From Synechococcus sp. 1G10 (GTDB lineage Bacteria; Cyanobacteriota; Cyanobacteriia; PCC-6307; Cyanobiaceae): 64,000 bases of DNA. Position numbers and translations under genes: made by a program. The notes beneath the pieces were generated by a model. The model worked only from the letters and a program-made list of their open reading frames with translations. It had not been told where the DNA came from and ran no database searches. Every line of letters starts with the position of its first letter. Position 1 is the stretch's first letter. The stretch is from the NCBI RefSeq assembly GCF_002252625.1, contig NZ_NQKW01000015.1, forward strand, positions 1 to 64,000. The letters run 5' to 3'. Below are positions 1-64,000 of the stretch, in pieces.

Positions 1-160
1 AGGAGAACAGAGAGCCGCTGCGCTCCTGTTGGCCTCGCATCAACGTCTGTGCAGTTGTCCCATTTTCGCAGAGCTGGCTGAGTTTTTCAGCGAACTCTTA
101 AGCGACTTTAGACGACATTGAGCACTTTTAATGTGCCTTGGGCCTGTTGGCTCAGTTTTA

Positions 161-176
161 GGGACTCCTGAAAAAG
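161..176 (+). repeat. Left terminal inverted repeat of the IS
   Basis: This 16-base end is exactly the reverse complement of 1912-1927. The match stops at the next inner base, so the repeat is 16 bp. It is flanked on the outside by GTTTTA. Confidence 0.92.
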
Positions 177-275
177 CCAGATCCATTGCGCCCCAACTGG
201 TTTCAGCCGGTGACAGCCGGTAGACTGTCCAGGAATGCGGCAATCGTGGGTTGCTGCTACCGATCACAGCCGCAC

Positions 276-1847
276 ATGTACCGAAAGCAGCATATCGGTC
301 AGCTTTCAATCGAAGATTTCCACGTGCCTTTTGGCGGCACACTCGACCCTGGCAACCGCTGGGTGCTGCTTGCCGAGCTCATCCCTTGGCAAGAAATGGA
401 GGAGGCTTATGTTCCTCAGTTCAGAGTAAATGTAGGGGCTCCAGCCAAGCCCGTGCGTCTGGCGTTCGGATCGCTCTACATCAAGCAGCGTTTAGGTCTC
501 ACCGATGAAGAGACAGTTCTCCAGATCCAGGAGAACGCCTACATGCAGTTCTTCCTGGGATTTGCTGGATACTCCAGCAAGGTGCCCTTTGATCCATCGA
601 TGATGGTTCACTTCCGTAAGCGGTTCTCAGACGATGACCTGAGGCGCATCAATGAGGTCGTGGTTCAGCGAGGCAAGGAGATGTTGATTGAGGCTGCCGC
701 ATCTCAGTGTCATGACGATGAAGATTCAAATGGAGATGAGTCGGGTAACGGTGATCAGCTCTCACTCGATGGTCTGATCAAACCCGCTGACTGGCCAGAG
801 GAGAAGAATTGGGGAACACTCAGCATTGACGCCTCCTGCGCGCCGGCTGACATCACCTATCCCACGGACCTGAAGCTCTTGAATGAAGCAAGGGTATCGA
901 CCGAGACAGTAATTGACGATCTCTGCAAACAAGGTACTGGCTTTGGCGTGCATCGACCTCGCTATGACCGTGGCAAAGCCCGAGCTTACTTCCTGAATGT
1001 TGCTAAGCAGAAAAAGCCGAGGTGGAGAAGGCTCAAAGCTGCGGTGAGGCGACAGCTCAGCTATCTGCAGCGCAATCTAGAATCTATCGATGCCCTGATC
1101 GCAGCTGGAGCAAGCCTTTCGGCTATCAAGGAGCATTGGTGGCAGAAGCTGCTGGCTTGTAGTGAGCTGTTCCGTCAGCAGACTATTCTCCTCCATAGCA
1201 AGACGAGGAGCATCCCTGATCGGCTTGTAAGCTTGGTGCAACGCTGGGTCCGTCCGATTGTGCGCGGCAAGGCAAGGGCGGCAGTTGAGTTTGGGGCCAA
1301 GATCAGCGTTTCGGTTCAGAACGGATTTCCATTCCTACACCGCATCAGCTGGGATGCCTACAACGAAGGTAGTGACCTGATTGCGCAAGCTGAAAAGTAC
1401 AAACAAGATTATGACTGCTATCCAGAACGCATCTGCGCGGATCGCATCTACATCAATGCCAAGAACAGGCACTTCTGCACGAGAGCTGGCATCAGGCTGT
1501 CGGGTAAACGACTGGGCAGGCCACCCAAGGATCCAGAGGTTAGTGCCGCCCACAGGCAACAGCTACTTGCCGATCAGCGCCGACGCAATGAGGTAGAAGG
1601 CGTCTTTGGCACAGGCAAGCGCAAATATTCCTTGAAGTTGATCATGGCCAGACTGTCCGCTGGCGCTGAGGGTTCAATCTCAATGAGCTTCCTGGTGATG
1701 TGCGCGGAGAAGATCCTGAGGCTGCTGCGCCTTCTTTTTGTATTCCTTTTCGCTTGGCTGTGGGGTCTTTTTAAGCTCAATTCCATGGACGGCGGTGCCT
1801 GCAATGGTCCATGTCCCAAGTGGGATGATTGGCCGGTCACCGCATAG
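276..1847 (+). CDS. IS5-superfamily DDE transposase
   Basis: The protein catalyses cut-and-paste transposition of the surrounding IS. The ATG at 276 (protein begins MYRKQHIGQL) gives 523 residues. A frame open upstream to 186 adds 30 residues that look non-coding. The N-terminal third resembles the DUF772 domain of IS5/IS1182-like transposases (LYIKQRLGLTDEETV, FLGFAGYSSKVPFDPSMMVHFRKRF). An acidic, Asp/Glu-rich insertion lies near residues 140-165. The C-terminal RRNEVEGVFGTGKRKY segment should carry the catalytic glutamate, with DDE residues such as the Asp in SIDASCAP upstream. No frameshift is visible. The last 25 residues are hydrophobic and then Cys/Gly-rich. Confidence 0.9.
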   Translation: MYRKQHIGQLSIEDFHVPFGGTLDPGNRWVLLAELIPWQEMEEAYVPQFRVNVGAPAKPVRLAFGSLYIKQRLGLTDEETVLQIQENAYMQFFLGFAGYSSKVPFDPSMMVHFRKRFSDDDLRRINEVVVQRGKEMLIEAAASQCHDDEDSNGDESGNGDQLSLDGLIKPADWPEEKNWGTLSIDASCAPADITYPTDLKLLNEARVSTETVIDDLCKQGTGFGVHRPRYDRGKARAYFLNVAKQKKPRWRRLKAAVRRQLSYLQRNLESIDALIAAGASLSAIKEHWWQKLLACSELFRQQTILLHSKTRSIPDRLVSLVQRWVRPIVRGKARAAVEFGAKISVSVQNGFPFLHRISWDAYNEGSDLIAQAEKYKQDYDCYPERICADRIYINAKNRHFCTRAGIRLSGKRLGRPPKDPEVSAAHRQQLLADQRRRNEVEGVFGTGKRKYSLKLIMARLSAGAEGSISMSFLVMCAEKILRLLRLLFVFLFAWLWGLFKLNSMDGGACNGPCPKWDDWPVTA

Positions 1848-1911
1848 CCAGGCTTGTGGGCTCCCCTGTTGCGCATCCACGCCCACTCGAGGACCGGTTT
1901 TGGCCGCCGCT

Positions 1912-1927
1912 CTTTTTCAGGAGTCCC
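1912..1927 (-). repeat. Right terminal inverted repeat of the IS
   Basis: This is the inverted copy of 161-176. It is followed directly by GTTTTA at 1928-1933, the second copy of the target duplication. Confidence 0.92.
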
Positions 1928-2081
1928 GTTTTACCTCCAGCCTCGGTTCTGCAGAAGCTTGCTTGTTTCTGTGCCCTGCTATACCTACAAGCTTTTTGCG
2001 GTTCCCCTACGAAAGGTCACCGCTGTTGGCCTGCAGGCGCGCCATTCTTTATCTTGTTGGTGGACCGGACGTGCAGACCCG

Positions 2082-3611
2082 ATGACCATTCATTATGACG
2101 TTGTCGTGGTTGGTGGTGGTGGTGCCGGGTGTATCGTTGCACGCCAACTGGCCGAGTCCTGTTCGGCCAGCGTCTGCCTGATTGAGGCTGGCCATCGGCA
2201 CGATCAACAGCGATTCATTGATCCGTCCATTGCCAGCATCTTTCAGGCCTGGGCTCCAGATTCCGACTGGCTGCTTTCTACAGTGCCCCAGCCGGGACTC
2301 AATGATCGTGTTGTGCCGATCATTCAGGGCAAAGTTCTTGGCGGTGGAACCTCGGTCAACGCCATGATGTACGTGCGTGGTGACCTTTCGGTGGTTGCTG
2401 AGTGGCATCGCCGCTCAGGGGGACATCCTGACTGGTCTCCGCTGAGATTCCAGCAAGCTTTTGCCAATCTGGAGCACTGTGATGGGGATTTTGCTGACAC
2501 GAGCGTCCGTGGTTTCTCGGGCCCTATCCATCTTCGTCAGACGCCTCGACCCAGCGCGGCCGCTCTTGCCTTTCTCCAAGCCTCAGCTGAGCGCGGATTT
2601 GATATCACTGATTTCAATGGAGAGTCTCAGCTCAACACAGCAGGGTTGATGCAACTCAACATTGATCCTGAAGGCTGTCGCGCCAGTACGGCTCGTTCCT
2701 TTATTGATGGGCATAACTTGCCCAATTTGTCAGTGCTTTGCGACAGCTCCGTTCTCGAGCTGATTATGCAAGGTGATAAGGCGCAGGGGGTACTGCTCGA
2801 CAATGGTGACACGATCACGGCTGACCGTTTTGTCATCACCGCTGGTGCTTTGCAGACGCCTGCTCTGCTGATGCGCTCAGGTATCGGCGACCCATCCCAA
2901 CTCAAGGCTGCCTCGATACCCTGTCAGATTCCCAATTCAGCAGTCGGTGTAAATCTGTCTGATCACATGCGGGTGATGGTTGCTTATCAGTCTGATGTAG
3001 ATCCTGGGGCTACAGAATATCTGTGCGAAGCTGCCCTGTTCACTCGTTCGGAGCTGCGCACTACACCTGAGGCGGATATTCAGATTAATTTCTCCGCTGG
3101 GGTTGATGGCTTTATCCCTCCAGAATTCTTGCCAGATCCAAAGCCTCCTCATACAGTGATCTTCGTACCGATTCTTGCTCGCCCCAGCAGCAATGGCTCA
3201 ATTGTGCCGATTCGCGCCAGTGGGGGAGCCCTCTCCTTTGCGATTGATCCGGCTTACCTAAGAAATCCTCTAGATCTGGCCACCTATCGCCGTGCCCTCG
3301 AGAACGTAAGAGATCTTGCCGACACGTCGGCCTTGCGTCCCTTCTGTCGGCGAGAGCTGTGCCCGGGTTTGGGCACAGATGAGGAGAACTACCTGCGTCA
3401 GTACGCCACCACGATCTGGCATCCGGTGGGGAGTTGTGCCATGGGTTTGGCTACGGATGGGGGTGCCTGCGGTGCGGACTTCAGGGTTCATGGTGCCCGA
3501 AATGTTTATGTTGCCGATGCCTCTATTCTGCCCAGTCTACCGAGTGGAAATCCTCAAGCTGTGATCTTCGCTGCCGCTTTTATCGCTGCTGCTGCCTTAG
3601 CGAAAGGTTAG
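2082..3611 (+). CDS. GMC-family FAD-dependent oxidoreductase (choline/alcohol dehydrogenase-like)
   Basis: This flavoprotein belongs to the glucose-methanol-choline family, which oxidises alcohols or sugars. The FAD dinucleotide motif is at residues 9-17 (VVGGGGAGC), the first GMC signature at about 83-101 (GKVLGGGTSVNAMMYVRGD), and the second near GALQTPALLMRSGIG. The C-terminal active-site pair is present: His447 in HPVGSCAMG and Asn490 in PSGNPQ. At 509 residues it is near the short end of the family. The ATG at 2082 starts exactly at the flavin fold; the frame stays open upstream but that part is not protein-like. The IS ends about 155 bp upstream. The stop codon overlaps the stop of the convergent aldo/keto reductase. 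The substrate cannot be deduced. Confidence 0.88.
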   Translation: MTIHYDVVVVGGGGAGCIVARQLAESCSASVCLIEAGHRHDQQRFIDPSIASIFQAWAPDSDWLLSTVPQPGLNDRVVPIIQGKVLGGGTSVNAMMYVRGDLSVVAEWHRRSGGHPDWSPLRFQQAFANLEHCDGDFADTSVRGFSGPIHLRQTPRPSAAALAFLQASAERGFDITDFNGESQLNTAGLMQLNIDPEGCRASTARSFIDGHNLPNLSVLCDSSVLELIMQGDKAQGVLLDNGDTITADRFVITAGALQTPALLMRSGIGDPSQLKAASIPCQIPNSAVGVNLSDHMRVMVAYQSDVDPGATEYLCEAALFTRSELRTTPEADIQINFSAGVDGFIPPEFLPDPKPPHTVIFVPILARPSSNGSIVPIRASGGALSFAIDPAYLRNPLDLATYRRALENVRDLADTSALRPFCRRELCPGLGTDEENYLRQYATTIWHPVGSCAMGLATDGGACGADFRVHGARNVYVADASILPSLPSGNPQAVIFAAAFIAAAALAKG

Positions 3612-4777
3612 GGCTTGAATTTGTAGGGGGAGGGCGTTCGGTGGTTCACGATCATAGGCTCTGTCTCTCCGTAGAGCAGGTTGCGTGAGTAGAAATTGGG
3701 CAGTGCAGGGCTACCGTATTCGAGCATCGGATACGGATACGCTCCGTACTTCCCAATTGGGGGGTTGATCGCAGGCTCCGTGATCGTTGTTATTTTCTCC
3801 ATTACCGTTGTGTCCAATTCGAATTCCAGGCTCCGAAGGGCTTCATTGAGCTGCTCTACCGTACGCACTGAAAAGATCGGAATAGTGACAACCTCTTTTT
3901 GCTGCATTAGCCAGCGCAGGCCGATTGCCGTTCCAGGTTCTCCGATTGAATCGAAGATCGGAAGCAGTTCTTCCATGATGGCTAAATTCCGTTGAGTAGT
4001 CTTATACCAGAACTGGCTGGGGTCGCTGACATGCGGAATCAGCCGATGGGGCATGCCGGGTGCCAGTTCGCCCCGGTTGTATTTTCCTGAAACCAGCCCG
4101 CCGGCGAGAGGAGACCAAGCCACGACCCCCATATCCAATGCCCGGCACATTGGCACGAACTCAGGCTCTTGCGAGCGTTCAACAAGGCTCCACTCGTTCT
4201 GAACCGCGATGAATGGGTGGTAGGCGTGGTGATCTGCGTAGGTGTTCATGCGAGCGACTTCCCATGCGGGCACACTCGAGAGTCCAGCATATAGAATCTT
4301 GCCTTCGCGAATCAGATCGTTGATGCTAAGTGTGATTTCGTCATAGGGTGTTGTGTAGTCCCAGATGTGAACCCAAAGCAGGTCGATGTAATCGATATTC
4401 ATCCGGCGCAGGCTGGCCTCTACTGATCTGCGAAGGTTCTTGCGGTGGTTGCCACGGTTGTTGGGGTCTCGGTGGTTTGTTGTCTGGGCTCTAGCATTGA
4501 AATCAGCAGCGCCGTCTCCAAGTGAGTACTTGGTACCAACTACGAAGTAATCACGATCTGATGCAATAAATTCTCCCAGCCACTGTTCGGACTGGGATTC
4601 CTGGTATCGATTGGATGTGTCTAGAAAGTTTCCACCCGCAGTGGCGAACTGCTCGAGAATGCGCATGGACTCAGCGTGATCGGCTCCCAGTGATCCCCAA
4701 TTGGTCCCAATGGTCCCACATCCGAGCCCCAATTGAGAAACGCGAAGCCCAGATCGGCCTAGAAGCTGATATTTCAT
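3608..4777 (-). CDS. Aldo/keto reductase
   Basis: This is an NAD(P)H-dependent (alpha/beta)8-barrel oxidoreductase. The catalytic tetrad is visible as Asp53 and Tyr58 (FLDTSNRY), Lys83 (VVGTKYS) and His137 (LLWVHIWD). The strand-1 motif LGRSGLRVSQLGLGC is typical. The 389-residue length is longer than many family members. The gene converges on the GMC oxidoreductase and their stop codons share bases 3609-3610. The pairing of an alcohol oxidase/dehydrogenase with an aldehyde or sugar reductase suggests related substrates, but the genes are not co-transcribed and this remains inference. Confidence 0.9.
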   Translation of the reverse strand: MKYQLLGRSGLRVSQLGLGCGTIGTNWGSLGADHAESMRILEQFATAGGNFLDTSNRYQESQSEQWLGEFIASDRDYFVVGTKYSLGDGAADFNARAQTTNHRDPNNRGNHRKNLRRSVEASLRRMNIDYIDLLWVHIWDYTTPYDEITLSINDLIREGKILYAGLSSVPAWEVARMNTYADHHAYHPFIAVQNEWSLVERSQEPEFVPMCRALDMGVVAWSPLAGGLVSGKYNRGELAPGMPHRLIPHVSDPSQFWYKTTQRNLAIMEELLPIFDSIGEPGTAIGLRWLMQQKEVVTIPIFSVRTVEQLNEALRSLEFELDTTVMEKITTITEPAINPPIGKYGAYPYPMLEYGSPALPNFYSRNLLYGETEPMIVNHRTPSPYKFKP

Positions 4778-4835
4778 CCGCAGTTACTAGTGACTTCCTC
4801 GCAGGGTAACACTGACTGAGCAGCACTGCAACTGT

Positions 4836-5909
4836 TCAGAAATTCAGACTGAGTCCGAGATTGAAGTTGTGCTGGCTATAGGACTTGTTCGGTGCGAACT
4901 CGGCAGTTGTTTTGCCAAGGTTGTAATAAGTGTAGCCGGCAGTTAGGTTTGTCGTGATGGAAGCGCTCGACAGGAAAGGGATGCGCATTGTCATCTGTGG
5001 CCCCACCGAGAAAAAGCCGTAAGTTGAGCCGTTATAAAATTGAGGGCCTAGGCCTATTCGCATCGGCAACGACACATTGATCGGTGACTGGGTTTGTCGG
5101 GCGAATGTGTAATTCGGTGTGAATCCGGGCTCGATCAACCATGCATTCGGGGCTAAGCCGATGGGCTGGCCAGGGAGTTCGTAGACAACTGAAACTTGCG
5201 GACGGAACGAAATAGAATTGCGTGTGTAATTCGTGTCATCGTAAACAAGTTGTGCCTTCATGTAGCGACCGTCTCCAAAAGCACTGGCTGGCGAAAACAG
5301 TTCTGTATAGCTAATTGCTAAATTATAGCGCTTAGCAATTGTAAATGAAGCTCCAGCTATCAGGTCAAGTTCGGTGAAATTCCGATACGGACTGGTAGGG
5401 CTTGACAAGTTCTTATTAGTGCTGAAATCACCCCATGCTGTTCCGAAAACGGTGATGTTATTTAGAAAGTCTGTGCCTTCGTAAATGCTATAGCGGAGGT
5501 TGACAAACTGCTGGATGGTAACTCCTTCGCCCTGAATCACGATTCCGTAGGGAATGTAACGGCTGCGTACATCCAGCTGTACCGTGCCGGAGAACGGTGA
5601 ACTGTTCTTCTTTGCCGTTCCCGTTTCAGGAGAGACACCCTCATCTTGACCACGGGTCACGCTGTCGACATCCCTCTCCTGTTGTGCCGCCTCCTCTTGC
5701 TTCAGCTGTTCAGCGTGGTGCTTCTCCGTCAGCATCTGCATCATCACTTCTTCCGTCTCCTCATCCATGCCGGCCAATGATGCCTGGGAAAGTCCCAGCA
5801 GTAGGGTCGGCAACAGTGCGACGCTAGTTAGACCCCATCGGCACAGGGTCCGCCAAGGATGATGGGAGTGAGGGCGCGACGGAGTTGATATGCCGCAGGG
5901 CGGGTGCAT
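4836..5909 (-). CDS. Outer membrane beta-barrel protein, unknown function
   Basis: The N-terminus has a signal peptide with hydrophobic core at residues 28-42 and a likely cleavage after ASLA (about 46). A strongly acidic, probably helical segment follows (48-80, rich in Glu and Gln). The rest is a run of alternating amphipathic strands rich in Tyr, Phe, Thr and Asn, ending in a terminal Phe (GLSLNF), the usual signal for outer membrane insertion. There is no SLH or OprB domain, so it is not a standard cyanobacterial porin. A second barrel gene lies upstream on the same strand. Base composition is more A+T-rich than the core genes. Specific function is unknown. Confidence 0.75.
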   Translation of the reverse strand: MHPPCGISTPSRPHSHHPWRTLCRWGLTSVALLPTLLLGLSQASLAGMDEETEEVMMQMLTEKHHAEQLKQEEAAQQERDVDSVTRGQDEGVSPETGTAKKNSSPFSGTVQLDVRSRYIPYGIVIQGEGVTIQQFVNLRYSIYEGTDFLNNITVFGTAWGDFSTNKNLSSPTSPYRNFTELDLIAGASFTIAKRYNLAISYTELFSPASAFGDGRYMKAQLVYDDTNYTRNSISFRPQVSVVYELPGQPIGLAPNAWLIEPGFTPNYTFARQTQSPINVSLPMRIGLGPQFYNGSTYGFFSVGPQMTMRIPFLSSASITTNLTAGYTYYNLGKTTAEFAPNKSYSQHNFNLGLSLNF

Positions 5910-6012
5910 AAAAAGTTACTTCGGGTGTGGATCGATTACGAGGGGATGTGGCTTGTGACGGATCTGTGGTTGGACACTGGCTGCAAACTATCAATCATTA
6001 ACATCCATGATT

Positions 6013-6033
6013 GGGGCGGGGAATCCTCGCCCC
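6013..6033 (-). terminator. Possible terminator hairpin between the two outer membrane protein genes
   Basis: GGGGCG (6013-6018) pairs with CGCCCC (6028-6033) across a 9-base loop, 17 bases past the stop of the upstream barrel gene. In the direction of transcription (minus) the stem is followed by AATCAT rather than a clear T tract, so it is a weak candidate. Confidence 0.4.
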
Positions 6034-6049
6034 GATGTTTCATGTTAAA

Positions 6050-7015
6050 TCAGAAGGTGTAGCGAATGCCGGTGCTAAGAATCCAGTTGCGTGAGCCGTT
6101 TGGCATCAGAGTACCGAAGTCTGTGTTTTCCAGCAGAAAGACGTGAGCGTACGAGAACTTGCCTCCCAGGTAGAACTCAGTTTGCTTGTTGGCTAAATAG
6201 GAGATACCAGCTTGAAAGTTGATTACTGGCTGTGTATCGCTAACGTTAGCTGCGGAGTTGCTGCCGATGGCCGGGAAGAAGGCTGGCGTCACTCCGCGGA
6301 GTGTTGTGGTCTGTAGTCCGACGCCAACGCCAAGATAGGGACGAAATCGCTTTTGATATCCGAATCCATTGAGGTCGTAATAAGCATTTAGAACATACGA
6401 CTGCAGCTGTACATTACCGTTGGAGGGGAACTGGGCGCCATCTGCTCCCACCGGGCCTACCACGGGGTCAATCACCGGTATGGGAATGCCAGGACGTATC
6501 TTGTCTACCCTGTTGTCTAGTGATGAATACTCAAAGCTGAAACGGAAATTGCGGTCGTAACGGTAGCCCAAGCCCAGGGATCCGTAAAACCCTGGCTTGA
6601 AGGTAAGGTTAACGATGCCATTTTCACCGGCGAACGCACGGCTCTGGATTCCCAAGTCACCCTGTACGTAGATTCCCTTCTTGGGCAAGAGCACCACGGG
6701 CGCTGCCTGGCCACCACCTGCGGCTTGGCGAAGCATCTTGAGTTCTAGCTCAAGGATATCTATACGCTGCAGGATTTGTTGCTGGGTCAGAGAAGGAGTT
6801 GTCTCACCAGTTGTTTCTGCGGGCCCTGCTGGAGTTGCCCTAGGCTCGGAGCCCGGCACCACATTGGTGTTGGGAGCTGTTGCTTCGGCTTCGAGCGATG
6901 GGCCGGCGAGTGGGGCGCCGGAATCGGCCTTGGCACTCCCCGATGCTTCGGCGGCATGGCCGGGGGCGTAGCAAAGCCCTAGAAAGCAAGCCGTAACTAC
7001 AGATGCAGTCCGCAT
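6050..7015 (-). CDS. Outer membrane beta-barrel protein with N-terminal coiled coil
   Basis: A signal peptide (about residues 1-22, ending GHAA) is followed by a Pro/Ala/Thr-rich linker (25-73) and a short coiled-coil segment (QQQILQRIDILELELKMLR). The remainder resembles an 8-strand OmpA/OprF-like porin fold: LGLGYRYDRNFRFSFEYSS, YRPYLGVGVGLQT-like strands and the C-terminal ILSTGIRYTF with terminal Phe. Such proteins sit in the outer membrane, and the coiled coil could oligomerise or contact peptidoglycan. It precedes the other barrel gene on the same strand after a 140-bp gap. Ligand and role are unknown. Confidence 0.75.
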   Translation of the reverse strand: MRTASVVTACFLGLCYAPGHAAEASGSAKADSGAPLAGPSLEAEATAPNTNVVPGSEPRATPAGPAETTGETTPSLTQQQILQRIDILELELKMLRQAAGGGQAAPVVLLPKKGIYVQGDLGIQSRAFAGENGIVNLTFKPGFYGSLGLGYRYDRNFRFSFEYSSLDNRVDKIRPGIPIPVIDPVVGPVGADGAQFPSNGNVQLQSYVLNAYYDLNGFGYQKRFRPYLGVGVGLQTTTLRGVTPAFFPAIGSNSAANVSDTQPVINFQAGISYLANKQTEFYLGGKFSYAHVFLLENTDFGTLMPNGSRNWILSTGIRYTF

Positions 7016-7315
7016 CTATGCTTTTCACAGAAGGTTTGGAGATCTTCTGCGTTGCGTTTCGAATTCGACCAGCAACTGTGCCACTTACTTTGGCGGGTGC
7101 TGCTGCAACTTCGCACCCCTCATGCCTCTCCCGGGCACCGTGCTGTAGCGCTTGTCCACTGCGTCATAGCCTTCTCGTGTAGCGATGCTTACAAAAATGG
7201 CTGTTTGACCGATCGTTAGGCATCGGCGATTGAAGAAGACCTTCCAGCATCCCCAGCGTCTTAACTCCATCCGCCGTCGCTTGGTCGGATGGCTTGCCTT
7301 CTTAACAAGGCTGGT
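7016..7315. other. Intergenic stretch at the edge of the A+T-richer block, no gene seen
   Basis: I see no supported gene, RNA or repeat in these 300 bases. A 61-codon open frame on the minus strand (7085-7270) has no recognisable domain. The stretch separates the A+T-richer accessory genes from the GC-rich core that begins with thiO. Confidence 0.5.
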
Positions 7316-8527
7316 TCAACTTGGGAGAGACGCCGCGCAAGCGCCGGCACTGAACCGATCCCAGCGGAACGCCTCGAGAAGCTCGCGGTCTCTGTCGTCC
7401 AAGCCGTGAGTGATTGGGCCCCTGCCAGATAGGCTGACGTAGACGATCAATGCAGCGATCAGCTCCGCTGTGATCGCCGCCAGCAGCACACCGTTGCGGT
7501 AGTGCCCCGTTGCCAGCCATAGACCCGGGATCGGGCCGGCCCCCAGCAGGGGCGCTTCGTCCGGCGTGCCCGGCCGGAAGCCCCACCAGCGTTCCATCGG
7601 CGGCCAGCTGGCCGCTTCCGGGAGCAATGCCTCGATGCCCGCCTGCAGTTGCTGTTGCCCGAACGGGGTGAGCCCTTTGCTGAAGGCGGCGTCTGGTTCG
7701 CTGGTGGCCCCCACCACCAGTAGACCGTCCTCGCGCGGCACCAGATAGGTGCCCGGGCCGAACAGCACCCGCTTGAGGGCGTTTCGGGGCCCCTGCAGCG
7801 AGAGCATCTGGCCCTTGACGGGAACCACCGGCAGCTCATGCAGCAGCCGGGCGCTCCAGGCGCCGCAGGCCAACACCGCGCGCCGGCAGCTGATCGTGGC
7901 GTCGTCGCCCTGGGCGCGACGGATGCGCACCGCTTCGAGCGCTTCACCCTGATGGCGGATCAGTTCCAGCACTTCGGCCCCTTCCTCGAAGGCCACGCCC
8001 CGCTCCACGCAGGCCCGCTCCAGGGCCCGCATCAGCTGGCGGCGGTTGTCGATCTGGCCGTCCTGGGGGAAGAGCAGCCCGGCCTGCCAGCGCGGGCCGA
8101 TGCCGGGGATTTCGAACTCCAGTCCAGCGCGCGTCAGCGGTGTGCCGAAGACGGCGGTGGGATAGGCGTCGCGCTGCTGCGCCGTGGCAAAGGGCACCAC
8201 GATCCCGCAAGCGCGCAGGCCGCAACTCAGGCCGCTGTCGGTTTCGATCTGCTCCACCCAGGCCGGAATACGCGCCAGGCTGGCCTGCCCCAGCTGGAGC
8301 AGCGGGCCCGAGAGCCCCTCGGCGTGGGGAGCGAGCATGCCGGCCGCCACGAACCCGGCGGCCTCGCTGCGCCGCCGGCTGAGCACGCGTACCTGTTCAC
8401 CCCGGCGGGCCAACTGGTGGGCCACCGCCAGGCCAATCAGGCCGCCGCCGAGGATCAGTACAGGTTCCGTGCCTGACTCGGATGGGGCTCTGCCTGCCGA
8501 GACTCCATCCATGCGACGTGGTGCCAT
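7316..8527 (-). CDS. thiO: Glycine oxidase ThiO
   Basis: This FAD-dependent amine oxidase oxidises glycine to iminoacetate/glyoxylate for the thiazole branch of thiamine synthesis. The dinucleotide motif VLILGGGLIGLAVAHQLARRG is at residues 23-43. Family signatures follow: RRRSEAAGFVAAGMLAPHAE, VVPVKGQMLSLQG, YLVPREDGLLVVGATSE and the C-terminal GFRPGTPDEAPLLG and GHYRNGVLLA. The 403-residue length includes about 20 residues before the flavin fold, so the true start may be slightly downstream of the ATG at 8527. It diverges from gatB across about 110 bp. The D-amino-acid-oxidase-like protein at 25 kb is a different branch of the same superfamily. Confidence 0.87.
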   Translation of the reverse strand: MAPRRMDGVSAGRAPSESGTEPVLILGGGLIGLAVAHQLARRGEQVRVLSRRRSEAAGFVAAGMLAPHAEGLSGPLLQLGQASLARIPAWVEQIETDSGLSCGLRACGIVVPFATAQQRDAYPTAVFGTPLTRAGLEFEIPGIGPRWQAGLLFPQDGQIDNRRQLMRALERACVERGVAFEEGAEVLELIRHQGEALEAVRIRRAQGDDATISCRRAVLACGAWSARLLHELPVVPVKGQMLSLQGPRNALKRVLFGPGTYLVPREDGLLVVGATSEPDAAFSKGLTPFGQQQLQAGIEALLPEAASWPPMERWWGFRPGTPDEAPLLGAGPIPGLWLATGHYRNGVLLAAITAELIAALIVYVSLSGRGPITHGLDDRDRELLEAFRWDRFSAGACAASLPS

Positions 8528-8639
8528 GGGCTCAAGCTATCCATGCGTCTTCAGCGGGCGATGAGCCTGCGGCTGCTTCCCGGCTGCGGCGCCAGCGACT
8601 TGCCCTCTGAATAAGATCGGCGCAAGCCAGGAGAACGGG

Positions 8640-10121
8640 ATGGGTGCGGCGATGGCAGAAGGGGCTTGGGAGGCGGTGATCGGCCTGGAAACCCATGTGC
8701 AGCTGGGTACCGCCAGCAAGATCTTCACGGCCGCCTCCACCAGCTTCGGCGACGATCCCAACACCCATATCGACCCCGTGGTCTGCGGCCTGCCGGGCAC
8801 TCTGCCGGTGCTGAACGAGAAGGTGCTGGAGTATGCGGTGAAGGCCGCTCTGGCGCTCAACCTGCAGGTGGCCGAGCACAGCAAGTTCGACCGCAAACAA
8901 TATTTTTATCCCGATCTGCCCAAGAACTACCAGATCTCCCAGTTCGACGAGCCGATCGCCGAGAACGGCTGGATCGAGGTGGAGGTGGCCGAGAAGGGCA
9001 AGGACACCTACCTCAAGACAGTCGGCATCGAGCGGCTGCACATGGAGGAAGACGCCGGCAAGCTGGTGCATGCCGGCAGCGATCGCCTGGCGGGCAGCAG
9101 CCATTCCCTGGTGGATTACAACCGCGCCGGTGTGGCCCTGGCCGAGATCGTGAGCAAGCCGGATCTGCGCACAGGCCGGGAGGCTGCCGAATACGCCTCC
9201 GAGATCCGGCGCATCATGCGCTATCTGGGCGTGAGCGACGGCAACATGCAGGAGGGTTCGCTGCGCTGCGACGTCAACATCTCCGTGCGTCGCGGCCCTG
9301 AGGCCCCCTTCGGCGTGAAGGTGGAGATCAAGAACATGAACTCCTTCTCCGCCATTCAGAAGGCGATTGACCACGAGATCCAGCGCCAGATCAAGGCCTA
9401 CGAATCCGGCGAGCCGGTTGTGCAGGAAACGCGCCTCTGGGATGAGGCCAAGCAGCTCACAAAGAGCATGCGCATCAAGGAAGGCAGCAGCGACTACCGC
9501 TACTTCCCCGAACCGGATCTGGGCCCGATCGAGGTGACCTCAGAGCGGCGTGAGGGATGGCGCGCTGAGCTGCCCGAGCTGCCGGCGGCCAAGCGTCACC
9601 GTTACGCCGAGGAGTTCGGCCTCTCGATCTACGACGCCCGGGTGCTCACCGATGAGCGCGCGATGGCTGAATACTTCGAAGCTGCCGTGGCCGCTGGAGC
9701 CGAAGCCAAGTCGGTTGCCAACTGGGTCACCGGCGACATCGCCGCCTATCTCAATGCGGGCAAGCTCTCGATCACCGAGCTGCCCCTGAAACCCGAGGGT
9801 CTCTCGGAGCTGGTGGATCTGATCGACGACGGCACGATCAGCGGCAAGATCGCCAAGGAGATCCTGCCGGAGCTGCTGGAGCAGGGCGGTTCCGCCAAGG
9901 CGATCGTGGCTGAGCGAGGCCTGGGCATGATCAGTGACCCCGCCACGATCACCGCGGTGGTGGAGGCGTTGCTGGCCGCCCATCCAGCCGAAGTGGAGGC
10001 ATTCCGGGGCGGCAAGACCAAACTCCAGGGCTTCTTCGTGGGCCAGCTGATGAAGCAGACCGGCGGCCGCGCCGATCCCAAGCTGGCCAACTCGATCCTG
10101 GTGGCGAAGCTCAAGGGCTGA
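8640..10121 (+). CDS. gatB: Asp-tRNA(Asn)/Glu-tRNA(Gln) amidotransferase subunit B
   Basis: GatB binds the mischarged tRNA and, with GatA and GatC, converts Glu-tRNA(Gln) to Gln-tRNA(Gln). The N-terminal IGLETHVQL motif and RKQYFYPDLPKNYQISQFDEP region are diagnostic. The GatB/Yqey tail is complete (GFFVGQLMKQTGGRADPKLAN near the end). The 493 residues match the family. The ATG at 8640 follows an AGGAGA ribosome-binding site at 8629-8634. An internal Met five codons in is a less well supported alternative. gatA and gatC are not in the window. The nucleotidyltransferase gene begins 16 bp downstream. Confidence 0.96.
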   Translation: MGAAMAEGAWEAVIGLETHVQLGTASKIFTAASTSFGDDPNTHIDPVVCGLPGTLPVLNEKVLEYAVKAALALNLQVAEHSKFDRKQYFYPDLPKNYQISQFDEPIAENGWIEVEVAEKGKDTYLKTVGIERLHMEEDAGKLVHAGSDRLAGSSHSLVDYNRAGVALAEIVSKPDLRTGREAAEYASEIRRIMRYLGVSDGNMQEGSLRCDVNISVRRGPEAPFGVKVEIKNMNSFSAIQKAIDHEIQRQIKAYESGEPVVQETRLWDEAKQLTKSMRIKEGSSDYRYFPEPDLGPIEVTSERREGWRAELPELPAAKRHRYAEEFGLSIYDARVLTDERAMAEYFEAAVAAGAEAKSVANWVTGDIAAYLNAGKLSITELPLKPEGLSELVDLIDDGTISGKIAKEILPELLEQGGSAKAIVAERGLGMISDPATITAVVEALLAAHPAEVEAFRGGKTKLQGFFVGQLMKQTGGRADPKLANSILVAKLKG

Positions 10122-10136
10122 AGGCAGACTCATCCC

Positions 10137-10547
10137 ATGACGCTCCACGCCGAGACTTACTGGCTGCAGCGCTTCGCGGCCGATCGTCAGGCGCTGGAGC
10201 AGCGGCGCCAGGCAGGCCTCAGCCAGGCTGAGCGCTCTGCGCAGGTGTTGCAGGAGCACTGGCCCCAGCTCAGCGGGCTCTGGGTGCATGGCTCCTTGCT
10301 GGGCTCTGGGTTCAAGGAGCACTCCGATCTCGATCTGCTCGTGCAGGGTCTGCCCGCTGATCAGCTGCTGAAGGCCATCGCTCTGGCTGAGGCGGCCGGT
10401 CCGCTGCCGGTCGATCTCAAGCGCCTGGAAGACCTCCCAGCTGAGCTCGCCGAGCGGCTGCTGCGCCACGGCAAAGCTCTGCTGGCAGGCGCACAGATTG
10501 CCCAAGCTCCCCTTGAATCGGGTTGCCACGGCGGCGATGCAACCTGA
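10137..10547 (+). CDS. Minimal nucleotidyltransferase (MNT) domain protein
   Basis: The 136-residue protein has the nucleotidyltransferase signature GSLLGSGFKEHSDLDLLV at residues 52-69, with Gly52-Ser53 and metal-binding Asp64 and Asp66. A third Asp is probably in LPVDLKRLE. Proteins of this size act as the antitoxin partner of HEPN toxins in MNT/HEPN modules, in some cases by AMP-ylating the toxin. Its 3' end overlaps the start of the next gene, which has a HepT-like helical fold, so the two probably form a bicistronic pair. It follows gatB by 16 bp and may share its transcript. A housekeeping role cannot be excluded. Confidence 0.7.
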   Translation: MTLHAETYWLQRFAADRQALEQRRQAGLSQAERSAQVLQEHWPQLSGLWVHGSLLGSGFKEHSDLDLLVQGLPADQLLKAIALAEAAGPLPVDLKRLEDLPAELAERLLRHGKALLAGAQIAQAPLESGCHGGDAT

Positions 10548-11025
10548 GGATCTGCGCGAGCTCCGCGACGACCTGCGCCGCGAGCGTCAGCGGCTGGAGA
10601 TCCTGGTAGCGACTCTGGTCCGCAGCCTGCCTCGACTGGGGGAAGGCCCTGACACCGTGGAGGCGGCAGCGTTGAGGCTGCACAGCTTCTACACCGGCAT
10701 CGAGCGCGTATTGCTTCTGGTGAGCCGCTCACTCAATGGCGGCACGCCGCGCCAAGGGGACGGCTGGCACCGTCGACTGCTGGAGCGGATGGCGATGGCC
10801 ACCGATCAGCGTCCGGCGGTGCTTCGCGAAAGCACCCAAACGTCGCTGCAGGAGTATCTGCGCTTCCGGCATCTGGTGCGCAACCTCTACGCCGATGAGC
10901 TGCGCCCGGAACCGATTGCCACCTTGATCAAGGCGCTTCCTGAGGTCTGGAGCAGGCTGGAGGCCGACCTGAGAGCTTTCGAAGACTGGGCCTCGGCGTT
11001 GGCAGAGCGGGCTTCAGCCGACTGA
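10537..11025 (+). CDS. HEPN/HepT-like protein, partner of the MNT protein
   Basis: The protein is all-helical, with a conserved segment FRHLVRNLYADEL at about residues 110-122. HepT-type proteins carry an R-x4-H RNase motif in the equivalent RHxxRHxY segment. Here the expected His is Asn, so RNase activity by the standard motif is doubtful. The ATG at 10537 (MQPEDLRELRDDL) overlaps the MNT gene by 11 bp. An upstream in-frame ATG at 10498 would add 13 residues and has a GGCAGG-like ribosome-binding sequence, so the start is open. It converges on the DUF2236-CoaE gene. Toxin-antitoxin function is inferred from fold and pairing only. Confidence 0.6.
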   Translation: MQPEDLRELRDDLRRERQRLEILVATLVRSLPRLGEGPDTVEAAALRLHSFYTGIERVLLLVSRSLNGGTPRQGDGWHRRLLERMAMATDQRPAVLRESTQTSLQEYLRFRHLVRNLYADELRPEPIATLIKALPEVWSRLEADLRAFEDWASALAERASAD

Positions 11026-12477
11026 AGGAGCAGAGCGCAGAGCCTGCTCCACCTGATCGGTCAGTGCCTCCTCGCTTCCCCGGTTGTCGATCAGAACATC
11101 GGAGCGGGTGCGCTTCTCGCCCATGGGCCATTGAGCCGCGAGGCGAGCCTCGGCCTCGGCATGGTCGAAGCCGTCGCGGCGGCAGAGCCGTTCCAGTTGC
11201 TGCTCGGCGTCGCAGTCCACCAGCCACACCTCACTGCACATTTCCTCGAGGCCCGCTTCGAACAGCAAGGGAACCATCAGCACCACCACTGGTGCGGCCG
11301 CCAACCGCTTCAGCTCCGTCTCGAAGCGCTCCCGCACCAGCGGATGGATCAGGGCCTCCAGCCAGGCCCGCTCCGCCGCATCGGTGAACACGATCCGCCC
11401 GAGGGCGGATCGATCGATCCCCCCTCCCACCTGCCGCACCCTGCCGCCGTAGCGCTCCAGCACGGCTTGCTCCCCCGTGCTGCCGGGCGCCAGGGCGTCC
11501 CGGGCGTAGGTGTCCGCATCCAGCACCGGGAGCCCATGCCGTTCGGCGAGCCAGCGGCCCACGCTGCTCTTGCCGCTGGCAATGCCGCCGGTGAGGCCGA
11601 TCCGCCGCTGGCCGCCCCGCCAGCGGGGCCGATTCAGCCGCTCCAGCATGGCTGGAGGCCCCAGTTGCTCCAGGGTGAAGCGGGCGCCATAGCTGGGGGT
11701 TGGGCGTTCGGAGTAAAAGCGGGTGTTGCCCTGCCCCCGCGGCCAACGGCTGGCAAGGCGGCTGCGTAGGCGCAAGCCGCCCAGCACCAGGGTCTGCAGC
11801 CAGTCGGGGCTGCTGGTCCACCCCAGGCTGCCGCAGACGTCGCGGCTCACCAGCGACAGCAGTACCCCGCGTAGGGCCGGACGCAGGGGAGCAGGCCAGT
11901 CGTCCAGAAGCATCGCCAGGGTGGACTCGGCGATCCGCCGGTTGCTGGGGGCGCTCCGGAAAGCCTCAAGCTCGAAGCTGTGGTTGAACGCCATCAGCGC
12001 TGCCAGGCTGTCAGGGATGGCCTGAAGTCCCATCGCCTCGCCCACCTGGCGCCAGAAGAGGTACAAACAGGTCTGCTCCCGAGTGCTTAAGGCCCTCCAG
12101 CCGTAGCGGGCCAACCAGCGGATCGGTTCAGCCACGAAGGTGGAGAGCACGTAGAGGAAATCACGGTTGCTGATCGCATAAGCGCCATGGATCCGGTTCA
12201 TCCGGGTGATCACCGCCTGCCCCTCCGGGCTGCGGGGGCCACAACGCAACAGCTCCGCCACCATCAGACCGGTGTCGTCGTAGCGCTTGCGCGGTCTGTG
12301 GGTGAATTCACCTGTGCGCTCCAGCAGGGCGGAGATCGAGGGGACGCAGAAGGTCTTGAGCAGGGCAAGCTCAAGGGAGCGGGTGGTGTCCCAGGGGAAG
12401 TGCACGCCGGCCAGCTCGCAGCAGAGGGCCTCCACTTCCCTCGGAGACGGCGACTCGGGCGTGGTTGGCTCCGCCAC
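11014..12477 (-). CDS. coaE: Fusion of DUF2236/MpaB-like domain and dephospho-CoA kinase
   Basis: The C-terminal 200 residues are dephospho-CoA kinase, which phosphorylates the ribose 3'-OH in the last step of CoA synthesis. The P-loop GGIASGKS is at 297-304, followed by LDADTYARD and VVLMVPLLFE. Residues 1 to about 275 match the DUF2236 (MpaB/latex-clearing oxygenase-like) family: a conserved NRIHGAY segment (His97), EPIRWLARYGWRALS, FWRQVGEAMGL, and an end at YGARFTLEQLGPP. The frame is continuous with no stop between the domains. Translation appears to start at GTG 12477. An internal Met at about residue 277 could give a CoaE-only product. The gene diverges from argJ with under 40 bp between starts and overlaps the HEPN gene's 3' end by 12 bp. 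Confidence 0.85.
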   Translation of the reverse strand: MAEPTTPESPSPREVEALCCELAGVHFPWDTTRSLELALLKTFCVPSISALLERTGEFTHRPRKRYDDTGLMVAELLRCGPRSPEGQAVITRMNRIHGAYAISNRDFLYVLSTFVAEPIRWLARYGWRALSTREQTCLYLFWRQVGEAMGLQAIPDSLAALMAFNHSFELEAFRSAPSNRRIAESTLAMLLDDWPAPLRPALRGVLLSLVSRDVCGSLGWTSSPDWLQTLVLGGLRLRSRLASRWPRGQGNTRFYSERPTPSYGARFTLEQLGPPAMLERLNRPRWRGGQRRIGLTGGIASGKSSVGRWLAERHGLPVLDADTYARDALAPGSTGEQAVLERYGGRVRQVGGGIDRSALGRIVFTDAAERAWLEALIHPLVRERFETELKRLAAAPVVVLMVPLLFEAGLEEMCSEVWLVDCDAEQQLERLCRRDGFDHAEAEARLAAQWPMGEKRTRSDVLIDNRGSEEALTDQVEQALRSAPSVG

Positions 12478-12514
12478 GGCGGCTCGGCAGGATGGTGTGA
12501 GTCATCCTGCCGCC

Positions 12515-13744
12515 GTGTCCCTTCCCTGGCACCCGATCCCCGGTGGCCTCACCGCTCCCACCGGCTTCCTGGCGGCCGGCAGCACCGCTGGCCTCAAGGC
12601 CTCCGGCAACCCTGATCTCTCGCTGCTGCTGGCCCCGGAAGGGGCTGTCTGCGCGGGCAGCTTCACCACCAACCGCGTGCGGGCCGCCTGCGTGGATCTC
12701 TGCGCCGAGCGGCTGACGGCCAGCGGTGGCCGTGCCCGGGCGGTGCTCACCAACTCAGGCCAGGCCAATGCCTGCACGGGTGATCTGGGCCTGATCGACA
12801 GCCTGCGCGCCACCCAGGCCACCGCCGATCTCCTGGGTCTGGCGGCTGAGGAGGTGCTGATCTGCTCCACCGGCGTGATCGGCGTGCCGATCCCGATGCA
12901 GATCCTGCTGGCGGGCCTCGATCCCCTGGTGGAGGACCTGAGCCCCGAGGGGGGCGCCGCTGCCGCCACGGCCATCCTCACCACCGATCTGATCGACAAG
13001 CAGATCGCCCTGGAGGCCGACCTGGGCGGCAGGCGTGTGCGCCTCGGCGGCATGGCCAAGGGCTCCGGGATGATTCACCCCTCCATGGCCACGATGCTGG
13101 GTTACCTCAGTTGCGATGCCGGTGTGCCGGCGGAGCTGTGGCAGGGGATGGTGCGGCGGGCGGTGGATCGTTCCTTCAATGCGATCACGGTCGACGGCGA
13201 CACCAGCACCAACGACACGTTCCTGGCCTTTGCAGCCGGCGAGCCCTTGAGCCCGGAGCACTTCGACGCGCTGGAGGCTGGCCTGACGGAGGTGTCGCAG
13301 CACCTGGCCAGGGCGATTGCCCGCGACGGCGAGGGGGCCACCTGCCTGATCGAAGCGCGGGTGGAGGGGGCGACGGATGACGCCGGCGCCCGTGCCATCG
13401 CCCGCACCATCTGCGGGTCGTCGCTGGTGAAGTGCGCGGTCCACGGCCGTGACCCCAACTGGGGCCGGATCGTGGCCGCGGCGGGCCGCGCCGGCGTGGA
13501 GTTCGACCCCGAGGCGGTGGCCCTCTGGCTGGGGGAGCACCAGCTGATGGCCGCAGGTCAGCCCCTGCCCTTCGACCGCCCGGCCGCTTCCCGTTTCATG
13601 GCTGAGCGCGCCGCCGGCGCCTATCTCAGTGGCGACACCGTGACCATCCGCCTGGTGGTGGGCGACGGCCCCGGCCAGGGTCTGGCCTGGGGCTGTGATC
13701 TCTCCGATCAATACGTGCGCATCAACGCCGACTACACCACCTGA
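12515..13744 (+). CDS. argJ: Bifunctional ornithine acetyltransferase/N-acetylglutamate synthase
   Basis: ArgJ recycles the acetyl group between N-acetylornithine and glutamate in arginine synthesis. The protein self-cleaves before a Thr, visible in the HPSMATMLGYLSCDA segment. Other landmarks are FTTNRVRAACVD, ICSTGVIGVPIP, TVDGDTSTNDT and the C-terminal YVRINADYTT. I use GTG 12515, which starts with SLPWHPIPGG as in homologues. An in-frame GTG at 12497 has a better placed AGGA (12488-12491) and would add six residues. The gene is complete at about 409 residues. Confidence 0.95.
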   Translation: MSLPWHPIPGGLTAPTGFLAAGSTAGLKASGNPDLSLLLAPEGAVCAGSFTTNRVRAACVDLCAERLTASGGRARAVLTNSGQANACTGDLGLIDSLRATQATADLLGLAAEEVLICSTGVIGVPIPMQILLAGLDPLVEDLSPEGGAAAATAILTTDLIDKQIALEADLGGRRVRLGGMAKGSGMIHPSMATMLGYLSCDAGVPAELWQGMVRRAVDRSFNAITVDGDTSTNDTFLAFAAGEPLSPEHFDALEAGLTEVSQHLARAIARDGEGATCLIEARVEGATDDAGARAIARTICGSSLVKCAVHGRDPNWGRIVAAAGRAGVEFDPEAVALWLGEHQLMAAGQPLPFDRPAASRFMAERAAGAYLSGDTVTIRLVVGDGPGQGLAWGCDLSDQYVRINADYTT

Positions 13745-13847
13745 ACACCGGTGTGCCAAGCGGTGACAGCAGCGCCGATCGGCGGCTGGCGGGCAACCCC
13801 AGCGGCAGAGCAATGCCGGCACACGCCAGGACAACCGCAGCGAACGT

Positions 13848-14297
13848 GTGTCCAATCGCACCGATTTGCGTGGGGACCGCGCTGACAACCGATGGAACAA
13901 CTCCTGGTCTGGCTGGGCCCGACCGGGTTGGGGTGCTGCCCGCCCCTGGAATACGGGCTGGTACGGCGGATCGGGCGGCTGGGGCTGGTGGAATGTCAGG
14001 CCGGTTGGCTGGGGACTGGCGACTCTGGCCACAGGGGCCGTCATCGCGGCAGCGGTGGACGATGCCATCGAAGCTGAGGTCACCACCATCACCGTGCCGG
14101 ATACCAGCTATGAGCTGTATTACCCGAGCGTGGCCCCCGAAGGCCCCTACGGCGTGAGCTTTACGGTGAATACCGGCACTTCTGCTGTGGAGATGACAGC
14201 GGACTGCCAGGAAGGTCTGCTTGATGGGCGCGTTCCACAGACGGCGGAGGAAGCCCAGCTTCTGAATGCTGCCTGTTCTGTGGCCTTCGGGGAGTAA
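13848..14297 (+). CDS. Trp/Gly-rich conserved hypothetical protein, probably missing its 5' end
   Basis: From GTG 13848 the 149-residue protein has an Arg/Asn/Asp-rich start, a Trp/Gly-rich stretch (about residues 16-55), one hydrophobic segment (LATLATGAVIAAAVDDAI) and a C-terminal domain with two Cys. The same frame continues upstream to a TGA at 13764 in protein-like style (Gln/Arg/Asn-rich: QRQSNAGTRQDNRSER) but without an ATG. Relatives of this kind usually begin with a signal peptide, which would have to lie where argJ ends. This suggests that a deletion removed the original start. Function is unknown. Confidence 0.45.
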   Translation: MSNRTDLRGDRADNRWNNSWSGWARPGWGAARPWNTGWYGGSGGWGWWNVRPVGWGLATLATGAVIAAAVDDAIEAEVTTITVPDTSYELYYPSVAPEGPYGVSFTVNTGTSAVEMTADCQEGLLDGRVPQTAEEAQLLNAACSVAFGE

Positions 14298-14550
14298 TTG
14301 AAGGCCTGCTGATCCGTATGGAAAGAGTGGCGTAAAATAACTGATAGATTATCAATCATTTTGCCGCACTTCTGGTTTCGTATTCATGTCAGCAAGGAGT
14401 TCAAAATTCCCGTAGTCCATCGATATTGATGGTTGCTTTCAGGCCTGATTGTGATAGCTGTAGCTTTTGATGTGGTCGATCCGCTTTGAGCAACAATGGG
14501 CTGCGCCCATTTCGTTTGAGCCCTAGGCTTCTGATCTGAATCGGGTTTCC

Positions 14551-17500
14551 GTGAGCATTTCCGATCGCTTCATTCGGGGTCCCGTCCTCACCACGGTGTG
14601 TTCCCTTGTGATCCTGATCATGGGGGGCATCGCCATCCCATTGCTGCCCCTTGAGAAGCTGCCCCAGCTGGCGCCCACCCAGGTGAAGGTCACGGCGGTG
14701 AACATCGGCGCCGATGCCCGCACCACCGTTGACACCGTCACGAACGTGCTGGAGCAGGAGATCAACGGTGTAGAGGACATGAAATATATGTACTCAAACA
14801 CCTCCTCAGACGGGATTGCCAACATCACCGTGGCGTTTCCAGTGGCGGTGGACCGGAACATCGCCCAGGTGAACGTGCAGAACCGGGTGAATCAGGCCAC
14901 CCCAACCCTGCCCGATGCGGTCAAGCAGACGGGTGTGACGGTGGAAGCGGCATCCCCCAGCCTGCTGCTGGCCTTCGGCTTCTATTCCGATACCGATGCC
15001 AAGGGCAAGCCCCTCTACGACCCGCTCTTCATGAGCAATTACATCGATCAGAACCTGGTCGATGAGGTCCGCAGGATCCCTGGCATCGGCAGCACCACGA
15101 TCATCGGCGAGCGCAAGTTCGCCCTGCGCATCTGGCTTGATCCCCTGAAACTCGCGGCCTACAGCCTCACACCTCTCGATGTGGAGCGGGCCCTGAGGGA
15201 ACAGAACATCCAGTCGGGTGCTGGCCGAATCGGTCAGGAGCCGATGGTCCCAGGCCAGGAGTTCGCCATTCCACTCAAGGCGGAGAGCCGCTTCACCAGT
15301 GTGGCTGACGCCGAGAATCTGATCGTCAAGGTCGGTGCTGCTGGCGAGACCGCCAAGATCCGCGACATCGGACGTGTCGAGCTCGGCGCCGAGAACTACG
15401 ACCTGATTGCCAGCCTGGGTGGACGTCCCTCGGCGGGTCTGGCGCTGTATCAGCTGCCCGGTGCCAATGCCCTCGATACCGGCACCAGGGTGAAGGCGCT
15501 GGTGGAGAAGCTTGCCGCAGAGTTTCCACCGGGTCTGCGCTATGAAATCCCCTACGACTCCACCCTGTTCGTAACCACATCGCTGAAGGATGTGACCTCG
15601 AATCTCCTCCAGGCGATCGTGATGGCAGTGCTCACGATTTTGCTGTTCCTGCAGGACTGGCGCTCCACGATCGTGCCGGCTCTGGCGATGCCGGTGGCGA
15701 TGATCGGTGCGATGGCCGTGGTGCTGGGCTTCGATTTCAGTCTCAACCAGCTCACGATGTTCGGCATCATCCTGGCGATCGGCACCGTCACAGATGACGC
15801 CGTGGTGATCGTGCAGGCCGTCAAGGACAAGCTCGGCCAGGGGATGCGGCCGATGCAGGCGGCTCTCGATTCGATGAACGAACTGGCTACCCCGACGATC
15901 ACGGCAGCGCTGGTGCAGCTGGCTGTGTTCATTCCGGTGTCCTTCTTTCCCGGCACAACCGGCATCGTCTACCGCCAGTTCGCCATCACGCTGGCGGCAG
16001 CGATCGTGTTCTCTACCTTCAACGCCCTTACCTTTTCACCCACGATCGCGGCTCTTTTCCTCAAGCCGGAGGGGTCCCCGCCAGGAGCAAGCGATCGGGC
16101 CATCAATTTTCTGTTCGGTTGGATCTTCCGTCCCTTCAACAAGGGCTTCGCCGCGTTGTTCGCCTGGTATGGGCGAACGATTGAGTTGCTGGTGAGGTAT
16201 CGCCATGTGGTGCTTTCGCTGTTCGTCGCCGGGCTGCTGGCCACGGTGATGATGCTGAAGATCGTGCCGACGGGTTTCATCCCAGAAGAGGATCAGGGTC
16301 TCATGATCCTCCTGGGTGAGGCCCCTCCCAGCGCTTCACTTGGCTACACCCAGAAACAGGTGGAGCAGGTGAATGGGATCCTTGCTGACTTCAAGCCTGA
16401 GATTGAGAGCTATCTGGGAGCAGCAGGATACGGCCTGGAAGGTAACAGCTACAACAAGTATCTGTTTTTTATCCGCCTGAGCGCCTGGGATCAACGGCCA
16501 AGCGCGGATCAATCAGTGTTCAGCATCCTGGCCCGGCTGAACCAGCGGCTGCAGAAGGAGGTCAACGGGTCGTTGGCCTTTGCCACCAACGTGCCTCCTG
16601 TCGATGGCGTGGGGGCGACCGGCGGCCTGGAGTTCCAGCTGCAGAACCGTGCCGGGTTGCCCACAGAAGCGCTGCTCAAGAACCTCAACGCCATGATCGC
16701 GGCCGCCCAGCAGCGTCCTGAACTGGAGCGGGTCACCACCACGTTCACCCCCGGCGTGGAGCAACTGTCGATCCGGGTCAAGCGGGATATGGTCAAGTCG
16801 CTTGATGTGGACATCAACGAGGTGTTCGGCACTCTGCAGGCTTATCTGGGCGGCCGCTACGTCAACGACTTCGTCTTCGACAAGGATCAGTACCGGGTGT
16901 ATGTCCAAGCCGACGGCCAGTACCGCACTGATCCCGCCGTGATCGGCTCGTTCTATGTACGTTCGCGCAAGGGGGAGCTGGTTCAGCTCAACAACGTGAT
17001 TGAGACCGAGCCCTTCTTCGCCCCACCCACAATCACCCGCTACAACGTTTACGAGGCGATCAAGATTCAGGCTACTCCTGCCCCCGGATTCAGCTCCGGC
17101 CAAGGAATTGCTGCGATGGAGGAGGTGGCAGCCGAGGTGCTCGATCCAGGCTTTGGCTACGAGTGGACAGGGCTGTCGCTGGAGGAACGCTCAGCCGGCG
17201 GAGCCACGGGCGCCATCTTCGCTTTGGCGACCGTACTCGTGTTTCTAGTTATGGCGGCTCAGTACGGCAGCTACGTTGACCCACTGATCATCTTGCTCAC
17301 AGTCCCCTTGGCTGCGCTCGGGGCGATGGCAGCGATCTGGATTCGTGCCAATGCCCTGCAGGCGGGCAGCTTCTGGCCGGTGATCAGCAATGACATCTTC
17401 GCCCAAGTCGGTCTGCTGATGCTGATTGGTATGGCAAGCAAGAACGCCATCCTGATCGTCGAGCAGGCCAACGAATACCTGCGGCTGGGGATGAGTCTGA

Positions 17501-17793
17501 GCCAGGCTGGTATTGCCTCAGCCAAAGCCCGCTTTCAGCCGATCGTGATGACCGCCGCATCGGGCCTGGTGGGGTACATCCCGCTGATGACCGCCTCCGG
17601 CGCCGGCGCGATCAGCCGCTGGTCGATCGGCACTGTGAGCTTTGGCGGTTACCTGGTGGCCACCGTCCTCAGCCTGGGTATGGCGCCGGTGCTGTTCATC
17701 GTGATCAAGGGGCTGGAGCGTAGGTATCTGTTGAAGGAGCCAGTTCCTGTGCCAGTGAAGGTGGCGGAATCACAGGAGGGGATGGGCTCATGA
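14551..17793 (+). CDS. RND-family efflux pump, inner membrane subunit (AcrB/HAE1 type)
   Basis: The 1080-residue protein is a proton-driven tripartite efflux permease. It starts at GTG 14551 with the usual cytoplasmic head and TM1. The TM4 proton-relay pair Asp-Asp is in GTVTDDAVVI and the TM10 Lys in GMASKNAILIVEQA. Porter-domain motifs and the second-half TM block ending YLVATVLSLGMAPVLFIV are complete. No membrane-fusion protein or TolC gene is adjacent, so its partners must be encoded elsewhere. The stop overlaps the next gene's ATG (ATGA). Substrate is unknown, although the sequence clearly belongs to the hydrophobe/amphiphile exporters and not the heavy-metal class. Confidence 0.93.
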   Translation: MSISDRFIRGPVLTTVCSLVILIMGGIAIPLLPLEKLPQLAPTQVKVTAVNIGADARTTVDTVTNVLEQEINGVEDMKYMYSNTSSDGIANITVAFPVAVDRNIAQVNVQNRVNQATPTLPDAVKQTGVTVEAASPSLLLAFGFYSDTDAKGKPLYDPLFMSNYIDQNLVDEVRRIPGIGSTTIIGERKFALRIWLDPLKLAAYSLTPLDVERALREQNIQSGAGRIGQEPMVPGQEFAIPLKAESRFTSVADAENLIVKVGAAGETAKIRDIGRVELGAENYDLIASLGGRPSAGLALYQLPGANALDTGTRVKALVEKLAAEFPPGLRYEIPYDSTLFVTTSLKDVTSNLLQAIVMAVLTILLFLQDWRSTIVPALAMPVAMIGAMAVVLGFDFSLNQLTMFGIILAIGTVTDDAVVIVQAVKDKLGQGMRPMQAALDSMNELATPTITAALVQLAVFIPVSFFPGTTGIVYRQFAITLAAAIVFSTFNALTFSPTIAALFLKPEGSPPGASDRAINFLFGWIFRPFNKGFAALFAWYGRTIELLVRYRHVVLSLFVAGLLATVMMLKIVPTGFIPEEDQGLMILLGEAPPSASLGYTQKQVEQVNGILADFKPEIESYLGAAGYGLEGNSYNKYLFFIRLSAWDQRPSADQSVFSILARLNQRLQKEVNGSLAFATNVPPVDGVGATGGLEFQLQNRAGLPTEALLKNLNAMIAAAQQRPELERVTTTFTPGVEQLSIRVKRDMVKSLDVDINEVFGTLQAYLGGRYVNDFVFDKDQYRVYVQADGQYRTDPAVIGSFYVRSRKGELVQLNNVIETEPFFAPPTITRYNVYEAIKIQATPAPGFSSGQGIAAMEEVAAEVLDPGFGYEWTGLSLEERSAGGATGAIFALATVLVFLVMAAQYGSYVDPLIILLTVPLAALGAMAAIWIRANALQAGSFWPVISNDIFAQVGLLMLIGMASKNAILIVEQANEYLRLGMSLSQAGIASAKARFQPIVMTAASGLVGYIPLMTASGAGAISRWSIGTVSFGGYLVATVLSLGMAPVLFIVIKGLERRYLLKEPVPVPVKVAESQEGMGS

Positions 17794-18068
17794 ATTGGCG
17801 TCTTGTCAGCTTCGCTGCGGTCGTCACCGCTGTACTCGGGGGGCTCACCGGCATCACCTTCTCCTATCTTGGTCAACCCGATGTAGGCCGGTTTCGCTAT
17901 GAGAGTGGCTTCTATCGAAGCCTCTACCGCTCCTATCCGCTGATCGGTGCGGGTCTTGGCGCTGCAATCGGCGGCGGATTTGCCGTGATCAGTCAGTCCA
18001 CGCGCCGGCGCTCGGAGTCTCTTCGCCGGCGGGAAGACCCTCTCAGCCCCCCCCCAGGTCGGCGGTGA
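17790..18068 (+). CDS. Small two-helix membrane protein coupled to the RND pump
   Basis: The 92-residue protein has two predicted membrane helices (LVSFAAVVTAVLGGLTGITFSYL and PLIGAGLGAAIGGGFAVI) and an Arg-rich C-terminus, so it probably sits in the inner membrane with a basic cytoplasmic tail. Its ATG overlaps the RND stop by four bases, which points to translational coupling. It might be a small regulator or accessory subunit of the pump, but I recognise no family. The last 26 bases overlap the 3' end of the convergent GUN4-domain gene. Confidence 0.6.
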   Translation: MNWRLVSFAAVVTAVLGGLTGITFSYLGQPDVGRFRYESGFYRSLYRSYPLIGAGLGAAIGGGFAVISQSTRRRSESLRRREDPLSPPPGRR

Positions 18069-18648
18069 TCAGGCGTACCAGCAGCAGGTTGGTGATCTTC
18101 ATTCCGTAGGAGCTGAACCAACAGCACCTTGGCAGGGCTCCCTCCGGCATGGCGCTGATGTCGTCAGTCCCATCAGCTTCGGTGAATTGTCCCTCGCTGT
18201 GCCAACCGAGGCGGTCGCAGAACGTCTGGTAAAGATCCACATCCTGAGCGATCAGCGTATCAAGCGTTCCCCCGAGAGAGCGGTAGAGCCGCTCCTGCAC
18301 ACTGAATCCAAACTTCCCATCGCTGTGGTTTCGCCAGAGTTGGTCGACAATCCGCAGGGGTCCGATCGGAAAGGTTTTGATCTCCTCTGGAGTGACGTTC
18401 TCCAGGGTGGTATTGATGCAATCGAAAAGCACATTCGCCGTCTCCACATCGGCGTCACGGAAGCGGCCAGCCGCTAGCAGATCCCGCAGCGGCGCATAGC
18501 GGGCTACATCGGAAACCAGGGCAAACGACTCCTCATGCTGCAACACCTGGGAGGCCAGGCTGTGGAGACGTTCGCTGAGCGCTGAGACTGCGGCTTCCAG
18601 TGCACCAACGCGCTCATGAAGCGGCTGCTCTGGATCGTTAAGGTTCAT
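18043..18648 (-). CDS. GUN4-domain protein with N-terminal coiled coil
   Basis: Residues about 55-185 match the GUN4 fold, which binds porphyrins: LRDLLAAGRFRDADVETANV, FPIGPLRIVDQLWRNHSDGKFGFSVQ, LYQTFCDRLGW and GALPRCCW. The first 45 residues form a coiled coil (HERVGALEAAVSALSERLHSLASQV). Genuine Gun4 activates Mg-chelatase. Cyanobacteria also carry several GUN4-domain paralogues with other N-terminal partners, and the coiled coil suggests one of these. ATG 18648 follows a weak ribosome-binding site. It converges on the small membrane protein gene. Confidence 0.8.
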   Translation of the reverse strand: MNLNDPEQPLHERVGALEAAVSALSERLHSLASQVLQHEESFALVSDVARYAPLRDLLAAGRFRDADVETANVLFDCINTTLENVTPEEIKTFPIGPLRIVDQLWRNHSDGKFGFSVQERLYRSLGGTLDTLIAQDVDLYQTFCDRLGWHSEGQFTEADGTDDISAMPEGALPRCCWFSSYGMKITNLLLVRLITADLGGG

Positions 18649-18707
18649 TTGTTGATCCTACCTGTAAAATGCTGACTGCCACATGACTTTGACTGATGCA
18701 CAAGTGG

Positions 18708-19640
18708 TTAGTCTTCATTCAACAGCGACTGCTTGGCGGCGGCTAGCTCTTGGAGGGCTTTCTCGCTGACTTTGGGGTAGTGAAGATCCAGTGAAACCAG
18801 GGTTTCGATGATGGCAGCAGCCACCGCCACCCGGGTGAACCACTTGTTGTCGGCGGGTACCACATACCAAGGCGCGGTCTTGGTGGCTGTGTGGCGGATC
18901 ATGCTCTCGTAGGCTTGCATGTAGTCGTCCCAGTAGGCTCTCTCCTTGATGTCGTTCGCGGAGAACTTCCAGTTCTTGTCAGGGTTGTTGAGCCGCTCGA
19001 TGAAGCGGCGCTTCTGTTCTTTTTTGGAAACATGCAGGAAGAACTTGCGCACCACGATGCCATTGCGCGCGAGGTAGCTCTCGAAGTTGCGGATATCTGT
19101 GAAGCGCTCTTTCCAGATGTCTTTGCTGACCAGTTCGGGAGGCATCTTCTGCTTGCCGAGCAGTTCCTGATGCAACCGCACCACCAGCGTGTCTTCGTAG
19201 TAACTGCGATTGAAGACGCCGATCCGGCCCCGTTCCGGCAGCTTCTGCATGCAGCGCCAAAGGAAGTCGTGGTCGAGGTCCACCGGCGAAGGAGCCTTGA
19301 ATGAAGACACCTCACAACCCTGTGGATTGACGCCGGACATGACGTGCTTGATCGTTCCGTCCTTGCCGGCGGCATCCATGGCCTGGAAGATCAGCAGTAG
19401 GCCCCAGCGGTCCTGCGCGTAGAGCATGTCCTGAAACTCTGCCAGCAGCTCGATTCCCATGGCCAGGGCTTCCTTTGACCTGGGCTTGTCCTCTCAGTCG
19501 AAATCGAGGGTGTCGCCTGGATCGGTGTCCTTGAGACGGAACTCCTCCCCCTTGGTCACCCGGAAGGGTGCGGCGAGCTCGCACGCCCGCCTGAGCAGCT
19601 CCTTATTGCCGATCGACTGGTTGGTCTGGTTGGTCTGCAT
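18708..19640 (-). pseudogene. Polyphosphate kinase 2 family gene interrupted by an in-frame TGA
   Basis: The full-length frame starts at ATG 19640, with a GGGGGAG ribosome-binding site at about 19646-19652. It encodes a normal PPK2 N-terminus (NKELLRRACELAAPFRVTK, FRLKDTDPGDTLDFD) until a TGA at 19494-19496, codon 49. The same frame then continues as EDKPRSKEALAMGIELLAEF and on to the end with all core motifs intact: Walker-type AAGKDGTIKH, FNRSYYED and VPADNKWFTR. An open frame from ATG 19460 gives a 250-residue product lacking about 60 N-terminal residues. PPK2 enzymes transfer phosphate between polyphosphate and nucleotides. The gene could be inactive, could restart at 19460, or could reflect a sequencing error. 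Confidence 0.85.
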
Positions 19641-19982
19641 GTTGCTCCCCCACCTTCCTTTGTTCTAGTAGCGCCAGCGGCGGTGCGCCACGATCTGAAC
19701 TGGGGCGATCGTGAGACCAGAATATGACGATTCAGGCCGAGGCACTTGCAGGAATAGCCCCACTCGTTTGCGTTCCAGGCCACCGCCCCCTCAAGGAAAT
19801 GGGAGCACAACATCAACCGACCAACAATCACTTCAAGGGGACTCGCCGCAAGGGGATCGCTCGCGAACTGCAGCTTGATTGCGGTCTTGATCCTTATTGA
19901 AGAAAGTTGGCGATGGAGTGGCCTCGATCCAGCTGATGACTTACTCTGAAGTACTCAGGAACCATTGATTGGCAGGCCTCCC
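19641..19982. other. Intergenic stretch without a recognised gene
   Basis: Apart from the ribosome-binding site of the broken PPK2 gene at its left edge and the GGCAGG site of the next gene at 19971-19976, I see nothing recognisable. Open frames here are short and show no domain. It probably contains divergent promoters for the flanking genes. Confidence 0.5.
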
Positions 19983-20225
19983 ATGGAAATTAATCACCCT
20001 GGAGCCAGGCAGCTCAGCGAGAAGGAGCAGGCCCTGCTCGCTCAGTTCCGCGCCCAGCTCAAAGAGCGGATCGCCACAACTGGTCTCACTGCCGAGGACG
20101 TCCGCCTGATCGTCCAAGGGATGCGTAACCACCCCGATGTCAGTAACGAGGCGGTACAGATCCTGAGGGAGGAGGCCAGCTCCTTGATGCCTGGCCAGCG
20201 TCTGGTCACTTTCGACTGGGACTGA
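19983..20225 (+). CDS. Small hypothetical protein
   Basis: The 80-residue acidic, helical protein starts at ATG 19983, preceded by GGCAGG at 19971-19976. A TTG at 19965 would add six residues but lacks a good ribosome-binding site. It has no signal peptide or membrane segment. The central region (LSEKEQALLAQFRAQLKERI, LTAEDVRLIVQGMRNH) looks like helices of a small soluble domain. I do not recognise the family. Confidence 0.6.
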   Translation: MEINHPGARQLSEKEQALLAQFRAQLKERIATTGLTAEDVRLIVQGMRNHPDVSNEAVQILREEASSLMPGQRLVTFDWD

Positions 20226-20292
20226 GCGGTTGATCAGTTCGTGAATGATGTCCATGTCTGTAGGGCAGCGAAAGCAACCAGCTCAGCCAGCT

Positions 20293-20321
20293 GCCCTGTA
20301 GATCGATACGCTCTACAGGGC
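20293..20321 (+). promoter_or_regulatory. Perfect 10-bp hairpin upstream of the SulP gene
   Basis: GCCCTGTAGA (20293-20302) pairs fully with TCTACAGGGC (20312-20321) over a 9-base loop. It lies 68 bases past the small hypothetical gene and about 110 bases before the transporter start. The downstream bases CGGATTCTTT have only a short T run. It could be a terminator for the upstream gene or an operator/leader for the transporter. Confidence 0.5.
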
Positions 20322-20432
20322 GGATTCTTTGGTGCAGAGGAGAGCAGCGCTTCGCAGGATCTGCGACAAAAATCGCTTTTTCCAGGTACGACAACGAGTG
20401 CCAAAGCATGCTGAGTACATCAGGGAATCTTC

Positions 20433-22124
20433 ATGCATATGCCAGCCCTCAGGCGATTTCGCGCCTACCAACCGTCCTGGCTCAGAGGTGATCTACTCGC
20501 TGGCGTCACCGTTGCGGCTTATCTCATCCCCCAGTGCATGGCCTATGCCGAGCTGGCAGGAGTGGCGCCAGTGGCCGGGCTCTGGGCGATCCTGCCGCCG
20601 ATGCTGCTCTATGCCCTGATCGGCTCCTCCCCCCAGCTCTCTGTGGGGCCCGAATCCACCACGGCCGTGATGACGGCGGCGGCGATCGCCCCGATCGCCG
20701 GGGGTGATCCAACGCTCTACGCCAGCCTCGCCAGCCTGCTGGCCCTGTTCGTGGGGCTGGTCTGCTTTCTGGGGGCCTGGAGTCGGCTGGGGTTTCTGGC
20801 TGATCTGCTCTCCAAGCCGATTCTGGTGGGCTACATGGCCGGGGTGGCCGTGATCATGATCAGCGGCCAGATCGGCAAGGTGAGCGGTCTCTCCTTGGAG
20901 GCCGAGTCACTGTCCGGGCAGATCCTGGAGCTGCTGCGCCGCTCCGGGGAGATCCATCTCCCCACGCTGCTGCTGGCGCTTGGGGTGCTTCTGTTTCTGC
21001 TGTTGGTGCAGCGCCGCTTCCCCACCGCCCCAGGTCCGCTGCTGGCCGTGCTGCTGGCCGTGGCGGTGGTGGCAGTGCTGCATCTCGACCAGCGCGGCGT
21101 CGCCGTGATCGGGGAGATCCCTGCCGGGTTGCCCAGCTTCCACCTGCCGGATGGCGTCGCGCCTCAGCAACTCAGATTCCTTTTGTCTGCTGCTGTGGGC
21201 ATCGCCCTGGTGGGCTACTCCGACAACGTGCTCACCGCCCGCGCCTTTGCGGCCCGTGGCGGCTACCGCATCGACGCCGACCAGGAGCTGCTGGCACTGG
21301 GGGCGGTGAATCTGGGCAACGGTCTGATGCAGGGCTTTCCGGTCAGCAGCAGCGGCAGCCGCACCGCCATCGGCGAGTCGCTCGGCAGCCGCTCCCAGCT
21401 GTTTTCGCTGGTGGCCTTCGTGGTGGTGCTGCTGGTGTTGCTCGTTCTGCGGCCACTTCTGGCCCTTTTCCCGAAGGCGGCCCTGGGCGCAATCGTCATC
21501 TATGCCGCCCTGCGCCTGATTGATATCCCCGAATTTCGGCGCCTGCGGCGCTTCAAGCTCAGTGAGTTCCGCCTGGCGCTGGTCACTTTCGCCGGGGTGC
21601 TGCTCACCGACATCCTTGTGGGCGTAGCGCTGTCGGTGGCGCTGTCGGTGATCGATCTGTTCGCCCGCCTGGTAAGCCCCAACGACGCGGTCCTGGGCGA
21701 TGTGCCCCACCTGGATGGCCTCCACGACGTGACCGACTGGGAGGGCGCCAGCACGATCCCCGGGCTGGTGCTCTACCGCTATGACGCGCCGCTCTGCTTC
21801 GCCAATGCCGAGGACTTCCGCCGCCGCGCCCTGCTGGCGATCGATGCCGAAACCGTTGCCGTCGACTGGTTCGTGCTCAATGCGGAGGCGATCGTGGAGA
21901 TCGACATCACCGCGGCCGATGTGTTGCAGGAGTTGCAGCAGGAGCTGGCTGGGCGGCACATCGTCTTCGCCATGGCCCGGGTCAAGCAGGACCTCTACCT
22001 CCAACTCGCCAGAGCCGGTGTGGCGGAGAGGATCGGCGCCGAGCACTTTTATCCCACCCTGCCGACGGCGATCGCCGCCTTCCAGAACCAGGCTTCGAAA
22101 GGCGCCGCCGGGCCCCTCGGGTGA
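20433..22124 (+). CDS. SulP-family anion transporter with C-terminal STAS domain
   Basis: The 563-residue inner membrane protein starts with RRFRAYQPSWLRGDLLAGVTVAAYLIPQCMAYA, the SulP opening. About 11-14 membrane helices run to about residue 410. A STAS regulatory domain follows (about 440-555: IPGLVLYRYDAPLCFANAEDF, VDWFVLNAEAIVEIDITAAD). SulP proteins move sulfate, bicarbonate or other anions, usually with Na+ or H+. In cyanobacteria the candidates are BicA bicarbonate transporters and sulfate permeases, and I cannot tell these apart by eye. ATG 20433 has an in-frame second Met two codons later. Confidence 0.9.
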   Translation: MHMPALRRFRAYQPSWLRGDLLAGVTVAAYLIPQCMAYAELAGVAPVAGLWAILPPMLLYALIGSSPQLSVGPESTTAVMTAAAIAPIAGGDPTLYASLASLLALFVGLVCFLGAWSRLGFLADLLSKPILVGYMAGVAVIMISGQIGKVSGLSLEAESLSGQILELLRRSGEIHLPTLLLALGVLLFLLLVQRRFPTAPGPLLAVLLAVAVVAVLHLDQRGVAVIGEIPAGLPSFHLPDGVAPQQLRFLLSAAVGIALVGYSDNVLTARAFAARGGYRIDADQELLALGAVNLGNGLMQGFPVSSSGSRTAIGESLGSRSQLFSLVAFVVVLLVLLVLRPLLALFPKAALGAIVIYAALRLIDIPEFRRLRRFKLSEFRLALVTFAGVLLTDILVGVALSVALSVIDLFARLVSPNDAVLGDVPHLDGLHDVTDWEGASTIPGLVLYRYDAPLCFANAEDFRRRALLAIDAETVAVDWFVLNAEAIVEIDITAADVLQELQQELAGRHIVFAMARVKQDLYLQLARAGVAERIGAEHFYPTLPTAIAAFQNQASKGAAGPLG

Positions 22125-22151
22125 GCCTGATGCGGAGCTTGAGGTGAAGCC

Positions 22152-22682
22152 ATGGCCCCGCCTGCCTCTCTGGAGGTCAGGATGGCAAGGCAGTTGCATC
22201 CAGCTCCCATGCCAGAGGCAGAGGCCGGAGCCCGGCGCCGATCCCGTCGATCCGGCCTTGAGTCGCCGTCACCGCCGAAGCGCTGGGCCCCCTGGGTGCT
22301 GCCCCTGGCGGCCGGCCTCTGCTTTGGCGTGGGCTATGGCCTCACCGACCGGCTGCTGAGCCTGGGCCAGGGCGAGGCGGTCAAGCTGGACCAGAGCTTT
22401 GATGTCAAGCCCTTTCCAGGCACCAGCCTGGAGAGCCTGCGTCTGCGCTTCGGTGCAGACAAGAAGGAGCTTCCGGGCAATCCGGAGCTGATTCAGCAGG
22501 AGAGCAGCAAGAAGGAGACCAGCAAGCAGGAGAGCAGCAAGCCCCGGCAGGTGCAGCCAGCCAGCGAGGCTGCCTCCGAGCGCTCGGATTCCACGCCTGA
22601 ACCCCAGGGTGTGGAGCCTGCCGGGGAACCAGCCCCGCCGGCCGCGCCACCACCACCGCCCGCTCCCGACGTCCAGCCCTGA
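22152..22682 (+). CDS. Single-pass membrane protein with Pro-rich tail, unknown function
   Basis: After a basic N-terminal stretch, one membrane helix (WAPWVLPLAAGLCFGVGYGLT, about residues 45-65) is followed by a conserved-looking segment (FDVKPFPGTSLESLRLRFG) and a Ser/Lys/Glu then Pro/Ala-rich tail ending in a run of prolines. It is anchored in the inner membrane with the tail probably periplasmic. A GAGG sequence precedes ATG 22152. It appears to be the first of three genes reading towards the ABC1 kinase. I know of no function. Confidence 0.65.
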   Translation: MAPPASLEVRMARQLHPAPMPEAEAGARRRSRRSGLESPSPPKRWAPWVLPLAAGLCFGVGYGLTDRLLSLGQGEAVKLDQSFDVKPFPGTSLESLRLRFGADKKELPGNPELIQQESSKKETSKQESSKPRQVQPASEAASERSDSTPEPQGVEPAGEPAPPAAPPPPPAPDVQP

Positions 22683-22718
22683 TCTGCCACAGTTTGGCCA
22701 GAGCGGACGGTCCATTCG

Positions 22719-23060
22719 ATGCATGCCCCCCAATCCCTCCTGCAGGCTGCGTTGAATCGGTTGGGAGCCCGCCTTGGTAGCGGCTTCGCCGATTCGGCCG
22801 CCAGCCTGGCTGTGCTGGCCCAGGAAGCCCCGGAGCGCCTTCGCCGTGAACTGGAACTGTTCTGGAGTGAAGTGGAGCAGGAGGCCCAGCGGCTGGAAAC
22901 CGAAGCTGGAGCTGGCTTCCCCGCAGATGACGCTGACACTGGACCGTCCTCCGGAGGCTCAAGCGCCCGAGGATGGTCCATTGATTCGCCCCTGGATCAG
23001 ATCGACGAATTGCGTGCCCGCGTGGCCAACCTGTCCCGCCAACTCGAGGACCGGGGTTGA
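22719..23060 (+). CDS. Small conserved hypothetical protein upstream of the ABC1 kinase
   Basis: The 113-residue soluble protein has a helical N-terminal part (QAALNRLGARLGSGFADSAASLAVLAQEAPERLRRELELFWSEVE), a Gly/Ser-rich middle and a C-terminal helical repeat (DQIDELRARVANLSRQLE). Its stop overlaps the next start in a TGATG arrangement, so it is translationally coupled to the kinase gene. It may help the kinase. No domain is recognised. Confidence 0.6.
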   Translation: MHAPQSLLQAALNRLGARLGSGFADSAASLAVLAQEAPERLRRELELFWSEVEQEAQRLETEAGAGFPADDADTGPSSGGSSARGWSIDSPLDQIDELRARVANLSRQLEDRG

Positions 23061-24742
23061 TGGGGACCTTGCGCCAACAGTGGCGTGCCCTGGCCCGTTC
23101 GCTGCGCATCTGGTCGGCCGTGCTGAGCCTGGTGTTGGGTCTCTGGTGGGACGGAAAGGACTGGACCTATCCAGGTGGCGTCAGCGAGCAGCGGCGGCAG
23201 GTGCGGCAGCAGCGGCGTGCCCGCTGGCTCACGAATGAACTGATCAGCCTCGGCTCCGCCTTCATCAAGCTGGGCCAGCTGCTTTCGGCCCGCCCGGATG
23301 TGTTGCCAGCGGGATATGTGGAGGAGCTGGCCCATCTTCAGGACCGGGTGCCGGCCTTCCCCTTCGTCACGGTGCAGGCTCTCCTGGAGCAGGAACTGGG
23401 GGAGCGCTGCGCCGAGATCATCGATCTCGAGGAGCAGCCGCTCGGCTCCGCCAGCCTGGCCCAGGTGCACCGCGCCAGCCTGCGCAGTGGCCGCCAGGTG
23501 GTCTTCAAGATCCAGCGGCCGGGGCTGGAGCGGCTGTTCCGCCTCGATCTGGAGGTGATGCAGCAGGTGGCGGCGGTGATGCAGCGCCATCCGCGCTGGG
23601 GTGAGGGCCGCGACTGGGTGTCGATCGCCCAGGAGTGCCGACGGGTGCTGTTGCGGGAGCTGGATTTCCGCCTCGAGGCTGAACACGCCGCCCGCTTCCG
23701 CCAGCAGTTCTTCGACGACGCCGGCATCCGCATCCCCTCGGTGATCTGGGAACTCAGCACCCGCCGCGTGCTCTGCCTCGATTTTTTGCCCGGCATCAAG
23801 ATCACCGATCGCAGTGCCCTGGTGGAGGCAGGGATCGATCCGGCAGCGGTGGCTGAAAAGGGAGCGGCCAGCTACCTGCAGCAGCTGGTGCGCTTCGGCT
23901 TCTTCCACGCCGATCCCCATCCCGGCAACCTGGCCGTGGCGGCTGATGGTGCCCTCATCTACTACGACTTCGGGATGATGGGGCAGATCTCCCAGCGCCT
24001 GCGCAGCCGGCTGGGCCGCATGGTGCGGGCCGCGGCGGCACGGGATGCCTCGGCCCTGGTGGTGGAACTCCAGGGGGCCGGAGTGATCGCGGCTGGCATC
24101 GACCCCGGCCCGGTGCGTCGGCTGGTGCGGGTGATGCTCACCGAAGCGCTCACGCCGCCGTTTTCCGCCAACATCCTCGAGAAGCTCTCCGGTGACCTCT
24201 ACGACCTGGTCTATGGCCAGCCGTTCCGGCTGCCGTCCGAGCTGATCTTCGTGATGCGAGCCCTCTCCACCTTTGAGGGCGTCGGCCGCAGCCTCGATCC
24301 CGGGTTTAGTCTTGTGTCGATTGCCCGCCCCTACCTGCTGCCCCTGATGACCGCCAGCGGGAACGGACCGAATGATTTTCTAGGTGAACTCGGGCGCCAG
24401 GCCGGCGATCTGGCCAGCCGCTCCCTTGGCATCCCGCGGCGTCTTGACGACAGCCTCGCCCGGATCGAGCAGGGTGATCTTCAGGTGCAGATCCGCGCCG
24501 GGGAGACCGACCGCTTGCTGCGGCGTCTGGCGCTGGCCCAGCAGGTCTCCGGTCAGTCATTCCTGCTCGGCGGCCTGGCCGTAGCGGCGGCGCTGCTGGC
24601 CAGCGGCCCGACCCCGGCTCTGGTGGCGGTGCCGCTGGTGCTGGCCGCACCGGTGGTGTTGAGCTGGCTGAAGCTGCAGGGCCGGCTGCGCCGAGACGCA
24701 CGGCTGGAGAAGCTGCCCGGAGCCAGCGGAGGCAGCAACTGA
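23060..24742 (+). CDS. ABC1/ADCK (UbiB-family) atypical kinase
   Basis: The protein belongs to the UbiB/ABC1 family, linked to prenylquinone metabolism. Diagnostic features in order: KxGQ motif in AFIKLGQLLSARPDVLP, Ala-rich nucleotide loop PLGSASLAQVHRA, ion-pair Lys in VVFKIQRPG, catalytic HADPHPGNL and DFG-like YYDFGMMG. One or two hydrophobic helices close the C-terminus (FLLGGLAVAAALLA, ALVAVPLVLAAPVVL), so it is membrane-tethered. ATG 23060 overlaps the preceding stop, with GAGGA at about 23045-23050. A TTG one codon upstream is the alternative. Cyanobacteria carry several such kinases in plastoquinone or tocopherol metabolism, and the exact target is unknown. Confidence 0.92.
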   Translation: MGTLRQQWRALARSLRIWSAVLSLVLGLWWDGKDWTYPGGVSEQRRQVRQQRRARWLTNELISLGSAFIKLGQLLSARPDVLPAGYVEELAHLQDRVPAFPFVTVQALLEQELGERCAEIIDLEEQPLGSASLAQVHRASLRSGRQVVFKIQRPGLERLFRLDLEVMQQVAAVMQRHPRWGEGRDWVSIAQECRRVLLRELDFRLEAEHAARFRQQFFDDAGIRIPSVIWELSTRRVLCLDFLPGIKITDRSALVEAGIDPAAVAEKGAASYLQQLVRFGFFHADPHPGNLAVAADGALIYYDFGMMGQISQRLRSRLGRMVRAAAARDASALVVELQGAGVIAAGIDPGPVRRLVRVMLTEALTPPFSANILEKLSGDLYDLVYGQPFRLPSELIFVMRALSTFEGVGRSLDPGFSLVSIARPYLLPLMTASGNGPNDFLGELGRQAGDLASRSLGIPRRLDDSLARIEQGDLQVQIRAGETDRLLRRLALAQQVSGQSFLLGGLAVAAALLASGPTPALVAVPLVLAAPVVLSWLKLQGRLRRDARLEKLPGASGGSN

Positions 24743-24760
24743 TTCAGTTGAGCGTTCGAT

Positions 24761-25096
24761 TCAGTTGAGCTTTCCCTGGGGGGTGAGCTGGTCGATCACC
24801 TGCGGCAGGGCCTTGGCGATGAAATCGGAGGCCATCGCTGGATCAACGCCCATCTTCCTGGCCATCTCCTGAACCTGGGCATTCCCCATCACTGCCTGCA
24901 CCTGCTGGGCTGTGATCGCGGCGTTGTCGCCGGTGCTCACCCAACTGGAGAAGGTTTCAGCCATTCCGCCACTGCGGAATTTCTCCGACAGTCCGTTCAC
25001 GCCGCCATTGCTCTCGATGAACTGGTTGAGAGCCGGTGCCTTGTCGCCGGCCACGGCCGAGACGACGCCGCCGATCAAGGAGTTGAGGAGGTCCAT
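24761..25096 (-). CDS. YidB/DUF937-like protein
   Basis: The 111-residue protein from ATG 25096 (MDLLNSLIGGVVSAVAG) has the features of the YidB/DUF937 family: a Gly-rich start, GGVNGLSEKFRSGGMAETFSSWVSTG, a TAQQVQAVMG helix and a PQVIDQLTPQGKL end. The family is widespread and uncharacterised. A GTG two codons upstream (25102) is possible. It converges on the ABC1 kinase gene across 18 bp. Confidence 0.8.
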   Translation of the reverse strand: MDLLNSLIGGVVSAVAGDKAPALNQFIESNGGVNGLSEKFRSGGMAETFSSWVSTGDNAAITAQQVQAVMGNAQVQEMARKMGVDPAMASDFIAKALPQVIDQLTPQGKLN

Positions 25097-25246
25097 GCAC
25101 ACGAATGGCTGACAGGTTCAACCTGGCCTGAAGTGGTGCGGTTCCGCAGATTCCTCGCCGTTTTCTTCGCAATCCAGTTGGCCCGCTTCAGGGCCGCGGC
25201 AGTGCCTGCGCGATCCTGATGCTCTTTGAGGGGGGATCGGAGGCCC

Positions 25247-26383
25247 ATGGCGTCGCGCCGTCAGTTCCTGCTTGGATCCACGGCGCTGGCCGGCTCCGTC
25301 CTGGCCGGGGCCTGGAGACCCGTCGCTTCGGCCCCCACAGCGGCAGGCTCATTCCTCCCCGCCGACTTCACCGTTGCGGTGCCGGACCTCGCACCCGAGC
25401 GCATCGTGCGGCGGCTGGTGGGTCTGAGACCGTTCCGGCCCATGGGTGTCCGGCTGGAGGCGGAAGCGATGGGTCGCACCACGCTGATCCACCACTACGG
25501 CCACGGCGGCTCCGGCGTCACCCTCTCCTGGGGGACGGCCCGGCAGGCGGTGGACCTGGCGCTGGCGGCGCCAGGCCGGGGGCCGGTGGCGGTGCTTGGC
25601 GGCGGCGCGGTGGGCCTGGCGACCGCGTGGCTGCTGCGGGAGCGGGGCCGCCCGGTGCGTGTGTACGCCGATCGCTTCTCTCCGGACACCACCTCGGATG
25701 TTGCGGCGGCGCGCTGGTTCCCCTCCCAGCTGGTGGACACCGGCTTCCGCACACCTGAGCTCGAGGCCCGCCTGCGGGAGGCGTTGCTGTTCTCGCATCA
25801 GCGCTTCCGGCGGCTGATCGGCAGAGGCTATGGCGTGGCGGTTCTCCCCCACCTCCGCCTGGGCTCGCAGCCGCCCACACCCGGGTGGGCCGACGCGCTG
25901 CTGGCCGATCTGATCCCGCCCTTCCAGGATGTCTCAGATCGCGGCCTGCCCTTTCGGGCGGCCTGGGCGGGGGCTGCGCCGGGGATGCTGATCGACATGC
26001 CGTTGTATCTGCGGGCGATCCAGCGCGATCTGCGGCGCCTTGGCGTGGAGCTGGTGAAGCGGCGCTTCGAAGCGCCTGGCGAGATCGCTGTGCTGCCCGA
26101 AACCGTGGTGGTGAACTGCACCGGACTCGGCAGCGCCGCCCTGTTCGGCGATACGGACCTGGCGCCCATCAAGGGCCAGCTGACCATGCTCCCTCCCGAT
26201 CCGCTCCTGCGCTACACCCTCTCAGCCGGATCCCTCTACCTCCATCCCCGCTCAGAGGGAATCCTGCTCGGGGGCACCTACGAATCTGGCGATGACACGA
26301 CCACGTTCGATGCCGCAGCGGAAACGCGGATCCTCGAGGGTTTCTCCGAGCTGTATGCCCTGCCGGGTTCCGCTCAAGGCTGA
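25247..26383 (+). CDS. Tat-exported D-amino-acid-oxidase-like flavoprotein with permuted domain order
   Basis: ATG 25247 follows a GGAGG site at 25239-25243. A Tat-type signal (SRRQFLLGS, then a hydrophobic stretch to about residue 30) predicts folded export. Residues 57-100 (VGLRPFRP, VRLEAE, HHYGHGGSGVTLSWGTA) correspond to what is normally the C-terminal end of D-amino-acid oxidases. The FAD motif VAVLGGGAVGLATAWLL comes after it, at 115-131. The protein ends with ILLGGTYESGDD and a short helix, the segment that in ordinary DAAO precedes VGLRP. The order is thus circularly permuted. The remaining core (AARWFPSQLVDTG, MLIDMPLYLRAIQRDL, VVVNCTGLGS) is intact. It may oxidise D-amino acids in the periplasm; the substrate is unproven. 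Confidence 0.8.
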   Translation: MASRRQFLLGSTALAGSVLAGAWRPVASAPTAAGSFLPADFTVAVPDLAPERIVRRLVGLRPFRPMGVRLEAEAMGRTTLIHHYGHGGSGVTLSWGTARQAVDLALAAPGRGPVAVLGGGAVGLATAWLLRERGRPVRVYADRFSPDTTSDVAAARWFPSQLVDTGFRTPELEARLREALLFSHQRFRRLIGRGYGVAVLPHLRLGSQPPTPGWADALLADLIPPFQDVSDRGLPFRAAWAGAAPGMLIDMPLYLRAIQRDLRRLGVELVKRRFEAPGEIAVLPETVVVNCTGLGSAALFGDTDLAPIKGQLTMLPPDPLLRYTLSAGSLYLHPRSEGILLGGTYESGDDTTTFDAAAETRILEGFSELYALPGSAQG

Positions 26384-26397
26384 AGCCGGCTGCTGAG

Positions 26398-27420
26398 TCA
26401 GAAGAAGAACTTCACACCGGCTTCCACGCCATTCTGATTGATGCTGTAGGCATTTTCGGGGGTTCGGTCATTGCTTCCGCCCAGGTGCATGTAGCGCCAG
26501 GACAGGTTGAACTGGGTGGAGTTGCCGATCGCGTAGCCGAGACCCGCCTGGGCATTCCAGGAGTAATCATCCGAGTTGTTCACACCGAAGCCGCCGACAT
26601 CGGCGCGGGCAAAGAGCCTCAGGCGGGGGGAGAGAAACACCATGGCCTGGGTTCCCACCAGGGGCTGCACCACGGTGCCGCCGAAGGACTGCTGCCGCCG
26701 CACATTCAACCCCTCCAGCGTCCGGGATCCCTCCAGATTCGGGCCTCGGAAGGTCAAGGTACCGCCAGGTCCCTGGCCCTCCACCTCCAGGTCGTACTGC
26801 ATGTTGACGAACCGCACTCCCGCATAGGGGATGACGGTGAAACTGCCTGAGCGGGCTACGGCTGATTCGCGCTCTCCGAAGCGGTAGCGAAGGGCCAGGT
26901 CGTAGATGCCCTGGATGTTCCCGACTTTGGCGTTCAGGCTGCCCTGGCCATCGGGTGTGAAGGTGAGGCTGCGCTCGCCGCGAGGGCCTTCGATGCTGCG
27001 TGTCTTGATGTCAATGAGCCTTCCCTCTTGCCCCTTGACGGAGACGTAGGTGATGTCGGTGAGTAGACCGACGCGTCCGTATTCGACGCTGCCCCGCATG
27101 TAGGACGCGAAGGTGAGGGGCCTGAGCACCTGATCGAGGTCCAGATCCAGGTCGGTGCTGAAGCCTCTGACGGTGGTGGTCCCGGAGGTGCGCAGCGGCG
27201 CGAAGCCGTAGAGCTCCACGGTGGCGGCCCAGGGCGATGGCGATGGTTCTTCGGAACTGGGTTGAACAGCGGCTGGTTCAGCTTGAGACGGTTCAGCCGG
27301 AGGCTGTTCAGCGGCACGCACCACTGAAGCTGTCAGCATCGAGCCCATGACGCTGATCAACAGGCCCGCCCCCGTCGCCACGGTCTTAAGCTTCAGGAGC
27401 GGCGAGAGGCTGGAGTACAC
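26398..27420 (-). CDS. Outer membrane beta-barrel protein, unknown function
   Basis: The mature part is a series of amphipathic strands (SPWAATVELYGFAPLRTSG, FASYMRGSVEYGRVGLLTDITYVSV, YDLALRYRFG, FTVIPYAGVRFVNM, AQAGLGYAIGN, FNLSWRYMHLGG) ending in GVEAGVKFFF, with terminal Phe. A signal peptide is present (TVATGAGLLISVMGSMLTASVVRAAE), then a Pro/Glu-rich linker. The best start that keeps a normal signal is GTG 27420, giving 340 residues. The frame stays open upstream to 27702 but that part lacks protein character. It is probably a small barrel porin or a surface protein of unknown role. Confidence 0.7.
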   Translation of the reverse strand: MYSSLSPLLKLKTVATGAGLLISVMGSMLTASVVRAAEQPPAEPSQAEPAAVQPSSEEPSPSPWAATVELYGFAPLRTSGTTTVRGFSTDLDLDLDQVLRPLTFASYMRGSVEYGRVGLLTDITYVSVKGQEGRLIDIKTRSIEGPRGERSLTFTPDGQGSLNAKVGNIQGIYDLALRYRFGERESAVARSGSFTVIPYAGVRFVNMQYDLEVEGQGPGGTLTFRGPNLEGSRTLEGLNVRRQQSFGGTVVQPLVGTQAMVFLSPRLRLFARADVGGFGVNNSDDYSWNAQAGLGYAIGNSTQFNLSWRYMHLGGSNDRTPENAYSINQNGVEAGVKFFF

Positions 27421-27505
27421 AGAACGCAGCTCGAATGTTGCAGCGGAGCGTACCAGTGAATCTGTTCCTGACGCAGAGTCATGCCCACATGCGGATCCAT
27501 GCCTC

Positions 27506-27524
27506 GGCCAGACTTGAACTGGCC
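27506..27524. promoter_or_regulatory. Short palindrome upstream of the barrel gene
   Basis: GGCCAG (27506-27511) and CTGGCC (27519-27524) are inverted around a 7-base centre, in the 158-bp spacer between two minus-strand genes. It could be an operator for the barrel gene or a weak terminator of the upstream gene; no T tract supports the latter. Confidence 0.3.
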
Positions 27525-27578
27525 TGATGTTCTCCAGATCGTCGGCGGTGAGGTGATCGGCTCGATCGGTCTTGGATA

Positions 27579-28058
27579 TCAGTTGCAGCCCTGAACGGAG
27601 ATGCGGTAGCTGAACCCGAGCGCTCCAGGTTGGCTGGAGGAACCGATCCGGAAGTTCATCAGGCTGGTGCGCTTGCCCGGCACGGAGGCGAAGGGGCCCC
27701 ACATCCGGCCTGTCCCCTGGGGCGGCGTGATCGTTTCGTTGAACAGTTGCAGGCTCGTTCCGTCGGTGAACCGCATGAAACCCTGCACCGGATAACTGGC
27801 TGTATCGGTGGACGTGGCCGTGAAGAAGAAGCGATAGCTGCTGAAGGGCTTATCGACGATGAAATCGGTGTTCCAGTTGTTGCGACCCAGCAGCCTTCCT
27901 GGCCCGATCCGTTTGCTCACCACCGCCTCTGAGCCGCCGATGGGCATCAGGAAGGTGCAGGTGGGAGCTGGCTGCGCGAGCATCGGTCCCCCCGCCATGA
28001 CCCCGATCGTCAGCAGCGAGAAAACTCGGGCCAGACGCGCTGGGCTGGAAGGGATCAC
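27579..28058 (-). CDS. Exported hypothetical protein
   Basis: The 159-residue product has a signal peptide (LARVFSLLTIGVMAGGPMLAQ) and a mature domain of about 130 residues with two cysteines near the ends (APTCTF and VQGCN), which could form a disulfide. The body is beta-rich (FIVDKPFSSYRFFFTATSTDTASYPVQGFMRFTDGTSLQLF). It is likely periplasmic or secreted. I do not recognise a characterised family. It lies on the same strand as the barrel gene downstream, separated by about 160 bp. Confidence 0.65.
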   Translation of the reverse strand: MIPSSPARLARVFSLLTIGVMAGGPMLAQPAPTCTFLMPIGGSEAVVSKRIGPGRLLGRNNWNTDFIVDKPFSSYRFFFTATSTDTASYPVQGFMRFTDGTSLQLFNETITPPQGTGRMWGPFASVPGKRTSLMNFRIGSSSQPGALGFSYRISVQGCN

Positions 28059-28123
28059 GGGAGAGCCGGCAAAGTCGGCGGCGATCGTACCCCCCTGGAA
28101 TCAACTGGCGGGGTCGCTGCTGC

Positions 28124-29434
<1,311 letters not shown>

Positions 29435-29558
29435 TCAGGGCTTGCGGCGATCTTATGGGTCTCCCCGGGGCGCTCCGATGTGACGGTCGGTACCGACGGA
29501 CCAGCCGTTTGGTTCGGCCCTGCCGCCAAAGTTGAGCGCATCTGCCCTGCCGAACGCG

Positions 29559-29966
29559 ATGCGCCTGCTGCACACCATGCTCCGGGTGGGCGATCTGGAG
29601 CGCTCGCTCGTTTTTTACACCGAGGTGCTGGGGATGCGTCTGCTGCGCCGCAAGGATTACCCCGGCGGCCGCTTCACCCTGGCGTTCGTGGGCTACGGCG
29701 ACGAGAGCGACACGACCGTGCTGGAACTCACCCACAACTGGGACATCGAGCGCTACGAGCTGGGCGAGGGCTACGGCCATATGGCTCTTGGCGTGGATGA
29801 CATCCACGGCACCTGCGCCGCCATTGCCGCCAAGGGAGGGCGGATTCTGCGGGAGCCGGGCCCGAAGCAGCACGGCAGCACCGTGATCGCCTTCGTGGAG
29901 GATCCCGACGGCTACAAGGTGGAGCTGATTCAGTTGTCGTCCAGCCCCGAGCGGAGCGCCGCCTGA
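29559..29966 (+). CDS. gloA: Lactoylglutathione lyase (glyoxalase I)
   Basis: The enzyme isomerises the methylglyoxal-glutathione hemithioacetal to S-lactoylglutathione. From ATG 29559 the 135 residues start with [20 protein letters not shown], the classic opening with a metal-binding His. Other family segments are [46 protein letters not shown] and [14 protein letters not shown], which supplies the final Glu ligand. The frame stays open nine codons upstream, but family alignment favours 29559. Confidence 0.95.
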
Positions 29967-30020
29967 GCGCCAGCGGCGCATGAAGATGGGTTGAACTGAG
30001 TCCGATGGCCTCGCGGTCCG

Positions 30021-32831
<2,811 letters not shown>

Positions 32832-32842
32832 GGGTTGAAAGG

Positions 32843-33148
32843 GTGTCCGGTAGGGTGTTCGTTTGCCGGTTCGCCTTGCCGTCCGGTGCGCCCGCGCCCG
32901 TGGATTCTCCCAGCCGCACTAACGCCCCCGACGACATCGCTGAGCCGGAGGCCAAGCCTGCCCAGCCCGCTGGTGTCGGCGGTTTCGTCTCCTCCACCCT
33001 GGAGGAGCTGCGCAAGGTGGTCTGGCCCAGTCGTCAGCAGCTCTTCAGCGAGTCGGTGGCGGTGATCCTGATGGTGAGCCTCTCGGCCGCCACCATCGCC
33101 GCCGTTGATCGCTTCTACAGCTGGGCGTCCAGCCAGGTCTTTCCCTGA
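32843..33148 (+). CDS. secE: Preprotein translocase subunit SecE
   Basis: The C-terminal 60 residues are the SecE core: VSSTLEELRKVVWPSRQQL followed by one membrane helix (ESVAVILMVSLSAATIAAVDRF). SecE clamps SecY in the inner/thylakoid membrane translocon. The N-terminal half is low-complexity Pro/Ala-rich. The start could be GTG 32843 or GTG 32900 (protein VDSPSRTNAP). The second removes a non-conserved leader and matches the short picocyanobacterial SecE better. It lies just downstream of the clpB gene and before nusG. Confidence 0.9.
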   Translation: MSGRVFVCRFALPSGAPAPVDSPSRTNAPDDIAEPEAKPAQPAGVGGFVSSTLEELRKVVWPSRQQLFSESVAVILMVSLSAATIAAVDRFYSWASSQVFP

Positions 33149-33211
33149 GGAGCCGGTGGCTCCATCACTCTCCCCGTCCTGTTCGTTCTGAGCACCCACT
33201 CCTCCGTCCCC

Positions 33212-33895
33212 GTGTCCGAAGCCGATCTCGTCACTGCCGCCAGCCTCGACGGCGCCCCTGAGGACGCCGCCACCGTTGACGCGCTCGCCCTTGAAGCTCC
33301 CCCCCCGGCGGTCGAGCGCGAAGGCAAGCCGATGGTGGCCCGCTGGTATGCGGTGCAGGTGGCCTCCAGCTGTGAGAAGAAGGTGAAGGCCACCCTGGAG
33401 CAACGTGCCATCACGCTGGGGGTCGACAGCCGCATCCTCGAGATCGAGATTCCCCAGACCCCGGCGGTGAAGCTCAAGAAAGACGGCAGCCGCCAGGCCG
33501 CCGAGGAAAAGGTCTTTCCTGGCTACGTGCTGGTGCGGATGATGCTCGATGAAGACACGATGATGGCGGTGCGGAGCACCCCCAACGTGATCAACTTCGT
33601 GGGCCAGGAGGAGCGTCGCTCCACCGGCCGGGCCCGTGGTCACATCAAGCCCAGGCCCCTGACCCGTCAGGAAGTCGAACGGATCTTCAAACGCGCCGCC
33701 GAGAAGAAGCCCGTCGTCAAGGTCGATCTGGCCGAGGGCGATCAGATCCTGGTCACGGCGGGCCCCTTCAAGGACTTCCAGGGCGAGGTGATCGAGGTTT
33801 CCGGCGAGCGCAGCAAGCTCAAGGCCCTGCTCTCGATCTTCGGCCGGGAAACCCCGGTGGAACTCGAGTTCGCCCAGATCAGCAAGCAAAGCTGA
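33212..33895 (+). CDS. nusG: Transcription termination/antitermination protein NusG
   Basis: The NGN domain (RWYAVQVASSCEKKVKATLEQRA, FPGYVLVRMMLDEDTMMAVRSTPNVINFVG) and a C-terminal KOW motif (EGDQILVTAGPFKDFQGEVIEVSGE) identify NusG, which binds RNA polymerase and couples it to Rho or ribosomes. The 227 residues include a non-conserved acidic leader of about 45 residues before the NGN domain, from GTG 33212. It is part of the secE-nusG-rplK cluster. Confidence 0.95.
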   Translation: MSEADLVTAASLDGAPEDAATVDALALEAPPPAVEREGKPMVARWYAVQVASSCEKKVKATLEQRAITLGVDSRILEIEIPQTPAVKLKKDGSRQAAEEKVFPGYVLVRMMLDEDTMMAVRSTPNVINFVGQEERRSTGRARGHIKPRPLTRQEVERIFKRAAEKKPVVKVDLAEGDQILVTAGPFKDFQGEVIEVSGERSKLKALLSIFGRETPVELEFAQISKQS

Positions 33896-33903
33896 TCGCC
33901 ACG

Positions 33904-33987
33904 GGGCCGCCTCCCTGCGGAGGGCGGCCCAACCTGGCGGCATCTCTCGGGTGTCGCCGCCCAACGCCTTGACCCAAGGGTCAGGCG
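33904..33987 (+). promoter_or_regulatory. Two strong hairpins in the nusG-rplK spacer
   Basis: Hairpin 1 (33904-33930) has GGGCCGCC pairing with GGCGGCCC, three more pairs after one bulged base, and a CTGC loop. Hairpin 2 (33965-33987) pairs CGCC and TGACC with GGTCA and GGCG, with a bulged T. Neither is followed by a T tract. They may form the rplK leader, where ribosomal protein L1 is known in some bacteria to bind and repress rplK-rplA, or act as RNA-processing sites. The binding role is inference. Confidence 0.45.
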
Positions 33988-34018
33988 ATCCGCAGCGCTT
34001 CCCTCCGTAGACCAGCCG

Positions 34019-34444
34019 ATGGCCAAAAAAGTCGTTGCCGTAATCAAGCTGGCGCTCAACGCCGGCAAAGCCAACCCTGCACCACCGGTGGGCCCTGCCC
34101 TCGGCCAGCACGGGGTCAACATCATGGCGTTCTGCAAGGAGTACAACGCCCGCACCCAGGACAAGGCCGGCTATGTGATCCCGGTTGAAATCTCGGTCTT
34201 CGAAGACCGCAGCTTCACCTTCATCACCAAGACGCCTCCGGCTTCGGTGCTGATCACCAAGGCCGCCGGCATCGACAAGGGTGCCGCCACCTCTGCCAAG
34301 GGCAGTGTGGGCGCCATCAGCCGTGCCCAGCTCCATGAGATTGCCAGCACCAAGCTGCCCGATCTCAACTGCTCCACTCTGGAGTCGGCCATGCGCATCA
34401 TCGAAGGCACCGCCCGCAACATGGGCGTCGCCATCAGCGACTGA
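34019..34444 (+). CDS. rplK: 50S ribosomal protein L11
   Basis: L11 forms the GTPase-associated centre with 23S rRNA and is needed for stringent-response sensing. The 141 residues match the family: [31 protein letters not shown] at the start with the Pro-rich hinge, [18 protein letters not shown], and the C-terminal rRNA-binding domain. ATG 34019 gives [11 protein letters not shown]. It is followed by rplA after 119 bp. Confidence 0.98.
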
Positions 34445-34563
34445 TCCCGCTGGAGCCCAGCTCCGCCCTCCTGCTTCATCCACCCCAATCACCCCACCCG
34501 GGGGAGACAGTCACCGCCGGCCCTGGCCGCGGAAAGCCTGTCGCCTGAACCCCGCTGAAACCC

Positions 34564-35271
34564 ATGCCCAGACAATCCAAGCGTTTCACCGCTCTGCTCG
34601 AGAAGATCGAGGACCGCGAGTACACCCCGCTCGAGGCTCTCGAGCTGGTGAAGGCCAACGCCAACGCCAGGTTCGATGAAACGATCGAAGCCCACGTTCG
34701 CCTTGGCATCGATCCCAAGTACACCGACCAGCAACTGCGCACCACCGTGGCCCTGCCCAAGGGCACTGGCCAGACCATCCGCATCGCCGTGATCGCCCGT
34801 GGCGAGAAGGTGGCCGAGGCCAAGGCGGCCGGTGCCGACCTCGCCGGTGACGACGAGCTGGTGGACGCCATCGCCGGCGGTCAGATGGACTTCGACCTGC
34901 TGATCGCCACCCCGGACATGATGCCCAAGGTGGCAAAGCTGGGCCGGGTGCTCGGTCCCCGTGGCCTGATGCCGAACCCGAAGGCCGGCACCGTGGCCAC
35001 CGATCTGGCGGGGGCCATCAACGAATTCAAGGCGGGCAAGCTTGAGTTTCGCGCCGATCGCACCGGCATTGTGCACGTGCGCTTCGGCAAAGCCAGCTTC
35101 TCAGTCGACGACCTGCTGGAGAACCTGAAGGCCCTGCAGGAAACAATCGATCGCCAGAAGCCCAGCGGTGCCAAGGGCCGCTACTGGCGCAGCCTCTACC
35201 TCACCTCCACGATGGGTCCCTCCGTTTCCGTCGACTTCACCGCCCTGCAGGACATCAAGCTGGAGGGCTGA
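34564..35271 (+). CDS. rplA: 50S ribosomal protein L1
   Basis: L1 builds the mobile stalk at the ribosomal E site and often represses its own operon. The 235 residues start at ATG 34564 ([22 protein letters not shown]). The L1 signature is visible in [25 protein letters not shown], and the end is [18 protein letters not shown]. It belongs to the rplK-rplA pair ahead of the L10 leader. Confidence 0.98.
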
Positions 35272-35299
35272 GTGCCGGGCGTGGATTGATGGCGCAACC

Positions 35300-35440
35300 T
35301 GCCGTGTAGGCTCATGGATCGGGCACGCGCCCGGCCCAAGACAGCAGGTCAGTTCTTTGGCTTCGGTTTCCCCGCTTCGGTGGGAGATTCCAGTTGCTCC
35401 AGTCCTGTAAACCCTGCCGAGGTGCACGCGACTTTTTTCG
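35300..35440 (+). promoter_or_regulatory. Ribosomal protein L10 leader
   Basis: The conserved halves of the L10 leader are present: AAGACAGCAGGT at 35339-35350 and CCTGCCGAGGTG at 35414-35425, which pair through CAGCAGG/CCTGC and enclose an internal hairpin (about 35353-35395). In other bacteria this RNA binds the L10(L12)4 complex and represses rplJ-rplL. It lies 120-260 bases before rplJ. The outer limits are approximate. A run of T at 35433-35438 downstream could take part in attenuation. Confidence 0.75.
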
Positions 35441-35558
35441 GTTCGGATTCTCCGGGCGGATCACCGTTCAGCGGCCTCGATGCTCTCCCTTCGGTTAACA
35501 CCGGCTGGGGAGTCGGCGGCCGCGTCCCGGCTTGTTCCCCCAACTCCGTACCAAACCC

Positions 35559-36089
35559 ATGGGCCGCACGCTGGAGAACAAGCAACAGATCATCGAAGAG
35601 CTCAAGGGGCTCCTCGGTGAGGCCGAAATGGCACTGGTCCTTGATTACAAGGGCCTTTCCATCAAGGAGATGTCTGATCTGCGGATCCGTCTGCAGGCCA
35701 GTAACGGCATTTGCAAGGTGACAAAGAACACCTTGATGCGCCGTGCCATCGATGGAAACAGTGCCTGGTTGGAACTCGATTCCCTGCTCACCGGCACCAA
35801 CGCCTTCATCCTGATCAAGGGCGATGTCAGTGGTGCCGTCAAGGCCATTCAGGCCTTCCAGAAGGACACCAAGAAGTCGGATGTGAAAGGCGGCCTTTTC
35901 GAAGGCAAGCTCCTCTCCCAGAACGACATCAAGGCCCTTGGTGAGCTGCCCTCGAAAGAGGTGCTCATCGCCCAGATTGCTGGTGCGATCAATGCGGTGG
36001 CCACCAAGCTGGCTGTTGGCATCAACGAAGTTCCCTCCGGTCTCGCCCGGGCCCTCAAGCAGCACGCCGAAAGCGGCGACGCCAGCTGA
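35559..36089 (+). CDS. rplJ: 50S ribosomal protein L10
   Basis: L10 anchors the L7/L12 stalk to the ribosome. From ATG 35559 ([16 protein letters not shown]) the 176 residues match the family, with [30 protein letters not shown] and a C-terminal helix that binds L12 dimers ([25 protein letters not shown]). The frame continues nine codons upstream, but family alignment favours this Met. It follows the L10 leader and precedes rplL. Confidence 0.97.
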
Positions 36090-36151
36090 GCCCCTCGAAA
36101 TTCACCGGCTCGGCCGGTTTCATTCCACAGATCTGTTGCTGATTCTCAACC

Positions 36152-36535
36152 ATGACCACCAAAACTGACGACATTCTCGAGTCACTGAAGACCCTCTCCC
36201 TGCTGGAAGCTTCCGAGCTCGTCAAGCAGATCGAAGAGGCCTTCGGCGTGTCCGCCGCCGCTTCCGCCGGCGTGATGATGGCGGCTGCTCCTGCCGCTGC
36301 CGCTGAGGCTGTTGAAGAGCAGACCGAGTTCGATGTGATCCTCGACGGCTTCGACGCCGCCGCCAAGATCAAGGTTCTCAAGGCCGTCCGCGAGGCCACC
36401 GGCCTCGGCCTGGGCGAAGCCAAGGCCCTCGTCGAGGCAGCTCCCAAGGCTGTCAAGGAAGGCATCACCAAGGACGAAGCCGAAGCCCTCAAGAAGTCCA
36501 TCGAGGAAGTGGGCGGCAAAGTCACCATCAAGTGA
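36152..36535 (+). CDS. rplL: 50S ribosomal protein L7/L12
   Basis: This is the multimeric stalk protein that recruits translation GTPases. The order is an N-terminal dimerisation helix ([25 protein letters not shown]), an Ala-rich hinge ([14 protein letters not shown]) and a C-terminal domain with [41 protein letters not shown] and [10 protein letters not shown]. It is 127 residues long, starts at ATG 36152, and is the last gene of the ribosomal cluster. Confidence 0.98.
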
Positions 36536-36585
36536 TCGCGCCCGGCGGAGGTTCCCCCTCTGCCAACACCACCCCGCTCGTTTCT

Positions 36586-36610
36586 GCCGGCCTCCAGGGG
36601 CCGGCTTTTT
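36586..36610 (+). terminator. Rho-independent terminator after rplL
   Basis: GCCGGCC (36586-36592) pairs with GGCCGGC (36599-36605) across a 6-base loop and is followed directly by TTTTT (36606-36610). It lies 51 bases past the rplL stop, so it closes the ribosomal cluster. Confidence 0.9.
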
Positions 36611-36630
36611 GCTGGGGGGGACGACAAGAC

Positions 36631-36656
36631 AAAAAAAAGCCCGCCGAAGGCAGGCT
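36631..36656 (-). terminator. Rho-independent terminator after the DUF3747 gene
   Basis: Read on the minus strand, AGCCTGCC and GGCGGGCT pair around a TTCG tetraloop (one G-T pair), followed by a run of T (36631-36637 as A on the plus strand). It lies 131 bases past the stop of the DUF3747 gene and faces the rplL terminator 20 bases away. Confidence 0.85.
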
Positions 36657-36786
36657 TTCGAGGTGGAACGATGCCGGGAGTCTGTCCTCGTTTCGACCCC
36701 GGGAGAGCGTTCTGCACTCCTCACACATGTCAAAGATACGGAGCGGATCCAAGGGGCGCCAGCGGCGAGGGCCGCTGTGTCGACTG

Positions 36787-37497
36787 TCACTCCCGGAAGG
36801 GGATCACCTGCAGAGCGATCGGACCACTCTCCAGCTCGCCACCTCTGGCCATGTTCTCCATGGCGCGTCCAAGGCTGCCCGGCCGTGCGCTGGCGATGGG
36901 CTGAACGCTCTGGGGGCTGCCCCCGCCGGCCTGGGCGATCAATTGCTCCAGGGGGCTGCTGGCAGCGAAATAGATGTGGTTGAGGGTCTGCTGGCCGAAG
37001 ACGCGGCGGTTCAGCTGCCAGTCGGTTTCGAGCTTGATCGGAACGAATCCATTGGGATCCCTGCGGCTCAACTGGCCCCTGCCCAGCAGCAGCAGGGTGG
37101 TGTCCGCCGGGGTCATGCCCTGCAACTGGAGCTCGTTGCCCACCTGAGCGAGGCGAAGGCGGTAGCGGCTGGCCAGGTCCTGGCCAGCCACCCGCAGGGA
37201 GTAGGCGTTGCTGCCGGCGTAGCTGGTGCAGATCCCCTTGGAGTCGAAGCGGTTCATCGAGGCATCCACCAGGCCGTCGGGCCTGGCCTGCCAGCAGGGC
37301 TGGCCGTCGGCCGTCTGCTCGATCAGCACCAGTGACCAGTCGGCGAAGCCCACCGGCTTGGCCAGTACCGCAAAGCGGGCCGCTTCCACCGGTTGGCTGT
37401 CGAAGACACCGGCGGCTTCCGCCAGGGGCGTTGTGACGGCCTGGAGCGCGGTGGCGGCCAGCCCAGCCCCAGCAAGGGCCAGGTAGGTTCGCTGCAT
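36787..37497 (-). CDS. Exported DUF3747-domain protein
   Basis: The mature part matches the cyanobacterial DUF3747 family: [79 protein letters not shown] split over two segments, and [28 protein letters not shown] signal peptide starts at the Met at 37497 ([21 protein letters not shown], cleavage near AEA). Mets 8 and 11 codons further upstream are alternatives. The C-terminal 50 residues are Ser/Gly-rich. It is periplasmic or surface-located, with unknown function. Its start region abuts that of rnhA on the other strand. Confidence 0.8.
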
Positions 37498-37523
37498 GGT
37501 CGATTTCACGCGTCCAAACATCG

Positions 37524-38303
37524 TTGCCAAGGTCTACGGCACCACTGTCTACCGAACAATGGCCGGCTTGCCCAGTGGCAGCTGAGTCGGCTCGGGTGGT
37601 GGCGGCCGCCTGTGATGGCGCCTGCAGCGGCAATCCTGGCCCGGGTGGCTGGGGCTGTCTGCTGCGTTTCGAGGACGGCAGCGTGCGCGAACTGGGGGGT
37701 GCCGCTGCGGCGACCACCAACAACCGCATGGAGCTCACCGCGGCCCTGGCCGTGATGAAGGAGTTGCGGAATCTGCCCCTTCATCCCGATCTGCGCCTGC
37801 GCACCGACAGCCGCTACCTGATCGATGGTCTGACCAAGTGGATGCCGGGCTGGAAGCGCAAGGGTTGGCGGACCGCCTCCGGCGGTCCCGTGCTCAACCG
37901 CGACCTCTGGGAGGAGCTGGACCGGGCACGGCTGCCGGGGTTGAGTCTGGCCCATGTCAAAGGGCACAGCGGTGATCCCGACAACGACCGCTGCGATGCG
38001 ATCGCCGTGGCTTACTCGCGCGGAAGCTCCCCCGAGCTGGACCAGAGTGAGGGGGACGGGCTCGATCAGCCGGCTCCCGCGGCCCTTGGCGAACTGCTCA
38101 CCCGCCTTGAGGTGGCCGACCGCCTCGCCAGCGGCGGCTACGCCTTGACTACCGCCGAACTGGCCCGCCTGGTGGAGCAGCCCCTGGCCCGTCTGCAAGA
38201 GCGGCAGGGCCCCTGGATCTGGCGTGACTGGCGGGTGAGTCCCACCAGCGATGGCCGCTGGCGTCTGGAGCGCACCGAGCCCGACCTGCAGGAGTCTCCA
38301 TGA
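37524..38303 (+). CDS. rnhA: Ribonuclease HI with cyanobacterial C-terminal extension
   Basis: RNase HI cuts the RNA strand of RNA-DNA hybrids. The catalytic residues are visible: Asp in [13 protein letters not shown], Glu in [11 protein letters not shown], Asp in [11 protein letters not shown], and His/Asp in [18 protein letters not shown]. After about residue 180 there is an extension ([38 protein letters not shown], then WIWRDWRV) found in cyanobacterial RNases HI and resembling a small helical binding domain. The start is uncertain: TTG 37524 opens the frame, but GTG 37596 (just before [11 protein letters not shown]) may be correct. The stop overlaps the pyrD ATG. Confidence 0.9.
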
Positions 38304-39505
38304 TCCTGGAGCATCCGGACCACGCCGCATCAGGCGCCAGCGGCGGCACCAGCACTGGGTCGCTGTACCGCCGTTGGGTGGGCCCGCTGCTGGCCAGAGA
38401 TGAGGGCGCCGATGCTGAGCAGCTCAGCAGCCTCACCCTCGCGGCCCTGGCTCAGGCCTCCCTGCGCCGCGACTGGCCCCTGGTGTCGGGAAGCCTGGCG
38501 GGCCTCGGCGCCGAGCTGCAACGGCGAGACCATCGCTTCGAGCAGATGCTGTTCGGCTGTCGCTTCGCCAATCCTGTGGGGCTGGCCGCTGGCTTCGACA
38601 AGAACGCGGTGGCGGCTGGGATCTGGCACCTGTTCGGGTTCGGTTTCGCCGAACTTGGCACGATCACCTGGCACCCCCAGCCGGGCAACCCGCGGCCGCG
38701 GTTGTTCCGCCTGGCCAAGGAGCGTGCCGCGCTCAACCGCATGGGCTTCAACAATGACGGCGCCCTGGGGGTGAAGCGCAACCTTGAGCGCCAGCGCCTG
38801 CCCCTGCCGGGCCAGCGGCCTGCGGTGCTGGGCCTCAATCTGGGCAAGTCGAAGATCACCTCCCTGGAGCTGGCCCCCGACGACTACGCCTCCTCCCTGG
38901 AGCTGCTCTCGCCCCTGGCCGACTACATGGTGATCAATGTGAGTTCACCCAACACCCCGGGCCTGCGCGACCTGCAGGACGCCATCCAGCTGCGGCGCCT
39001 GGTGGAGCGGCTGCGCCGTCTCTCGGCCTGCCCGCCTTTGCTGGTCAAGATCGCCCCCGACCTTGAAGACGACGCCATCGACACGATTGCCCGACTGGCC
39101 TATGAGGAGGGGCTGGCCGGGGTGATCGCGGTGAACACCAGCGTCAACCGGCTCGGGCTGGAGAACCGGCGCCTCCCCCAGACCGGGAAAACCCTCGCCC
39201 AGGAGGCCGGCGGCCTCAGCGGCGCTCCCCTGCGCGGTCGGGCTCTGGAAGTGATCCGGCGGCTACGGGCCACGGCCGGTCCAGCCCTGCCGCTGATTGG
39301 GGTGGGAGGCATCGATTCCCCCGAGGCCGCCTGGGAGCGGATCACGGCGGGAGCTTCGCTGATCCAGCTTTATACAGGCTGGATTTATCAGGGTCCGGGC
39401 CTGGTGCCGGCGATTCTCGAGGGTCTGGGCGACCAGCTGGATCGTCATGGCTGCAGCCACCTCAGTGAGGTCGTGGGCAGCGGTCTGCCCTGGGTAGGTG
39501 CGTAA
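38300..39505 (+). CDS. pyrD: Dihydroorotate dehydrogenase (quinone), class 2
   Basis: The enzyme oxidises dihydroorotate to orotate at the membrane, passing electrons to quinone. Family segments: [47 protein letters not shown], the catalytic Ser in [26 protein letters not shown], and the FMN-binding [34 protein letters not shown] split over two segments. The N-terminal 80 residues form the helical membrane-association domain typical of class 2. The ATG overlaps the rnhA stop (ATGA). 401 residues. Confidence 0.96.
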
Positions 39506-39551
39506 ACGCCTCTAGGCCGATAGGCTGCGTGCGGATTCCAGGACGAGACGA

Positions 39552-40523
39552 TTGGTCCTTGCCGGTTTGCGGCAACAACTCCAGCCATTCCTCGCAAAGT
39601 TGTTTCCACGCCGGGTCTGGATCGCTCTGGAGGATCGAGCGGTCACGGTGCTTACCACCAAGGGTCGCGGCCAGCCGCTGCAGCTGGATCTTCTACGGCG
39701 GGTGTCCCTGCCCGCCGGTGCCTGCTCCGGAGGCGATCCCCAGCAGGTGATGGCCCTGGGCGATCTGATCGGCGATCTGCTGGTTGAGCTCGGTCTGGTG
39801 GGGGCTGAGGTGGTGGCGGCGCTGCCGGCTGCGGCCTGTGCCTGGAGGGTGGTGCAGTGGCCCTTCGACGAATGGCCTGAGGAGCCGGGCGAGGCCCTGC
39901 GCCAGATCGATCCCGCCTTGGCTTTGCCCTATGAGCTGTCCAAGGCCACCATCAGCCTCCTGCCTCTGGAGGCTGATGGTGGTCAGGCCGCTGGCTGTTC
40001 CTCCCTCCTGGTGACTGCGCCCCGCCAGCGGGTGCTGAGCTGGATCGAGGTGTTCGACATCGCCGGCGTGGAGCTGGAACGCCTGGAAGCCGCCCAGGTG
40101 TGTGAACTGAGGGCCTTGGCTCCTCTGTTGGAGGGTGCCGGGCCTGATCGGCTCGACGCGTTGCTGGTGCCGTACGAGCGGGGTGCACGGCTCACCCTGG
40201 TGCGGCATGGTCTGCCCGAGTATGGGCAGGAGTTGAACGGCTCGATGGACGACATTGCCGATCAGCTGGAGCGATACCTGGCCTACTGGCGCAGCCGGGA
40301 TCCCGGCGCGACGGACGTTCGCCTCTGGTTGGCAGGATCCAGCCCGGAGCTACCTCTGCTGGCCGAGAACCTGCGCCGCAGCGGCGACTGGCCGGTGGAG
40401 ATCCTCGATCCGGTGGCCCAGGGCTGGATCGCTCTCCCCCCCGATGACGGCGAAGAGGAGCTGCCCCCCGGCCCGGCTCTGCTCACTCTGCATGGGCTGA
40501 CGTTAGCGGAGCTGGTTCCATGA
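39552..40523 (+). CDS. pilM: PilM-like type IV pilus assembly protein, divergent
   Basis: Position and overlap place this as PilM, the cytoplasmic actin-like protein that binds the PilN N-terminus. Sequence support is weak: the opening ERRVWIALED-like strand (FPRRVWIALEDRAVTVL), a repeat of alternating strands and helices (VGAEVVAALPAAACAWRVVQWP), and an all-soluble composition. The usual ATP-binding phosphate loops are hard to see. TTG 39552 follows AGGA at about 39540. The stop overlaps the next ATG by four bases. 323 residues. Confidence 0.6.
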   Translation: MVLAGLRQQLQPFLAKLFPRRVWIALEDRAVTVLTTKGRGQPLQLDLLRRVSLPAGACSGGDPQQVMALGDLIGDLLVELGLVGAEVVAALPAAACAWRVVQWPFDEWPEEPGEALRQIDPALALPYELSKATISLLPLEADGGQAAGCSSLLVTAPRQRVLSWIEVFDIAGVELERLEAAQVCELRALAPLLEGAGPDRLDALLVPYERGARLTLVRHGLPEYGQELNGSMDDIADQLERYLAYWRSRDPGATDVRLWLAGSSPELPLLAENLRRSGDWPVEILDPVAQGWIALPPDDGEEELPPGPALLTLHGLTLAELVP

Positions 40524-41233
40524 GCCAGATTCTTCCCGGCCTTGACCTGCTGCGTGAACACCGCCTTGAGCTGGGACTCCCCGCGGAGCCGCCCAGGCCG
40601 CCCGATGCCATGCGGCTGGTGCTGATCGGATCGGCCATCGGCGCTGGCCTCGTGCTCTGCGCCCTCGGGGCGACGCTGCTGCTCAAGCTGCAGGCCATGC
40701 TGCTGGAGCAGGAACTTGCCAGGCTGGCGCCGGTGAGGGGCCAGGTGGAGACGCTGGAGGCTGAACTCGCCGCCGACAAGGGGAATCTGGAGCGCAAGAG
40801 CAAAGGAAATGCTGAGCTGGTGACTGGTCTGGTCGCTGTGCGATCAGGCTCAGCTTTGATGACGGACCTGGCAGGCCGCACCCCGGCTGAGTTGCAGCTC
40901 ACTTCGGTTCAAGTGGGCAAGGAAGATCTGCAGCTCAAGGGCCGCACCAGCGACCCCGGGGCCTTTGAGCGGATCAACGCCCTGGTGCTGCGACTGAAGG
41001 GTTCGCCACTGATCAACCCTGCCAGCGTGAATCTCAATCGCGCGATCCGCAACGACAAAGACCCCAACAAGAGCAGGAGGGCCCCCGAGAGTGGCTTCGT
41101 GGAGTTTGAAGTCAGTGCGGCTTTCAGCCCTTCACCGTCCGGATCGGTCCAGTTGACCCAGCTGCAGGAGCTGGGCGCTGGGGGCATGGCACGCCGCCTG
41201 GAGCTTCTGCAGAAGGAAGGCTTGCTGCAATGA
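40520..41233 (+). CDS. pilN: PilN-like type IV pilus assembly protein
   Basis: The protein has a short cytoplasmic N-terminus (INLL-like motif replaced by ILPGLDLLREHR), one membrane helix (about residues 33-57: MRLVLIGSAIGAGLVLCALGATLLL) and a coiled coil (LEQELARLAPVRGQVETLEAEL). A ferredoxin-like periplasmic domain follows (LTSVQVGKEDLQLKGRTSDPGAFERINALVLRL). This is the PilN plan. Overlaps of four bases on both sides indicate a polycistron with pilM and pilO. Confidence 0.75.
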   Translation: MSQILPGLDLLREHRLELGLPAEPPRPPDAMRLVLIGSAIGAGLVLCALGATLLLKLQAMLLEQELARLAPVRGQVETLEAELAADKGNLERKSKGNAELVTGLVAVRSGSALMTDLAGRTPAELQLTSVQVGKEDLQLKGRTSDPGAFERINALVLRLKGSPLINPASVNLNRAIRNDKDPNKSRRAPESGFVEFEVSAAFSPSPSGSVQLTQLQELGAGGMARRLELLQKEGLLQ

Positions 41234-42060
41234 CCAATCTTCAGCAGGGCGCACCGCCCCGGTCCCTGCTTCTGCGCAATGGTGTGTTGATCGGCTTGCC
41301 CGTTGCGGCTGGGGCGGTGGTGACAGGCCTGGTGGCCCTCGGGGGAGTGTTTCAGCCCTGGGATCAGCTGCGCCGCAATCAGCTCCAGCTTGATGAGCTT
41401 CGGGGCATGAATGAGCGGCTGCCGCTGCTGCGGGCCCAGCGGGTGCGCCAGCTTGACCAGGTCAAGACCGTGGATGGTCAGCGCTCCAGCCTGCTGAAGC
41501 TGATCGCGGGCAGCGGCCAGATCAGCACCTTTCTGGCCCAGCTCAACCGGGAAGCCGCAGCCACTGGGGTTCAGCTCGATGTGTTTGAGCCCGTGGAGGC
41601 CAAGCCTGCTGCCGCTCCGGCGCCTGCTGGCGGAAATGAGAAGGAGGCCGCCGCCCCGCCTGATCCGCTCGAAGCCGATGGCCTGCGCCGCACGACCCTG
41701 CTGCTGAGCGCCCGTGGCCGCTATCCGAACCTGCTCTTGTTCCTGCGCCGGCTGGAGCGTTTCAGCCTGTTGGTGGCCCAGAGCGATCTCAACCTTGATC
41801 TGGAAGCCATCCGTGCCCAGGCCCAGCCGGTCGCCAACAGGCCCGCAGCCCAGGCGCCGCCCATTCCCCAGGTTGTGCTGAAGCTGAACCTGGCCCTCTA
41901 CAGCGAAGGCCTAGGCGTCAAGCCATCCGGCAAACCAGCCAACACCGCCGTCGCCCCAGCTCCTGCTGATACGCCCCCAGAGGCCAGCCCCGCTGAACCG
42001 GTCTCACCGCCGGCTCCCCAGCCCAAGCCCACAGCGCCGCCCCCGGCTCCACCCCTATGA
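41230..42060 (+). CDS. pilO: PilO-like type IV pilus assembly protein
   Basis: One membrane helix (about residues 14-38: NGVLIGLPVAAGAVVTGLVALGGVF), a coiled coil (QLRRNQLQLDELRGMNERLPLLRAQRVRQL) and a beta/alpha periplasmic domain (TTLLLSARGRYPNLLLFLRRLERFSLLV) follow the PilO plan, the partner of PilN in the alignment complex. An unusual Pro/Ala-rich tail of about 55 residues (ending PPPAPPL) takes the place where a separate PilP lipoprotein would be expected to link to PilQ. The operon has no pilP. Confidence 0.75.
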   Translation: MTNLQQGAPPRSLLLRNGVLIGLPVAAGAVVTGLVALGGVFQPWDQLRRNQLQLDELRGMNERLPLLRAQRVRQLDQVKTVDGQRSSLLKLIAGSGQISTFLAQLNREAAATGVQLDVFEPVEAKPAAAPAPAGGNEKEAAAPPDPLEADGLRRTTLLLSARGRYPNLLLFLRRLERFSLLVAQSDLNLDLEAIRAQAQPVANRPAAQAPPIPQVVLKLNLALYSEGLGVKPSGKPANTAVAPAPADTPPEASPAEPVSPPAPQPKPTAPPPAPPL

Positions 42061-42127
42061 GAGGGCAGGGGCCACAGTTGCATTTGATCAACTGGTTTTT
42101 ACAGAGCACTCCCTATACCATTCCGGC

Positions 42128-44341
42128 GTGATAAACGTGTTGATGGGCCCAGCTGGTATTGGATTCCGCGCCGGAATGTGGCTGGCCACCAGCAGCACCT
42201 TGCTGGCGACCTTGCCCCTGACGCTTTCCCCCACTCCAGCCCTGGCCCAGGCGGCCATTCGCTCCGACGGCCTGCAGCTGAAGCTGCGACGACTGCCAGA
42301 TTCCCTGGAGCTGGTGATCCAGAACGCGGGCACCGGCAACGATCTGCGTCAGCAGTTGCAGGGCCGGGTGTGGCTGGGTGAGCTGCGCACCGACCGGATC
42401 CGTGGTCTCCAAGCTGGCCCCCAGTCGTTGTCGATGACCGACGCAGGCGTGGACTCGATCACCTTCGATGGCACCGGCACGGAGTTCCAGCTGAAGGTGA
42501 CGCCGATGCCCGGGCGCAACCTGGGCACGCCGGTGGTGAGCAGTGATGGCCGAGATCTGACGGTGCGCTTCGATGCACCCCAACTGCCGATGAGTCAGTC
42601 GGCCGGTATTGACCTGAGGGCACCGGGGCGGGTTCCCACCTCCTCCTTTGTGCCGCCACTGCGGCCCCGGGCGGTGGCGCCCCCATCCGGCGATATCGCC
42701 GTGGGCACGATGACGATCCGCAACCGCGGCTACCTCAGCCTCTACGGCCCGCCGGTGACGCTCACCACCCGCAGCGCCAACCCCCGCGATGTGCTGATGG
42801 TGCTGTCCCAGATGGGTGGGTACGGCTTTTCTTTCTCCGATGCTTCAATGGCGGCGGGGGGAATGGGGCCACAAGGGTCAACGAGACAGCCCTCCTCTCC
42901 GGTGACGGTCGCGTTCCAGAACGAACTCTTTGAGCGGGCCTTCAACTTTGTACTGCTCTCCTCCGGGCTGCAGGCCCGCAAGGAGGGGAACACCATCTTG
43001 GTGGGTTCCGATGTGCTGGGCAAGACCATCGGTCCCCAGATGTCCAAGGTGTACCGCCTGAACCAGGTTTCCGCCAACTCTGCAGCTGACTATCTCGCCA
43101 ACCTCGGGGCCCAGGTCACCAAGACCAACACGATCACTACAGCAGTGTCCCAGGGTGTGCCCCTGGGGGCTCAGCCCGCCGGCAGCGGTCTCACCGCCAC
43201 ATCACAGAGTACCACATCCACCCAGCAGACCGTAGAGGCCTTTGGAGCCTCGAGCGGTCCCCTGGTGGGGCTTCGCGCCACCACTGATCCACGGCTGGGC
43301 ACGATCACGATCGTGGGAGAGCCATCGTTAGTGGCAATTGGAGAGCAGTATCTCAAGCAGCTGGATCTGCGCCAGCGCCAGGTGGCCTTGTCAGTGAAGA
43401 TCCTGGATTTGACCCTCACGAACGACACGAAGATCGACAACAGCTTTGCTTTCCGTTACGGCAATAACTTCATTGTTAACAATGGGGGCCAGTTGCTGGG
43501 CGCGTTCGGCAGTCTGCTGCCACCAGCGGCAGGTGCGTTTAACCGCAGTAGTGTTCTCGATAACGTTCTCGGCTCGCCGACACCAAATTCCAACCCGGGA
43601 ATGCAGTATCCTAAGGATACTTTTTTTGACTTCCTGAGCGCGCAGATCCAGTCTGAAAACGCCAAAGTCCTAGCCAGCCCCACTCTCATCCTGAGTGAAA
43701 ATCCAGAAACCATCGTCGGTGGTGCCGATGTGGGCGGCGTAGGCTTGTCCTCTGGCGGCGAGGGGGGTGGGTCCAGCGACACCTCCGGTCTGAGTCAAGC
43801 CACGATCGGTCGAACACGGGCAAATGAGTCGTTTGTGACAGTAGGCCGGCAAGTTGTTACTTCCTACGATGTCACTCAGAACGAGAATGCTGGCACCACG
43901 TGTGAACCTTCATTCAGTACGGCTGGCCTCACCTTCGGGGCCCGAGTTTCCAAGATCGATGACAATGGCTTCGTGACTTTCACCCTCTCGCCGGCAATCT
44001 CCGGTGTGGTTGATCGTCAGCCAGTGCCGGGCTGCGGAGATATCGACATCCTGCGTCTGAGGCGCCTTGACACTGGTAGCGTGCGTGTGCGCGACGGCCA
44101 AACCCTTATTCTCACCGGGGTGATCTCGGATGAAGATTTCCAGGTCGTGTCGAAATGGCCAATTTTGGGAGATTTGCCTCTATTAGGTCAGTTCTTCCGC
44201 AAGACCAGTGGTTCCCGCAATAAGAATGAGTTGGTGATCCTCGTCACTCCTCGCATCATCGACGATGAGCAAGGCGGCAGCTTTGGTTACGGATATAATC
44301 CTTCCAGCAGGGATGCTCGCCGCTTAATGTATAGCCCCTGA
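42128..44341 (+). CDS. pilQ: Type IV pilus secretin PilQ
   Basis: PilQ forms the outer membrane pore for pili. GTG 42128 opens a signal region (AGMWLATSSTLLATLPLTLSPTPALAQA). An N-terminal AMIN-like domain (SDGLQLKLRRLPDSLELVIQ) is followed by N0/N1 modules (VFRLNQV-like SKVYRLNQVSANSAADYLANLG). The secretin domain has KVLASPTLILSENPETIVGG, and the C-terminal signature VSKWPILGDLPLLGQFFRKTSGSRNKNELVILVTPRII is split over two segments. 737 residues. Central parts are more A+T-rich than neighbours. It is preceded by 67 bp without a gene and ends three bases from the convergent pentapeptide gene. Confidence 0.9.
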   Translation: MINVLMGPAGIGFRAGMWLATSSTLLATLPLTLSPTPALAQAAIRSDGLQLKLRRLPDSLELVIQNAGTGNDLRQQLQGRVWLGELRTDRIRGLQAGPQSLSMTDAGVDSITFDGTGTEFQLKVTPMPGRNLGTPVVSSDGRDLTVRFDAPQLPMSQSAGIDLRAPGRVPTSSFVPPLRPRAVAPPSGDIAVGTMTIRNRGYLSLYGPPVTLTTRSANPRDVLMVLSQMGGYGFSFSDASMAAGGMGPQGSTRQPSSPVTVAFQNELFERAFNFVLLSSGLQARKEGNTILVGSDVLGKTIGPQMSKVYRLNQVSANSAADYLANLGAQVTKTNTITTAVSQGVPLGAQPAGSGLTATSQSTTSTQQTVEAFGASSGPLVGLRATTDPRLGTITIVGEPSLVAIGEQYLKQLDLRQRQVALSVKILDLTLTNDTKIDNSFAFRYGNNFIVNNGGQLLGAFGSLLPPAAGAFNRSSVLDNVLGSPTPNSNPGMQYPKDTFFDFLSAQIQSENAKVLASPTLILSENPETIVGGADVGGVGLSSGGEGGGSSDTSGLSQATIGRTRANESFVTVGRQVVTSYDVTQNENAGTTCEPSFSTAGLTFGARVSKIDDNGFVTFTLSPAISGVVDRQPVPGCGDIDILRLRRLDTGSVRVRDGQTLILTGVISDEDFQVVSKWPILGDLPLLGQFFRKTSGSRNKNELVILVTPRIIDDEQGGSFGYGYNPSSRDARRLMYSP

Positions 44342-44344
44342 AGC

Positions 44345-45166
44345 TCAGAAAGCCAATGGGGCGAAGTATTTGATGGCCAGTGGGGCCAGGAGTTGAAAGA
44401 TTCCTGCTGAGGCCTGCATCAACTGACCGCCCCAGCCATTGCCAGCTGTTTTGGAGTCGGGATCCTTCTTCAGATCTTCGGCGCCTTTGAGAATCTGCTT
44501 TGCTACCGGCAAGTTGCCCTGCTGCTCATAAAGACTGGCGGCATAGGTGAAATCAGCGGCCGCGAGATCGCGCTTGTCCTGCTCGGCCCGGCTGATGCCC
44601 CGAGCCAGCCAGCTCAGAGCGGCGTCAGGCTGTTTCTGGATGGCCTGGTTGAAATAGGTTTCGGCCTCTCTGGCTCGTCCCTGAAGAGCAGCCTCGACGC
44701 CGGAATTGTGCAGATCGGCGTAGTTGCTGGCATTTGGATTCACCCCCACCGCCTGTTTCCAGTGGCTGCGAGCCAGGGCATTCCCATCCAGCAGTGCCCC
44801 ACTGAGGTCGGCCTCGCGCAGATCGGTGCCCTCCAGCTGGGCGCCCCGCAGGTCCGCGCCGCGCAGAGAGGCCCCCAGCAGCGAGGTGAAGGTGAGATTG
44901 GCGCCCTGGAGATTGGCTCCATCCAGCTGGGCGCGGCTGAGGTTGGCCCGCTGTAACTGGGCCTTGCTCAGGTCGGCGTCGCGCAGGTCGGCATGGACCA
45001 GATCCGCATCCTGGAGTCGGCAGCTGGCGCAGGCCCGTTTCTCGAGCAGTCGCATCACTTCACTGGTCTCGGCAGCCTGGGCCGCTCCTGAGAGCAACTG
45101 GGTGGAAGTGACGAGCAGCAGTGCTCCCCTCAGCAGGAAGCCATGGGTTCGCGGCGGGGGCGCCAT
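44345..45166 (-). CDS. Exported pentapeptide-repeat protein with TPR-like C-terminal part
   Basis: A signal peptide (LLRGALLLVTSTQLLSGAAQAA) precedes a Cys pair (KRACASCRL) and about 17 pentapeptide repeats of A(D/N)Lxx type (LQDADLVHADLRDADLSKAQ and on to about residue 130), which fold as a right-handed quadrilateral beta-helix. Residues 145-230 have TPR-like helices (AREAETYFNQAIQKQPDAALSWLARGISRAEQDKRDLAAADFTYA). A short hydrophobic C-terminus follows. Similar exported pentapeptide proteins with an RLLxxxxCxxCxL opening are frequent in cyanobacteria and remain uncharacterised. Confidence 0.8.
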   Translation of the reverse strand: MAPPPRTHGFLLRGALLLVTSTQLLSGAAQAAETSEVMRLLEKRACASCRLQDADLVHADLRDADLSKAQLQRANLSRAQLDGANLQGANLTFTSLLGASLRGADLRGAQLEGTDLREADLSGALLDGNALARSHWKQAVGVNPNASNYADLHNSGVEAALQGRAREAETYFNQAIQKQPDAALSWLARGISRAEQDKRDLAAADFTYAASLYEQQGNLPVAKQILKGAEDLKKDPDSKTAGNGWGGQLMQASAGIFQLLAPLAIKYFAPLAF

Positions 45167-45334
45167 GCCAGATGAGGGGTGAAGGGGGATTGCTTTGAGC
45201 CGGTGGCCACTGGGGAAGTCGCCACGTCACGTTGCTTAACGCTTAGGCGAGAGCAGATTGTGATTCCTTTGCAGGCTGCCGGCAAGATCACCAGGGGCAC
45301 CATGTGTGCGAACAGCTGGTTCAGGCTGTAGAGC

Positions 45335-46507
45335 ATGGATGTTCACTATGGGGAGCCTGCTGGAGCTGACACGGACGCTCGGTCGCTGAAGCCCGCAGAG
45401 CTGAAGCCAGCGGCGCCCGATCGCCATGGCGGCAACCTGGAGGCCGTGGCCCGGCGTTTGGGCTGCCGCCCGGCCGATCTGCTCGATGCCAGCGCCTCCC
45501 TGGTCCCTTTCGGGCCGCCGGCTTCGGTGCGGCGGGTGCTGGCGGCGGCGGTGCGCACGCCAGCAGGCCGGCCTTCGCCCCTGCGGGATTACCCCGACCG
45601 CGACCAGCTGCGCTTGCGCCAGGCCATCGCCACCCATCACCAGCTCGATCCGGCCGCTGTGCTGCCAGGCAACGGGGCCGCCGAGCTGTTCACCTGGCTG
45701 GCCCGCGATGCGGCCGCAGCGGGCGCCAGCCTGCTGCCAGTCCCGGGCTTTGCCGACTATCCCCGGGCCCTGGCCTGCTGGGGCGGTGCCTGGAGCGCCT
45801 GGCCCCTGGAGCTGCCGCTGCCGGGAGCGCTGACCTGGCCCCAGCCACTGCCGCCAGCTCCGGCCGGTGCGCACCAGGCCGTGTGGATCACCAATCCCCA
45901 CAACCCCACAGGCCAGCTCTGGAGCCGAAGCTCTCTCGAGCCGCTGCTGGAGCGCTTTGAGCTGGTGATCGTGGATGAGGCGTTTCTGCCCCTGGTGCCG
46001 GGCGGGGAGGAGCAGTCGCTGGTGTCGCTGCTCAAGGACCACCCCAATCTGGTGGTGATCCGCAGCCTCACCAAGCTGCTGGCGATCGCTGGCCTGCGTC
46101 TGGGCTACGCCCTGGCCGATCCGGCCCGGCTGCGGCGCTGGGCCGGCTGGCGCGACCCCTGGCCGGTGAATGGTCTGGCCGCCGCCGTGGGGGAGGCGGT
46201 GGTGGGCGATCGGCGCTGGCAGCAGCGGGTGCAGCGCTGGGTGGCTGCGGAGGGTCCCTGGTTGGAGCAGGGCCTGCAGCAGCTGCCAGGTCTCACGCCA
46301 CTGCCTTCGGCCGCCAACTTCCTGCTGGTGCGTTCGGAGAGTTCCCTGGTGCCTTTGCGCGAGCGGTTGGAGCGGCACCATCGCGTGCTGTTGCGCGACT
46401 GCCGCTCCTTTGCTGGCCTGGGCGAGCGCTGGTTGCGGATTGCCTTGCAAAACCGCCGCAACAACCGACGGCTGCTGCGGGCCCTGCGGCAGGAGATCAG
46501 GCGCTGA
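45335..46507 (+). CDS. cobD: CobD-like threonine-phosphate decarboxylase / class I aminotransferase
   Basis: This is a PLP-dependent fold-type I enzyme. The opening HGGNLEAVARRLGCRPADLLDASASLVPFGPP is typical of the CobD branch, which makes (R)-1-amino-2-propanol phosphate for cobalamin. Other landmarks are LPGNGAAELFTWLA, VWITNPHNPTGQ, VDEAFLPLVPGGE, and the PLP lysine in RSLTKLLAIAGLRLGYAL. HisC-type histidinol-phosphate aminotransferase is the main alternative within the same family. The start may lie slightly downstream of ATG 45335, since residues 1-30 are not conserved. Its stop lies nine bases from the convergent murG stop. Confidence 0.8.
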   Translation: MDVHYGEPAGADTDARSLKPAELKPAAPDRHGGNLEAVARRLGCRPADLLDASASLVPFGPPASVRRVLAAAVRTPAGRPSPLRDYPDRDQLRLRQAIATHHQLDPAAVLPGNGAAELFTWLARDAAAAGASLLPVPGFADYPRALACWGGAWSAWPLELPLPGALTWPQPLPPAPAGAHQAVWITNPHNPTGQLWSRSSLEPLLERFELVIVDEAFLPLVPGGEEQSLVSLLKDHPNLVVIRSLTKLLAIAGLRLGYALADPARLRRWAGWRDPWPVNGLAAAVGEAVVGDRRWQQRVQRWVAAEGPWLEQGLQQLPGLTPLPSAANFLLVRSESSLVPLRERLERHHRVLLRDCRSFAGLGERWLRIALQNRRNNRRLLRALRQEIRR

Positions 46508-46516
46508 CCAGCTCGA

Positions 46517-47596
46517 TCAGCTGCTAACCAGCTCAATCAGCAGCTCTGCCAGCCGCTGATCGGCGTCGCGCACCGCCAGCCGCTCCATGCCCGCCCTCAG
46601 GGTGTGGAGCGGATCGAGGCCAGCGCTTGCCCCGCGCAGCCGTGGCCCCAGCAGCCGCCACACCGCCTGCTCCAGGGCCGGATGCTCAGAGGTGTGCTGC
46701 CACACGATCACGGCGGCTCCGGCAGCCGCGGCGGCTTCGGCGTTGGCGTCCTGGTGATGGTCGGCCGCCTGGGGGAACGGCACCAGAATCGTGGGGGTGC
46801 CGCAGACGGCCAGTTCGCTGAGGCTGCCGGCCCCCGCGCGGCTGATGGCCAGCTGGGCGTGCTGCAACAGGCCGGGGAGTTCGTCGCTGAAGGGCCGCTC
46901 GATGTAAGCGGGGATCCGCAGGCTGCCGGTGTCCGGATCGCTGCTGCCCGTGAGGTGCACCACGCGGCAGCCGGCGGCCACCAGCCTCGGCACCAGGGGG
47001 CGCACCATGTGGTTGAGCCCGAGGGCACCCTGGCTGCCGCCCATCACCAGCACCAGGGGGCCTTCTCCCTCGGGCACCCAGCTGGGCAGGGGGGCTGGCC
47101 GCAGGAAGTCGGCGCGCACCGGTGTGCCGGTGACCAGGGGCCGGCACTTGGGCAGGCGCTCCGCCGCTGCCCGCAGCCCCACCGCAACCCGGCTGCAGTG
47201 CCGACCGAGCAGGCGGGTGACCCGTCCGGGGATGGCGTTGGATTCATGCAGGACCACCGGCACCCCGCACCAGCGGGCCGCCAGGATCGCCGGCGCGGCG
47301 ATGTAGCCCCCGGTGCTGAACACCAGGCCGATGCCCTCCCGCCGGATCAGCCGGCGAACCGCCACGCTGGCGGCGATCAGGCGCAGCAGTTGCCACAGCT
47401 TGCGCAGGCCCCGGCCCTGCAACCCCCCCGCCCGGATCGTGTGCAGGGGATAGCGACTGGGAACGAGCTCCCGCTCGAGGCGGTTGGGAACCCCCAGCCA
47501 TTGCACCTGCCAGCCGTCGGGCAGGGCTTCCGCCACCGCCAGGGCCGGGAACAGGTGCCCGCCGGTGCCGCTGGCCGCGATCAGAAGCCTGGACAT
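46517..47596 (-). CDS. murG: UDP-GlcNAc:undecaprenyl-PP-MurNAc-pentapeptide GlcNAc transferase
   Basis: MurG makes lipid II on the inner face of the plasma membrane. Typical motifs are the first G loop [17 protein letters not shown] at residues 9-25, the second and third G loops [32 protein letters not shown], and the donor site [24 protein letters not shown] followed by [14 protein letters not shown]. 359 residues, ATG 47596. Confidence 0.96.
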
Positions 47597-47668
47597 GGAC
47601 CTTCGCTGACGGGCACGGCGCTTGACCTGGGCGGGCCTAACTTAAAAGGGCCGCCATGGCCTCCCCTG

Positions 47669-48424
47669 ATGCCGCAGTCGCCCCTCCGCCCATTTCTTCT
47701 GGCATTGCTGGCGGCCACGGTGGTTGTCAGCCTGCCGGCTGCCAAGGCCGCCCCACCGTCCCCGGCCCTGCTCCAGAGCCTGGAGGGCGCCCTCAACAGC
47801 GGCAACTCCTCCAACCTGACCGCCATGGTGGAAGCGGGCCCCGGCCTGGATCCCGCTCGCCTGGAGGCCCGCTACAAGCTTCTGCGTGAGCGCTTCCCCG
47901 ATGCCCGCTGGACGGTGAGCAGCGGCGCTCCCCTGCGCGACGGTCGCCCCACCGTGGCCATCGCGGTGACCGGCAGCCGCTCGGAGGGCCCCTTCCGCTA
48001 CAGCCTGCAGGCCGAGCAGGTGCTGGCCCTCAGCGCCAACGGCACACGGCTGAACGGCCAGGAATTGATTCGCGAAAGCACCACCCTGCGCAGCGGCGAA
48101 GCCAGCCTGCCGGTGAGTGTGCTGATTCCGGACGCGGTCCTCACGGGCCAGCGCTACGATGTGGACGTGGTCTTCGATGAACCGCTCGATGGGGCGGTGG
48201 CAGCCGGTGGCATCGCCGCCATCACGCCTGAGCAGATCAGCGCCCTGGAAACCCCCGATCTGGAGCTGGCGGCCCTCGGCGGTGGCGGCCTGTTCAAATC
48301 GGTGCAGGCACCCCTCAAGCCCGGCAGCCAGACCTGGGCCGTGCTGCTGGTCCACCCCAAGGGCATCATCAGCACCACCAAGCGGGTGCGGGTGGTGGCC
48401 GACAAGGCCGCGCTCACTCCCTGA
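47669..48424 (+). CDS. Exported hypothetical protein
   Basis: ATG 47669 begins a signal peptide (RPFLLALLAATVVVSLPAAKAA). The mature part has an N-terminal helical segment (PALLQSLEGALNSGNSSNLTAMVE), then a beta-rich domain with a repeated strand pattern (RWTVSSGAPLRDGRPTVAIAVTGSRSEGPFRYSLQAEQVLAL) and a C-terminal immunoglobulin-like part (SVLIPDAVLTGQRYDVDVVFDEPL). No catalytic residues are apparent. It is likely periplasmic. It diverges from murG and overlaps the convergent dehydrogenase gene by 11 bp. Confidence 0.7.
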   Translation: MPQSPLRPFLLALLAATVVVSLPAAKAAPPSPALLQSLEGALNSGNSSNLTAMVEAGPGLDPARLEARYKLLRERFPDARWTVSSGAPLRDGRPTVAIAVTGSRSEGPFRYSLQAEQVLALSANGTRLNGQELIRESTTLRSGEASLPVSVLIPDAVLTGQRYDVDVVFDEPLDGAVAAGGIAAITPEQISALETPDLELAALGGGGLFKSVQAPLKPGSQTWAVLLVHPKGIISTTKRVRVVADKAALTP

Positions 48425-49310
48425 GCAAACCTGGAGCCTGGTTTGGGCTGAACCAACGCGCCAGAGCTGACACATCCTCGTCGCCGTGACCGGCTGCGAT
48501 CAGGGCATCCTCGATCCCGGCCACGCTGGTGCTGATCGGCAGGGTCACGCCGGCCGCGGCGGCTGTCTTGAGGGCGATCGCCAGATCCTTGCGATGCAGC
48601 GCCAGGCGGAAGCCGAGGGGGTAGGAGTCGTCGATCATCGCTCCGGCACGGTGCTGCAGGGCCCAGGAGCTCGCGGCACCCACTTCGAGGGCGGCGCAGA
48701 CCTGTTGCAGCGGCAGCCCCAGGGCCCTGGCCAGGGCCAGTCCTTCCGCCAGGGCGGCGTAACTTCCGGCCACCAGGATCTGGTTGACGGCCTTCACCTG
48801 CTGGCCCGATCCCACCGGCCCGAAATGACTGATCCGGCCACCCACCACCTCCAGCAGCGGGCGAGCACGCTCCAGGTGGTTGCTGGAGCCTCCCACCAAC
48901 AGGGAGAGCGTGCCGGCTCGAGCCCCCTCGGTGCCGCCTGTGACCGGGGCATCGAGATATCCCACTCCCAGCTCGCCCAGGCGGGCGGCCAGCCGCTGGC
49001 TGGTGGCTGCCGCGATGGTGGAGAAGTCGATCACCAGGGAGCCTGGGGCCGCGCCCTCGGCCACCCCGGCTGGGCCGAACAGCACCTCCTCAACGGCGGT
49101 GTCATCACTGAGGCAGACGGCGATCAGCTCGGCTGAGGCCGCTGCTGCAGCCGCTGTTGACGCTCTGGTGGCCCCTGAGGCGGCCAGCGGCTCTTCTGCC
49201 CCCCGGGTGCGGTTGTGGACGATGAGAGGAAACCCTGCCGCCAGTACCCGGGCCGCCATCGGTGCCCCGAGAGCTCCAAGACCGAGGAAGGCCACGAAAG
49301 ATCTGGTCAT
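48414..49310 (-). CDS. NAD(P)-dependent beta-hydroxyacid dehydrogenase (3-hydroxyisobutyrate dehydrogenase family)
   Basis: The N-terminal Rossmann motif FLGLGALGAPMAARVLAAG, substrate-binding DAPVTGGTEGARAGTLSLLVGG, and catalytic Lys in GSGQQVKAVNQILVAG identify the family, which includes tartronate semialdehyde reductase and glyoxylate/succinic semialdehyde reductase. In cyanobacteria a role in photorespiratory glycerate or succinic-semialdehyde metabolism is likely, but not specified by sequence. ATG 49310 (MTRSFVAFLGLG) is preferred. The frame stays open to 49358. Confidence 0.87.
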   Translation of the reverse strand: MTRSFVAFLGLGALGAPMAARVLAAGFPLIVHNRTRGAEEPLAASGATRASTAAAAAASAELIAVCLSDDTAVEEVLFGPAGVAEGAAPGSLVIDFSTIAAATSQRLAARLGELGVGYLDAPVTGGTEGARAGTLSLLVGGSSNHLERARPLLEVVGGRISHFGPVGSGQQVKAVNQILVAGSYAALAEGLALARALGLPLQQVCAALEVGAASSWALQHRAGAMIDDSYPLGFRLALHRKDLAIALKTAAAAGVTLPISTSVAGIEDALIAAGHGDEDVSALARWFSPNQAPGLLRE

Positions 49311-49382
49311 CACTTCTGCCCGTTCAGTTGGACCCTGGTGATCCGGCCAGGCGAGCATGGTTGAGCCTGAACCGTTTCCGCC

Positions 49383-49769
49383 ATGTCGTTCATCCGGAAT
49401 GCCCAGCTTGTGCTGATGCCTCCCGCCGCGGCCGCCCTGGCGATGCTGCTGCAGGTGGGCTCGGGCCAGGCCCAGACCGGGTCAACCCGCCTTCAGTTGA
49501 CCCCCAACCAGAAAAGTGAGCTGTTCAAAGGGCAGCGCAGTCTCTCGTTGCGGGACCATTCCGACCAGATCGCCATCCTCCGCAAGGGCGAGCGCTGCCT
49601 GAACGAGGCCAAGGACCTGGAGGCACTCAGCGCCTGCCGCCAGACTGAACGTCAGGCCAGGCGCGAGCTGATGGGCCGGACCAGGGAGGAAGCCCGGGCC
49701 CTGCATCAGCGGCTGGGCTTACAGGCACCCCAGGGCCGCCGCGGTGACGGCCCGGCCGACCAGATCTGA
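49383..49769 (+). CDS. Small exported hypothetical protein
   Basis: The 128-residue protein has a signal peptide ([23 protein letters not shown]) and a charged, helical mature part ([55 protein letters not shown], split over two segments) with two Cys that could pair. It resembles small periplasmic helical proteins of picocyanobacteria. Function is unknown. It converges on pgk with six bases between stops. Confidence 0.65.
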
Positions 49770-49775
49770 GCGGCC

Positions 49776-50981
49776 TCAGGCGTCGTCGAGTGCGGCGACA
49801 CCTGGAAGCACCTTGCCCTCCAGCAGCTCGAGGCTGGCACCGCCCCCGGTGGAGATGTGGCTCATCTTTTCGGCCACCCCCACCTTCTCCACCGCTGCCA
49901 CGGAATCACCGCCGCCGATGATCGTGCAGCAGCCCTGAGCGCTCAGATCGGCCAGGGTGTGGGCCACGCCATTGGTGCCGGCAGCGAACTTGTCGAACTC
50001 GAACACTCCCATGGGGCCGTTCCAGATCACGGTCTTGCAGTCGGCCAGGGCGGCTTGGAAGGCCTTGAGCGAATCCGGGCCGATGTCGAGGCCCATCCAG
50101 CCATCGGGGATCTCAGTCACCGAAGTGGTGAGGGTGTTGGCGTCGGGGGAGAAGGCGTCGGCCAGAACCACATCGGTGGGGAGCAGCAGCTGCACGCCCT
50201 TGGCCTTGGCCTTGGCCTCCAGCTCTCTGGCCAACTCGAGCTTGTCTTCCTCAACGAGGCTTTTGCCCACCGCCAGGCCGCGGGCCTTGTAGAAGGTGAA
50301 GATCATGCCGCCGCCGATCAGCACCTTGTCGCACTTGTCGATCAGCGACTCGAGCACGCCGATCTTGCTGCTCACCTTGGAGCCTCCCACGATGGCCGCC
50401 AGCGGGCGCTTCGGTTCATCGATGGCGCCCTGCAGATACTGCAGCTCCTTCTCCATCAGATGACCGGCCACGTTGGGGTGAAGGAATTCGGTCACGCCTT
50501 CGGTGGAGGCATGGGCCCGGTGGGCGGCGCCGAAGGCGTCGTTCACGTAAACCTCTGCCAGGGCCGCCAGCTTCATGGCGAATTCGGTTTCGTTCTTCTC
50601 TTCGTCGGCGAAGAAGCGCACGTTCTCCAGCAGCACCACATCACCGTCGGCCATGGCCGACACCTTGGCCTCGGCATCGGGGCCGATGCAGCTCTCGGTT
50701 TTCACAACCGGCTTGCCCAGCAGCTCGCTCAGGCGGGCAGCCACCGGGGTGAGGCGCATCGCTTCATTCACCTCGCCCTTGGGCCGGCCGAAGTGGGCGG
50801 CCAGGATCACCTTGGCGCCCTTGGCGGTGAGGTCGGTGATGGTCGGCAGGGCCGCGCGGATGCGGGTGTCGTCGCTGATGGCACCGCTCTCATCCAGAGG
50901 TACGTTGAAGTCGACCCGCACCAGAACACGCTTGCCTTGCAGATCGGCAACGGACAGGCTGGTCAGGGATCGCTTCGCCAT
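49776..50981 (-). CDS. pgk: Phosphoglycerate kinase
   Basis: Pgk interconverts 1,3-bisphosphoglycerate and 3-phosphoglycerate in the Calvin cycle and glycolysis. Family features are [93 protein letters not shown] and the nucleotide loop [15 protein letters not shown] with [13 protein letters not shown]. 401 residues, complete. It diverges from the universal stress gene over 137 bp. Confidence 0.98.
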
Positions 50982-51118
50982 GGGGGCTGGGGAGGTCGAG
51001 GATGGGAGAGATTAACCCGCAGCCCTCGGCCCAGGTCCCAGGCGGGCGCTAGGACAAGTGGGGCGGCATCTTCTGTCTGACCCTTGCGCCGGGATGGCGA
51101 CCACTTGATGGCGAACCC

Positions 51119-51502
51119 ATGTTCAACACCGTTCTGTTTCCGATCGACCAGAGCCGCCAGACCATGGACACGGCGGCCCTGACCCTGAAGCTGGCTCTCC
51201 AGCACGGCAGCCGCCTGGTGGTGCTCTCCGTGGTGGAGCCCGAAGAGGGTGTCATGCACGATGCCGCCGCTGTGGCGCGGCTTCTGGAGCAGGCCCGCGG
51301 CCACTTCGAGCAGGCCGGTGTCACCTGTGAGGTGATTGAGCGCGAAGGGCGGCCCGCCTTCGTGATCGGGGATGTGGCCGATGAGATCAATGCCGACCTG
51401 ATCGTGATGGGCACCCGTGGCCTGTCCCTCGACGACGATCAGCCCAGCACCGCGTCGCGGGTGATTCAGTTAGCCCCATGCCCTGTGCTGGTGGTGCCCT
51501 GA
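51119..51502 (+). CDS. Universal stress protein (UspA family)
   Basis: The 127-residue alpha/beta protein begins FNTVLFPIDQSRQTMDTAALTLKLA and ends VVGTRG-like (VMGTRGLSLDDDQPSTASRVIQLAPCPVLVVP). The phosphate-binding G-2x-G-9x-G(S/T) motif is degenerate after GTRG, so ATP binding is doubtful. It may act in stress or signalling. The stop codon shares its last base with the ATG of ylqF (TGATG), so the two are probably translated together. Confidence 0.85.
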   Translation: MFNTVLFPIDQSRQTMDTAALTLKLALQHGSRLVVLSVVEPEEGVMHDAAAVARLLEQARGHFEQAGVTCEVIEREGRPAFVIGDVADEINADLIVMGTRGLSLDDDQPSTASRVIQLAPCPVLVVP

Positions 51503-52425
51503 TGGAGGGGATCGCCACCCCCGTCGGTGAGGGTCTGAGCCAGTCGGCACCAGCGATCCAGTGGTATCCGGGGCACATCGCCAAGGCGGAGCGGCAGCTG
51601 TTCACCCAGCTCGCCAAGGTGGATCTGGTGATTGAGGTGCGAGATGCCCGCATCCCCCGGGCCACCGGCCACCCCCGTCTGCAGCGCTGGATGAAAACCA
51701 AGCCGCGTCTGCTGGTGATCAACCGACGCGACATGATCAACGAAGCGGCCCGCCAGGCCTGGGATCACTGGCTGCGCGAGCGGGGTGAAACCCCCTGGTG
51801 GTGCGACGCCAAGGTGGGCACTGGCGTCAAGCAGCTCCAGGAGGCGGCCATCCGCGCTGGTGGGCAGCTCAACTCCCGCCGGGCGGGACGGGGAATGCGG
51901 CCGCGCCCGGTGCGCGCCCTGATGCTCGGCTTCCCCAACGTTGGCAAGTCGGCCTTGATCAACCGCCTCGTGCGTCAGAAGGTGGTCGAAAGCGCCCGCC
52001 GCGCCGGGGTGACCCGCACCCTGCGCTGGGTCCGTCTTGGCCAGGAGCTGGATCTTCTCGATGCCCCCGGGGTGCTGCCGCCACGCCTCGATGATCAGCG
52101 CGCCGCCCTGCTGCTCGCCCTCTGCGATGACATCGGCCAGGCCGCCTACGACGGCGAGGCCGTGGCCGTGGCCTTCCTGCGCCTGCTTGATGGTTTGCAG
52201 GTCCATCCGGCGGCGGGGATCTCCTTCAGTGGCGCACTGGGGCGCTATGGCGTGCCGATCACACGCCTGGAAGACACCGTGGTGGATGGCTGGGGCTGGC
52301 TGGAGGCCGCCGCCGCCCGCCACACCAGTGGCGACACAGCCCGCATGGCCCAGCGCCTGCTCGACGACTTCCGCCGCTCCTTCCTCGGTCCGATCGCCCT
52401 CGAGCTGCCGCCTGATCCGGCATGA
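51502..52425 (+). CDS. ylqF: Ribosome biogenesis GTPase YlqF/RbgA
   Basis: This is a circularly permuted GTPase acting in late 50S assembly. The order is IQWYPGHIAKAERQL, then G4-like INRRDM (NKxD variant), G1 GFPNVGKSALINRL, G2/G3 GVTRTLRWVRL and LDAPGVLPP. The C-terminal ANTAR-like RNA-binding tail is present. ATG 51502 overlaps the usp stop. The frame extends eight codons upstream, but the overlap start fits the family. It is coupled by ATGA to the rluD gene. Confidence 0.92.
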   Translation: MEGIATPVGEGLSQSAPAIQWYPGHIAKAERQLFTQLAKVDLVIEVRDARIPRATGHPRLQRWMKTKPRLLVINRRDMINEAARQAWDHWLRERGETPWWCDAKVGTGVKQLQEAAIRAGGQLNSRRAGRGMRPRPVRALMLGFPNVGKSALINRLVRQKVVESARRAGVTRTLRWVRLGQELDLLDAPGVLPPRLDDQRAALLLALCDDIGQAAYDGEAVAVAFLRLLDGLQVHPAAGISFSGALGRYGVPITRLEDTVVDGWGWLEAAAARHTSGDTARMAQRLLDDFRRSFLGPIALELPPDPA

Positions 52426-53426
52426 CGGGCTTTGGCGAAGGAGAGGGTGAACTGGTCACGCTCCACTACCCGAAGCCGCTGCCGATGCGCCTCGACCGCT
52501 GGCTGGTGGCCCAGCGGCCGGAGCAGAGCCGGGCCCGCATCCAGAAGTTCATCGATGCCGGCTACGTGCGTGTCAATGGCGTCACAGGCAGGGCCAAGAC
52601 TCCCCTGCGGCTCCACGACGAGGTGCAGCTGTGGATGCCGCCGCCTGAGCCGCTGCCCTACCTGCTGCCCCAGCCGATACCCCTCGATGTTCTCTACGAG
52701 GACGCCCACCTGATCGTGCTCAACAAGCCGGCCGGCCTCACGGTGCATCCGGCGCCGGGCAACCGCGACGGCACGCTGGTGAATGGTCTGCTGCACCACT
52801 GCCCCGATCTGCCCGGAATCGGGGGTGAGATGCGCCCCGGCATCGTTCATCGCCTCGACAAGGACACCACCGGCTGCATCGTGGTCGCCAAGAGCCAGGA
52901 GGCCCTGGTGCGACTGCAGGTGCAGATCCAGAAGCGGGTGGCCTCAAGGGAGTACCTGGCGGTGGTGCATGGGGCGCCTGCGGCCGAGAGCGGCACGATC
53001 GTGGGGGCGATCGGCCGTCATCCTGCCGATCGCAAGAAATACGCCGTGGTGGCCGATGAGAAGGGTCGCTTCGCCTGCACCCACTGGACCCTGATCGAGC
53101 GCCTCGGCGATTACTCCCTGCTGCGCTTCCGGCTCGACACCGGCCGCACCCATCAGATTCGCGTCCACTGCGCCCACATCGGCCATCCGATCGTGGGCGA
53201 TGCCACCTACAGCCGCTGCCGCAAGCTGCCGCTGGAGCTGCCCGGCCAGGCCCTGCATGCGGTGGCCCTGGGTCTCGATCATCCGATCAGCGGCGAGCGG
53301 CTGGCTTTCGCGGCTCCACTGCCGCCAGTGTTCGAGGCCCTGCTCACCGCCCTGCGCCAGCGGCTCAACCCAGCCGTCAGCGGGAGCCCGGGCTGGCCTC
53401 CTCGAGCATCACATCGAACAGAGTGA
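52422..53426 (+). CDS. rluD: 23S rRNA pseudouridine synthase, RluD family
   Basis: An N-terminal S4 RNA-binding domain (MRLDRWLVAQRPEQSRARIQKFIDAGYVRVNG, two segments) precedes the catalytic domain with Asp in HRLDKDTTGCIVVAK. The remaining motifs are YLAVVHG, RFRLDTGRTHQIRVHCAHIGHPIVGD and LHAVALGLDHP. RluD makes pseudouridines in helix 69 of 23S rRNA; other RluA-family targets are possible. The ATG overlaps the ylqF stop. Its 3' end overlaps the convergent ClC gene by 50 bp. Confidence 0.9.
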   Translation: MTGFGEGEGELVTLHYPKPLPMRLDRWLVAQRPEQSRARIQKFIDAGYVRVNGVTGRAKTPLRLHDEVQLWMPPPEPLPYLLPQPIPLDVLYEDAHLIVLNKPAGLTVHPAPGNRDGTLVNGLLHHCPDLPGIGGEMRPGIVHRLDKDTTGCIVVAKSQEALVRLQVQIQKRVASREYLAVVHGAPAAESGTIVGAIGRHPADRKKYAVVADEKGRFACTHWTLIERLGDYSLLRFRLDTGRTHQIRVHCAHIGHPIVGDATYSRCRKLPLELPGQALHAVALGLDHPISGERLAFAAPLPPVFEALLTALRQRLNPAVSGSPGWPPRASHRTE

Positions 53427-54687
53427 GGCGCTCGAGCTGGTCGGCCACGGCGATGGCGGTGAGCACCGCAAAGCCGATCGGCAGCAGCAACGCGTAGTTC
53501 TTGCTCAGCTCGAAGGTGAGCAGGATCGCCGTCAGCGGCGTGCGTGTGAGGGCTCCCAGGAAGGCGCCGCCCCCGGCGAACAGCAGGGTGGCGGGGGCAT
53601 AGGAAAAGAGCAGAAGGCAGAGTTGCTGCACCAGGGTGCCCAGGGATGCGCCCACCACCAGGGCCGGTGCCAAAAATCCTCCCGGGGCCTCCGCCGCCAC
53701 CGCCACGGCCGTCCCCACTCCTTCAACCCCAAGGGCCAACAGGGCGGTGGACGGGGCGCTGAGCCCCAGCAGGGCGTCGAAGTCAAGGCGGTCAGGGTTG
53801 TCGAAGCTGCCGGGCAGGAGCGACCAGCCCAGGCCGATCGCCAGCCCCACCAGCGGCAGCAGTTGCCAGGCCTCCAGCCTCAGCTGCCTCAGGGTCAGGC
53901 GCAGGCGCAGGATGCCCCGCTGATAAAAAACCGCCAAGCCGCCGGCGAGAACTCCCAGCAGCAGCAGGATCGGCACATCCACCAGGCGGAAATCATCGAG
54001 GCGGCTGGGATAGAGGATCATCGGCAACAAATCACGCAGCCAGGCCGGTCCCACGGGAGCCGCCGAGAGCAGGCGGGTCCAGGCGATGGTGGCAAAGGTG
54101 GCGAAGGCCGCGATGGCGTTGGTGCGCACGTCCGAGCGCTTGAGCAACTCCTCGATCGTGTACAGCGCTCCACCAAGGGGGGAGTGGAACATGGCAGCCA
54201 ATCCCGCGCCACTGCCGATGGCCACCGCCAGACGTTGCTGGTGGTCGTGGGGGTAAATCCCACCAGCGGCTTCCTTGGCCAGGGAGGCACCGATCTGAAT
54301 CGATGGCCCCTCAGGCCCCACCGGGATGCCGCCGCCGATCGCCACGCCACTGGCCAGCAGCTTCACCACCGCCACCCGCCAACCCATGGGCACCGGCACC
54401 CCTCGCAGCCAGAGCATCACCTGCACGATCCCCGATCCCTTGGCACCGGGCTCGACAGCGCTGATCAGGCCTCCGGCGATGGCGCCCCCCAGCGCGCCCA
54501 TCATGGGCAGCACGAACCAGCGGGGCAGGTGATTGGCCAGTTGGAGGCGCAGGGCATTCACCGCCTGAATTTCCAGTCCGTAGACCCAGATCGCCAGGGA
54601 CACCCCGATGCCGATCGCATTCACCAGCAGGAACAGCCGCAGCAGGCTCGCGATCTTCCGCAATGACACCCGGCGCAGGAAGGCCAT
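53377..54687 (-). CDS. ClC-family chloride channel / H+-Cl- antiporter
   Basis: The 436-residue inner membrane protein has the ClC selectivity motifs: GAKGSGIVQV (GSGIP-like), GIPVGPEGPSIQIGASLA with the gating Glu in the GxEGP position, and GGFLAPALVVGASLGTLVQ (GxFxP). The retained gating Glu suggests an exchanger and not a pure channel. No CBS domain follows. The gene sits between rluD and the ABC ATPase gene, an insertion relative to the housekeeping order I recall. Confidence 0.88.
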   Translation of the reverse strand: MAFLRRVSLRKIASLLRLFLLVNAIGIGVSLAIWVYGLEIQAVNALRLQLANHLPRWFVLPMMGALGGAIAGGLISAVEPGAKGSGIVQVMLWLRGVPVPMGWRVAVVKLLASGVAIGGGIPVGPEGPSIQIGASLAKEAAGGIYPHDHQQRLAVAIGSGAGLAAMFHSPLGGALYTIEELLKRSDVRTNAIAAFATFATIAWTRLLSAAPVGPAWLRDLLPMILYPSRLDDFRLVDVPILLLLGVLAGGLAVFYQRGILRLRLTLRQLRLEAWQLLPLVGLAIGLGWSLLPGSFDNPDRLDFDALLGLSAPSTALLALGVEGVGTAVAVAAEAPGGFLAPALVVGASLGTLVQQLCLLLFSYAPATLLFAGGGAFLGALTRTPLTAILLTFELSKNYALLLPIGFAVLTAIAVADQLERLTLFDVMLEEASPGSR

Positions 54688-54690
54688 GGT

Positions 54691-56310
54691 TCAGGCGGGC
54701 GCTGGCAGCCGTGGGCAGGCCTCCACCAGCTGGCGGGTGATCATGGCCTGGGGCCGCTCGAGCATCGCTCCTGCGGGCCCCTCCTCCACGATTCGCCCCC
54801 CGTCGAGCACGATCAGTCGCTGACAGAAGCCGCCGGCCACTGCCAGGTCGTGGGTCACGAAGATCAACCCCAGACCGAGGCGCCCCTGCAGCTGCCGCAG
54901 CAGGGCCAGCACCTCCGCCTGCACTTCGGCGTCGAGCATGCTCACGCTCTCATCGCAGAGCAGCACCTTCGGCTCCAGCACCAGGGCACGGGCGATGGCC
55001 ACCCGTTGCTGCTGGCCTCCCGAGAGCTGACGCGGCAGGCGGTTCTCGTAGAGCTCCGGCGGCTCCAGTCCCACGGTGGCCAGCCCTTCGCGGGCCCTGG
55101 CGCGGGCCTCAAGCCTGCTGGCCACGCCATGGATCAGCAGCGGATCCGCCACCGCTTCCCCCACGGTCATGCTCGGATTGAGGCAGGCCAGCGGATCCTG
55201 GAACACCATCTGCAGGCTGCGGCGGGCTCTGGCGAGCTCTCCCCCGCCCATCCTGAGCAGGTCGCGGCCCTCCAGACTCACGCGGCCACCACGCACCGGT
55301 GTCAGACCCATCAGGGCGCGGCAGAGAGTGCTTTTGCCGCAACCGGACGCTCCCACCACCCCGAGGGTCTCTCCCGCCCCAAGGCGCAGGCTCACCCCAT
55401 CGACGGCCTTCAGCCAGCGCTGCCGCCACGGCGGTGAGGGCAGCGGATGCCAGCAGCGCAGTTCCTCCACCTCCAGCAGCAGCGACGCCTCGGCGGCGCC
55501 TGGGGTGTGGCTGCCTTCGCGGGCGCGGGCCGCCGCCACCAGCCGCTGGCTGAGCGGTGCCCTGGGAGCTTGCAGCAGGCTGATGGCGGGCGCCTCCTCC
55601 ACCACCTGCCCATGGTCGAGCACGGCGATGCGCTGGCACCATCGCCCCGCCATGGCGAGGTCGTGGCTGATCAGCAGCAGAGCGCTGCCACTCTCGCGGC
55701 AGAGGTCGGTGAGCTCGGCCATCACCTGGGCCGCCACGGCCACATCCAGGCTGGTGGTGGGCTCATCGGCGATCACCAGGGCCGGCTCCAGGGCCATGGC
55801 CAGGGCGATCGCCAGCCGCTGGCGCATGCCACCACTGAACTCATGGGGGTAGCTGCCGTAGCGATCCGGGCCGATGCCGACCCGCAGCAGCAGCTGCTCC
55901 GCCCGCTGGCGCACCCGGGCTCGCTCCCAGCCGGGACGATGGGCCGAGAGGGTGTCGCTGAGGTGTTCTCCGATGCGCAGCAGCGGGTTCAGCCTCGTCA
56001 TCGGGTCCTGGAACACCAGCCCCACGGCTTCCCCCCGCAGCTGGCGCAGGGCCGGACGCTTCAGAGCACGGGGGTCTTGGCCCGACAGGCTCAGGTGGCC
56101 GCTGCAGCGGCTGCCGGCGGGCAGCAACTGCAGCACCGCCCGCGCCACCGTGCTTTTGCCGCAGCCGGAGGGCCCCACCAGGGCAAGGGTGTCACCGGAG
56201 CAGAGGCGCAGGTTCAGGCCATTGAGGGTGGGGGCCTCGCTGCAGCCTGGGTAGCTCACGACCAGGTCGCTGATCTCCAGCACCGGCTCGGCGGCACGCG
56301 TGTCGGCCAT
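54691..56310 (-). CDS. Peptide/nickel-type ABC transporter, double ATPase subunit
   Basis: Two ABC domains lie in one 539-residue chain, as in GsiA/YejF-type proteins that power dipeptide, oligopeptide or nickel uptake. Domain 1: Walker A LVGPSGCGKSTVA, signature HEFSGGMRQRLAIALAM, Walker B LVIADEPTTSLD. Domain 2: GASGCGKSTLCRALMG, RQLSGGQQQRVAIARAL, VLLCDESVSMLD. ATG 56310 (MADTRAAEPVLEISD) fits the family; the longer open frame upstream is antisense to rel. No permease or binding-protein genes are adjacent. It diverges from rel over 105 bp. Confidence 0.92.
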   Translation of the reverse strand: MADTRAAEPVLEISDLVVSYPGCSEAPTLNGLNLRLCSGDTLALVGPSGCGKSTVARAVLQLLPAGSRCSGHLSLSGQDPRALKRPALRQLRGEAVGLVFQDPMTRLNPLLRIGEHLSDTLSAHRPGWERARVRQRAEQLLLRVGIGPDRYGSYPHEFSGGMRQRLAIALAMALEPALVIADEPTTSLDVAVAAQVMAELTDLCRESGSALLLISHDLAMAGRWCQRIAVLDHGQVVEEAPAISLLQAPRAPLSQRLVAAARAREGSHTPGAAEASLLLEVEELRCWHPLPSPPWRQRWLKAVDGVSLRLGAGETLGVVGASGCGKSTLCRALMGLTPVRGGRVSLEGRDLLRMGGGELARARRSLQMVFQDPLACLNPSMTVGEAVADPLLIHGVASRLEARARAREGLATVGLEPPELYENRLPRQLSGGQQQRVAIARALVLEPKVLLCDESVSMLDAEVQAEVLALLRQLQGRLGLGLIFVTHDLAVAGGFCQRLIVLDGGRIVEEGPAGAMLERPQAMITRQLVEACPRLPAPA

Positions 56311-56415
56311 GGGACGCGGCGGATCAGGACGTGCTGGCTCAGCATGGGGGGCGTGCGGGTGCACTCGTGGTTTTGTTGCGTGATCTGCATACGATGGAGC
56401 CAGAGGTGTCCGGTG

Positions 56416-58809
56416 ATGCTCGATACCGCTGTCGGAATCAAGGACAACGTTGCGGGCGAGAGCCTTGTGGCCGCAACGGTTTCCGGCCACGGCCCTGGCC
56501 TTGCCGAGGACTGTGCCGATCCGCTGGTCCCGGTGGTCGACGCGGCCCCAGCTCTGAGAAGGCGGCCGATCCGCAGCCCCGACGACTACGGGGTGAAGCT
56601 CCCCGATTGGCTCAGGGAGTGCATCGTGCACGTGCCCCCCGGCGACGTTGAGACCTGTCCCACCGATCCTGAAGCCCTGCTGGCGGCAGCCTTTGATTTC
56701 GCCTTCCAGCTCCACGACGGTCAGGTGAGAGCCACAGGCGAGCCGTACATCATTCATCCGGTCGCCGTTGCTGATCTGCTGCGCGACATCGGCGCCAGCG
56801 CCGGGGTGATCGCCGCCGGCTTCCTGCACGACGTGGTCGAGGACACCGACGTCACCTCCGAGGAGCTTGAGCTTCATTTCGGCGCCGAGGTGCGCGCTCT
56901 GGTGGAAGGGGTCACCAAGCTCGGTGGCATTCACTTCACTAACCACACCGAAGCCCAGGCGGAGAACCTGCGGCGGATGTTCCTGGCCATGGCCAGTGAC
57001 ATCCGTGTGGTGCTGGTGAAGCTGGCGGACCGGCTGCACAACATGCGCACTCTCGCGGCCCTCAAGCCCGAGAAACAGCAGCGGATCGCCCGTGAAACCA
57101 GAGAGATCTACGCCCCCCTGGCGAACCGGCTCGGCATCGGCCGCTTCAAGTGGGAACTCGAAGACCTCGCCTTCAAGATCCTCGAGCCAGAGGCCTATGG
57201 CGAGATCAAGCAGCAGGTGGCCAGCAAACGCAGCGACCGTGAGGAGCGACTGGCTGCCACGGTGGCCCTGCTGGTGCAACGGCTTCAGGGGGCGGGGCTG
57301 CACGACTGTGAAGTGAGCGGCCGGCCAAAGCATCTCTATGGCATCTGGAGCAAGATGCAGATGCAGCAGAAGGCCTTCCACGAGATCTTCGATGTGGCGG
57401 CCCTGCGCATCCTCACGCCCAATCTCGAGAGCTGTTATCGCGCTCTGGCGGTGGTTCACGACACCTTTCGCCCGATCCCTGGTCGCTTCAAGGACTACAT
57501 CGGCCTGCCAAAGCCCAACGGCTATCAGTCTTTGCACACTGCCGTGATCGGCCGTCATCGGCCGATTGAGGTGCAGATCCGCACCACGGAGATGCACCAG
57601 GTGGCGGAATACGGCATTGCCGCCCATTGGAAGTACAAGGAGGGAGGCTCACCCGCCTCAGCCGGTGCCGCCGATCGCTTCAACTGGCTGCGCCAACTGG
57701 TCGACTGGCAGCAGGATGATGGAGGCGAAGACAGCAGCGACTACCTCGCCTCGATCAAGGAAGACCTTTTCGATGAGGAGGTTTTCGTGTTCACACCCCA
57801 GGGGGATGTGGTGGGGTTGCGCAAGGGATCCACAGCTGTGGATTTTGCCTTCCGCATTCACTCCGAAGTGGGAAACCACTGCCAGGGCGTGCGCATCAAC
57901 GACCGTCTCTGCCCATTGGCCACGCCACTGCGCAACGGCGATTTCGTTCAGATCATCACTGCGAAGTCGGCCCATCCCAGCCTGGATTGGCTCAACTTCG
58001 TTGCCACTCCCACCGCCCGCAACCGCATCCGGCAGTGGTACAAACGCAGCCATCGTCAGGAGAACATCCAGCGGGGCACCGCCATGCTCGAGCGGGAGCT
58101 GGGCCGCGACGGCTTCGATGCCCTGCTCAACGGAGAAGCGATCGCGAAGGTGGCCCGCCGCTGCAACCTGGTGGGCACCGAGGATCTGTTGGCGGCCCTC
58201 GGCTTCGGTGGCGTCACTCTGCAGCAGGTGGTCAACCGTCTGCGTGAGGAGGTCCGGCTGACGACCGCCGCAGCGGCCCCGGTGCTCAGCAACGAGGACC
58301 TCGCCCGCAGCGTGTCGGATCAGGCCAGTTTGCCCCTGCCATCTTCGCTGGAGGGCTCTGGCAGCCCGATCCTGGGGCTGGAGGGCCTGGAGTACCGCCT
58401 GGGTGGCTGCTGCTGTCCCCTGCCTGGGGAAGCGATCGTCGGTAGCGTTGCCCTTGGCAACCACGGCATCACGATTCACCGCCAGGACTGCGCCAACGTG
58501 GCTGCCGTCCCGGTAGAGCGCCGGTTGCCGGTGCGCTGGAATCCGGCCGCTGACCAGCAGCGTCGTCGCTACCCCGTCCAGATCCGGATCGAGGTGCTCG
58601 ATCGGGTCGGTGTGCTCAAGGACATCCTCACGCGCCTATCCGACAGCCGCATCAACGTCAGTGATGCCCGCGTGCGCACGGCCTACGGCAAACCCGCCCG
58701 CATCGATCTGAAGGTGGAGCTCGTCAGCGCCAGCCAGCTTGCAACCACCATGGATCAGATCCGCTCGATGGCGGATGTGCTTGATCTCTGCCGCACCGGC
58801 ATCGGCTGA
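56416..58809 (+). CDS. rel: Bifunctional (p)ppGpp synthetase/hydrolase
   Basis: The long RelA/SpoT protein makes and degrades (p)ppGpp. Domains in order: HD hydrolase (FLHDVVEDTDV near residue 137), synthetase (SGRPKHLYGIWSKMQ, KPNGYQSLHTAVIGRHRPIEVQIRT in two parts), TGS (VFVFTPQGDVVGLRKGSTAVDFAFRIHSEVG, two parts), a Cys-containing zinc-finger-like region (YRLGGCCCPLPGEAIVG, HRQDCANV) and a C-terminal ACT domain (IRIEVLDRVGVLKDILTRL). ATG 56416 has GAGGTG upstream. Residues 1-60 are not conserved. The 797 residues include both active sites, so it can act alone in the cell. Confidence 0.95.
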   Translation: MLDTAVGIKDNVAGESLVAATVSGHGPGLAEDCADPLVPVVDAAPALRRRPIRSPDDYGVKLPDWLRECIVHVPPGDVETCPTDPEALLAAAFDFAFQLHDGQVRATGEPYIIHPVAVADLLRDIGASAGVIAAGFLHDVVEDTDVTSEELELHFGAEVRALVEGVTKLGGIHFTNHTEAQAENLRRMFLAMASDIRVVLVKLADRLHNMRTLAALKPEKQQRIARETREIYAPLANRLGIGRFKWELEDLAFKILEPEAYGEIKQQVASKRSDREERLAATVALLVQRLQGAGLHDCEVSGRPKHLYGIWSKMQMQQKAFHEIFDVAALRILTPNLESCYRALAVVHDTFRPIPGRFKDYIGLPKPNGYQSLHTAVIGRHRPIEVQIRTTEMHQVAEYGIAAHWKYKEGGSPASAGAADRFNWLRQLVDWQQDDGGEDSSDYLASIKEDLFDEEVFVFTPQGDVVGLRKGSTAVDFAFRIHSEVGNHCQGVRINDRLCPLATPLRNGDFVQIITAKSAHPSLDWLNFVATPTARNRIRQWYKRSHRQENIQRGTAMLERELGRDGFDALLNGEAIAKVARRCNLVGTEDLLAALGFGGVTLQQVVNRLREEVRLTTAAAAPVLSNEDLARSVSDQASLPLPSSLEGSGSPILGLEGLEYRLGGCCCPLPGEAIVGSVALGNHGITIHRQDCANVAAVPVERRLPVRWNPAADQQRRRYPVQIRIEVLDRVGVLKDILTRLSDSRINVSDARVRTAYGKPARIDLKVELVSASQLATTMDQIRSMADVLDLCRTGIG

Positions 58810-60500
58810 TCAGGGGTTGTCTGCCGCGAAGCTGACTGACGTTCGAACAGCTTGTAGATCTCCCCGCTCAGGCCGACCCTGGCGGTGATCTCCTTCCACT
58901 GCGACGTTCGGCTGGCCAGGCATTCCTTCAGAAAGCTCTCCGAATGGCGCCCACCGCGATCGGTGGCTTTCCAGACGATCGTGTGATTCTCAGCAGCGAC
59001 GAGCTGGTCGCAAGCCTGGGCGTCGGTGATGGCAAGGCCGAGGCGGCGGGTGGCCCAGGAGGCGCTCAGGCCATAGGGCTCAAGGCTCCAGCTGGGATGG
59101 CTGCCGACTGTGGAGGCATCCTGGTGAAGTTGCCAGTGCAGGGAGAAGTCCTGAGGGGAGATGAATCCCCGCTGCTCCGGCGGCTGCGCTGCCAGGTGGT
59201 TTCGCACCAGGCTCCATTCGCCCGCGAGTCGGGCGGAGGCAGCCTGCTTGCGGCTGCTCCGGTCCGTGGGTGAATGCGTCCAGAGTTCGGGGCTCACGAT
59301 GTTGTAAGCCAGGATCAGCGAGAGCACCAGCACGATTGCTCCACTCCAGCCCTGGCTGCGCGCCTGCCATTGCTGGGCATCGAGCAGGCCGATGCCGCTG
59401 ACGATCAAGAGCGTGTAGGGAAGCACGCTCATCAGGTCGTAGTGCCCCCAGTAATGGGTGTGCTCAAACGAGATCGCCAGTCCCACCAGATACACAGCGG
59501 CCAGTGCCGGCAGCAGCAGAAGGCGGCCGCCGCTGCCATGGCGCTTCACCCGACGCACCCAGCCGGCGATGCCCAGCAGGGGCAGGATCATCAGAATCCA
59601 GATCTCAATGCCGGCGATGCCCACCACTGACATCTGCCGCAGGAAGTGGAGCATCGTGCCCTGGTCCTGCATCGCCTGATTGCTCCACTCCAGCAGGACT
59701 TCGATTGCTCCTGCCCAAGCTCTGGCCGGGCCATCGGGAACGAACGCGTAGGGGGCGAAGACCAGCAAGACACCGAGCAGGCCGCCACCGGCCATGGCCA
59801 TGCACTCCATGAACATGGCTCCAATGGATGGGCCGCGGCGCCGGCCACTGGCGAACCGCCACAACTGGCAGGCCAGGGTGGTGAGCAGGAGCGGAGCGAT
59901 CAGATTGGGGCGAACGGCGGCTGCCATGAAGAGCCAGAACCCGGCCGCCACCAGCCAGCCTCGGGTCGCTCGCGGCGGCGCCTGCAGATCCGCACGCCGG
60001 GCCAGCTCGCGGCTGAGGCAGGCGAGGCCGAACACCAGAAACGCGTTGGCGTAGTGATGGATGTGGCCGGATAGACCACCGACCAGTTTCTGGCTCAGCA
60101 GGAGATAGAGCGCAGCGGTCACCCAGGGGAGGGGGAAGCGCGGCCCTGTCGCGATCCAGCCGCTGCGCCTGAGGCTCCCGACGCTGCGGGCCAGCACCAG
60201 TGCCGTTGCGGCATTGAGCAGGACCACCAGAATCCGGTGCGAGCGGATTGAACCAAGCAGGGCCGATGGAACGAAGAGATATTGAACGATCGGCCACTTC
60301 GAATCGAAGTGATCGGTGTAGAGAAGGCTGCCTTGCGTTAACTTCCAGCCGAGAAAGAAGAACGTGTCGATATCAATGTCATAGCTCCCCACGCTGCTGG
60401 GAGCCTTCCAGACCCTCAGGCCAAGCCCGACCAGAATCAGCAGCCAGGTGATGGCCAGTAGCCCAAGCCATTGGCCATGCGGAGCCGCACGGTGGTGCAT
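58755..60500 (-). CDS. GT-C-like multi-spanning membrane protein, copy 1
   Basis: The 581-residue product has about 10-12 membrane helices and a C-terminal soluble domain. The first loop contains a conserved acidic cluster (SYDIDIDTFFFLGWKL) followed by GSLLYTDHFDSKWPIVQYLFVPSALLGSI, as in ArnT/PMT-type GT-C glycosyltransferases that use polyprenyl-phosphate sugars. The last 150 residues (GFISPQDFSLHWQLHQDASTVGSHPSWSLEPYG, two parts) recur in the next gene. It overlaps rel at the 3' end by 55 bp. ATG 60500 overlaps the stop of copy 2. Confidence 0.75.
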   Translation of the reverse strand: MHHRAAPHGQWLGLLAITWLLILVGLGLRVWKAPSSVGSYDIDIDTFFFLGWKLTQGSLLYTDHFDSKWPIVQYLFVPSALLGSIRSHRILVVLLNAATALVLARSVGSLRRSGWIATGPRFPLPWVTAALYLLLSQKLVGGLSGHIHHYANAFLVFGLACLSRELARRADLQAPPRATRGWLVAAGFWLFMAAAVRPNLIAPLLLTTLACQLWRFASGRRRGPSIGAMFMECMAMAGGGLLGVLLVFAPYAFVPDGPARAWAGAIEVLLEWSNQAMQDQGTMLHFLRQMSVVGIAGIEIWILMILPLLGIAGWVRRVKRHGSGGRLLLLPALAAVYLVGLAISFEHTHYWGHYDLMSVLPYTLLIVSGIGLLDAQQWQARSQGWSGAIVLVLSLILAYNIVSPELWTHSPTDRSSRKQAASARLAGEWSLVRNHLAAQPPEQRGFISPQDFSLHWQLHQDASTVGSHPSWSLEPYGLSASWATRRLGLAITDAQACDQLVAAENHTIVWKATDRGGRHSESFLKECLASRTSQWKEITARVGLSGEIYKLFERQSASRQTTPDQPMPVRQRSSTSAIERI

Positions 60501-62269
60501 CAGCGCGGGTCCTGCCGCGCTGATGATCGTGTCAAGCCGGATGGGTCCGCAACCGAAAGGGGGTTTTCCTTGCGGCGGAACAGTTTGAATTCGCCGGTGC
60601 GCAGCCCCAGATCCTGGGTGATCTCCTTCCAGCGCCCGCTCTCCTGGCTGAGGCACTGGCGTATGAAGGCCTCAGTGTTCGGACCCTCCGGATCAACCCG
60701 TTTCCAGACCAGGTGAGCGTTGGCGGGCTGAAGCAGCTGTGAGCAGGTCTGGGCCACCCCCACCGGCAGGCCGATCACGGAGGTGGCCCAGGACGCTTTC
60801 ATTCCCTGGGGATTGAGGCTCCAGTCAGGGCCGATGCCCACGGTGGTGGCCGGCACGTTCAACTGCCATTGCAGAGCTGGATCCTGAGGCGCCGTGAAGC
60901 CGCGGTCTTCAGCGGGAAGGGCGGCCAGATAGGTGCGCAGCATGGTGCGGTCCTGCTCCAGCGCCATCACCCGGCTCGAGAGTCGTGACGGGGCGCCGAA
61001 GACCTCGGCGATGAACATGTTGTTGAACAGGATCAGCGAGAGGATCAAGGTGCCACTGAAGGTGGCCCGGCGAACGGCGGGCTGGCCGGAGCGCTCCAGA
61101 GCTGCCATCCCTGAGGCCAAGAACAGAACCACGGGAACCACGACCAACTGGCCGTCATGGCCGTTGAAATCGGTGCGCTGGAACGACCAAGTGAGCTCGA
61201 GCAGGAACACCACGGCCAGACCAGGCACCAGCAACAACCGTTCGCGACGTCGCCCGGGCGCATTCCACGTCTTTTGGGCGATCAGGACCACCCCTGCCGC
61301 TGGCATCAGCGCAATCAGCCACAGCGGCAATCCTGCGATCGGCGTGCGGATCAGTGCTCCGAACAGGAAGCCCACATCGGCTTCCCTCCAGATCTGCTGA
61401 CTGATCCACTGCAGCGGCAGGGCCACAGCGCCGGCCCAGGCGTGGCTCGCACCATCCGCCACGAACAGATAGGGCAGGAACATCAGGGCTGTTGCCAGGA
61501 CGGCGCCACCAGCCAGGGCTCCTGCGGCCCGACCCGGCTGACGGTGGTGCACCAGCACCAGGACACTCACCAGGGTGAGGGGGTAGATCAGGGTGAAGAA
61601 ACAGGCCACCGCCATCATCCCCATCGCCCCAGTGGCCACCAGCCAGCCCCGCTGCCCGTGGAGTTCCCTCGCACCGGCCAGGCCCCGAGCCAGCGAGTAG
61701 ACGGCGAGCACCAGAAAGGTGTTGGCGAACTGGTGCGGGCTCCCGGCTATCCCGCCAGGAATTTTCTGGCTCAGGATCACCAGTAGGATCCCACTGGCCA
61801 GGGGGACAAGGGACTTGGGCCCCAACTGGATGAGGCCAGCGCGTGAGAACTTCCGCACCGCTGAGGCCAGCAGAACGCCGCCGAGCAGGTTGAGGCCCAT
61901 GACCAGGATCCGGTGCGCCTGAATCGATGCCAGCCAGGCTGCTGGGGCGTAGAGCAACTGGACGATCGGCCACTGACGCAGATAGCTCTCTTGGTAAAGG
62001 AGCCCCCCCTGCAACCAGCGCTGGCTGAGATAGACGAGCGAATCGATCTCCTCGTCGTAACTGCCGGAGATTGTGCTGGCCCGCCAGACACGCACCGCAA
62101 GGCCGACCAAGGTGAGCAGCCACAGCGCCGTCAGCACGATGCGTTGTCTGCTCAAGTTTCGCTGCAGGTCGTCCAGCGCACAGTCTGCATGGATGGGCCG
62201 TTTCAGCGGTCCCAGAGGAACACCTTGACGGCTCTGCATGACTGGCTGGACCGGTGCGGATCCAGCCAC
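60500..62269 (-). CDS. GT-C-like multi-spanning membrane protein, copy 2
   Basis: This is a paralogue of the downstream gene. It has the same plan: TM1, an acidic cluster (SYDEEIDSLVYLSQRWL), GGLLYQESYLRQWPIVQLLYAPAAWLASI, about 10 helices and a C-terminal domain with GFTAPQDPALQWQLNVPATTVGIGPDWSLNPQG. Its stop TGA and the next ATG share a base (TGATG), so the pair is translationally coupled. The pair arose by tandem duplication and probably glycosylates lipids or surface polymers. The start may lie at a Met about 10 codons downstream. Confidence 0.72.
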   Translation of the reverse strand: MAGSAPVQPVMQSRQGVPLGPLKRPIHADCALDDLQRNLSRQRIVLTALWLLTLVGLAVRVWRASTISGSYDEEIDSLVYLSQRWLQGGLLYQESYLRQWPIVQLLYAPAAWLASIQAHRILVMGLNLLGGVLLASAVRKFSRAGLIQLGPKSLVPLASGILLVILSQKIPGGIAGSPHQFANTFLVLAVYSLARGLAGARELHGQRGWLVATGAMGMMAVACFFTLIYPLTLVSVLVLVHHRQPGRAAGALAGGAVLATALMFLPYLFVADGASHAWAGAVALPLQWISQQIWREADVGFLFGALIRTPIAGLPLWLIALMPAAGVVLIAQKTWNAPGRRRERLLLVPGLAVVFLLELTWSFQRTDFNGHDGQLVVVPVVLFLASGMAALERSGQPAVRRATFSGTLILSLILFNNMFIAEVFGAPSRLSSRVMALEQDRTMLRTYLAALPAEDRGFTAPQDPALQWQLNVPATTVGIGPDWSLNPQGMKASWATSVIGLPVGVAQTCSQLLQPANAHLVWKRVDPEGPNTEAFIRQCLSQESGRWKEITQDLGLRTGEFKLFRRKENPLSVADPSGLTRSSARQDPR

Positions 62270-62358
62270 AGCGCACGATCCGAGTGTTTGGCGCTACAGC
62301 GTTCACAGTTGGGCTCTGTCTGAATCCACCCATCGATGACCCTCTGGCATGTGCTGCC

Positions 62359-62547
62359 ATGACCTCCGAGCAAGCGGCCCAACTGATCGACGACACCCTT
62401 GATCTGGTGCATCAACGGCTTCAGGCCCTCGATGCAGTTCAGAAGCGGCGGGAGCACAGAGCACTGGCCGAGGAGTTCAGGGAGTGGCGTCAGCCGAGCG
62501 GAGGCCACATCGACCTGATGCTCTGCCCTGGATTCGGCAACGGCTGA
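62359..62547 (+). CDS. Small hypothetical protein
   Basis: The 62-residue frame from ATG 62359 (MTSEQAAQLIDDTLDLVHQRLQ) has a helical, charged N-terminal part and a C-terminal GGHIDLMLCPGFGNG, which looks protein-like. The frame is open back to 62254 but that part is not convincing. It may be a small conserved soluble protein. It is the best reading of this strand between the GT-C gene and the DUF2062 remnant. Confidence 0.5.
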   Translation: MTSEQAAQLIDDTLDLVHQRLQALDAVQKRREHRALAEEFREWRQPSGGHIDLMLCPGFGNG

Positions 62548-62589
62548 GCTCTCAACTGGCGGTTCATCCGTCAGCTGCCGCTCAGGTTT

Positions 62590-62908
62590 CTGCCGTGCTG
62601 GCGCTCCAACCAGCGCCGGTGACGCCACCGTGCCCACGATCGTCGAACCCAGCAGCAGCCGGCCCGAGAACGACCAGCCCAGCTCCCAGAGGCCCCACCC
62701 CCAGCAAGGTCTGCAAGCCGAAGCAAGGAAAGCATCCACAGGACACACCGTCCGCCAGCCCTCGGGCCCGCTGTCCATGGCTTCCCTCCTGCATCCACAG
62801 CCAGTGGATGCAGAGATGGATCCTGGCCAGGAAGCCAGAACTCAAGCGCCGCCACCCAGACTGGCGTGGACCACGGCCTCTCGGCTCCTTGGATTCGGAC
62901 GACACCAT
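62590..62908 (-). pseudogene. DUF2062-domain gene remnant with deletion and frameshift
   Basis: Reading from about 62908, one minus frame encodes HWLWMQEGSHGQRARGLADG and SCGCFPCFGLQTLLGV, the start of the cyanobacterial DUF2062 membrane protein. At about 62690-62700 the match jumps to another frame, LWELGWSFSGRLLLGS, which corresponds to the protein's end. The intervening 30-40 residues, normally a membrane hairpin, are missing. The 5' part overlaps the start of mnmE on the other strand. Intact homologues that I recall sit next to mnmE, which supports the assignment. Confidence 0.65.
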
Positions 62909-64000
62909 TGCTGCGATCGCCACGGCGTTGGCGCCCGGTGAGGGGAGTGTGGCGATCGTAAGAATCTCCGGCCCCGAGGCGGAGACCATCGGCCGCCATC
63001 TGTTTCATCCCCCCGGTGAGCAGCCCTGGGGGAGCCATCGCGTGCTCTACGGCCATGTGGTTGATCCAGTCAGCGCGGAGCGCCTGGATGAGGCCCTGCT
63101 GCTGCTGATGAAGGCACCCCGCAGTTTCACTCGGGAAGACGTGGTCGAGCTTCATTGCCACGGGGGCCTGATCGCTGTGCGGCGGGTGCTGGAGCTGGTG
63201 CTCCGCTCCGGGGCACGCCTGGCCCGGCCGGGGGAGTTCAGCCAGCGGGCCTTCCTCAACGGCCGCCTCGATCTCACCCGTGCCGAGGCGATCAGCGACC
63301 TGATCACGGCCCGCAGCCGCCGGGCGGCCCAGCTGGCGGTCGCCGGCCTCGATGGCGGCCTGCAGCGGCGGATCAGCGCTCTGCGCGACCGCCTGCTCGA
63401 CCAGCTGGCGGAGCTGGAGGCACGGGTGGATTTCGAGGAGGATTTGCCGCCCCTGGATCCGGCGGCTCTGGTGGCGGAGCTGGAGGCGGTGCAGCAGGCG
63501 CTGCGGCGGTTGGTGGAGGAGGCCTCCCATGGGCGACTGCTGCGGGAGGGTCTGAAGGTGGCGATCATCGGCCGCCCCAACGTGGGCAAATCGAGCCTGC
63601 TTAATGCCCTCAGCCGCAGTGAGCGGGCGATCGTGACGGACCTGCCCGGCACCACCCGCGATCTGGTGGAGAGCGAATTGGTGCTTCAGGGCGTCCCGCT
63701 CACCCTGCTCGACACGGCCGGGATCCGCCCCACCGACGATCTGGTGGAGCGCCTGGGGATTGAGCGCAGCCATCGGGCCCTGGCCAGCGCCGACGCCGTG
63801 CTGCTGCTGGTGGACCTGAGCGAGGGCTGGACCGAGGCCGACGCGGCCCTGGCCGGCCAGTTGCCCGCCGAGGTGCCGGTGCTGGTGGTGGGCAACAAGG
63901 CCGATCGCGCTGTCGCCGCCACTCCTGCCCAGGTGGATGTGGTGATCAGCGCGCTGACGGGCAGCGGCCTCGAGGCGCTGGCGGAGGCACTTCTGGGCCG
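62889..64000 (+). CDS. mnmE: tRNA modification GTPase MnmE, truncated by window end
   Basis: MnmE with MnmG installs the cmnm5 group on U34 of certain tRNAs. The formyl-THF domain opens SDDTIAAIATALAPGEGSVAIVRISGP, followed by the ALLLLMKAPRSFTREDVVELHCHGG segment and ARPGEFSQRAFLNGRLDLTRAEAI. The G domain follows with G1 GRPNVGKSSLLNAL, G2/G3 VTDLPGTTRD and LDTAGIRP, and G4 VVGNKADR. The start is TTG 62889 by alignment. An in-frame ATG at 62808 would add 27 residues and run through the DUF2062 remnant. The C-terminal helical part lies beyond 64000. Confidence 0.95.
   Translation, partial: MDSDDTIAAIATALAPGEGSVAIVRISGPEAETIGRHLFHPPGEQPWGSHRVLYGHVVDPVSAERLDEALLLLMKAPRSFTREDVVELHCHGGLIAVRRVLELVLRSGARLARPGEFSQRAFLNGRLDLTRAEAISDLITARSRRAAQLAVAGLDGGLQRRISALRDRLLDQLAELEARVDFEEDLPPLDPAALVAELEAVQQALRRLVEEASHGRLLREGLKVAIIGRPNVGKSSLLNALSRSERAIVTDLPGTTRDLVESELVLQGVPLTLLDTAGIRPTDDLVERLGIERSHRALASADAVLLLVDLSEGWTEADAALAGQLPAEVPVLVVGNKADRAVAATPAQVDVVISALTGSGLEALAEALLG

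Follow-up and report, generated by a model that had tools for sequence, protein, structure and literature searches.

The signature of class III enzymes of the PPK2 family is a glutamate following the Walker B motif (PMC8776046), and members with solved structures include those of Cytophaga hutchinsonii (6AN9, 6ANG) and Erysipelotrichaceae (9IGQ). FtPPK2, a class I enzyme, is described as having no counterpart to the N-terminal extension of the S. meliloti structure (PMC4748334). Outside this family, Belinky and colleagues reported that in-frame stops are widespread in constrained bacterial genes and proposed that readthrough may make them tolerated, UGA being described in their survey as a leaky stop (PMC7918605).

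Here, we analysed a stretch of 64,000 nucleotides, hereafter the window (contig C58), from the 3.34 Mb genome of Synechococcus sp. 1G10 (84 contigs, 99.9% complete), a picocyanobacterium whose nearest named relative is Cyanobium sp. CACIAM 14. The solved class III proteins retain their N-terminal segment, whereas the PPK2 gene of the window has a stop at codon 49. Among the papers listed by literature searches on PPK2 structure and truncation, on picocyanobacterial PPK2 and on bacterial stops and restart, none is a direct precedent for this gene.

A class III-type PPK2 frame with one internal stop

The frame lies on the minus strand at 18708–19640, from an ATG at 19640–19638 to a TAA at 18710–18708. 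Its translation comprises 311 positions, in which the sole internal stop is a TGA at codon 49 (19494–19496), with the TAA as the terminal one. The original prediction, a PPK2-family gene cut by a single in-frame TGA at this codon and free of any further defect, is thereby confirmed by the translation and, as regards the family, by the profiles PF03976 and TIGR03709. On the same strand, the stop is preceded by 48 conserved N-terminal codons (19497–19640; PFRVTKGEEFRLKDTDPGDTL) with a strong ribosome-binding site 5' of them. It is followed by 261 open codons of the class III type, namely a linker of 11 codons that is conserved in relatives (19461–19493; EDKPRSKEALA) and, from the next ATG, a candidate restart ORF of 250 amino acids that contains the entire P-loop kinase core (18708–19460).

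The restart ORF matches PF03976 with 225.7 bits (E 7.4e-67, cut-off 22.3). For TIGR03709 (PPK2_rel_1, cut-off 247.2 bits), both the restart ORF (368.5 bits) and the frame read across the stop (386.6 bits) qualify for membership, with coverage from profile position 40 of 264 in the former versus position 3 in the latter; the one TGA prevents an uninterrupted frame from spanning this profile from its start. The N-terminal piece of 48 residues, searched alone, gave no family match. The equivalog model NF042973 (ADP-polyphosphate phosphotransferase, cut-off 450 bits) is reached neither by the restart ORF (386.9 bits) nor across the stop (397.5 bits). Since the intact sister gene of Cyanobium sp. 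CACIAM 14 (397.2 bits) and the uninterrupted paralogue of the window gene (404.3 bits) also fall below this cut-off, the exact substrate is not fixed by the model. The glutamate of the motif NRSYYED aligns with E137 of the Cytophaga hutchinsonii enzyme, i.e. the window gene carries the class III glutamate, and the best matches in the PDB by sequence and by fold are the class III proteins of Cytophaga hutchinsonii and Erysipelotrichaceae. On these sequence grounds, the window gene is a class III-type PPK2 with a predicted role in polyphosphate-driven phosphorylation of nucleotides, which for class III would be AMP and ADP.

A gene for a GUN4-domain protein (PF05419; 18043–18648, minus strand) begins 59 bases past the end of the PPK2 frame, and the two possibly share one transcript; together with the named relatives, this neighbour places the genome among the picocyanobacteria. 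On the other side, an ORF of 86 amino acids without a Pfam match diverges from the PPK2 gene (19965–20225, plus strand). In Cyanobium sp. CACIAM 14, a counterpart (56% identical; L143:5850-6095) is located beside the sister gene; as this ORF adjoins the PPK2 gene in both genomes, the pair is kept together. The order and relative orientation of RND transporter, PPK2 and SulP permease (window 14551–22124) are the same in a further genome (G212, locus L121), with identities to the window of 80% and 77% for parts inside the locus, where neither the GUN4 protein nor the 86-amino-acid ORF had a match at 1e-8.

The N-terminal segment in homologues and structural models

Is a short N-terminus the common form of this family? 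We compared the 121 of 137 loci that passed tblastn at 1e-40, a set that includes the window locus (L001) and four genes present twice. At 120 of them, the open frame includes a start codon that precedes the stop column by 20 codons or more; the sole exception is the window. The observation named at the outset as speaking against an interrupted gene, that homologues normally start at the Met of position 19460, was not made, as the open frame of all 120 other loci includes a start codon well upstream. A short N-terminus as the norm of the family is therefore ruled out. Moreover, the N-terminal segment has columns that are invariant in 37 aligned rows, among them those of L31 and P36 in the sister sequence.

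Structural models point in the same direction. AlphaFold2, run on the intact sister sequence (L033; overall pLDDT 87.1), predicts the segment equivalent to the 48 N-terminal codons to be ordered, with block means of pLDDT 91–95 over residues 11–40. The stop column corresponds to residue 44, where a long helix (residues 44–71) opens, and the restart Met would correspond to residue 56 within that helix. Class III PPK2 crystal structures align to the model from residues 9–19 on (rows 1–13). Because the N-terminus is confidently folded in the sister's model and aligned in class III structures, 19460 is not where homologues normally start. Indeed, among 18 matching PDB sequences none starts near the restart Met, each beginning at least about 23 residues earlier, tags perhaps included.

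These data bear on a second way of reading the gene, in which a PPK2 of 250 residues, made from ATG 19460 by a fresh start or by re-initiation 33 bases past the stop, still works. The ATG is in frame and the kinase core is retained, the restart ORF is predicted to fold (pLDDT 83.3, pTM 0.82), the codons downstream are strongly constrained (see below), and the class I enzyme FtPPK2, as described above, does without the S. meliloti extension. Judged by the sister's model, however, such a form would lack the N-terminal helix together with roughly 12 residues of helix 44–71, and even the FtPPK2 chains keep about 35–41 residues ahead of the equivalent point, tags perhaps included. The short form would thus lose an ordered and conserved part, with a core that is still predicted to fold.

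The initiation signals also argue against a restart. We scored the ATGs on the minus strand of the window against the anti-Shine-Dalgarno sequence. The upstream ATG at 19640 has a very strong match, equalled or surpassed by only 4 of 700 ATGs, itself counted, in agreement with the strong ribosome-binding site claimed for it in the original prediction. ATG 19460 is average, with 228 of 700 equal or better, and of 99 homologous rows, repeats counted, only 19 have a Met at this position; the restart listed among the possible outcomes is accordingly not favoured by these signals. The codons upstream of the restart Met are still recognisably conserved, although the corresponding test on 54 codons has little power. 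Based on this evidence, we regard a functional short form as rather doubtful.

Selection on the window branch and the age of the stop

In a tree of 75 rows, the gene of the window and the copy of Cyanobium sp. CACIAM 14 form a sister pair (support 100/93), and both end branches have a length of 0.19. The sister gene (L033/L113), 82% identical to the window gene over the part after the stop, has no stop itself and a continuous frame of 305 amino acids from a GTG. In the pairwise codon comparison, some dS values were saturated. We built a branch codon model on the restart ORF with nine genes. On the window branch, omega was 0.045 versus 0.065 elsewhere; the difference is not significant (lnL −4051.93 versus −4052.44 with one omega). 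Omega = 1 on this branch is rejected (lnL −4068.07 versus −4051.93), and the sister branch, as a control, gave 0.091. When only the 54 codons of N-terminus and linker were tested, omega on the window branch was 0.100 versus 0.096, and omega = 1 was not rejected (2dlnL 2.7) with so few codons and little power.

A neutral final phase on the window branch is tightly bounded: for the restart ORF, 3% of the branch length costs 2dlnL 4.8 and 2% costs 3.2, and for the whole frame minus the stop, 3% costs 3.8. The same calculation on the sister branch (restart ORF) gives a looser bound, with 2dlnL 2.9 at 12% and 5.3 at 20%. Since a neutral phase of 3% is already penalised, decay has hardly begun. The relaxed selection after the lesion that marks a pseudogene was not seen, with neutral phases from 3% upwards rejected, and the branch-specific codon test together with the neutral-phase test rules out an old pseudogene. 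The window gene is at most an incipient pseudogene. Such strong constraint means that the stop is very recent, or a base-calling error, or bypassed; the branch test and the absence of other decay thus uphold the earlier proposal of a recent change, an error or a product still in use. A base-calling error, a short form in use and efficient readthrough would each be expected to yield this low omega as well.

The stop column holds varied sense codons in relatives: among 46 distinct related rows, S and Y occur 8 times each, K 7, A 6, Q 5, with others making up the rest. None of these 46 codons is one base change away from TGA, and the TGA is shared by no relative examined among the 121 loci. The single base change invoked at the outset is plausible, yet the relatives give no sign of it; with no codon one step away, the mutational path to TGA is not visible.

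This missing intermediate is one of the points in favour of a base-calling or assembly error, in which case the gene would be intact; the lack of a second frame defect and of any trace of relaxed selection is another. As a weak control, a coding-bias scan of the window, which is crude and was trained on long ORFs, maybe including some antisense ones, flagged 17 other in-frame stops. Five of these were checked with Pfam, of which three are boundaries between different genes and two have no match on either side, so that the checked cases give no sign of an error-rich assembly. We consider an error possible, though unlikely.

Readthrough would bypass the stop in another manner. Low-level decoding of UGA by a near-cognate tRNA could yield a little full-length enzyme, in line with the leakiness of UGA and the widespread in-frame stops in constrained genes reported by Belinky and colleagues (PMC7918605). 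Relatives vary at the stop column, so that the enzyme should accept many of the residues that might be inserted there. Against this stands that the stop is common to no relative examined and that TGA is the ordinary stop in this region, as it ends four adjacent genes (RND, GUN4, SulP and ABC1). Searches of the genome for the selenocysteine machinery were negative: SelA was not found, and none of 10 tRNA-Sec hits reached the Rfam cut-off, the best (46.8 versus 47) being a tRNA-Ser. Eight of these 10 hits were retrieved and proved to be tRNAs for Ser, Leu, Gly and Tyr. With these searches and the neighbouring TGA ends, selenocysteine or an altered code is ruled out; recoding of UGA at codon 49 is unlikely, and we hold low-level readthrough to be improbable.

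Redundancy and comparison with known in-frame stops

The genome has a second gene of this subfamily, which is intact (L031, contig C83; 75% identical, open frame of 322) and should make the loss of the window gene easy to tolerate; the original prediction did not consider such a copy. It also has a distant PPK2 on the same contig (L032, 35% identical) and a PPK1. In a family draw of 400 genomes, matches at E 1e-60 or better were obtained in 58, of which only three had two such matches, namely the window's own genome, G296 and G314, the second match of G314 spanning residues 98–248 only. Thus, the subfamily is patchy and two copies are rare. Its presence in only four of the nine genomes of the genus in this draw suggests that it is dispensable. 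A plasmid search, with 395 records, revealed no close relative, the best identity among the matches listed being 62%.

Taken together, we favour, with a probability of about 0.55, a very recent nonsense change at codon 49 of a partly redundant class III-type PPK2 gene whose intact paralogue covers its function. We prefer a recent nonsense change with a spare copy because it needs the fewest assumptions. According to this scheme, the gene would have been intact until very recently, when the nonsense codon arose at position 49. Translation would then stop after 48 residues, leaving little or no active enzyme from this locus, and the intact paralogue, with PPK1 and the third PPK2, would cover the function. 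The window gene would either be just entering decay or represent a strain-level polymorphism. We deem it very improbable that the UGA is instead a used regulatory stop, by which the redundant PPK2 would be kept at low or condition-dependent output via readthrough or a short restart isoform, so that translational accuracy would tune polyphosphate consumption under stress.

Within the homologue set, the only other in-frame stop is a TAG at codon 61 of a gene from the Verrucomicrobiaceae MAG SSF29 (L038:3965-4735). This gene is otherwise clean, and an intact paralogue (L062) is present in the same MAG, with dN 0.025 and dS 0.52 between the two. As in the window, one internal stop thus coincides with an intact copy in the same genome; in contrast, the phylum, the stop codon and its position are different, and the event is independent. 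Both cases, each with a spare copy, agree with loss under redundancy, though two cases prove nothing. What speaks against a recent loss is that this second stop, too, sits in a clean gene, and that the survey makes a case for frequent tolerance of such stops (PMC7918605). Separately, a distant PPK2 (31% identical) in the genome of another family member (G031:C1:2617045-2617611) contains one in-frame TAG.

If real, the stop illustrates in one case how the loss of a duplicated polyphosphate enzyme gene begins in picocyanobacteria, without opening a new question. It would also caution that an annotation based on frames records an N-terminally clipped enzyme. Like the cases presented by Belinky and colleagues, the window gene combines a lone nonsense codon with low dN/dS and no other damage (PMC7918605). 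Unlike these cases, it is one gene in one genome, and persistence across relatives was not seen. The window gene is one more instance of this known kind of in-frame stop, an ordinary event unless expression of the split gene is demonstrated.
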